Virus record (IMG/VR): IMGVR_UViG_3300036770_004095
Coordinates: 1-31,149 of that record
Source of the DNA: a virus
Reading direction: 5' to 3' (one strand)
Length of the DNA stretch: 31,149 nucleotides
In this document: piece after piece, positions 1 through 31,149 of the stretch
How positions within the stretch are numbered: position 1 is the first letter of the stretch
Layout of the letters: every line of letters begins with the position of its first letter
Translations under genes and position numbers: made by a program
The notes under the pieces: generated by a model
Database searches by the model: none
Told to the model about the DNA's origin: nothing
The model's input: the letters and a program-made list of their open reading frames with translations, nothing else

Positions 1-635
1 ACACCATCTTTGCTGCCCTGGGCCAACCGGCGCCGACGAAGTTCCACACCTACTGGGAGGACTTCGACTACTACACCGCGGCCAACTGGACGGTGACCGA
101 GACCCAGGCCAGTGCCACCCAGGCGCTTACCGACGGCGACGGCGGCTTGCTGCTGGTGACCAACTCTGCGGCCGACGACGATCTCGTGGCGCTTCAGAAG
201 GTCGGCGAGAGCTTCCGCTTCGCGTCGAGCAAGAAGCTGTGGTTCGAGGCCCGCCTGAAGGTCAGCGATGCCACGCAGTCGGACCTGACGGTCGGCCTCC
301 AGATCACCGACACCAGCCCGCTGGACGTCACCGACGGGGTGTTCTTCATCAAGGCGGACGGGTCGACTGCGGTCACCCTGCGCGTGGAGAAGAACAACAC
401 GGCATCGACGGCCTCCGTGGGGAGCATGGCGGATGACACCTTCATCACGCTGGCGTTCTACTACGACGGCGTGTCGCAGGTGCAGTACGCGGTCAACGGT
501 GTTGTGGGCGGGGCTGTTGCCACGACCAATCTGCCGGACGACGAAGACCTGACGGTCTCGTTTGCCTTGCAGAACGGCGAGGCGGCGGCCAAGACCATGA
601 CGGTCGACTACATCTTCGTCGCGAAGGAGCGGTGA
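1..635 (+). CDS. Putative capsid-associated jelly-roll/lectin-like virion protein (5' partial)
   Basis: The frame is open from base 3 with no stop before 633, so the gene enters from the left edge; 210 residues are visible. The GTG at 93 is an internal codon, because the conserved-looking stretch FHTYWEDFDYYTAANW lies before it. The product is rich in beta-strand-forming residues and Gly/Asp turns, ends in VDYIFVAKER, and has the feel of a LamG/concanavalin-type beta-sandwich (FEARLKV, GVFFIKADG, LAFYYDG). Similar proteins, as I recall them, occur in aquatic tailed phages next to the major capsid gene, which suggests a head decoration or coat-associated role. The next gene starts one base after the stop. 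The family assignment is from memory, and the jelly-roll fold is inferred. Confidence 0.7.
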   Translation, partial: TIFAALGQPAPTKFHTYWEDFDYYTAANWTVTETQASATQALTDGDGGLLLVTNSAADDDLVALQKVGESFRFASSKKLWFEARLKVSDATQSDLTVGLQITDTSPLDVTDGVFFIKADGSTAVTLRVEKNNTASTASVGSMADDTFITLAFYYDGVSQVQYAVNGVVGGAVATTNLPDDEDLTVSFALQNGEAAAKTMTVDYIFVAKER

Positions 636-636
636 C

Positions 637-1776
637 ATGGGCCAGTTCAAGCCGATGGTGAAGATGGAGACGACCGAGCCGTCCGTTGAGTTGAAGCTCA
701 AGAAGGGCGGCAAGGTCTCGAAACCTGTCCACAAGGCGATGGGTGGCCCCATGCCGCCTTCGCCGACACCTCCCGCAGAAACCAAGCCGTCCGGCACCAT
801 GAACTATGGTGCAGCCAAAGGAACGGTTGGCGGCGGAATGGGCCCGCGTCGTCCGTCCATTTTTTCGCGCAGAAATGCAATGCGTCAGATGGGCAGGGCG
901 ACTTCGCCGGGGACTACGGCGTCGATGGGGTCGGGGCCAAGAACTGGCCCTCTTCCTGGGCCTATGTCTTCTGGCTCTCCGGGCATGAGCAAGGCTGGGC
1001 ACATGGCGGCTGCAAATCAGGCCATGTCGGATTTGCAGAAAGACTTGGCGCGTCCCGCTCCCGTCCGAGGCATGAAAAAGGGCGGGGAGTCGAAGGCCGA
1101 GCACAAGGCCGAGATGACCAAGATGGCCAAGACCGAGCAGAAGCTCAAGGAGCACGCCTCCAAGCCCGCCAGCAAGGCCCACAAGGGCCTGAAGACGGGT
1201 GGGGTGGTGGATGGCCAGGGCGGCTACAAGTCGGGCGGCAAGGTCACCACCAAGGTCGACACGGCCAAGCCTGATCACTCCCCGGCGAAGACGGGCGACG
1301 TGAAGATGGGCAACGGTGGCGGCTACAAGACCGGCGGCGTGGCCAAGGCCAACGGTGGTGGCTACAAGGAGGGCGGCGCCCCAAAAAAAGCGTACGCCAC
1401 GGGGGGTCGTGTTGACTCTGGACACCCCGTGGCGATGCCCCAGGGCCGCAAGGCCCCTCCGAAGCCCGTGAGCATCAATCGCCTGTCAGGCACCTACAAG
1501 AAGGGTGGCGAGGTGAAGATGAAGGAAGGCGGCATCCCTGAGCACATCAAGTCTCAGATGCAGCAGGCCGAAAACGAGCGGGCTTACGAGGCCTACGAGC
1601 GCAACCGCGACCAAGAGAACCTCGACACCAAGAAGTCGGTCGACGACTTCCTGATGGCGATTCCTCGGGGGATCAAGCGGATGTTCAGCCGCACACCGAA
1701 GGGTGAGGCGGTGACCGAGACGGAGAAGTCTGTTACGGTCGAGCGTGCGAAGAAGGCCGGCGGCGGCGTGTGCTGA
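637..1776 (+). CDS. Lys/Gly-rich low-complexity phage protein with KxGG repeats
   Basis: The protein has 379 residues. ATG 637 has AAGGAG at good spacing upstream. It is strongly basic and mostly disordered: the N-terminal third is Pro/Gly/Ser/Met-rich, and the middle has a Lys/Ala/Glu helical stretch (residues about 148-185). After that, short motifs recur in which GG is joined to K or Y (YKSGGKV, GGGYKTGGV, GGGYKEGG, YATGGRV, YKKGGEVK). The C-terminal part (about 300-345) is charged and probably helical (QMQQAENERAYEAYERNRDQENL), and the protein ends in GGGVC. No enzymatic motif is visible. Its place between capsid-associated genes suggests a structural or DNA-proximal role in the head, which is inference. 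The same KGG signature recurs in the C-terminal part of the 1674-residue protein downstream. Confidence 0.75.
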   Translation: MGQFKPMVKMETTEPSVELKLKKGGKVSKPVHKAMGGPMPPSPTPPAETKPSGTMNYGAAKGTVGGGMGPRRPSIFSRRNAMRQMGRATSPGTTASMGSGPRTGPLPGPMSSGSPGMSKAGHMAAANQAMSDLQKDLARPAPVRGMKKGGESKAEHKAEMTKMAKTEQKLKEHASKPASKAHKGLKTGGVVDGQGGYKSGGKVTTKVDTAKPDHSPAKTGDVKMGNGGGYKTGGVAKANGGGYKEGGAPKKAYATGGRVDSGHPVAMPQGRKAPPKPVSINRLSGTYKKGGEVKMKEGGIPEHIKSQMQQAENERAYEAYERNRDQENLDTKKSVDDFLMAIPRGIKRMFSRTPKGEAVTETEKSVTVERAKKAGGGVC

Positions 1777-1779
1777 TCG

Positions 1780-1801
1780 AGCGGGGGCTTCGGCCCCTGC
1801 T
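1780..1801 (+). terminator. Stable hairpin with UUCG loop between two virion genes
   Basis: In the 43-base gap after the KxGG gene, AGCGGGGGC and GCCCCTGCT pair as a 9-bp stem (one G-U pair) around a TTCG tetraloop. The run after it (GTTCTATG) is only weakly T-rich. It could be a weak intrinsic terminator, or an mRNA-stabilising or processing hairpin upstream of the gene at 1820. It is the strongest hairpin I noticed in the late block. Confidence 0.5.
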
Positions 1802-1819
1802 GTTCTATGAGGGTCTGAC

Positions 1820-2599
1820 ATGACCACCACTTTCTCGTCCATCACGCGCCAGGGCGCGTACGAGCCGTTCGAGCTTCAGGTGGCTCGCGGCCAGATTCAG
1901 GGGCACTCGGTCGTCCGAGTGTTCGGCTACAACCCCGACATCGACACCTCGGAGGAGGCGGTGTGGCCGGACGGCGGCACGATTCCTCACCCGACGGCCG
2001 CGTCGGTGCTGAAGATCAGTTCGTCGAGCACTGACGACGACGCGGGCGGCACGGGGGCCCTGACGGTCTTCATTGCCGGCGTGGACGGCAACTTCAACAT
2101 CGTCTCGGAGACGGTGACGCTGGACGGACAGACGGCCGTGAACACGGTCAACGAGTACCTGTACGTCAACGAGTTCTACGTCCTGACGGTGGGCACGGGC
2201 GGGGCAAACGCGGGCAACATCAACGCCGGCACGGGTACGGTCACTGCGGGCGTTCCTGCGGTGCTGTACGACACGATCGCGGCTGGGTTCAACCAGCGCA
2301 CGACGGCGCACTACTGCGTGCCGGCCGGGTATGTCGGTTACATGACCGAGGGCATCTTCACCGCCGGCCAAGCCTCGGGTTCCACGGGCGTGACGGGCTT
2401 CCTGAAGCAGCATGGCCCGGATGGCATCCTGCGTGTAGGCGCAGTGGTGGCGCTGAACAACGGGTCGGTGCAGTACGACTTCGGGCCTGCGTACGTGATC
2501 CCCGAGAAGAATTGCATTGGTGCGTCGGCGATTGGCGCCGCCAACAACAACGCGGTGAGCGCCTTCTTCAACATCATCCTCATCAAGAACGGGCCGTGA
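1820..2599 (+). CDS. Conserved phage virion protein (head-associated, function unknown)
   Basis: The protein has 259 residues. ATG 1820 follows GAGGG at about 6 bases. The start of the mature chain (YEPFELQVARGQIQGHS) and the following FGYNPDIDTSEEAVWPDGG resemble a widespread but uncharacterised structural family of aquatic podoviruses, as I recall it. The rest is beta-rich with Gly/Thr turns and no catalytic motif. The C-terminus (AFFNIILIKNGP) is hydrophobic and strand-like. It sits among capsid-proximal genes, so a head decoration, head-fibre or minor capsid role is plausible. There is no Lys/Arg-rich or helical scaffold-like segment, so it is unlikely to be a scaffold. The next gene begins one base after the stop. 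Confidence 0.7.
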   Translation: MTTTFSSITRQGAYEPFELQVARGQIQGHSVVRVFGYNPDIDTSEEAVWPDGGTIPHPTAASVLKISSSSTDDDAGGTGALTVFIAGVDGNFNIVSETVTLDGQTAVNTVNEYLYVNEFYVLTVGTGGANAGNINAGTGTVTAGVPAVLYDTIAAGFNQRTTAHYCVPAGYVGYMTEGIFTAGQASGSTGVTGFLKQHGPDGILRVGAVVALNNGSVQYDFGPAYVIPEKNCIGASAIGAANNNAVSAFFNIILIKNGP

Positions 2600-2600
2600 C

Positions 2601-2783
2601 ATGCCAGCCAAGTCGAAGTCGCAGTTCCGCCTGATGAAGGCGGCTGAGAACAACCCGAAGTTCGCGAAGAAGGTCGGGATCAAGCCGTCTGTGGCGGCCG
2701 AGTTCACGTCGGGCAACGTCAAGGGCCGCTCGTACAAGAAGCTGCCCGAGGCGAAGATGCGTGGCGGCGGATCGTGCTGGTGA
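2601..2783 (+). CDS. Small basic conserved phage protein (MPAKSKSQ type)
   Basis: This is a 60-residue, Lys-rich protein beginning MPAKSKSQFRLMKAAENN and ending in a Gly-rich, Cys-containing tail (GGGSCW). The N-terminal MPAKSK(S/A)Q signature resembles small phage proteins of the DUF3008 type; the match is from memory and partial. The motif KKVGIKPSVAAEF recalls a short helical domain often seen in phages. It lies between two virion genes with only 1- and 3-base gaps, so it is co-translated with them. Its role is unknown. Confidence 0.65.
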   Translation: MPAKSKSQFRLMKAAENNPKFAKKVGIKPSVAAEFTSGNVKGRSYKKLPEAKMRGGGSCW

Positions 2784-2786
2784 GAC

Positions 2787-3035
2787 ATGGCGAAGAACGT
2801 CAGCCTCGCCATCGGTCGTGGGGAGAAGCTGCCGGCTGATCGCGGTGCTGGACTGACCGCGAAGGGCCGGGAGAAGTACAACCGCGAGACCGGGTCGAAC
2901 CTCAAGGCCCCGCAGCCCCAGGGTGGGTCGCGGCGTGATTCATTCTGCGCCCGCATGGGCCCGGTGGCCCGCAAGAGCGAGCCTGGAAGCCGGGCGCGTG
3001 CTTCGATGAAGCGCTGGAACTGTCCGGGGTGGTGA
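2787..3035 (+). CDS. DUF6321-like small basic protein
   Basis: This is an 82-residue basic protein. Residues about 22-60 (GLTAKGREKYNRETGSNLKAP followed by GGSRRDSFCARMG) match the pattern I recall for DUF6321, a domain found in phages and some large viruses. The conserved C-terminal end is a KRWNCPGW-type motif. Its function is not known. The TGA stop (3033-3035) shares its last base with the ATG of the next gene. Three consecutive small or basic genes here (KxGG, MPAKSK type, DUF6321) form a run of positively charged virion-region products. Confidence 0.75.
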   Translation: MAKNVSLAIGRGEKLPADRGAGLTAKGREKYNRETGSNLKAPQPQGGSRRDSFCARMGPVARKSEPGSRARASMKRWNCPGW

Positions 3036-4090
3036 TGGCGTACTCAGGCACGGTTGGAACGACGACGGTCTCGGTCCAGAAGCTGATCGATCATGGCGCT
3101 CGCCGCGCTGGCAAGCTGGCCGAGGAGTTGACGTCGGAGCAGGTGCAGGCCTCTCGGACGGCGCTGTTCTACCTGCTGTCGAACCTGATCAACATCGGGA
3201 TCCAGTACTGGGCCATCAACAAGGCGGTGATCGGCCTGCGGGCGAACCAGTACATCTACGACCTGCCGCTGGGTGGTGTCGACGTGTTGCAGGCCCTGTA
3301 CCGGCGCATGAACCGGCCGTCGGGCAACGCCTCGACCAGTGCGGGCGGGGTGGTGACGAACGCCTTCGACGGCAACGTGGACACGATCTGCACCCAGGTG
3401 TCGGCCAACGGCAACCTGTCGATGGCGTATTCCGGGCCTGAGTACATCGGGTCGATCGGGATCCTGCCTGGGGCCACTGGGACGTTCGATGTGGTCTTCG
3501 AGACGTCGCAGGACAACGTGTCGTGGACGACCCTGTACGACCCGGGCTCGACGGCCTGGGTGGATGGCAAATGGATCTGGTACGACATCGACCCGGGTGC
3601 GTCGGCGCCGTACTACCGCATGCGCGAGACCGGGGGTGCGACGCTGAGCGTGCGCGAGTTGTACTTCGGGAACAACTCGACCGAGATCACGATGGCCCGG
3701 CTGAACCGGGACGACTACACGAACCTGCCCAACAAGAACTTCACGGCGAACCAGCCGTTCCAGTTCTGGGTGAACCGCACGGTCCCCCAGGCGGAGTTGT
3801 ACCTGTGGCCGGTGCCGTCTGACGACTTCGTGCAGATGACCCTGTGGTATTCGCGGCAGGTGATGGACGTGGGGCAGTTGTCGGGCGAACTGGAGATTCC
3901 GCAGCGCTGGTATCTGGCGGTGCAGAACATGCTGGCGCACCAGATGGCGATGGAGTTGCCTGGGGTTCCGATGGACCGCATCCAGTATCTGGAGGGTCAG
4001 GCGGAGAAGTACCTGATGCTGGCCGAGCAGGAGGAGCGCGACAAGTCGCCCATCATGATCGCGCCGTCGATAGGTGTATATACACGCTGA
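3035..4090 (+). CDS. Connector/tail-tube-type virion protein with inserted discoidin-like domain
   Basis: I use ATG 3035 (351 residues), which overlaps the upstream TGA by one base; GTG codons at 3029 and 3032 are also in frame. Residues 1-94 are helical (SRTALFYLLSNLINIGIQYW) and about 215-351 carry strongly conserved-looking features: RLNRDDYTNLPNK, QFWVNRT, LYLWPVP, a helical stretch and a final YTR. I associate this layout with head-tail connector or tail-tube proteins of aquatic podoviruses. Between them, residues about 95-212 look like an F5/8 type C (discoidin) beta-sandwich: NAFDGNVDT, FETSQDNVSWTTLYD, YYRMRETGG, VRELYFGN. Discoidin domains bind carbohydrates or lipids in known families. 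The exact connector role is inferred. Confidence 0.7.
   Translation: MAYSGTVGTTTVSVQKLIDHGARRAGKLAEELTSEQVQASRTALFYLLSNLINIGIQYWAINKAVIGLRANQYIYDLPLGGVDVLQALYRRMNRPSGNASTSAGGVVTNAFDGNVDTICTQVSANGNLSMAYSGPEYIGSIGILPGATGTFDVVFETSQDNVSWTTLYDPGSTAWVDGKWIWYDIDPGASAPYYRMRETGGATLSVRELYFGNNSTEITMARLNRDDYTNLPNKNFTANQPFQFWVNRTVPQAELYLWPVPSDDFVQMTLWYSRQVMDVGQLSGELEIPQRWYLAVQNMLAHQMAMELPGVPMDRIQYLEGQAEKYLMLAEQEERDKSPIMIAPSIGVYTR
4074..4085. repeat. Perfect 12-bp palindrome GTGTATATACAC at the HNH gene boundary
   Basis: The AT-rich palindrome covers the last codons (Gly-Val-Tyr-Thr) of the connector gene and ends 24 bases before the chosen HNH start. In this GC-rich sequence an AT-rich perfect palindrome stands out. 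It could be an insertion boundary, a homing-enzyme site or simply constrained codons. Confidence 0.6.
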
Positions 4091-4109
4091 TGATTGGAGC
4101 AAGGTTGTA

Positions 4110-4709
4110 ATGAATTTGCTCGCGGGGTTTCACAGGCATCACATCATCCCGAGGTATCAGGGAGGAACGGATGCGCCTGAGAACCTCGTGATGCTGCATC
4201 CAATCGATCACGCGATCGCGCACTTGGTGCGGTTCAAGCTGTACGGGAACCCGGCTGATGGCTGGGCATACAACCGCGTGATCAACGGCCTGAAGGACGA
4301 TTTGATCCCCAATAGGAGGGGCATACCCAAGCCCTACATGAAGAAGCCGAAGTCGGAAGAGACCAAGGCCAAGATGTCGGCGGCGGCCAAAGGCAAGCCA
4401 AAGTCCCGAGAGGCTGTCGAGAAAACGCGTTTGGCTTTGGTTGGCAGGAAGGCCACGCCTCGGCAGCTTGCGGGCTTGGCGCTTGGAAGGTCTCGGCCGG
4501 AAGGATACGTCAGCCCAATGAAGGGCAAGCCGAGGTCGACCCCGTGGATGTTCGGCAAAGAGCCCGCGAACAAGGGTGTGCCGGTCTCTGAAGAGATTCG
4601 GACCAAGCTCTCAGCGGCGGGCAAGGGCCGCAAGCAGACTCCGGAGCAGATCGCAAAACGGGTGGCCTCGCGCCGCGCCACGCTGGCCGCACAAGGAAGG
4701 ACTGTCTGA
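4110..4709 (+). CDS. HNH homing endonuclease with NUMOD3 repeats
   Basis: ATG 4110 (199 residues) is preferred over the in-frame ATG 4074, because AAGG lies 5-8 bases upstream and 4074 would overlap the connector gene. The N-terminus has an HNH core: HRHHIIPRYQGG, then ENLVMLHPIDHAIAH (His10-His11, Asn25, His34/His38). The C-terminal part holds NUMOD3-type DNA-binding repeats: SEETKAKMSAAAKGK (82-96), a degenerate copy at 98-114, and SEEIRTKLSAAGKGRK (160-175) followed by TPEQIAKR. This is a free-standing, site-specific endonuclease of the kind that spreads by inserting next to its target. It separates two virion genes, and its codon use is somewhat less GC-rich than theirs. Confidence 0.9.
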   Translation: MNLLAGFHRHHIIPRYQGGTDAPENLVMLHPIDHAIAHLVRFKLYGNPADGWAYNRVINGLKDDLIPNRRGIPKPYMKKPKSEETKAKMSAAAKGKPKSREAVEKTRLALVGRKATPRQLAGLALGRSRPEGYVSPMKGKPRSTPWMFGKEPANKGVPVSEEIRTKLSAAGKGRKQTPEQIAKRVASRRATLAAQGRTV

Positions 4710-5044
4710 TGCCGCGCTTCCTTGACACGCATGGCCTGAGTGATCTCGCGGTCGCAATCTGCGATCGTTGTCGCATGAAGCGTGCTCACGCGGACATGCG
4801 GCCGGATCCCAACTTTCCTGGGTTGCAGGTGTGCGGCCAGGGGTGTGCTGACGACAAGGATCCGTACCGTCTGCCGGCGCGGAAGACGGAGAAGATCACG
4901 ATCAGGTTCCCGCGGCCGGACGTGAGCGTGGCGGTGAGGGACAACAACCTGATCACGGGGCCGTACTCCAACTCGGTGATCTCGACGCAGCAGAATACGC
5001 AGGTGCCGTCTCAGAACGGCAACTTGGACGGAATCGAGGTCTGA
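4709..5044 (+). CDS. Conserved phage protein with four-Cys zinc-ribbon-like N-terminus
   Basis: The protein has 111 residues; the ATG shares one base with the HNH stop. Cys18 and Cys21 (ICDRC) with Cys42 and Cys46 (VCGQGC) form a CxxC...CxxxC arrangement that could bind a metal. The segment between them (MKRAHADMRPDPNFPGLQ) resembles a small conserved phage family often found beside tail genes. The C-terminal half (about 60-111) is polar, with beta-strand-like KITIRFPRPDVSV. No enzymatic motif is visible. Before the HNH gene arrived, this gene probably followed the connector gene directly. Confidence 0.7.
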   Translation: MPRFLDTHGLSDLAVAICDRCRMKRAHADMRPDPNFPGLQVCGQGCADDKDPYRLPARKTEKITIRFPRPDVSVAVRDNNLITGPYSNSVISTQQNTQVPSQNGNLDGIEV

Positions 5045-6022
5045 ATGAACGTCACCATCACGCAGTTGCCGCTGGCCGGCCCGATCCTCGGGACCGAGTC
5101 TGTGCCCATCGTGCAGGATGGGCAGACCCGGCAGACCACCACCGCAGCGATTGCCGCATCCCCGGCGCAACTCCAGACCTTCCTGACGCTGAATCAGGAG
5201 CCGACGCTGCCCAACAGCCGCCGGCTGACCGCAGGAACGGGCCTGGGGCTCGCGGACGGCGGAGCCCTGTCCACCCTAGCCTTGAGCCTCAACGGCGCCT
5301 CTGGGAGCCTGGAGACGGCCTTCACGGGCATCATCGTGAAGACGGGCAGTACGACGGTCGATGCGCGGACGCTGACGGCCTCTGGTGTGGGCTTGAGCAT
5401 CACGAACGGCAGTGGTGTGGCCGGGAACCCGACCTTTGCTCTGACGGGGCTGGTGGCGGATCTGGCGAACTTGTCGGGGCCTGGGCTGGTGTCGTCGGAC
5501 GGGTCAGGGCTGAACCCGCGGGTGCTGCTGGGCACGGCTGGCGAGATCGACGTGGCCAACGGGACGGGGGCTGTCGGAAACCCGACGGTGGGTCTGGCGG
5601 ACAACCCGATCATCCCTGGGACGGGTGGCGTGAAGCTGCCCACTGGGACGACGGCCGAGCGCAACCCCAACACGAACGGGTATCTGCGCTACAACACCGA
5701 CTTGCAGGTGTTCGAGGGGTACGCGAACGGCTCGTGGCAGACAATGGTCGTGGGCGGCGTGACGTCGGTCAACGGCAGTGGCGGTCTGACGGGCCTGACG
5801 GTCACAGGAGGCCCGATCACGACGACAGGCACCCTGACCCTTGGCGGAGTGCTGAACGCGGCTTCTGGAGGCACTGGAGTGGCTTCCTACGCCACGGGTG
5901 ACATCTTGTACGCCACGGGGACGGCATCGCTGGCGGCGCTGAACTTGGGCACGCCAGGGCAAGTGTTGAGGGCTGGAGTGTCCGGGCCTCAGTGGTCGGC
6001 GGTCTCTGGCGGGACATTCTGA
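5045..6022 (+). CDS. Tail fibre-like protein 1
   Basis: The protein has 325 residues and its ATG directly follows the upstream stop. The N-terminus (ITQLPLAGPILGTESVPIVQDG) is typical of proteins that attach phage fibres to the tail. The body is Gly/Thr/Ser/Leu/Val-rich with recurring GVGLSITNGSGVAGNPTF-like turns, as in fibre shafts. At about 200-233 there is a module (TAERNPNTNGYLRYNT, FEGYANGSW) seen in many phage fibre and baseplate proteins, followed by ASGGTGVASYATGDILYAT and GTPGQVLRAG. It ends in VSGGTF, as does the fibre-like protein at 13569-14909. The role in host attachment is inferred. Confidence 0.75.
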   Translation: MNVTITQLPLAGPILGTESVPIVQDGQTRQTTTAAIAASPAQLQTFLTLNQEPTLPNSRRLTAGTGLGLADGGALSTLALSLNGASGSLETAFTGIIVKTGSTTVDARTLTASGVGLSITNGSGVAGNPTFALTGLVADLANLSGPGLVSSDGSGLNPRVLLGTAGEIDVANGTGAVGNPTVGLADNPIIPGTGGVKLPTGTTAERNPNTNGYLRYNTDLQVFEGYANGSWQTMVVGGVTSVNGSGGLTGLTVTGGPITTTGTLTLGGVLNAASGGTGVASYATGDILYATGTASLAALNLGTPGQVLRAGVSGPQWSAVSGGTF

Positions 6023-6032
6023 AGGAACTGAC

Positions 6033-6938
6033 ATGGCAGCATCGGGTTTCACGCCGATCCAGTTGTACCGGACGTCGACGCCCTCGGCATTGCCGTCGGC
6101 GGTGAATCTGGCCGATGGCGAACTGGCGATCAACCTCGCGGACAAGAAGCTGTACGCCAAGGACAGCGGTGGTGCGGTCTTCCTGCTGGCCGATGCTTCG
6201 AGCGGCAGCACGACGGCGACCAACCTTGCTGGGGGCGCTGCGGGTTCTCTGCCGTACCAGACCGGGCCCAACGCGACCACCTTCCGGGCGATCGGCACGG
6301 CGTTTCAGGTGTTGCAGGTCAACTCTGGTGCGACGGCTCCCGAGTGGGTGAGCACGAGCGGCACCGGGTCTGTGGCCCGCACGCAGAGCCCGAGCTTCAC
6401 GACGCCCAGCCTAGGGGCGGCAACAGCCACCAGCATCAACAGCCTGACGATCACCACCAGCACCGGCACGCTGACGATTGCCAACGGCAAGACGGTCACG
6501 GTCAACAACACGATCACGCTGTCGGGCACGGATGCGACGGCCTTCACGTTGCCTTCGGCCAGCACGACGCTGGTGGGCACCGACAGCACGCAGACGCTGA
6601 CGAACAAGCGCTACACGCCCAGGATCGGCACGGTGGCCAGCGCGGCCACGATCACGCCCACCAGCGACACGGTCGACCAGTACAACGTCACGGCCCTGGC
6701 GACGAACGCCACAATCGCCGCGCCTACTGGCACGCCCACGGACGGGCAGAAGCTGATCCTGCGGATCTTGGACAACGGCACCTCGCGCACGCTGACGTGG
6801 ACGACGTCGTCTGGCGGCTATCGCGGGATCGCCGGGACGCTGCCGCCTGCCACCTCCCCCAACCTGATCCTGTACATCGGCTGCATCTGGAACGCGGCCG
6901 CGAGCTACTGGGACGTCATCGCCATCGTTCAGGAGTAA
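6033..6938 (+). CDS. Tail fibre-like protein 2
   Basis: The protein has 301 residues; AAGGA precedes ATG 6033. The N-terminus carries LYRTSTPSALPSAVNLADGE and LAINLADKKLYAKD, a fibre attachment module common in aquatic phages. Thr/Ser-rich shaft repeats follow (TATSINSLTITTSTGTLTIA), then TQTLTNKRYTPRIGT. The C-terminal domain has GTPTDGQKLILRILDNGTSR, GGYRGIAG and a final SYWDVIAIVQE, all familiar from the tips of such fibres. No protease or chaperone tail is visible. It is adjacent to fibre-like protein 1 and to a small acidic gene that could assist assembly. Confidence 0.75.
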   Translation: MAASGFTPIQLYRTSTPSALPSAVNLADGELAINLADKKLYAKDSGGAVFLLADASSGSTTATNLAGGAAGSLPYQTGPNATTFRAIGTAFQVLQVNSGATAPEWVSTSGTGSVARTQSPSFTTPSLGAATATSINSLTITTSTGTLTIANGKTVTVNNTITLSGTDATAFTLPSASTTLVGTDSTQTLTNKRYTPRIGTVASAATITPTSDTVDQYNVTALATNATIAAPTGTPTDGQKLILRILDNGTSRTLTWTTSSGGYRGIAGTLPPATSPNLILYIGCIWNAAASYWDVIAIVQE

Positions 6939-6941
6939 GAG

Positions 6942-7367
6942 ATGCCTGTTGCAACCAAGCTGGCCAACGGCTACGTGCGCATCGAGTTCGAGCGCACGGC
7001 GGAGAACGGGATGGTCTTCCGGGACGCCATCGTGGTGTCCCAGGCCCAGTACGACGCTTGGACGCCCGAGCAGATCGAACTGCTGGAGCAGGAGCGCTTC
7101 GATGCGTGGTGGGCCATCGTGAACGCCCCGCAGCCCGAGTTCCCGCCGCAGGGCTTCGACTACCTCTACGACGAGAACATGCAGATCGTCGTGAACGAAG
7201 AGGGCAAGCCCTACCTCGTGCTGGTGGAGATCACCGACCCCCTGCCGGACGCCCCGGAGGGCTACGAGTACGAGCGCGACGAGGAGGGCAACCTCGTCAC
7301 CAACACCCTGGGCCAGCCGATTCTGGACCCGATCGTTGCGCAAGAACCGACTGTCGAAGGAGAGTGA
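6942..7367 (+). CDS. Small acidic protein between fibre genes (possible fibre-assembly factor)
   Basis: The protein has 141 residues; AGGAG lies 6 bases before the ATG. It is acidic, with many Glu/Asp and few Lys/Arg. The N-terminal part (KLANGYVRIEFERTAENGM) is strand-like. The middle is helical and rich in aromatic and Gln residues (QYDAWTPEQIELLEQERFDAWWAIV). The C-terminal half has Pro/Tyr/Glu turns (GYEYERDEEGNLVTN). It lies between two fibre genes; small acidic proteins in this position are sometimes fibre-assembly chaperones, but I see no specific Tfa motif. Treat the function as unknown. Confidence 0.6.
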   Translation: MPVATKLANGYVRIEFERTAENGMVFRDAIVVSQAQYDAWTPEQIELLEQERFDAWWAIVNAPQPEFPPQGFDYLYDENMQIVVNEEGKPYLVLVEITDPLPDAPEGYEYERDEEGNLVTNTLGQPILDPIVAQEPTVEGE

Positions 7368-7370
7368 GTC

Positions 7371-10300
7371 ATGGCTGATCGTTACTGGGTGGGTGGCTCG
7401 GGCACTTGGGATGCTTCCACGACGACGAACTGGGCCACGACCTCTGGCGGGGCCGGTGGAGCTTCTGCGCCCACCTCGGCAGACAACGCCTACTTCGACG
7501 GCTCCAGCGACAGCGGTGCGCCGTTCACGGTGACCATCGGCACGGGTGCAGTGTGCGCTGACGTCATCATCGGTGACGGCGTGACGGTGACGACGCTCGA
7601 CCAGACGATGACGCTGGCGGGGACGGCTCCGTGGGACATCTACGGGTCGCTGTACTTCCCGGCAACGAATCTGACGCGGACTTACACAGGCAACCCCATA
7701 TCTTTCCTTGCTGCAACAACCGGCAAGACGATTACAACAAACGGAGTTGCGTTTTCCGGGGGAGATCTCAGGTTCAACAACGTTTCTGGTGGATGGACGC
7801 TTGGCAGCGCTTTGTCTACAGGGAGCGGATCGCTCAATCTTCTCAACGGATCTTTGGATACGGCTAGTTACAACATAACGACCAACGAACTAAGGGTAGC
7901 AGACACGAACGGTTCTCCGACCCTCACTGCCGGAACATCAACAATCACCATTACGGTCAACAACGGTGCTCAAGGAGTAAGAATACTTGGGACGGGCGCC
8001 CCGACGTTGAACACTTCTTCGGCAAATTTTGTTCATACCGCAGGCACCAGCCGATTTCAATCTAATCACAACATTACCGTAAATAGCATTTCCTTTACAA
8101 CTTCATCTACCACGCAATCTATTATCAGTGGGGCAACAATCACAGTTGGGACGTTCTACAGGGCTCCTCTCAACACCACGGGCGTGGGCTCTATTAGCGT
8201 TGAAACCACCGGATTGGTGGTCACAAGTGCGCTGCACATCCAATCCGGCTACGGAGCCACGTTCGACATCACCGACACCGCAGGCGCGATCACCGCTGCC
8301 ACGGTGAATGCGGGTGGGACGGGCTACAACGTCGGGGATGTCATCAACGTCACAGGCGGCAACAACGACGCCCAGTTGACGGTGGCCACCCTGTCGGGCA
8401 CGGCGATTGCCACGGTGACGATCTCGACCCCTGGCACGGGCTACACGACGGCCACGGGGGTTGCCACGACGCTGGCCACGAGCGCCCTGAACACTAACCG
8501 GCGCATCCTGATCAACAGCAGCGCTACTGGTACGGCCCGCACCATCACTGCCGCTGCGGTGAACATTACCAACACTGACTTCCGCGACATCACGGGGGCC
8601 GGTGCGGCTACGTGGAACGACAGCAGCCGGACACGGTACTGGGGGAATGCCTTGGGCAACAGCGGTATCACGTTCAGCGCGGGCGTGAGCAAGTACCGCA
8701 TCGGCACAGGCAACTGGTCTGATACGCAGTGGGCGTCGACTTCTGGCGGGTCTCCCGCAGTTGGGGACTTTCCGTTAGCGCAGGACACGTGCGTCTTCGA
8801 CGCAAACACGACCACGGGCACGCACACAATCAACTTCTCGTACCCTATCGGGTCATTGTCCATGTCTGCGGTGACATCTGCCGTGACATTGGCTACCGGG
8901 GCGATCGGGCATGTTATTTACGGCAACGTGACGCTCGACGCGGATGTCACGCTCAGTGGAACGGGCACCATCACGTTCGCGGGCCAAGGCACGACGCAGA
9001 CGATCACTTCTGCTGGGCGGTCATTTACGCAGCCGATCACGGTGAACTCGCCGACGGGGACGGTCGTGATTGCGGACAATTTTGTCACAGCCGGACAATT
9101 TGCGCTGATTTCCGGCACGTTGGACTTGAATAATCAAAATCTGACTTGCGGAACTTTCAACTCCAATTTCACCTCTAGGACTATTGACTTCAAAACAAGC
9201 TCAAAGATCCTTGTTTCTGGGAACAATGGAACGATTGTGACCTTGAACAATGGCATAGGCTTGACAATCCTCGGGACATTTGTCGTCGATCTTACCTACA
9301 GCGGTTCTACGGGTACGAGGGCGATAGGCGGCGGGCCGTCAACCGATGCAGCCGCCATGAACATCAATGTGCTGTCCGGATCGGACAACATTGAGCTAAC
9401 CCAGTCCCATTACGGCTCGGTAAACTTCACCGGCTTTTCTGGGCAGTGGGCCATAGGGTCAACGACCAACTACTTCTACGGAAACCTTGTCATTTCAACC
9501 GGAATGACTATTTCATCTGGGACTGGCACAAAAATCTTCGCCAGATCTTCAGGTTCTCAGTCCGTCACCACCGATGGGAAGACGTTCAACTTCCCGATCA
9601 TCAAGCAAGCAGCAGGCACCCTGACCCTCGCAGACGACCTCACGATGGGTTCGACGCGGACGTTCACGCTGACGCAAGGCACGTTGGCCTTGAACGGCAA
9701 GACGCTGACCACGGGCTTGTTCAGCAGCAGCAACAGCAACGTGCGGGAGATCAACTTCGGGTCGAGCGGCGAGTTGCGCGTGCTGGAGGGCGGAACGTCC
9801 TTCAACGCGGGCACGAGCACGAACCTGACCACCTCGGGCACGGGCACCATCAACATGGTGAGCGCTGCTGGCAAGACGTTCGCTGGCGGTGGCCGGACCT
9901 ACCCGACGCTGAACCAAGGCGGGACGAGCGCTCTTGCGATCACCGGGGCAAACACGTTCGCGGACATCACGAACGTGGCGGATGGGTATGCGGATACGCA
10001 GCGGTACAACCTGCTGACGTATACGGAGCAGTTCGACAATGCGACGTGGGGGAAATTTGGTGTTGACGTCACAGCCAACACGACCGCTACCACAGACCCG
10101 TTAGGTGGGAATACCGCAGATCTTGTGTACCCTCTTACAACTGGAAGTCTTAGAAGAGTCCAGCAAGCGACTACGGTAACTATTGCATCATCTTACACAC
10201 AAAGTGTGTACGCCAAAGCTGCTGGGTTTAATTGGCTGGCTTTTCGTTTTGATGGCTCGCCTTTAAGTTTTAAGTCGGCTTGGTTTAATTTGGCAACAGG

Positions 10301-10703
10301 CCAAAAAGGCACGGTTGATTCTGGGATTACGGCAGATATTGAACCCGTTGGTAACGGATGGTATCGCTGTACTATTACAGGAACTTCCGTTTCTTCTGGG
10401 TCTAGCACGACTTACATAGGGCCGGTAGATGCAGATAATAGTTTAACCACCACCGTCAACGGGACGGATGGCATCTACATCTGGGGCGCTCAACTCGTCA
10501 CCGGCCCCTACCCCGGCGTCTACCAGAAGGTCGAGGCAGCATCTGTCTTCACCCCGCAGGTGGATGCCTTCCCTGTGGCAATCACCTTCCCCTCGGGGGT
10601 GACGACAAGCGTGCAGGACTTCTCGGTGGGGGGCACGCTGGGCAATCTGGTGACGCTCAATGCCTCGACGCCCGGGTCGCGGGCCATCTTGAATCGGGTG
10701 TGA
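7371..10703 (+). CDS. Large beta-rich mosaic adhesin / tail spike-like protein
   Basis: The protein has 1110 residues. The N-terminus (ADRYWVGGSGTWDAS, then TNWATTSGG, DNAYFDGSSDSG) is a module I recall from many phage and bacterial adhesin-like proteins. The body is Thr/Ser/Gly/Asn-rich beta-solenoid-like repeat. At 8286-8480 sits a GGTGYNVGDVINVTGG-type module. Near the C-terminus (about 880-1090) is a carbohydrate-binding-like beta-sandwich: YNLLTYTEQFDNATWGKFGV, SVYAKAAGFNWLAFRF, NGWYRCTITG, GIYIWGAQL. Three internal stretches are clearly less GC-rich than the rest, which suggests domain exchange. It probably binds surface glycans. No catalytic site was recognised. Confidence 0.75.
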   Translation: MADRYWVGGSGTWDASTTTNWATTSGGAGGASAPTSADNAYFDGSSDSGAPFTVTIGTGAVCADVIIGDGVTVTTLDQTMTLAGTAPWDIYGSLYFPATNLTRTYTGNPISFLAATTGKTITTNGVAFSGGDLRFNNVSGGWTLGSALSTGSGSLNLLNGSLDTASYNITTNELRVADTNGSPTLTAGTSTITITVNNGAQGVRILGTGAPTLNTSSANFVHTAGTSRFQSNHNITVNSISFTTSSTTQSIISGATITVGTFYRAPLNTTGVGSISVETTGLVVTSALHIQSGYGATFDITDTAGAITAATVNAGGTGYNVGDVINVTGGNNDAQLTVATLSGTAIATVTISTPGTGYTTATGVATTLATSALNTNRRILINSSATGTARTITAAAVNITNTDFRDITGAGAATWNDSSRTRYWGNALGNSGITFSAGVSKYRIGTGNWSDTQWASTSGGSPAVGDFPLAQDTCVFDANTTTGTHTINFSYPIGSLSMSAVTSAVTLATGAIGHVIYGNVTLDADVTLSGTGTITFAGQGTTQTITSAGRSFTQPITVNSPTGTVVIADNFVTAGQFALISGTLDLNNQNLTCGTFNSNFTSRTIDFKTSSKILVSGNNGTIVTLNNGIGLTILGTFVVDLTYSGSTGTRAIGGGPSTDAAAMNINVLSGSDNIELTQSHYGSVNFTGFSGQWAIGSTTNYFYGNLVISTGMTISSGTGTKIFARSSGSQSVTTDGKTFNFPIIKQAAGTLTLADDLTMGSTRTFTLTQGTLALNGKTLTTGLFSSSNSNVREINFGSSGELRVLEGGTSFNAGTSTNLTTSGTGTINMVSAAGKTFAGGGRTYPTLNQGGTSALAITGANTFADITNVADGYADTQRYNLLTYTEQFDNATWGKFGVDVTANTTATTDPLGGNTADLVYPLTTGSLRRVQQATTVTIASSYTQSVYAKAAGFNWLAFRFDGSPLSFKSAWFNLATGQKGTVDSGITADIEPVGNGWYRCTITGTSVSSGSSTTYIGPVDADNSLTTTVNGTDGIYIWGAQLVTGPYPGVYQKVEAASVFTPQVDAFPVAITFPSGVTTSVQDFSVGGTLGNLVTLNASTPGSRAILNRV

Positions 10704-10704
10704 C

Positions 10705-11112
10705 ATGGCGATCGTTGCCTCCTACGTTCAGGTGCAGGACATCCTCGGGATACCGGGGGCGACGTGGTACGCCCAGTTCTCTCGGGACTTGGGCGGGAAC
10801 TACGGGTGGACGTTTGCCCAGCCTGGGAACAGCGTCACGGTCCCGTACGTGAGCGTGCAGGACATCGAGGCCACGCCTTCGGACACGTGGTTCGCCGTGT
10901 TTTCCACCGACGCCGGGAACAACCTGGGGTGGAACTTCAACACGGGCGGCATCGTCTCGGTGGAGAACATGCTGATCCAAGACTCCGAGGTGTCGGGTCC
11001 GACGTTGTGGCTGGCCTACGTCTCTGATGGCAACATCAACGGCGGCAACAACGTGGGGTGGCTGTTCAACCCGCCGAATGCCGGTGGGGCACTGGGGATG
11101 TTCTTCCCATGA
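10705..11112 (+). CDS. Triple-repeat virion protein (about 41-residue units)
   Basis: The protein has 135 residues and starts one base after the adhesin stop. It is built of three related units with key positions V/I-Q-D near the start, an aromatic W-[YFL]-A-x-[FV]-S core and a G-W-x-F end: units begin at bases 10723, 10846 and 10966 (123 and 120 bases apart). Examples are TWYAQFSRDLGGNYGWTF and TWFAVFSTDAGNNLGWNF. This could be a three-bladed or trimer-like beta structure. Its position directly after the adhesin suggests a cap, tip or fibre accessory. I do not recognise the family. Its stop overlaps the next ATG. Confidence 0.65.
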   Translation: MAIVASYVQVQDILGIPGATWYAQFSRDLGGNYGWTFAQPGNSVTVPYVSVQDIEATPSDTWFAVFSTDAGNNLGWNFNTGGIVSVENMLIQDSEVSGPTLWLAYVSDGNINGGNNVGWLFNPPNAGGALGMFFP

Positions 11113-11372
11113 TCTACCCGGCGCGTGGCTTGCTGAAGTGGTGGCTGGAGCGCACTCGCTGGGCGGGTGTGGCCGTGCCTCCGTTTGGTGCGTGGATCGA
11201 GCCGGCGCACTTGAACAACGAGCGTCTTGTGAAGCACGAGACGCGGCATCTGGAGCAGGCCCGGGAGATGGGTGTGCTGAAGTGGTACGTGCTCTATGCG
11301 TGGTTCACGCTGCGGCACGGGTATCGTGACAACCCTCTGGAAGTGGACGCCCGAGCGGCGGAAGGAACATGA
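11109..11372 (+). CDS. Miniature HExxH zincin-like protein at the head of the lysis cassette
   Basis: I chose ATG 11109 (87 residues) because it forms an ATGA overlap with the upstream stop; an in-frame ATG at 11058 would lie inside the upstream gene. His43-Glu44-Thr45-Arg46-His47 fits the zinc-metallopeptidase signature HExxH in a helical context (LVKHETRHLEQAREMGV). Downstream, NPLEVDARA offers Glu78 as a third ligand, as in gluzincin-like proteins. The N-terminus has Trp/Leu-rich helices and no clear signal peptide. The next gene, the holin, starts inside its stop codon. It could be an active protease, an inactive zincin fold or a structural metal-binding protein; no substrate is known. 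Confidence 0.6.
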   Translation: MIYPARGLLKWWLERTRWAGVAVPPFGAWIEPAHLNNERLVKHETRHLEQAREMGVLKWYVLYAWFTLRHGYRDNPLEVDARAAEGT

Positions 11373-11572
11373 GCCTGAGCATGCAGCAGAAGTCCGACAT
11401 CGCCGCTGAAGTGGCCAAGGCCACGCCGCCCGTGACGGTGGCTGGTGCGACGGTGGCCGGGGTGCAGGTCAACGACCTGATCCTGTGGGCGACCCTGGTC
11501 TACATCGTCTTGCAGATCGGCTTCTTGCTGTATCGCTGGGGGCGGATGCATTTCGGGAAGGGTGACGAGTGA
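11369..11572 (+). CDS. T7-type (class II-like) holin
   Basis: The protein has 67 residues, the same length as T7 gp17.5 as I recall it. GAAGGA lies directly upstream of ATG 11369. The layout matches the T7 holin: a polar N-terminus, a short VADV-like stretch (AGATVAGVQVNDLIL), one hydrophobic segment at about 36-56 (LILWATLVYIVLQIGFLLY), and a charged tail (RWGRMHFGKGDE). Holins accumulate in the inner membrane and open it at a set time. With a SAR endolysin, a pinholin-like role that releases the anchored enzyme is also possible. It overlaps the genes on both sides by 4 bases. An alternative start at the next Met (11381) is possible. Confidence 0.85.
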   Translation: MSLSMQQKSDIAAEVAKATPPVTVAGATVAGVQVNDLILWATLVYIVLQIGFLLYRWGRMHFGKGDE

Positions 11573-12015
11573 ACCGCAAGGCCGTCGCCGGGCTAGTGCT
11601 GTCTGGCGCGGGGCTAGTGAGCATTGCCTTGCACGAGGGGTTTCGTGACAGGGCGTACGACGACGGTGTGGGCGTGCAGACGATTGGGTTCGGCACGACT
11701 GAGGGTGTCAAGCCTGGGGACCGGATCACTGTCGAGCGGGCGCTGATCCGTCTGGCGGGGGATGTGTCTGCCCACGAGGTGGAGTTGCGGCGCTGCCTGG
11801 GGGATGTGCCCTTGTTCCAACACGAGTGGGATGCCTATGTCTCGTGGGCGTACAACGTGGGCGTGCGGTGCAACTCGACGCTGGTGACCAAGCTGAAGGC
11901 TGGTGACTATGCTGGTGCCTGTGCGGAGCTTTCCCGGTGGGTCTACGCTGGCGGGCGGGTGATGAACGGTCTGGTCAAGCGCCGGGCTGAAGAGCGGGCG
12001 AGGTGCGAGGGATGA
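11569..12015 (+). CDS. SAR endolysin, GH24 lysozyme family
   Basis: The protein has 148 residues and a GTG start that overlaps the holin stop by 4 bases. The catalytic triad of phage lysozymes is present with T4 spacing: Glu23 (HEGFRDRAY), Asp32 and Thr38 (GVQTIGFGTT). The N-terminal 5-21 stretch (AVAGLVLSGAGLVSIAL) is a weakly hydrophobic, Gly/Ala/Ser-rich signal-anchor-release segment right before the catalytic Glu, as in P1- and 21-type endolysins. The C-terminus (MNGLVKRRAEERARC) matches the usual end of the family. It degrades peptidoglycan once released from the inner membrane. Confidence 0.92.
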   Translation: MNRKAVAGLVLSGAGLVSIALHEGFRDRAYDDGVGVQTIGFGTTEGVKPGDRITVERALIRLAGDVSAHEVELRRCLGDVPLFQHEWDAYVSWAYNVGVRCNSTLVTKLKAGDYAGACAELSRWVYAGGRVMNGLVKRRAEERARCEG

Positions 12016-12554
12016 TCGACCGCCTGGGAACGGCCATAGCGGGCGCTGTAGCCGTTTTCTTCGCGGCGGTGACCCTGTACCTCTACCTCGACCGTCAGAA
12101 CGCCCTGAGGTCCGTTTCTGAGGCTCAGCGGGTGCTGGCTGAAGAGCGTGGAGCCTGGACAACGGAGCGGCAGCGGCTGACCGAGGCGGCGCTGATGGAG
12201 TCGGAGCGGGCGCGGCAGGTGGAGTCGCAGTGGCGCGAGAAGCAACGGGAGGTGACGAGCAATGCCCAGGAACAGGTTCGTGCGGCTGCGGCTGATGCTG
12301 CCCGTGCTCGCAGTGCTGCTGACGTCTTGCGTAAGCGTGCCGAAGCCCTCGCCTCCCAATGCACCCCCTATCGTGACGAAGCCAGCCGAGATCCCGCCGC
12401 TGCCTTCGGAGGCGCGGCAGCCAAAAACCCCGGAGTTGTGCTTGCCGACTTGCTCGGACGGCTTGCGCAGACGGCTGGAGAGTTGGCTGCAATAGCGGAT
12501 GCCCGCGGGGCTGCGGGTGCGGCTTGTGAGAAGGCGTACGGGGTGCTGAAATGA
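12012..12554 (+). CDS. Rz: Inner-membrane spanin subunit (Rz-like, DUF2514 type)
   Basis: ATG 12012 (180 residues) overlaps the endolysin stop by 4 bases; a GTG at 12003 in the same frame is less likely. Residues about 7-25 form the single N-terminal membrane anchor (TAIAGAVAVFFAAVTLYLY). A long Arg/Glu/Ala/Gln-rich periplasmic coiled coil follows (about 30-120), as expected for Rz. The C-terminal part (LADLLGRLAQTAGELAAIAD, then GAACEKAYGVL) is the pattern I know from DUF2514 Rz-like proteins. Rz links to the outer-membrane lipoprotein Rz1 across the periplasm and fuses the membranes in the last step of lysis. The Rz1 gene is nested inside this one. Confidence 0.85.
   Translation: MIDRLGTAIAGAVAVFFAAVTLYLYLDRQNALRSVSEAQRVLAEERGAWTTERQRLTEAALMESERARQVESQWREKQREVTSNAQEQVRAAAADAARARSAADVLRKRAEALASQCTPYRDEASRDPAAAFGGAAAKNPGVVLADLLGRLAQTAGELAAIADARGAAGAACEKAYGVLK
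12247..12255 (+). promoter_or_regulatory. Shine-Dalgarno sequence for the embedded Rz1 start
   Basis: GGGAGGTGA lies inside the Rz frame, a few bases before ATG 12262. Such a strong ribosome-binding site within a coding sequence decides the Rz1 start and supports independent translation of the nested gene. Confidence 0.75.
12262..12495 (+). CDS. Rz1: Outer-membrane lipoprotein spanin subunit Rz1, embedded in Rz
   Basis: The protein has 77 residues and is encoded wholly inside the Rz gene in a different frame. It begins with basic residues (MPRNRFVRLR), then a hydrophobic signal segment (LMLPVLAVLLTSC) whose lipobox is Leu20-Thr21-Ser22-Cys23, so the predicted lipid-modified mature protein starts at Cys23. 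The mature part is short and Pro-rich (VPKPSPPNAPPIV), as in known Rz1 proteins, and carries two more cysteines (60 and 64) that might link subunits. Nesting in Rz, length, lipobox and Pro-richness together make the assignment firm. Confidence 0.88.
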   Translation: MPRNRFVRLRLMLPVLAVLLTSCVSVPKPSPPNAPPIVTKPAEIPPLPSEARQPKTPELCLPTCSDGLRRRLESWLQ

Positions 12555-12940
12555 GCGCGACGAAGACGGATCCGGCCAAGTGGAAGCGCATCGTGTCGGC
12601 CGTGAAGGCATCGGACAAGGGTGGGTCTCCAGGCCAATGGTCGGCTCGCAAGGCGCAACTGGCCACGCAGCGGTATCAGAAATCGGGCGGGGGTTACAAG
12701 GGGCCGAAGGATCCCGATAATTCGCTGTCGCGGTGGACGAAAGAGGAGTGGGGCACGAAGTCCGGCAAACCCTCTACGCAAGGCCCGAAGGCGACGGGCG
12801 AGCGGTATCTGCCCAAGGCGGCGCGTGAGAAGTTGACCCCTTCGGAATACGCGGCCACCACCCGAGCCAAGCGTGAGGGAACGAAGCGCGGGCAACAGTA
12901 TGTCCCGCAGCCCGAATCGATCAAGAAGAAGGTGTGGTGA
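12551..12940 (+). CDS. DUF5872-domain basic protein
   Basis: The protein has 129 residues; the ATG overlaps the Rz stop by 4 bases. The whole chain follows the pattern I recall for DUF5872: KWKRIVSAVKASDKGG, QWSARKAQLATQRY, GGGYKGPKDPDNSLSRWTKE, then SGKPSTQGPKATGERYLP and EYAATTRAKREGTKRG. It is strongly basic. Related proteins occur in phages and large DNA viruses; their function is unknown, though the charge suggests nucleic-acid contact. It lies between the lysis cassette and the adaptor gene, and its stop shares a base with the adaptor ATG. Confidence 0.85.
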   Translation: MSATKTDPAKWKRIVSAVKASDKGGSPGQWSARKAQLATQRYQKSGGGYKGPKDPDNSLSRWTKEEWGTKSGKPSTQGPKATGERYLPKAAREKLTPSEYAATTRAKREGTKRGQQYVPQPESIKKKVW

Positions 12941-13572
12941 TGCCTGCCGTTGTGATGACCTACGACAGTCTGGTGGAGGACATCCGGAGTTATCTGGAGC
13001 GCACCGACGCGTCGACGCTGAACAAGATCCCGACCTTCATCATGCTGGCCGAGCAGGTGATCGCGTCGGAGTTGAAGTTCCTGGGCAACCTGACGGTGGC
13101 CACGAGCACGATGGTTCAAGGGCAGGCGGTGATCGACAAGCCGGCCCGCTGGAGGAAGACGGTCTCGATCAACGTGACCGTGGCCGGTGAGCGCCGGCCG
13201 GTGCTTCTGAGGAAGTACGAGTACTTGCGGGAATACTGGCCGGACCCGGCGGATGAGGGCGCTCCGGAGTACTACTGCGACTACGACTACACGCACTGGC
13301 TGGTAGCGCCGACGCCGGATGCGGCCTACAACTACGAGGTGCTGTACTACGAGCGGGCGCAGCCGCTGGACGAGTCGAACCAGTCGAACTGGTTCACCCA
13401 GTACGCGCCCCAGGCTCTGCTGTACGGATCCTTGTTGCAGGCGATGCCGTTCCTGAAGAACGACGAGCGCATCCCGTTGTGGAAGGCCCAGTACGATCAG
13501 GTCATGCAGATTCTGAAGGTCGAGGATGTGGCCCGCATCGGTGACCGGCAAACCATCGCGAGGGACGCATGA
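12940..13572 (+). CDS. Head-tail adaptor protein (SU10 adaptor / tail tubular protein A-like)
   Basis: ATG 12940 (210 residues) overlaps the upstream TGA by one base; a second Met (MTYDSL) is six residues in. The N-terminal helices (YDSLVEDIRSYLERTDAST, then IPTFIMLAEQVIASELKFL) match the pattern I recall for the phage adaptor family that sits under the portal. The middle is beta-rich (WRKTVSINVTVAGERRPVL, LLRKYEYLREYWPDP), and DYTHWLVAPTPDAAYNYEV precedes a C-terminal helix (LLYGSLLQAMPFLKNDERI). Genes after it encode a fibre-like and a nozzle-like protein, which fits an adaptor-nozzle tail complex. Confidence 0.8.
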   Translation: MPAVVMTYDSLVEDIRSYLERTDASTLNKIPTFIMLAEQVIASELKFLGNLTVATSTMVQGQAVIDKPARWRKTVSINVTVAGERRPVLLRKYEYLREYWPDPADEGAPEYYCDYDYTHWLVAPTPDAAYNYEVLYYERAQPLDESNQSNWFTQYAPQALLYGSLLQAMPFLKNDERIPLWKAQYDQVMQILKVEDVARIGDRQTIARDA

Positions 13573-14909
13573 GCTTCAACAGCCCCTTTACCGGGAACGT
13601 CATCGTCCCGACGGACGTCTCGTACCGCAGCATCACGCTGTCGGCCAATACCACCCTGGAGTGGCCGATCAACGGCAACGCGACGCCCAACTACGCGGCG
13701 CGGATCATGAACGTCACGGCCACTTCTGGTGGTCTGGTGTTGCGGATGCCGCCGGCCAATCAGGCGTCGGTGGGCCAGGATGCGCTGATCCGCAACGTGG
13801 GGGCGACGTCCTTCACGGTGGCCGATTACGACGGCGGTGTGATCGTCGTGGTGGCCCCGAGCGAGGCGAAGTACATCTACATCACGACGAACCCCGACGA
13901 GGCCGGTACGTGGGGCGTGGTGGCTTTTGGGGTGGGTTCTTCTGCGGCAGACGCTGGAAGCCTGGATGGCTACGGTCTGACGGTGATCGGCTCGACGCTG
14001 AACACCGCGCACCCGGTGTCGACGTTCTCGTCGAACTACACGGCGGTGGTGGCAGACCGGGCCAAGGCGTATGTGTGGACTGGGGGCTCGGGGACGCTGA
14101 CGCTGCCGTCGACGGGCACGCTGGGCGACAACTGGTTCATGCTGCTGCGCAACGGCGGGACGGGGACGCTGACGGTGTCTCCGTCTGGTGGCGACCAGAT
14201 CAACTCGTCTGCTTCGATTGCCTTGCAGCCGGCCGACTCGGCGATCATCTGCTGCTCGGGCTCGGCGTTCTTCACGGTGGGTATCGGCAAGAACACCGAC
14301 TTCAACTTCACCCAGAACACGAAGGCGGTTGTCAGCGGGTCGTACGTCCTGAGCGCTTCCGAGGCGGCGAACCCGATCCAAAAGTTCACGGGGACGCTGA
14401 CGGGCAACGTGACGGTGACGGTGCCGCAGACGATCGCGGTCTACTACATCACGAACCAGACCGACGGCACGGGTGCGGGGTACACGATCACGTTCACGAC
14501 GGGCGCGGTCGGCAGTGCGTCGGCGGTGGTGCCTGCCGGCCAGCAGGTGATTCTGCTGTGCGACTCGGCCAACCTCTTCAACGCCTCGACGATTGCTGCG
14601 GGTGCGTCGAACATCTCGCTGGACGACGGGACGGTCTCGACGCCGTCGCTGAACTTTGCCACCGAGTTGACGACGGGCGTGTACCGGCCCGGGTCGGCGG
14701 AGTGGGCCATCGCGATCCTGGGGGTGCAGCGCTTGCTGTTGCAGGCCACGGGGCTGACGATCACGGGCGACATCACGGCCACGGCGAACGTGAACGGGGT
14801 GGACGGGGTCTTCAGCGGTGACGTGTCGGCGGTTGACGTGACGGCCACGGGGAACGTCAGCGGGTTGCTGGGCACGTTCACCTCGGGCGTGAGCGGCGGG
14901 ACGTTCTGA
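13569..14909 (+). CDS. Fibre-like virion protein 3 (beta-rich, ends VSGGTF)
   Basis: The protein has 446 residues; the ATG overlaps the adaptor stop by 4 bases. The N-terminus (SFNSPFTGNVIVPTDVSYRS, ITLSANTTLEWPINGN, RMPPANQASVGQDALIRN) is a conserved module of fibre-type proteins in aquatic phages, from memory. A middle part repeats a similar beta layout (VWTGGSGTLTLP, WFMLLRNGGTGTLTVSP, TNQTDGTGAGYTITF). The C-terminal part has DDGTVSTPSLNFATE, TTGVYRPGSAEWAI and a GDITATANVNG-like shaft before VSGGTF. It lies between adaptor and nozzle, so it may form fibres docked at the tail collar. No enzymatic motif is visible. Confidence 0.7.
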   Translation: MSFNSPFTGNVIVPTDVSYRSITLSANTTLEWPINGNATPNYAARIMNVTATSGGLVLRMPPANQASVGQDALIRNVGATSFTVADYDGGVIVVVAPSEAKYIYITTNPDEAGTWGVVAFGVGSSAADAGSLDGYGLTVIGSTLNTAHPVSTFSSNYTAVVADRAKAYVWTGGSGTLTLPSTGTLGDNWFMLLRNGGTGTLTVSPSGGDQINSSASIALQPADSAIICCSGSAFFTVGIGKNTDFNFTQNTKAVVSGSYVLSASEAANPIQKFTGTLTGNVTVTVPQTIAVYYITNQTDGTGAGYTITFTTGAVGSASAVVPAGQQVILLCDSANLFNASTIAAGASNISLDDGTVSTPSLNFATELTTGVYRPGSAEWAIAILGVQRLLLQATGLTITGDITATANVNGVDGVFSGDVSAVDVTATGNVSGLLGTFTSGVSGGTF

Positions 14910-17900
14910 TGACGCAGAAGGTCTTCGCCCTCGACACGCAGCCCGGCATCCAGCGGGATGGGACGGTCTTCGACCGGCAGTTCTACACCGATGGCCGGTG
15001 GGTGCGCTTCCAACGGGGTCGGCCGCGGAAGATGTTCGGCTACCGGCGGATCAGCGAGAAGCTCTTCGGGCCTTCACGCGGGATCTGGGTCAACGCACAG
15101 AACGGCTTCAACTACGTCTTCAGCGGGCACGCCTCGGGCTTGCAGGTGCTCACGATCGACGACATCGGGGTGGGTGCGGGCATCACGAGCTTGACCCTGT
15201 CCGACTTCACCGCTGACCCGCTGAACCTGTGGCAGTTCGACGGGTTCTACGATGTGACGGGGGGTGTTGCTTCGCTGGTGGCGCACCCTGGTCAAAACCT
15301 GAGCGAGATCGACAGCACAGCCAACAGCCCTGTGCTGATCGGCAACATCTCGGGCACGACGATGTCGCAGTTGGGGGTGTTCTCGGTTGCGGGCATCTTG
15401 AACTCGACGGCCAACGTCACCTTTGCTGACGCGCAGTTGACGATCGGTGCTGGGCAATCTGTGTCTGGTACGGGCATTCCGTCGGGCACGACGGTGGTGT
15501 CTGCTGGGTCGCAGAACACGCAACTGTCGTCGGTGACGGTGACGGGCACTGCTGGGACCTTCTCGTGTTCATCCACTGACGGCCTGTACGTCGGTCAGAG
15601 CGTGACGGTGACGGGTACGGCGACGTCTGGGACGTTGTTGAACGTGACGGTCACTGGGACGTCGGGCACGTTCTCGTGCTCCAGCGGCAACGGGCTGTAC
15701 ACGGGCCAGCCGGTGACGGTGTCGGGCACGCTGACGCCCACGACGCTGACCAACGTGCAGGTGACGGGCACGGCCGGCGAGTGCTCCTGCGATGCGGCTG
15801 ACGGCATCTACGTGGGCATGCCTGTGGTGGTCTCGGGGACGCTGACGGGCACGGCCACCGGCATTTCCAGCGGCACGACCTACTACGTCATCGGCACGCC
15901 CACCACGACGACGTTCCAACTTTCTGCGTCTCCGGGTGGCGCGGGCATCACGACGACTGTGGGGACTACGACGGGTCTGGTGTTCGACGCGCCGTTGCAG
16001 ACGGGCATCGAGAGCGGGACGACGTACTTCATCACGACGACCAACGGCTCGACGACCTTCACGCTGTCGGCCAGTCCTGGCGGCGCAGCCATCACGACGG
16101 TGGTCAACACGCTGGCGGGCTTAACGTTCACGGCTCCGCTGAACATCGGCCTGACATCTGGGCAGACGTACTACATCATCGCGACCAACAACGCCACGAC
16201 GTTCACGCTGTCGGCGACTCCGGGCGGGTCTGCGGTGACGACGGTGGTCAACCCGACAACCCTGTTCGTCTTCAGCCTGGGGGTGTACTACCGGGTGACG
16301 CTGTCGGCCGCAGCCACTGTGACGGGATCGCAGACCCTGACGTTCGACAACAACATCTCGGTCTCGGGCGGTGTGGTGGTGCTGCACCCCTACATCTTTG
16401 TCTACGGCAACGACGGGCTGATCAAGAACTGCTCGGCCGGGGATCCCAACGACTGGGTGTCGGCTGACGCGAACGAGACGAACGCAGCCACCGGGAAGAT
16501 CGTCAAGGGCCTGCCGGTTCGAGGTGGCTCCAACAGCCCGTCGGGGTTGTTCTGGAGCCTGGACAGCCTGATCCGCGTGTCCTACGCGCCGCAGAGCCTG
16601 GGCGTGGCGGGCACGGCGAACTTTGCTGCTCCGACGTTCTGGCGGTACGACATCATCTCGTCTCAGACGTCGATCCTGTCGTCGTCGAGCGTGATTGAGT
16701 ACGACGGGATCTACTACTGGTGCGGGGTCGACCGCTTCCTGCTGTACAACGGGGTGGTCAAGGAGATCCCCAACCCGATGAACCAGAACTGGTTCTTCGA
16801 CAACCTGAACTACTCGCAGCGCCAGAAGGTGTGGGCGACGAAGGTGCCCAGGTTCGGGGAGATCTGGTGGTTCTACCCACGAGGCAACTCAACGGAATGC
16901 AACGACGCCGTGATCTACAACGTGCGCGAGAACACGTGGTACGACGCGGGGCAGGCGGTGGGGGCCCGGCGGAGTGCCGGGTACTTCTCCCAGGTCTTCG
17001 CCTACCCGGTGCAGGCGGACTGGGAGACGACGGTGAAGGCCGAGGTGACGTCGATCGCCACGAGCGTGACGACGGGGAGCCCCTGGCTGTTGCTGGACGC
17101 CTACGACTCGCTGGTGGAGGTCGACCAGATCGCCGAGGCCGTGGAGTTCCCGGCCGGCACGACGGTGCTGACGATCCAGTCGAGCGGCATCAAGACGCTG
17201 GGAGCCATCACAGCGGGCTCAGGCTACGTCGACAACACGTACACGGGTGTACCCCTGACCGGAGGCTCCGGATTCAATGCAGAGGCTTCTGTGACCGTTG
17301 CCGGGGGTGTTGTGACGGCGGTGACCATCACGGCGGTGGGTGCTGGGTATGAGGTGGGGGATGTCCTGAGCGCGGACAACGCCGACCTGGGTGGGACGGG
17401 TGCGGGGTTCGCGGTGCCGGTGTCGGCGCTGTACCTCCAGATGATTGAGTTGTCGGCCAACGCGACGGCCACGGCGGCCACGACGGTGGTGTTCAGCACG
17501 CCGCCTGGGCTGGTGAAGCTGTACCAGCACGAGGTGGGCAAGGACGCGATCGACGGGGCGCAGGTGCAGGCGATCGAGAGCTACTTCGAGACGAACGACC
17601 TGGGCTGGGTGTCGGGTGGGCCGTCGCAGCCGAGCGCTGAAGGCGCGAACCGCTGGCTGCGGCTGGAGCGGGTGGAACCGGACTTCCTGATGAGCGGGGA
17701 GATGGAGCTTTACGTGACCGGCCGGCCGTATGCGCAGTCGCAGGACGACACCTCTGCGCCGTACGTCTTCGACCAGAACACGAACAAGATCGACATGCGT
17801 GAGCAGCGGCGAGAATTGCGGCTGCGGTGTCGGTCGAACGTGGCTGGGGGCGACTACCAACTGGGCAAGCTGATCTTGAACGCTGACGTGGGGGATGTGC

Positions 17901-17911
17901 GGGGGTACTGA
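14909..17911 (+). CDS. Tail nozzle-like (tail tubular protein B-type) protein with inserted repeats
   Basis: The protein has 1000 residues. The N-terminal part (ALDTQPGIQRDGTVFDRQFY, WVRFQRGRPRKMFGYRRI) and the region about 530-710 (SGLFWSLDSLIRVSY, FWRYDIISSQTSIL, YYWCGVDRFLLYNGVVKEIP, VPRFGEIWWFYPRG, DAVIYNVRENTWYDAG) resemble blades of the propeller-like nozzle proteins at the end of podovirus tails. Between them lie two repeat sets with exact 111- and 144-base periods. At 17200-17440 a GAGYEVGDVL-type module follows. The C-terminal end (RREL and RCRSNVAGGDYQLGK) matches the family as I recall it. It is much longer than T7 gp12 because of the insertions. The assignment is by motif and order. 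Confidence 0.72.
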   Translation: MTQKVFALDTQPGIQRDGTVFDRQFYTDGRWVRFQRGRPRKMFGYRRISEKLFGPSRGIWVNAQNGFNYVFSGHASGLQVLTIDDIGVGAGITSLTLSDFTADPLNLWQFDGFYDVTGGVASLVAHPGQNLSEIDSTANSPVLIGNISGTTMSQLGVFSVAGILNSTANVTFADAQLTIGAGQSVSGTGIPSGTTVVSAGSQNTQLSSVTVTGTAGTFSCSSTDGLYVGQSVTVTGTATSGTLLNVTVTGTSGTFSCSSGNGLYTGQPVTVSGTLTPTTLTNVQVTGTAGECSCDAADGIYVGMPVVVSGTLTGTATGISSGTTYYVIGTPTTTTFQLSASPGGAGITTTVGTTTGLVFDAPLQTGIESGTTYFITTTNGSTTFTLSASPGGAAITTVVNTLAGLTFTAPLNIGLTSGQTYYIIATNNATTFTLSATPGGSAVTTVVNPTTLFVFSLGVYYRVTLSAAATVTGSQTLTFDNNISVSGGVVVLHPYIFVYGNDGLIKNCSAGDPNDWVSADANETNAATGKIVKGLPVRGGSNSPSGLFWSLDSLIRVSYAPQSLGVAGTANFAAPTFWRYDIISSQTSILSSSSVIEYDGIYYWCGVDRFLLYNGVVKEIPNPMNQNWFFDNLNYSQRQKVWATKVPRFGEIWWFYPRGNSTECNDAVIYNVRENTWYDAGQAVGARRSAGYFSQVFAYPVQADWETTVKAEVTSIATSVTTGSPWLLLDAYDSLVEVDQIAEAVEFPAGTTVLTIQSSGIKTLGAITAGSGYVDNTYTGVPLTGGSGFNAEASVTVAGGVVTAVTITAVGAGYEVGDVLSADNADLGGTGAGFAVPVSALYLQMIELSANATATAATTVVFSTPPGLVKLYQHEVGKDAIDGAQVQAIESYFETNDLGWVSGGPSQPSAEGANRWLRLERVEPDFLMSGEMELYVTGRPYAQSQDDTSAPYVFDQNTNKIDMREQRRELRLRCRSNVAGGDYQLGKLILNADVGDVRGY
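15533..15859 (+). repeat. Three tandem units of 111 bases (37 residues)
   Basis: Units start at 15533, 15644 and 15755. Each encodes a VTVTGTxGTFSC-like start and a GLYxGQxVTVSGT-like end, and each holds a Cys-x-Cys or single Cys. The third is slightly shortened where the next repeat type begins. Confidence 0.85.
15860..16270 (+). repeat. Three tandem units of 144 bases (48 residues)
   Basis: Units start at 15860, 16004 and 16148. Each encodes a SGTTYYxI start, a TTFxLSAxPGGxxxTT core and a final hydrophobic strand. The period is exact between the three starts. Confidence 0.85.
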
Positions 17912-18153
17912 TGGCCAACGTCGTCATCTACGACCCCAGGTTCCACACGTTCGAGTCATGGGCTGCGCTGATGGTGGAGTTGTACGCTGCGCAGCAGTTG
18001 GAGATTCCGACGGCGCAGACGGACTGGAAGAAGTGGGGTGATGGTCTGAAGGCCATCGACGTGTTCACCAACGAGGCGATCCCAGGAACGGACGCCTTCA
18101 ACAACTGGGACGACTGGGCCGCCGCGGTGGTCAACGCAGTGAGCAGGGTATGA
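17911..18153 (+). CDS. Small conserved phage protein of unknown function
   Basis: The protein has 80 residues; the ATG shares a base with the nozzle stop. It is acidic to neutral and probably alpha-helical, rich in Trp and Ala (FESWAALMVELYAAQQLEI, DWKKWGDGLKAIDVF, FNNWDDWAAAVVNAVSRV). Three short WxxW/DWxxW-like clusters stand out. No signal peptide, membrane segment or metal-binding motif is seen. It lies between the nozzle gene and the T7 gp13-like gene, so it is probably a virion or assembly protein. The next ATG lies within its stop. Confidence 0.6.
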   Translation: MANVVIYDPRFHTFESWAALMVELYAAQQLEIPTAQTDWKKWGDGLKAIDVFTNEAIPGTDAFNNWDDWAAAVVNAVSRV

Positions 18154-18554
18154 AGGTCGACTACGTTCCGACATCGTTCGTGCAGCAGCAGTGGCATCTG
18201 GTGGCCGACTATCTGGCTGCGGCGCTGGAGCACGCGCACGGTGACGTGACGCTCGACCAACTGCGGGCTGAGCTTGGCAACAACCGCGCAGCGCTGTACA
18301 AGTGGCTGCATGGTGGCCGGGTGACGGGTGCTGCTGCGGTGATGTTCCAGAACAAGCCCAACGCCCGGGTGGCGTTCGTGATCGCCATTGGTGGCCGGGG
18401 TGTCTTCGACCAAGATGCCTGGGATCAGTTCTGCGAACTCCTGCGCCGCAATGGGGCGACGAAGGTGGCCGGGTCCATGCGCGACTCGATGGTTCGGCTG
18501 ACGCGCCGCGTTGGGCTGAAGAAGAAGTACACGATTGCAGAGGCAGACCTATGA
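18150..18554 (+). CDS. 134-residue protein at the T7 gp13 position, possibly GNAT-fold-like
   Basis: The ATG overlaps the upstream stop by 4 bases. The N-terminus has VPTSFVQQQWHLVADYLAAA and a helical ALEHAHGDVTLDQLRAELG. The middle has ARVAFVIAIGGRG (strand-like), then WDQFCELLRRNGATKVAGSM and VRLTRRVGLKKKYTI. The last part recalls the end of acetyltransferase (GNAT) folds, where a strand and the phrase G-A-T-K-V precede a motif like M-x-R-L-x-R-x-G. T7 gp13 is a GNAT-like protein of similar length, placed between the nozzle and the ejection proteins, as here. Activity and homology are unproven. Confidence 0.55.
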   Translation: MKVDYVPTSFVQQQWHLVADYLAAALEHAHGDVTLDQLRAELGNNRAALYKWLHGGRVTGAAAVMFQNKPNARVAFVIAIGGRGVFDQDAWDQFCELLRRNGATKVAGSMRDSMVRLTRRVGLKKKYTIAEADL

Positions 18555-21500
18555 AGAAGCTCTGGGCCCTTGACATCCCCGGCCTGCCTCTGCGGGCTTT
18601 CCAGCCACGCCTGGGCGGCATGACGCTGCACGCCGGCATTGAGAGCGACTTCAGCGGCTGGAGTGGCGGATATGGTTCCGGTTCTGATGGAAGCGATTCC
18701 AGCAGCAGTCAGGCCGTTGAGGGCGATCTTGGGTTTTCTGTCTTCAGCGCCATCGACAAGGTTGAGTCTGGGCAGCCACTGAGTTCTCGTGACGTCGCAG
18801 TGCTTGAAGGCGCCGGCCTGGGCGGAATGGTCAGTGACGGCGGAGATCCGACGAGGTCTGCGCTTTACAGCAACTATGGATACGGCGCCGGTTTGTCTGG
18901 TGGCGCTACCGAAACATTCGACCGAGTTCTGTCGGCCACTGGTGACACCAATCGTGCATTTGCTGCGATGGGTGCGCTTCAAGAGGCGGAGAAAGGGAGC
19001 GGAACTTTTCGTGGCGGCTGGGTATATCACCCTAACGGGACTGCCACAAGCCTTGCCACTGGGTTGACATTCTGGCAACAGCACCTGAAGACCATTCCCG
19101 GTGTTCAAGTAATCAACGGCGTACAGACCACTATTGCCAATCGTGCAGGCAAGCAGCCAATTGCTTCTGATATTGCTGTTGCATACCAGCGAGAGGCCGA
19201 AGCTGCGCGAGTGGCAAAGGAGGCTCGCGAGCAAGAAGAAGCCCGCCAAGCGGAGATTGCTCGTCAAGCGGAGGCTCGCCGACAAGAAGAAGCTCGTGCG
19301 GCAGAAGAGGCTCGTCTTGCTGAAGAGGCGCGTGTAGCCGAGGCTGCGCGGCAAGCAGAAGAGGCTCGTCTGGCTGAAGCTCGTCGCGCAGAAGAGGAGT
19401 TCGCCGCTGCCGAGGAGCGTGCTGCGCAAGAGCGCGAGGCTGCGAGGCAGGCCGAAGTTGAGCGTCAAGCTGAAGCGGCGCGGCAGGCTGAAAGGCAATC
19501 AATCGATGGCAACTCAGTTGCCATCAAGGCGTACGACGACGCAATATCTGCTGGCTACACGCATCAAGAGGCCATGAATCTGGCCTTCGCCGAGAAGGAG
19601 GCATTTGAAAGGGTTTCCGGCAGCGAGCTATCCGGCGGGATCCCGGGTCAAGTTGAACAACCTGTTTTTGAGGATGTGACGCAGCCGTCTGGCGGCGCTT
19701 TGCCCACCGTTGACACGGGCGTCGAAGAGCCGCTTGGACCGCCGCCTGAGGGCTTCACCGGGCCGCCGGACGACAGGACTGGTGCGCCGCCTGAGGGTTT
19801 CACTGGACCACCTGAGTACCTGTCCGAAGAGGCGGCCAACACGCCTGCGCGGGAGACTGGCTGGCAGGTTGACGAGCAAGGCCGGACCTACTACGTGGAC
19901 GACCGCGGCGTGCGGATGTCTCCTGCTGGCGTGGCGCTGGACCCGGAGGAGGAGCGCTGGGGTTCCACGCCGGCCCGGGAACCGGGAACGTTGCCAACCA
20001 GTCTGCCGCAGCAGGGATCCTCAATGCAAGACCTTGCCGAGAAGGAGCGGCAGGAATACTTTGAGGAGGGCGCCAATCGACCGATCGGCGGCACGCCGGG
20101 TTGGGAGTTGGATCCTTTTGCCAGGGAGGGCGATCCTGGCTTCGTAGGGCCCGTTCAAACCTCAGGTGGTGCTCTGCCCTCAGACGCGGCAGGAACGGCC
20201 TCTGGAGCCCTTCCAGGGGCCTTGCCGGGCGACTTGACGACGACGGCGCCTGGGAGCCTGGGCACGGAGATTTTTGAGGCGCTGGACGCGATCAGCAAGG
20301 GTCAGGCGCTGTCGCAAAACCTGTCGTTCCTAATGGAACGCGGGTATGGCGCGACGGAGGGGATCAACCCCAACAACCCGACGCAGAGCGTGGCGGAGAT
20401 GTACAACGCCGCCCGCCTGAGCGACTTTCTTGACCGCAACATGCCGACGATCATCGGCATGACGATGGGCCCTGCGGCGCAAGTGCTGACCGAAGCAGCT
20501 TTCGCGATGAAGAAGGGCTACCAGCCGAGTTCGGTCATCGGCATGATCGTTTCATCCATCATCGGCTCGGCTATCGGGATGGCCACCGGGGTGCGCGTGC
20601 CGGGCGAGGCCGTGCAGGATCTGGCGCAGGGCAACGTTGGTAAAGCGGCGTTCGGGGTGGGCGTGGCCAATGTGGCGGCTCGTCTGGGTGTGCCGGCGGC
20701 CACGATCAATTCTGTGCTGCGTGGCGACATTGGGTCGGCCGCTGCGAACCAGATCTTGTCCGAGGTGGTCAACGAAAGCGCCAAGCAGATGGGTGCTGAC
20801 CCGGGCTTGATTGCGACGGTGGCGGTGCGCTCCGGGCTGGGACAATCGGCGTTCGACAAGATTGCTGGCGCGATCAACGACAACAGCATCGTCAAGAGCA
20901 TCAACGACATCTTGGGTGACTGGTCATCTCGCCTGCAAGGCGTGACCGCAGATGTTCCGGTTGGTCAGGCGACGGAAGGTGGCGCATTGCCGGGCGGGTC
21001 TGACGCCTACACGTCTGATGGCGGCAGCGATCAGTCTGGAGCGCTGCTGGAGGCTGTGTCTTCCGGTCGGCCGAAAAAGCGCATCCCGCGATGGAGCGAC
21101 TATTTCCTAGGCAATTTGGCGAGCGATCTTGGAAGGGCCTTTGCGACGACGCCGCCTCCTGCTGGCTTGCCTCAGGATGACCTTGACCAGTCACTGGCCA
21201 TCGCAGATGCGTACAACGACCCGAGCCGTCAATTGGACGTGATCAATCCGGGCGAAGAACTCGGGTCTGATTCTGCCGACGTCATTGCCAACCAATTCCT
21301 TGATCCGGGGTTCAACTGGAACACATTCAACTACCCCGAAGCGTCGAGAACAATGAGCGACGAGGAGTTTGATGTACTCAACTATCAGCTTGACCAAGTG
21401 AGAGACACCCCGGAATTTAAGAGGTGGTTTGTACAGACGTATCTTCCGCAACTTGCGTCTGAGGGTGTCCCTGGCATTTACCGCACGCATGACGGGAAAA

Positions 21501-23575
21501 CAATACACATAAGTGGCGACGAGAAGATTTACACCTGGGGCCCAGATGGCGAGTCTATTGGCGTGACCTCTGCCCGCCAGATATCTCCCACCGACACCTC
21601 GCCAGATGCGGTCATGAAGATCATCCAAGATCTGGACCTTGAGCGGGCGGCTGGGATTGGTACGGAAGCGCAGGACCGGATGTCGGAGGCCGACTACCGG
21701 GCCTTGTTTGGTACTGGTCAGTCTGCGAACCCGCCTACGACCGGCGCTGGTCAAGCGGTGTTTGGTGATGTCTCTGGCACGTTCGGGTCGAAGGCTGATG
21801 CCCTGGCGGCGTTCCCGGGCCTGTCGCTGGTGAGCAAGGACACCGGCACAGGTGACGAGACGTACCAGAACCAGGGCTTCACAATCATCGCCAAGGCCGA
21901 CGGGTCGGTGACGGCCACGCCCAAGGATCAGCCGACGATGATCGTGGAGTTGGTGGCGCCCACGACTGTTGCGCCTCCTCCGCCTCCGCCGACAGTCAAG
22001 CCCGAAGATTTGGTGACGCCTCCGGTGGGCGTGGCTCAGGATGAGACCGCTGCATCATCGACGACGCCGATCCAGGCCGACACCGACACCGCGGTCGACA
22101 GCGCCCCGACGACTCCGACGGGCGGCACGACCACTGACGTGACGGATACGACGCAGGGCGGGGGCGCGACCGGCACGACTGCTGGCGGCACGGCCACAAC
22201 GGGCACGACCGTTGGTGGCACGACGGGTGGCGGGACTCCCTCTGGCGGCACGCAGACGGGAACGACTGTGGGCGGAGACACGTCTGAGGTTGGGCAAGAA
22301 GCCGACCTGGGTGTGACTCAGCCGACGCCAGACACGGGTGTTGGGTCTGGGTCTGGTGAAGCGGGTACGGGTCAGTACCTGACTCGCGCTGATCTTGATC
22401 AGATCCTGGCTGGCAGGGAGATCCCTCCGGGCTTGTCGGAGCAGGATGTCATCAACGCCGTCACCAAGTACATGACCGAGAACCCGGGCGTGTCGATTAC
22501 TGACGTGTCGAACGAGATGAGCCGGCAGTTGTCGGACTACGCCAAGAAGTCGGACTTTGAGGAGGCCATCAGCAAGATCCAGTTCCCGCCAGGACTGACG
22601 CCAGCCGACGTCACTGGGGCGATCACCGACTACATGACGAAGAACCCGGGCCTGTCGCCCAACGACGTGTCCGGGATCGTGAACGACGCGATCGGCAAGC
22701 TGCCGGTGTACGCGACGCCTGGAGATGTGACGGGGGCCATCAACACGGCTTTGTCGGGCTACGCGACCAGCGGAGAGGTCGGGGCGATCGGCCAAGACGT
22801 GAAGGGCCTGGGCACGCAACTGGGCGAGATGCAGGCTGCACAAGAAGCCGAGAAAGAAGCGGAGAAGGAGCGGGTGCGGCTGCAACTCCAGCAGCAGGCG
22901 CAGGGGCAGATGCTGTCGACCGCCTCGGGCTTCCAGTCGAAGCCGTCTGGTGTGGTCGATCAGTACAAGGCGTCGTTCCTCGACCCGTTCATCGTGGGCG
23001 GCGAAGCTCCGGAGTTCAAGAGCCCCCTGGCTGGTTTTACGCAGAGCGCGATCACTGGTGGCTTCCTGCCGTCGGCCCCGAGCCAGAAGCGGGTGGACGC
23101 GACCTCCGAGGATCCCGAGTACTTCCGTGCGGCCGAGATCGCGGGCATTACGCCGCCCTTGCAGATCTACGACCCGACGCAGGAGTTCAAGGGGCTGTTC
23201 GGATTCCGCCAGGGTGGTCTGGTGCCGCTGATGGCCAAGGGTGGCACCCGGTACGGTGAGAACGCGCACGGGGCGCTGCGGGTGCTGGAGCACTCCGGGA
23301 AGCACCGGGTGGACTACCGGCAGGGGGATGCGGTCACGGGCATCGGAGACGGGCAGTCTGACGACATTCCGGCGATGCTGGCGGACGGTGAATTTGTGAT
23401 CCCGGCCGATGTTGTTGCCGCGCTTGGAAACGGGTCGACAAAAGCGGGCTCCGATAAACTCTACGACATGATGCACAGCATTCGACGGCATCATCGTTCG
23501 GCCGGGCCCAAGGATCTGCCGCCTCCCGCGAAGTCGCCGCTGGAGTACATCAAGCCTCGAAGGAGGGCGAAATGA
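18551..23575 (+). CDS. Giant internal/ejection-type virion protein (1674 residues) with coiled coil and repeats
   Basis: ATG 18551 forms an ATGA overlap with the upstream stop; the frame is open farther left but that part lies inside the upstream gene. Residues about 210-316 are an Ala/Glu/Arg/Gln coiled coil (EEARQAEIARQAEARRQEEA). Pro/Gly-rich linkers follow (PPEGFTGPP twice). A hydrophobic Gly/Ala region is at about 630-720 (SVIGMIVSSIIGSAIGMATG). Near the C-terminus are two 54-residue helical repeats, a Gln/Glu helix, and a domain with AKGGTRYGENAHGALRVLE and SDDIPAMLADGEFVIPADVV. Length and position parallel podovirus ejection proteins; a tape-measure-like protein is the alternative. Confidence 0.65.
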   Translation: MKKLWALDIPGLPLRAFQPRLGGMTLHAGIESDFSGWSGGYGSGSDGSDSSSSQAVEGDLGFSVFSAIDKVESGQPLSSRDVAVLEGAGLGGMVSDGGDPTRSALYSNYGYGAGLSGGATETFDRVLSATGDTNRAFAAMGALQEAEKGSGTFRGGWVYHPNGTATSLATGLTFWQQHLKTIPGVQVINGVQTTIANRAGKQPIASDIAVAYQREAEAARVAKEAREQEEARQAEIARQAEARRQEEARAAEEARLAEEARVAEAARQAEEARLAEARRAEEEFAAAEERAAQEREAARQAEVERQAEAARQAERQSIDGNSVAIKAYDDAISAGYTHQEAMNLAFAEKEAFERVSGSELSGGIPGQVEQPVFEDVTQPSGGALPTVDTGVEEPLGPPPEGFTGPPDDRTGAPPEGFTGPPEYLSEEAANTPARETGWQVDEQGRTYYVDDRGVRMSPAGVALDPEEERWGSTPAREPGTLPTSLPQQGSSMQDLAEKERQEYFEEGANRPIGGTPGWELDPFAREGDPGFVGPVQTSGGALPSDAAGTASGALPGALPGDLTTTAPGSLGTEIFEALDAISKGQALSQNLSFLMERGYGATEGINPNNPTQSVAEMYNAARLSDFLDRNMPTIIGMTMGPAAQVLTEAAFAMKKGYQPSSVIGMIVSSIIGSAIGMATGVRVPGEAVQDLAQGNVGKAAFGVGVANVAARLGVPAATINSVLRGDIGSAAANQILSEVVNESAKQMGADPGLIATVAVRSGLGQSAFDKIAGAINDNSIVKSINDILGDWSSRLQGVTADVPVGQATEGGALPGGSDAYTSDGGSDQSGALLEAVSSGRPKKRIPRWSDYFLGNLASDLGRAFATTPPPAGLPQDDLDQSLAIADAYNDPSRQLDVINPGEELGSDSADVIANQFLDPGFNWNTFNYPEASRTMSDEEFDVLNYQLDQVRDTPEFKRWFVQTYLPQLASEGVPGIYRTHDGKTIHISGDEKIYTWGPDGESIGVTSARQISPTDTSPDAVMKIIQDLDLERAAGIGTEAQDRMSEADYRALFGTGQSANPPTTGAGQAVFGDVSGTFGSKADALAAFPGLSLVSKDTGTGDETYQNQGFTIIAKADGSVTATPKDQPTMIVELVAPTTVAPPPPPPTVKPEDLVTPPVGVAQDETAASSTTPIQADTDTAVDSAPTTPTGGTTTDVTDTTQGGGATGTTAGGTATTGTTVGGTTGGGTPSGGTQTGTTVGGDTSEVGQEADLGVTQPTPDTGVGSGSGEAGTGQYLTRADLDQILAGREIPPGLSEQDVINAVTKYMTENPGVSITDVSNEMSRQLSDYAKKSDFEEAISKIQFPPGLTPADVTGAITDYMTKNPGLSPNDVSGIVNDAIGKLPVYATPGDVTGAINTALSGYATSGEVGAIGQDVKGLGTQLGEMQAAQEAEKEAEKERVRLQLQQQAQGQMLSTASGFQSKPSGVVDQYKASFLDPFIVGGEAPEFKSPLAGFTQSAITGGFLPSAPSQKRVDATSEDPEYFRAAEIAGITPPLQIYDPTQEFKGLFGFRQGGLVPLMAKGGTRYGENAHGALRVLEHSGKHRVDYRQGDAVTGIGDGQSDDIPAMLADGEFVIPADVVAALGNGSTKAGSDKLYDMMHSIRRHHRSAGPKDLPPPAKSPLEYIKPRRRAK
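19180..19500 (+). repeat. Ala/Glu/Arg/Gln coiled-coil repeat region
   Basis: Roughly 100 residues recombine a few words (EEAR, QAEA, LAEEAR, RQAE) in a long heptad-like helix. At DNA level the words gctcgt and gaagaggctcg recur, so the stretch probably grew by slippage or unequal exchange. Confidence 0.7.
22424..22750 (+). repeat. Two tandem 54-residue helical repeats
   Basis: The units begin at 22424 and 22586 (162 bases apart). Shared positions are PPGL, a DV(I/T)xA(V/I)TxYM core, NPG(V/L)S and DVS(N/G). The DNA copies have diverged, so the duplication is not recent. Confidence 0.7.
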
Positions 23576-24630
23576 GCATCACGCAGGGCAGTGCGCTGCC
23601 GGACGTCACCGTCACCACGGGCAAAACCCAGACCGCGCCAGACTACTACACCGACTATTTGGAGGGTTTGGCGGGAGAAACTGGGGCAGCGTCGACTGCT
23701 CTTGCTCGCACTGCGGAGCAAGGAATCGCTGGGTATGACCCGTTGCAGACCACCGGCTACGGCATGGTCGAGAGCGGAGCGGGTTCATACAAGGACTACT
23801 TGAGCGGCGCGGCGAAGACGGCGGCGCTGCCTGCGGCGGGGATTGACACGGCCCGCATCGGGCAGTTGATGGACCCGTACCGGACGAACGTCGTCGACGA
23901 GATGGCGCGTCTGTCGCAGCAGAACATCCAGCGCAACGTCCTGCCGAGCCTGAAGGCGGGGTTTGTGGGCTCGGGCAACCTGGGAAGCCAGCGGTACGCC
24001 GGGGCCCTTGGACAGTCCCTGGCGGACATCCAGACGAACCTGACGGGTCAGCAGTACGGTGCGCTCAGCAAGGGCTACAGCGAGGCGCTGAAGGCCTCTC
24101 TGGACGAGTTGCAGTTGCAGAACGAAGCGGCCCGCACGCAGTTGGGGATGGCGGAGAAGGCTCAGCAGATGGGCCTGACGGAAGCCGGGGCTCTGACGAA
24201 GGCGGGGGCGGAGAAGCAGGCCTATGAGCAAGCGAAGCTCGACTACCCTTTGAAGACGGCGCTGGAGGTGGCGGGCCTGATGCGTGGCCTGCAAGTGCCG
24301 ATGTCAGAGACGGAGACCCGCACCGGCCCGCTGCCGGGCGCGTACGAGACGTCTGACCTCGCCAACGTCCTGGGCATTCTGACGGCGCTGGGTTCGATCA
24401 AGACGGCCGGCGGCAGCAGTGCTGGTGGCGATTTCCTGAGTTGGGTTGGTGGTGGCCTGAAGCAGTTGTTGCCTGACGACTGGTCAAACATTTTTGGCGG
24501 CGGCTTTACGGTTGATCCAGGCGAATATGCCGGTGTCAATGCATCTGGCGTGCCGGTTTATTACGACCAACAAACTGGCAAGTATTACGATTACAACGGC
24601 AGAGAAGTCGCAACGTCTGGGACGGACTAA
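23572..24630 (+). CDS. Helical internal virion protein
   Basis: The protein has 352 residues; AGGAGG lies 5 bases before ATG 23572. It is mostly alpha-helical with Ala/Gln/Glu/Leu runs: IDTARIGQLMDPYRTNVVDE, QQNIQRNVLPSLKAGFVG, SGNLGSQRYAGALGQSLAD, TGQQYGALSKGYSEALKAS. The pattern matches, from memory, internal/ejection proteins of aquatic podoviruses that lie between the largest ejection protein and a transglycosylase. The last 50 residues change character: a lower-GC segment encodes a Tyr-rich beta-like tail (VPVYYDQQTGKYYDYNG). It starts inside the stop codon of the upstream gene. No enzyme motif is visible. Confidence 0.65.
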   Translation: MSITQGSALPDVTVTTGKTQTAPDYYTDYLEGLAGETGAASTALARTAEQGIAGYDPLQTTGYGMVESGAGSYKDYLSGAAKTAALPAAGIDTARIGQLMDPYRTNVVDEMARLSQQNIQRNVLPSLKAGFVGSGNLGSQRYAGALGQSLADIQTNLTGQQYGALSKGYSEALKASLDELQLQNEAARTQLGMAEKAQQMGLTEAGALTKAGAEKQAYEQAKLDYPLKTALEVAGLMRGLQVPMSETETRTGPLPGAYETSDLANVLGILTALGSIKTAGGSSAGGDFLSWVGGGLKQLLPDDWSNIFGGGFTVDPGEYAGVNASGVPVYYDQQTGKYYDYNGREVATSGTD

Positions 24631-24633
24631 CAA

Positions 24634-26271
24634 ATGGCCAAAGAAACCATCGGTTATCTCCCCGGGCAGGATCCGGGAGATATTGCGGTCACTCGCGAGT
24701 ATCAAGAGGCGTTGCAGACGATGCTCGACTCGCTTGATGCCCGCAAGAACCAGATGTTCGACCCGCAGATGCTGGCGCTGGCCGAGGGTTTCCTCAAGCC
24801 GACGCAGACGGGATCCTTCGGGGAGAGCCTGGGGTATGCGGTGGCCGGTGCGCGGCAGGCGGGCGAGTTGGAGGCCAAGAGGAATCGCGAGCTTGCCGAA
24901 GCCCGTCTGGGGCTGGCTGGGCAGCAGGTCGCGCTCCAGCGCCAGAAGGCCCGTGAGCGGATGTTTGGGCAGGCGATGGGAGAGCCTACAGGCGCTCCAG
25001 GGGCCGCAGGTGAGGGTGAGGGTGCGCCGCCGTCTGCTGCGGGCGCTACGGCCCCTTCTGGTGGCCCTGTGGGGGCGTCTGACGTGGCGGCGGGTGTGGC
25101 GCAGGCTGGTGCCGGTCGTTTGACGGGTGGCATCCAGTTGGTGCCGCCGGACAAGTCCTTCCCGACGTACCGGCAGTTCATGGCTCAGCAGAGGAACGAT
25201 CCGTCGGTCTCGTTCACTGAGGCGAACAAGCGGTGGCAGGACTTGCAGTCCAAGAGGATGGAAGTGCGCGAGGGTGGGGTGTTCGACCGCGCCACGGGCA
25301 TGTTCTACCCGACGCCGAAGGCTGACACGGTCGAGCGGCAGATTGCCGGCCAGACCTACAAGGTGCCGACCACCTGGGCGTTGCAGTACGACAGCGCGGA
25401 TCCGCAGACGCGGCGGATGATGGAGCAGCAGTTCCTGTCTGGCGGTGCGGATGTCGGTGCGGAGCCTGGGGCAGCGCCCAGAACGGTTGGGCCGAGGAGC
25501 GAGAGCCAACGAGCGGTTGAGAAAATCGAGCGGGAGACTCGGGCGCAGGAACGGGCGAAGACGGCAGCGCAGCGCGAGGTTGAAGCGATGCCGCGGCTGG
25601 AGACGGCGATGCGCCTGGATCAGACCTCGCGGCGGCTGATGGGGTACGTCTCTCGAAGCCCCCAGGCCTTCGGCATCTTCCAGAAGCAGGGCGTCCTGCC
25701 GGCAATCGCGACTCTCATCAACGAGGGCATCACCGCAGGCAGTACGCGAATTGCTTTGGGCGGGTTTGAGGACGCCATGCGCAAGGCGGACAAGAACATC
25801 AAGCAAGCCGACCTCGACAACATCTTGCGCGTGGCGGGTGACTTTGCCGAGTTGGAGCTTCAGTTCCGCCGACTGTACCTGTCGGGCCAGGGGCAGGGGT
25901 CGATATCGAACATGGAGGCCGCAATAGTGCCGCGCTTGTCGGGCTCGGTCAGCGATTCGCCTCGGGCCCTGATGACGAAGGCCAAGCTGGTGCAGATGCG
26001 TGCTCAGCATGACATCAAGGTGATCCAGACGTGGCGCGAGATGAAGCGCCAGAATCCTGAGTTGTCCTACCTTGACTTCGAGATGTCCCCGGTCTACGAG
26101 ACCATGCTCAAGCAGTACGACGACGCTCTGCTGAAGGAGTTCGGCGACGAGTCTACGCTGCCTGCTCGCTCTGCTGCGCCTGCTGCTCGACCTGCGCGTC
26201 CGGCCGCACAGGGGGCGCAGCCATACGGAAACGCTCGCAGTCGGGTGCAGGGCATCCTTGGAGGTCAATGA
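24634..26271 (+). CDS. Helical internal virion protein with disordered linker
   Basis: The protein has 545 residues; ATG 24634 has no strong ribosome-binding site. Residues about 55-120 form a helical region (YAVAGARQAGELEAKRNREL, LAGQQVALQRQKARERM). A Gly/Ala/Pro-rich linker follows (about 125-165). The C-terminal half is helical again: TRIALGGFEDAMRKADKNIK, FAELELQFRRLYLSGQGQG and a run including AKLVQMRAQHDIKVIQTWRE. I recognise the general layout from podovirus internal proteins, not a named family. It is followed by a 4-base overlap with the transglycosylase gene. It probably belongs to the ejection apparatus with its neighbours. Confidence 0.6.
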   Translation: MAKETIGYLPGQDPGDIAVTREYQEALQTMLDSLDARKNQMFDPQMLALAEGFLKPTQTGSFGESLGYAVAGARQAGELEAKRNRELAEARLGLAGQQVALQRQKARERMFGQAMGEPTGAPGAAGEGEGAPPSAAGATAPSGGPVGASDVAAGVAQAGAGRLTGGIQLVPPDKSFPTYRQFMAQQRNDPSVSFTEANKRWQDLQSKRMEVREGGVFDRATGMFYPTPKADTVERQIAGQTYKVPTTWALQYDSADPQTRRMMEQQFLSGGADVGAEPGAAPRTVGPRSESQRAVEKIERETRAQERAKTAAQREVEAMPRLETAMRLDQTSRRLMGYVSRSPQAFGIFQKQGVLPAIATLINEGITAGSTRIALGGFEDAMRKADKNIKQADLDNILRVAGDFAELELQFRRLYLSGQGQGSISNMEAAIVPRLSGSVSDSPRALMTKAKLVQMRAQHDIKVIQTWREMKRQNPELSYLDFEMSPVYETMLKQYDDALLKEFGDESTLPARSAAPAARPARPAAQGAQPYGNARSRVQGILGGQ

Positions 26272-27998
26272 TGGCGAACCTGTCGTTCCTGTCGGCGCTG
26301 AATGAAGAGCAGCGGCAGTTCGCTGAGATCATCCGTCGGCGTGCCCGCGAGATGGGCGTGCCGGAAGATCTGGCGGTGGCGGTGGCGTATCAGGAGTCGC
26401 GGCTGAACCCGGCGACCAAGGACAGCCGCAGGGGCGCGGTGGGCATCATGCAGGTGTTGCCGTCCACGGCAAGGGATATGGGCCTGGGTGAGCGCGAGCT
26501 TCGCGATCCGATGCGCAACATCGATGCTGGCCTGATGTACCTGAAGCAGGCACTGCGCGAGACGCAAGACCCTGCCCTGGCGGTCATCTACTACAACGCC
26601 GGCCCGGGCGGGCTGCGGCAGTTCGACCAGGGCGGCGATCTCCCGAAGGAGACGGAGAACTACCTGCTGGCGCTGAAGGGCTACGGTGCGTTCCGCTCTG
26701 AACCGCCGTCTGAACCGCCATCTGAACCGGGTTTGAACCGCCCTGAACCGTCTGAACCGGACCCGTACCAGATACCGGACCTGTCCGCGATCGAGGCGGA
26801 GCAGGAGCGCCGGATGGCGCAGTTGATCGGCGGCGGTGCTGGTGCAGGGCTGGCCGGCGGCCGGATGCTCGGGCGTGGGGCTGGTGCTGGCGTTCAGGCG
26901 CTGGGCCGCTCGTTCGGCCAGGGCATGGCTCAAGGAACAGCGCCCCCTACTGGGGGAGGCATGCCCACCCCTATGGGGGGGCCACAAGGGGGGCCAGCAG
27001 GCCCGCGTCCTTTGCTGGGTGCTCCCACTGCTGCGCCGCCGGGTGGCCCGATGGGTGCGCCTGGAGCCCCGTCGATCCTGACGGCTGCGCCTGCTGGCGG
27101 ACCTGTGGGTGGCCCGGCGGGGCCGGTGGGTGGCCCTGCGGGCACGGCGGCGCAGGCCGTGCGGGTGCGCCAGGGCACGCCTGGGGATGCGGGCACGACC
27201 GGCGTGCAGCGCATGCGGTTCAACGAGCAGACCGCGCAGCAGGCGGCCCGCACGAAGGCGGCCAGCAGCATGTTCGACGAACTGATGCGGCGCGGCGTGG
27301 TGCCGGCGAATGCCTCCCAGGTGCTCGCGGGCATGCCGGACCTGTCGGCCACGCAGAGCGGCATCCTCGTGCCTCAGTCGACGATGATGGAGCCCCAGGC
27401 CCCCCGGCCACCGCAGTCGCCGCTGGAGCGCACTGCACAGGCCCAGGAGGCTCAGAGACGCGCCAGGATGACGCAGACGCTCGCGGGCATGGGCAGGCCT
27501 GGGTCACCCCCTCTGCCGCCCGCTGTGACGCCTCCTGCGCCCGTCCAGGGCACGTTGCCGCCCCCCCCTGCCCCGAAGGTGGGCGCGTTGGAGCAAGTGG
27601 GCCAAGAGTTCCAGCAGATGGCCCGCAGAGGCATTTCCGCGGTTCAGCCGCTGGCGTCGGTGGCCATGAAGTACATCGCCCCCCCGCTGGCCGGCGCGGA
27701 GGCAGGGCGGCAGTTCTCGGGCATGATGCAGGACGTCCAGGCCGAGGAGCCCGACTACGTGCGTGCGGCGCTGCGCGGCCTGGGCGGCACCGCCTCGCTG
27801 GCGTCGATGGTTCCGCCGCTGGCCCCGTTCGCCATACCGATCGCAGCAGGGGCTCCGGTCGTCGAGTCGATGCGCGAGCGCATGCTGGCGCAGCCGGACG
27901 TGCCGGATGAACCGCTCACGCAGGCGGAGATCGAGATGTACTCGCGGCCGTCCTTCAGGATGCCAGCGATGCGATCTTCTGCGCAGCCTCAGCGCTGA
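26268..27998 (+). CDS. Virion lytic transglycosylase (SLT/GH23) ejection protein
   Basis: The protein has 576 residues. ATG 26268 overlaps the upstream stop; ATG 26271 is an equally good alternative. Residues about 16-140 are a lytic transglycosylase domain: catalytic Glu43 in AYQESRLNP, GIMQVLPSTARDMG (59-72), AVIYYNAGPGGL (105-116) and ETENYLLAL. Such domains open the cell-wall layer as phage DNA enters, as in T7 gp16. A Pro-Ser-Glu repeat linker follows (about 144-165), then long Gly/Pro/Ala-rich disorder, and a C-terminal Ala/Pro-rich hydrophobic segment (about 460-540) that could enter the membrane. It ends the plus-strand block; its last 44 bases overlap the minus-strand operon. Confidence 0.85.
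   Translation: MMANLSFLSALNEEQRQFAEIIRRRAREMGVPEDLAVAVAYQESRLNPATKDSRRGAVGIMQVLPSTARDMGLGERELRDPMRNIDAGLMYLKQALRETQDPALAVIYYNAGPGGLRQFDQGGDLPKETENYLLALKGYGAFRSEPPSEPPSEPGLNRPEPSEPDPYQIPDLSAIEAEQERRMAQLIGGGAGAGLAGGRMLGRGAGAGVQALGRSFGQGMAQGTAPPTGGGMPTPMGGPQGGPAGPRPLLGAPTAAPPGGPMGAPGAPSILTAAPAGGPVGGPAGPVGGPAGTAAQAVRVRQGTPGDAGTTGVQRMRFNEQTAQQAARTKAASSMFDELMRRGVVPANASQVLAGMPDLSATQSGILVPQSTMMEPQAPRPPQSPLERTAQAQEAQRRARMTQTLAGMGRPGSPPLPPAVTPPAPVQGTLPPPPAPKVGALEQVGQEFQQMARRGISAVQPLASVAMKYIAPPLAGAEAGRQFSGMMQDVQAEEPDYVRAALRGLGGTASLASMVPPLAPFAIPIAAGAPVVESMRERMLAQPDVPDEPLTQAEIEMYSRPSFRMPAMRSSAQPQR
26697..26760 (+). repeat. Six TGAACCG units encoding a Pro-Ser-Glu linker
   Basis: TGAACCG recurs six times with spacings of 9-12 bases and spells a (P)SEP-type linker between the transglycosylase domain and the rest of the protein. 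Copy number may vary between relatives. Confidence 0.75.
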
Positions 27999-28161
27999 TC
28001 GGCCGCACCAATGCGATGAGCCGCAGCCGCTCCTGATGGCGGCTGTAGGCGTCGATCTTGCGGCCGAAGTCGATGACGTTCACGCCGTCGGCGTACTGAC
28101 CCCCCGGGTCTTTGTCGTCGACGTACAGGAAGATCTGCCGGATGGTCGCGTCGTCGATCAT
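27955..28161 (-). CDS. Small phage protein of unknown function, last gene of the minus-strand operon
   Basis: I use ATG 28161, which gives 68 residues. It has GGAAG at about 6 bases and an ATGA overlap with the upstream stop; a GTG start at 28182 would lie inside that gene. The N-terminal half has a strand-like VDD(K)DP motif and YADGVNVIDFGRKIDAYSR. The C-terminal half is helical (HQERLRLIALVRPISAEAAQ). No known motif was recognised. Its end lies 44 bases inside the 3' end of the convergent transglycosylase gene. Confidence 0.6.
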   Translation of the reverse strand: MIDDATIRQIFLYVDDKDPGGQYADGVNVIDFGRKIDAYSRHQERLRLIALVRPISAEAAQKIASLAS

Positions 28162-28361
28162 CGCGACTTCCACTCTTCCCACCGGACGATGGTGTTGCGG
28201 GCGATCACCCGCTGAGCCATCGCCTTGTAGGGGAAGTCCTCGTCGGCAATGAACTGGGCGATCTTGTCATGCTGCTGGAGGGATACCTCGTGCAGCTTCG
28301 CGTCGCGCTCGTTGTCGAAGAGGCGTCCGTCGGACGTCTGGAATGCAGGGACTTGTTTCAT
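28158..28361 (-). CDS. Small conserved phage protein (DGRLFDNERDA type)
   Basis: I use ATG 28361 (67 residues), which forms an ATGA overlap with the end of the exonuclease gene; the frame is open farther upstream but that part lies inside the exonuclease gene. The N-terminus (MKQVPAFQTSDGRLFDNERD, then AKLHEVSLQQ) is a short beta-hairpin-then-helix pattern that recurs in small phage proteins. The C-terminus has VIARNTIVRWEEWKSR. The function is unknown. Its position after the exonuclease might point to a modulator of that enzyme, but this is only a guess from order. Confidence 0.6.
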   Translation of the reverse strand: MKQVPAFQTSDGRLFDNERDAKLHEVSLQQHDKIAQFIADEDFPYKAMAQRVIARNTIVRWEEWKSR

Positions 28362-29110
28362 CGGTGGTTGTTCTTCAGTTGCCAGAATTGCAGGAGGTGA
28401 CAGAACATCTGCCACCCGGTTGAGATGTCGTCTTCGGTCCACTCCTTCAAGACGGACAGCCCCGGGATAGAGCGCGAGACGAAGAGGTTGGCGCACCGCG
28501 CCTGGGGCATGCCCAGGCCGACTCGGTACGCTGCCAGTTGCATGCGGTGCTCATCGTAGCCGTCGACCTTGTCCGGATCGGTGAACTCCTTGGTCTTGAC
28601 GTCCACGACGAAGCCTGGGGCGTGCAGATCGACCTTGCCGCCGAAGCCGAGTTCGTGGCAGAACGACCGCTCTGCAACCCACGGCTGGTGGCCGTAGGTG
28701 CTCAGCAGGAGGTTGTGGGCGCCTTGGACGTGCTCGCGGTGCCGATCGTACTGCTGGCCCATGTAGAACGCCTCGATGGCCGCGTGGATGTCCGTGCCGG
28801 CGTCTGCGGCCGAGCGGGTCTGCTCCTGGCTGTCGTCGATGATCCTGGCGATGAACTCCGCATCCGACTCCGAGTCGATCTTGGGCAGCGTGAGCGCGGC
28901 CAGGAGCACCTGCTCTTGCAGCCACCGACGCAGGCCGGGCTTGTCGGCGACCCCCAGGATGGTGGTCACGCTGGGGGCGAGGTTCTGGGTGCGGGCGTCG
29001 CGCAAGGTGGTGTTGCGGCGCTTTCCGTTGGCGCCGATCGTCGTGTACGCCGGCTCACCGTCGCGGGTGTACCAGTGTCCTGATTCTGCTGCTTTGGCGA
29101 TGAGGGACAT
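28358..29110 (-). CDS. PD-(D/E)XK exonuclease, RecB/Cas4-like phage nuclease
   Basis: I chose ATG 29110 (250 residues); the frame is open up to 29239 but the added residues look unconserved. N-terminal PSVTTILGVADKPGLRRWL is usual in phage nucleases of this type. The core has GTDIHAAIEAF (His109), Glu147 (AERSF), Asp161 in GFGGKVDLH, Asp170-x-Lys172 in FVVDVKTKEF, and MQLAAYRVG (Gln191), the full RecB-family motif set. Such enzymes resect double-stranded ends for recombination or replication; no recombinase partner is visible in the window. CAGGA lies very close to the start, so translation probably relies on coupling to the upstream gene. Confidence 0.88.
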   Translation of the reverse strand: MSLIAKAAESGHWYTRDGEPAYTTIGANGKRRNTTLRDARTQNLAPSVTTILGVADKPGLRRWLQEQVLLAALTLPKIDSESDAEFIARIIDDSQEQTRSAADAGTDIHAAIEAFYMGQQYDRHREHVQGAHNLLLSTYGHQPWVAERSFCHELGFGGKVDLHAPGFVVDVKTKEFTDPDKVDGYDEHRMQLAAYRVGLGMPQARCANLFVSRSIPGLSVLKEWTEDDISTGWQMFCHLLQFWQLKNNHR

Positions 29111-29412
29111 TTCCTGTTCCGTTCTCTGAATCGAGCACTGCGCTCGGTTGGTGTCAATCCCGGAGGGCGTTGCTTGTCGGGGCCAGAACCCCAGCCATAG
29201 ACAGGAACTCTGAACCTGCCGATGGTGTCCTGCCGCCACAAGACCACGTGTATCAAGTTCTGGCGGTACAGCACGTGAATGAGTTTGCGGGCGGTGTTGT
29301 GCGCGAGACCTGATTCCTCGAAGACGTCAGATGTAGAGCCACCCTTGCGGTACAGCAATTCGATGGCCTTTGCATATGCCGTGACGTTACTCAGATTCTT
29401 GTTGAGTCCCAT
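28966..29412 (-). CDS. HTH/winged-helix regulator-like protein with a 3' extension into the exonuclease gene
   Basis: The frame gives 148 residues. ATG 29412 has GAGG at 7 bases. Residues about 11-57 form a helix-turn-helix (AYAKAIELLYRKGGSTSDVF, ESGLAHNTARKLIHVLYR), and LIHVVLWRQDTIGRFRVPVY (53-72) looks like the wing. A basic tail (TPTERSARFRERNRK) ends at residue 101. The remaining 47 residues lie inside the exonuclease gene and look like a shadow of it: Lys101 ends exactly where the exonuclease ATG begins, and a TGA there would have given the usual ATGA junction. The protein probably controls this operon or another; the target is unknown. Confidence 0.65.
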   Translation of the reverse strand: MGLNKNLSNVTAYAKAIELLYRKGGSTSDVFEESGLAHNTARKLIHVLYRQNLIHVVLWRQDTIGRFRVPVYGWGSGPDKQRPPGLTPTERSARFRERNRKCPSSPKQQNQDTGTPATVSRRTRRSAPTESAATPPCATPAPRTSPPA

Positions 29413-29563
29413 GAGGTATCCTCATCTCACACGGCACGCCTTCCAGTTCCCACGGGCCTGTCCATACTTGCCGCTCATGCGGCGGGTCGGTGTGGCGGCG
29501 GCAGGTGTTGCACTCATCAGCGCCGTAGCCGATGCATCTTGCGACTTCGGCGGGGAGCTTCAT
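29387..29563 (-). CDS. 58-residue Cys-containing putative zinc-binding phage protein
   Basis: This is a short gene with an ATG at 29563 and TAA at 29387-29389. The ATG overlaps the stop of the upstream gene (ATGA). The product begins MKLPAEVARCIGYGADECNT and has four Cys: Cys10, Cys18, Cys21 (ECNTC) and Cys45 (VPCEM), with Arg/His-rich CRRHTDPPHERQ between. A CxxC pair plus outlying cysteines suggests a small zinc-finger-like fold, as in several small phage proteins. The 3' end overlaps the start of the HTH gene by 26 bases. The function is unknown. Confidence 0.65.
   Translation of the reverse strand: MKLPAEVARCIGYGADECNTCRRHTDPPHERQVWTGPWELEGVPCEMRIPHGTQQESE
29411..29425 (-). promoter_or_regulatory. 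Inverted repeat covering the SD and start codon of the HTH gene
   Basis: ATGAGG-TAT-CCTCAT on the plus strand is a perfect 6-bp inverted repeat with a 3-base loop. On the minus-strand mRNA its 5' arm contains the GAGG ribosome-binding site and its 3' arm ends within the ATG of the HTH gene. It could be an RNA hairpin that limits translation or an operator for the product. Confidence 0.5.
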
Positions 29564-29715
29564 GCTCGCGCCCTTTCGTAAGCCTCGCGCAACGCGTCAC
29601 TGATCTTGACTCCAGCGGCTCGCCACTCTGCAAGCATCTTGCGCTGCTGGGACGCGTATATCCACCACGGGTAGAGGTGGTCTTTTATCCGACGGATGCG
29701 GGTGCGTTGTTTCAT
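29560..29715 (-). CDS. 51-residue basic phage protein
   Basis: I use ATG 29715, which has AAGGAG at 6 bases and an ATGA overlap with the upstream stop; the frame continues to 29799 but that part lies in the upstream gene. The product starts MKQRTRIRRIKDHLYPWW and continues IYASQQRKMLAEWRAAG, with a final helical ISDALREAYERARA. It is Arg/Lys-rich, with a Trp pair. It may bind nucleic acid, but no motif supports that beyond charge. The family is not recognised. Confidence 0.6.
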   Translation of the reverse strand: MKQRTRIRRIKDHLYPWWIYASQQRKMLAEWRAAGVKISDALREAYERARA

Positions 29716-29978
29716 GTCTTGCTCCTTGCGCGAATGGCGGCGGCTGCGTTTTGCAGCCAGCACTCTGCGCCGTCTCCGTTGGTGTAAATGCCTTCGCACA
29801 CCTTCGCGCAGGCTTCGCGCTCTGCTGCGGCGACGAGGGCGGCGAAGCGCTCAAGATCAGCAATACCGCGCAAGTAGGTGCCACCATCCTTGATGACGAG
29901 CGTTGACGGTCGGCCCGCCCAATCGGTTTCAATCGGGATACCAGCCTCCCGCGCCATGCGGATGATGTCTTGGGTCAT
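29712..29978 (-). CDS. Small conserved phage protein, Ea22-like type
   Basis: I use ATG 29978 (88 residues), which has GGAGG at 7 bases; the frame is open to 30041. The order is typical of a common but uncharacterised phage family: MTQDIIRMAREAGIPIE at the start, LERFAALVAAAEREACAKV in the middle and LQNAAAAIRARSKT at the end. Most of it is helical, with a short Gly-rich loop (KDGGTYLRG). Such proteins belong to early-region accessory genes in many phages. It is coupled by ATGA overlaps on both sides. Confidence 0.7.
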   Translation of the reverse strand: MTQDIIRMAREAGIPIETDWAGRPSTLVIKDGGTYLRGIADLERFAALVAAAEREACAKVCEGIYTNGDGAECWLQNAAAAIRARSKT

Positions 29979-30235
29979 TTCTGTCCCTCCGCTTTGGCGA
30001 TGGCGGCGAGGGCTTTTTTCTCCACGCCGTAGGCTTTCCACGCTTCTTGTGGCGGGTCACTCATCAGCATAACGCCATACGCACAAAGCGCCAGTTTCAA
30101 CGCCTCCAGCAGTTCCTGATTCACCTTATGCAACCGGCGCAGTTCATCGGCGGCATAGGGCAGCAGGTGCAGCCTTGCAGACTCGGCGTCCTCAAGCCGG
30201 TCAGCCAGCCGCAGGGCTTCGGGTTTGTCAGCCAT
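29975..30235 (-). CDS. Small helical phage protein, Ea22-like type
   Basis: The protein has 86 residues; AAGGAG lies 7 bases before ATG 30235. The sequence MADKPEALRLADRLEDAES, then AADELRRLHKVNQELLEALK, is a pattern I recall from many phages, with a central coiled-coil-like helix. The C-terminus has VEKKALAAIAKAEGQK. The function is unknown. It overlaps the upstream gene by 8 bases and the downstream gene by 4. Confidence 0.7.
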   Translation of the reverse strand: MADKPEALRLADRLEDAESARLHLLPYAADELRRLHKVNQELLEALKLALCAYGVMLMSDPPQEAWKAYGVEKKALAAIAKAEGQK

Positions 30236-30767
30236 TGTTCTTCTCCTTCAGCGCTCGCTCGACGGCGCGGGCGAAGTTTGACGCCCCCTCGACTACGATG
30301 TATTCGTTCCCCGTGTATGCCTCGTATTCGCGCGCTGCCTCAAGATGATGTGTGTGAAGATGAATCTCCTCATCCGTCAGCGAATGCCACTCGCGGCGTG
30401 GCTGAGCTACCTCCTGCCTGCGCTCCTCAAGGAGCTTGGCAGCGTCATGCCTTGACTGGAGGTTTTTCGCGATGTCTTCCTGCGTCAGTTCCCGCGACTC
30501 GCGGTGGGGTGGGTGGGTGAAGAGGGGCGTCCACTCATGCTCATGCTCTGAGCCCGGAGAAAATTCCGACGCGAGGTATACGTCTGTCCCGCCCGTTAGA
30601 AGCCACGCCACCGGCTCCTGCTCCTCCTGCGCCAGCGCGTCGCGGAGGGCATCTAACGACTCTATAGCAGCGCTCCGCACTGACAGCGGCGCCAGCGACT
30701 GCCACCCCATCACTGCATCAGTGCATGCCTCCAGCGCCTGCTGGGCGGCTTGTCTCAGGGTAGTCAT
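30228..30767 (-). CDS. Phage accessory protein with EPVAWL / PLFTHPP motifs
   Basis: I use ATG 30767 (179 residues), which has GAGG at 6 bases and an ATGA overlap with the upstream stop. The N-terminal helix (TTLRQAAQQALEACTDAVMG) is followed by ESLDALRDALAQEEQEPVAW and WTPLFTHPPHRESRELTQED, the composite pattern of an uncharacterised family in phage early regions. The C-terminal half is helical and charged, with ATGN-type turns (AREYEAYTGNEYIVVEGASN) and a final AVERALKEKNNG. No catalytic residues were recognised. Confidence 0.65.
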   Translation of the reverse strand: MTTLRQAAQQALEACTDAVMGWQSLAPLSVRSAAIESLDALRDALAQEEQEPVAWLLTGGTDVYLASEFSPGSEHEHEWTPLFTHPPHRESRELTQEDIAKNLQSRHDAAKLLEERRQEVAQPRREWHSLTDEEIHLHTHHLEAAREYEAYTGNEYIVVEGASNFARAVERALKEKNNG

Positions 30768-30997
30768 GCCATCCTCTCCCAAGCCGCTGCCGCCACGACG
30801 GCGGTGAAGATCACGACGACCACAACCCAGAACCACATCGTGTCTTCTTTCGGGTCTTCGTCTTCCTGCCCGACGTCGGTGCAGGGCTCTGCGGCTTCGG
30901 GGTGACGCCCTTGGTAGTCGGCCCCGTAAGGCAGACGCCGACGCACTGTCGGCTCGGTGCCGTCATCGAACAACTCGGTCTCGTATTCGTCCTTCAT
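30764..30997 (-). CDS. Small C-terminally anchored membrane protein
   Basis: I use ATG 30997 (77 residues), which has AGGAG at 6 bases; the frame is open to 31081 but the upstream part crosses the hairpin and the neighbouring gene. The first 52 residues are polar and acidic (MKDEYETELFDDGTEPTVRR, EDEDPKEDT). The rest (about 54-73) is a single hydrophobic stretch, MWFWVVVVVIFTAVVAAAAW, with a short charged end (ERMA). This is a tail-anchored layout with the bulk probably in the cytoplasm. The role is unknown; small early membrane proteins in phages sometimes act on host envelope or exclusion functions. Confidence 0.6.
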   Translation of the reverse strand: MKDEYETELFDDGTEPTVRRRLPYGADYQGRHPEAAEPCTDVGQEDEDPKEDTMWFWVVVVVIFTAVVAAAAWERMA

Positions 30998-31012
30998 GTC
31001 GATCTCCTGAAT

Positions 31013-31028
31013 GGGGGGTGGTCCCCCC
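31013..31028. promoter_or_regulatory. GC hairpin between two minus-strand genes
   Basis: GGGGGG-TGGT-CCCCCC is a perfect 6-bp stem with a 4-base loop in the 37-base gap between the partial gene and the membrane-protein gene, the only real gap in this operon. There is no T-run after it on the minus strand, so an RNA-stability or processing element is more likely than a terminator. Confidence 0.4.
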
Positions 31029-31034
31029 TTGTTG

Positions 31035-31149
31035 TCAGATCTGCACCGAGCGCCGGCCTGGGCGCTTCTTCGGCGTGCCATCAGCCTTGCGGCCGTAGGG
31101 AGCCTCAGGATCGGCCGTAGAGCCTTTGGGAGCCTTGGGTGTACCCGAG
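31035..31149 (-). CDS. C-terminal end of a basic protein (5' partial)
   Basis: The minus-strand frame is open from the right edge to TGA at 31035-31037; 37 residues are visible. It is Lys/Arg/Pro/Gly-rich, with APKGSTADPEAPYGRKADGT and PKKRPGRRSVQI at the end. The Lys-Lys-Arg-Pro-Gly-Arg-Arg cluster recalls DNA-contacting tails such as H-NS-type or AT-hook-like ends, but the body of the protein lies outside the window. It is the first visible gene of the minus-strand operon. Confidence 0.55.
   Translation of the reverse strand, partial: SGTPKAPKGSTADPEAPYGRKADGTPKKRPGRRSVQI

What the first reader, a model, noticed from the sequence alone, without database searches (positions are those of the whole stretch)
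11109..11372. An 87-residue HExxH protein leads the lysis cassette
The product has His43-Glu44-x-x-His47 in a helix and a later NPLExDA (Glu78), the ligand set of a gluzincin, in a chain too short for known peptidases of this kind. It is joined to the holin gene by a 4-base overlap, so it is co-translated with lysis proteins. It could be a lysis-linked protease, a regulator of holin or spanin, or a structural zinc protein.
Basis: partly seen in the sequence, partly recalled or inferred. Interest (0 to 1): 0.55.

Follow-up and report, generated by a model that had tools for sequence, protein, structure and literature searches.

The report
Tiny phage zinc peptidase beside holin
A phage gene directly before the cell-lysis genes encodes an 87-residue protein that very probably folds as a minimal zinc-dependent peptidase and belongs to a widespread, unstudied family; its target is unknown, and it is not tied to lysis in all of its relatives.

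Summary
The ORF, the HExxH motif, the later Glu and the 4-base overlap with the holin gene are all real. In 102 distinct homologues, His43, Glu44, His47, Gln50, Tyr72 and Glu78 are invariant; relatives found through a neighbouring gene, with no peptidase pattern, keep the same set in 11 of 11. AlphaFold on 45 homologues gives a confident zincin-type model (pLDDT 95.7). The second-look structure rows are almost all gluzincins (VgrG2b, lethal factor, Zmp1, BlaR1, abylysin, selecase), but every Z is below 5. This is therefore most likely a single-domain, catalytically competent gluzincin. Its bacterial relatives reach the Pfam DUF4157/eCIS_core cut-off; the window protein does not. The claim that it is too short for a known peptidase is wrong: its own family and solved mini-gluzincins of about 105 residues are comparable. 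The lysis link is partial: holin coupling holds in the window and its four closest relatives, but elsewhere the gene sits beside tail, head or unrelated genes. The substrate is unknown. It is a new member of a known kind.

The parts
11109..11372 (+). 87-aa single-domain gluzincin-type peptidase; presumed zinc ligands His43, His47, Glu78; general base Glu44; invariant Gln50 and Tyr72
   Evidence: (phrog_37302 E 6.7e-12; phrog_15610 'protease' E 0.0015)
11235..11249 (+). HExxH codons (residues 43-47)
   Evidence: invariant H, E and H
11340..11342 (+). Glu78 codon, presumed third zinc ligand
   Evidence: 102 of 102
11369..11372 (+). ATGA overlap of the peptidase stop with the holin start
   Evidence: same overlap in L001-L004
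10705..11112 (+). 135-aa upstream gene, three repeats of a W..F...GNN.GW.F type, no significant family hit; overlaps the peptidase start by ATGA
11369..11572 (+). holin (T7 type, class II)
11569..12015 (+). endolysin (phage lysozyme)
12012..12554 (+). Rz-like inner spanin (DUF2514)
   Evidence: searches scanned the GTG form 12003-12554; the ATG form is used here
12262..12495 (+). nested Rz1-like spanin
   Evidence: phrog_11621, E 4.6e-16

Best explanation
The gene encodes a minimal, catalytically competent gluzincin metallopeptidase, made late in infection in the cytoplasm (no signal peptide or membrane helix is evident by eye). Zinc would be held by His43, His47 and Glu78, Glu44 would activate the water, and Tyr72 would be a plausible transition-state stabiliser. 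The protein is little more than the catalytic core: one sheet edge, a hairpin, the HExxH helix, a spacer helix and the Glu helix. It probably cuts one or a few specific proteins, as an accessory late factor exchanged between phages at the tail-lysis boundary. In the window's lineage it is tied by overlapping genes to the holin, so both are probably made at once. Shown: sequence, conservation, overlap, confident model. Inferred: zinc binding, proteolysis, late timing, translational coupling. Unknown: the substrate. Step estimates: zinc site about 0.85; active peptidase about 0.65; phage late or lysis protein as substrate about 0.35; host protein about 0.3.
For: Invariance of H43, E44, H47, Q50, Y72 and E78 in 102 of 102 distinct homologues. 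The base Glu44 would be free to vary in a purely structural zinc site. The same set is present in 11 of 11 relatives found through a neighbouring small gene, not through peptidase patterns. dN/dS about 0.06-0.20. AlphaFold pLDDT 95.7, pTM 0.83 with 45 homologues, against 53.3 and 0.27 from the single sequence. Of 17 second-look rows with Z of 2 or more (87 chains compared), 16 belong to six gluzincins. BFVD best match: an 81-aa phage 'DUF4157 domain-containing protein', TM 0.79/0.84, E 6e-7. phrog_15610 is labelled 'protease'. Bacterial relatives pass the PF13699 cut-off.
Against: No activity is shown, and for the closest solved minimal scaffold (proabylysin) no hydrolysis was detected (passages). 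Foldseek against the PDB gave nothing at E 0.001 or better (best 1.1, unrelated), and all second-look Z are below 5. No coordinates were available, so the geometry of the three ligands was not measured. Neighbours differ between phages, so gene context does not name a substrate.
Confidence: 0.65

Rival explanations
1. Lysis-specific regulator: the peptidase cuts, or binds and restrains, a lysis protein (holin, endolysin or spanin), and so sets lysis timing in phages where it is coupled to the holin.
For: ATGA coupling to the holin in the window and 4 of 4 closest relatives. Phage lysozyme within 1 kb downstream in 7 of 39 homologue contigs. Lysis-type probes hit within 3 kb downstream in 13 of 40 clusters with at least 1.5 kb held.
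Against: 6 of those 13 rest only on a probe that I mislabelled M15 (it looks like a holin-type membrane protein). Most clusters show no lysis neighbour with these probes. Other copies adjoin tail, head, scaffold or peroxiredoxin genes. Holin and endolysin types differ between copies, so no single lysis substrate is shared. The gene may simply sit in a permissive gap at the tail-lysis boundary.
Confidence: 0.2
2. Virion-carried, ejected host-directed peptidase: the protein is packaged with the tail and enters the new host, in the way DUF4157 proteins are linked to cargo of contractile injection systems.
For: Relation to DUF4157. DUF4157 is associated with injection-system toxins (passages of PMC8213781). 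The best second-look match is the VgrG2b effector domain, a family often annotated DUF4157. Upstream genes are often tail spikes or fibres.
Against: No packaging evidence. The protein stands alone, with no linker, toxin or tail domain. Many copies are not beside tail genes, and chromosomal copies sit by ComEC-like, sortilin-like or acetyltransferase genes.
Confidence: 0.12
3. Non-catalytic zinc protein: the site is kept for folding or binding, and the protein acts as a structural or regulatory partner.
For: Very small with no obvious substrate cleft domain; the minimal scaffold proabylysin showed no hydrolysis (passages).
Against: Glu44, which a structural site does not need, is invariant in 102 of 102, and Tyr72 likewise (11 of 11).
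Confidence: 0.2

Closest known systems
PHROG phrog_37302 (unknown function) and phrog_15610 ('protease')
   Same: The window protein matches phrog_37302 over residues 5-83 (E 6.7e-12) and phrog_15610 weakly (E 0.0015); 7 of 8 family members of A1 match each.
   Different: Neither carries a tested function. The 'protease' label is an annotation only.
DUF4157 / eCIS_core (Pfam PF13699)
   Same: HExxHxxQ at the end of a strand pair; three of the bacterial relatives score 24.7-27.3 bits against a cut-off of 22; the best BFVD neighbour is named DUF4157.
   Different: The window protein has no Pfam hit at E up to 1. Profile comparison aligns mainly the 22-column helix. The NPxExxA Glu helix of this family is not seen within about 60 residues after HExxH in the seven canonical DUF4157 stretches that I read (one has a DPTEVAAA).
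VgrG2b C-terminal effector domain (6h56), gluzincin
   Same: Best second-look structure row: Z 4.5, 80 residues, 3.2 A; HExxH plus a later Glu (H935, E936, H939, E983).
   Different: 179-residue chain with extra helices, fused to a secretion spike.
Mini-gluzincins abylysin (4jiu) and selecase (4qhj)
   Same: Soluble single-domain HExxH gluzincins of about 105-108 residues; Z 2.9 and 2.3.
   Different: Archaeal. Proabylysin has a C-terminal tail that blocks zinc (passages); here the chain ends 9 residues after Glu78. No sequence match in the PDB search.
BlaR1 metalloprotease domain (M56; family recalled)
   Same: HExxH gluzincin core, Z 2.9.
   Different: Membrane-integral receptor protease.
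Phage-derived Listeria metzincin Mtz with its partner Tim (PMC8235301)
   Same: A phage-linked metalloprotease that increases sensitivity to phage lysis (abstract only).
   Different: A secreted metzincin with a lipoprotein partner: another fold class and another gene context.

Membership tests
Gluzincin (clan MA(E)) peptidase | HExxH with both His and the Glu conserved | tested here: met
   102 of 102 distinct homologues; 11 of 11 in a neighbour-based set
Gluzincin (clan MA(E)) peptidase | Downstream Glu as third ligand, on its own helix | tested here: met
   Glu78 in 102 of 102, in helix 76-84 of the model; ligation itself not measured
Gluzincin (clan MA(E)) peptidase | Fold match to solved gluzincins | tested here: inconclusive
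   16 of 17 rows with Z of 2 or more are gluzincins, but the best Z is 4.5 and Foldseek has no significant PDB match
Gluzincin (clan MA(E)) peptidase | Zinc-dependent proteolysis | not testable with these tools
   needs purified protein
DUF4157 / eCIS_core (PF13699) | Score over the Pfam cut-off (window protein) | tested here: not met
   no Pfam family at E up to 1; best of 8 members of A1 E 0.22
DUF4157 / eCIS_core (PF13699) | Score over the Pfam cut-off (relatives) | tested here: met
   family genes in 3 of 12 bacterial genomes over the cut-off (27.3, 26.4 and 24.7 bits); a fourth at 21.1 is under it
DUF4157 / eCIS_core (PF13699) | Profile-profile similarity over the whole domain | tested here: inconclusive
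   local probability 73% over 22 columns, global 11% (7 DUF4157 sequences from one genome)
Mini-gluzincin (abylysin/selecase) | Soluble single domain of about 100 residues with HExxH and Glu | tested here: met
   87 aa, one domain, all secondary elements confident; solubility itself not tested
Mini-gluzincin (abylysin/selecase) | Sequence or clear fold relation | tested here: inconclusive
   Z 2.9 and 2.3; no sequence match
Lysis gene family | Constant association with lysis genes | tested here: not met
   lysozyme within 1 kb in 7 of 39 contigs; other copies in head, tail or other contexts

The most novel reading that the evidence does not exclude
A widespread phage family of near-minimal single-domain gluzincins, with the chain ending about nine residues after the last zinc ligand, acts as a late processing protease; in the window's lineage it is translationally welded to the holin and controls lysis by cutting a holin, spanin or envelope protein. 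That would be a proteolytic step in lysis control of a kind I found no paper on in the listings of searches.
Probability: 0.13. Interest if true: 0.7.

Novelty: new member of a known kind. Interest (0 to 1): 0.36.

Why it matters
If active, these would be among the smallest stand-alone metallopeptidases known, useful for defining the least structure that supports gluzincin catalysis. They would also give a name and a testable function to PHROG families listed as unknown or loosely as protease. A holin-coupled peptidase would add a proteolytic layer to phage lysis, which is now described through holins, endolysins and spanins (recalled). If inactive, they would be a clean case of a fully conserved catalytic set kept for something else.

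Tried and rejected
Pfam and NCBIfam scans gave no family for the window protein. A profile search of PDB sequences gave one chance row. Foldseek on the PDB gave no usable match. Papers: 'minigluzincin' and 'proabylysin' gave the minimal-scaffold literature; 'DUF4157 phage', 'HExxH holin phage', 'gluzincin bacteriophage', 'lysis cassette metallopeptidase phage', 'eCIS_core phage' and a five-term query gave no listed title or abstract on this family; one search was a check on a catalytic Tyr and was not followed up. Of these papers I saw passages (PMC3890501, PMC5557861, PMC8213781, PMC6899460), one outline with abstract (PMC8235301), and search listings only for the rest.

Rejected idea: a recurrent small (about 55 aa) neighbour as dedicated partner or inhibitor. 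It adjoins the peptidase in 25 of 90 distinct viral loci (4 of 45 clusters), but 50 of 61 loci fetched with it show no peptidase within the stretch held (many stretches are short), and it is absent beside the window copy. Rejected idea: prohead protease, because copies occur in phages of different head types and beside non-structural genes; this is inference, not a test. A single-sequence fold gave a poor model, as expected. Phage isolates: tblastn with four family members found the same four records or a subset of them, of 50,697.

Rows dropped: 7 loci that repeat contigs already held, and the window's own locus, before (133 of 141 loci kept, plus the window). 9 of 56 clusters were left out of A4, then 2 more out of A5. 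2 of 105 downstream and 5 of 43 upstream neighbours were left out of A6 and A7. L113 and L116 (both counted among the 45 viral clusters) had doubtful or cut starts. One search kept the best 80 of 127 relatives.

Full report
WHAT IS THERE. The ORF at 11109-11372 (+) encodes 87 residues with HETRH at 43-47 and NPLEVDA at 75-81. Its start and its stop both overlap the neighbouring genes as ATGA. Downstream are a T7-type holin, a phage lysozyme, an Rz-like spanin and a nested Rz1-like gene. Upstream are a 135-aa repeat protein without a significant family hit and a 1110-aa tail protein (phrog_5939, E 1.1e-21). The record is a 31,149-base virus record. The gene is under purifying selection: dN 0.19 against dS 1.06 with L001, and four further pairs give ratios of about 0.06-0.20.

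HOMOLOGUES. One protein found 4 close viral loci. Alignment A3 then found 127 viral relatives (80 kept) and 13 bacterial ones, and two distant phage proteins found 21 and 23 viral loci. With three phage records and the window this gives 134 proteins after removal of repeats, of which 102 are distinct in their core. His43, Glu44, His47, Gln50, Tyr72 and Glu78 are the same in 102 of 102; Ala81 in 101, Pro76 in 100, Tyr63 in 98. A caution: loci were fetched with short patterns, and those contain Tyr72 or Glu78 though not the HExxH; some patterns contain HExxH residues. I therefore used a set free of that bias. A search with a small neighbouring gene returned 61 loci, of which 11 hold the peptidase, 9 of them new. 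All 11 keep HExxHxxQ, and reading the printed sequences, all 11 keep the Tyr and the Glu. Asn75 is often replaced (only 2 of 11 have NPxExxA), so the family signature is better written Y-x-x-x-P-x-E-x-x-A.

FOLD. AlphaFold2 with 45 homologues gives mean pLDDT 95.7 and pTM 0.83: strand 2-4, helix 7-16, hairpin 20-23/27-30, helix 38-54 with HExxH, helix 56-70, and helix 76-84 with Glu78. The sequence alone gives pLDDT 53.3 and pTM 0.27, so the confidence comes from the family. Foldseek against the PDB found nothing significant. In the second look over 87 chains, 17 entries had Z of 2 or more, and 16 of these are gluzincins: VgrG2b 4.5, anthrax lethal factor up to 4.0, Zmp1 3.5, BlaR1 2.9, abylysin 2.9 and selecase 2.3; the one other is a CBS-CP12 protein. 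The gluzincin nature of VgrG2b and abylysin was seen in papers; that of lethal factor, Zmp1, BlaR1 and selecase is recalled. Z below 8 can reflect a common arrangement, so this supports the reading but is not proof. The best viral model match is an 81-aa phage protein named DUF4157 domain-containing (E 6e-7, TM 0.79/0.84).

FAMILY PLACEMENT. The window protein matches phrog_37302 (unknown function) and, weakly, phrog_15610 (protease) and no Pfam or NCBIfam model. In a search of 12 bacterial genomes that hold relatives, the PF13699 model (DUF4157/eCIS_core) lands on the family gene itself above the cut-off in 3 genomes and just below it in a fourth. Profile comparison with seven canonical DUF4157 stretches aligns the HExxHxxQ helix locally (73%) but not the whole domain (11% global). 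I therefore call it DUF4157-like and do not file it as a member. DUF4157 carries HExxH and is linked to injection-system toxins; its role was described as unstudied (passages of PMC8213781).

SURROUNDINGS OF OTHER COPIES. In 4 of 4 closest relatives the peptidase stop overlaps a homologous holin start by ATGA. Across 39 contigs that represent the viral clusters, PF00959 lysozyme occurs in 12, and in 7 it lies 266-947 bases downstream of the peptidase (distances computed by hand from the contig ranges). With a small probe set, 13 of 40 clusters with at least 1.5 kb downstream have a lysis-type homologue within 3 kb; 7 are firm, and 6 rest on a membrane-protein probe that I had mislabelled M15. 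Among 103 downstream neighbours, families seen include Phage_lysozyme 7, GTA_holin_3TM 3, DUF2514 3, GH108 2, Gp77 adaptor 2, Phage_stabilise 2, P22 coat 1 and SU10 adaptor 1, and head closure 3. Among 38 upstream neighbours, tail-spike or tail families match up to 7 each. In the annotated record OQ984149 the copy precedes a peroxyredoxin gene. Bacterial copies lie beside ComEC-like, sortilin-like or acetyltransferase genes (10 neighbour proteins scanned of 44 listed). The lysis link is therefore a property of some lineages, not of the family.

HOW IT PROBABLY WORKS. The invariant set is that of a gluzincin: two His and a Glu for zinc, the HExxH Glu as general base, and an invariant Tyr six residues before the third ligand that could stabilise the transition state (a catalytic Tyr near the third ligand is recalled for the lethal-factor/Zmp1 family and was not checked). 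A structural zinc site would not need Glu44. I put an active peptidase at about 0.65. With no signal peptide or membrane segment evident by eye, it should act in the cytoplasm. Substrate candidates are a late phage protein, a lysis protein or a host protein; nothing here decides among them.

COMPARISON AND NOVELTY. The architecture is known from soluble minimal gluzincins (abylysin: described as the smallest of its subclan when solved, with no activity detected; passages of PMC3890501), and the phage family already exists as PHROGs. What is new here is the demonstration of full active-site conservation across the family, the confident fold, the tie to DUF4157 through bacterial relatives, and the conserved holin overlap in one lineage. 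I rate it a new member of a known kind, of moderate interest.

Noticed in passing
window 10705-11112: 135-aa protein with three repeats of a TW(Y/F)A.FS...GNN.GW.F type, no significant PHROG or Pfam family; it replaces the small gene found at this place in relatives, so the spot after the tail gene looks hypervariable.
   Followed up: partly
L001:3837-3998, L018:4174-4341, L061:4258-4425, L032:4254-4433: A roughly 55-aa late phage protein (motif LSVNDVN...GLGKLP...QAEAQ), without a PHROG match in 3 of 4 tested and only a weak one (E 0.05) in the fourth, adjoins the peptidase directly upstream or downstream in 25 of 90 distinct loci but also occurs widely without it.
   Followed up: partly
window 4074-4709: Homing endonuclease-like gene (phrog_655, E 3.5e-17) upstream of the tail-fibre region.
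   Followed up: no
window 26268-27998: Protein with an N-terminal transglycosylase or lytic tail domain (phrog_2013, E 1.3e-23), a probable second, virion-borne wall-degrading enzyme.
   Followed up: no
L093, L095, L096, L097: Bacterial (Hydrogenophaga, Vogesella) relatives appear to have a hydrophobic N-terminal hairpin before the same HExxH...YRDNPFEVEA core, suggesting membrane-anchored chromosomal versions.
   Followed up: no
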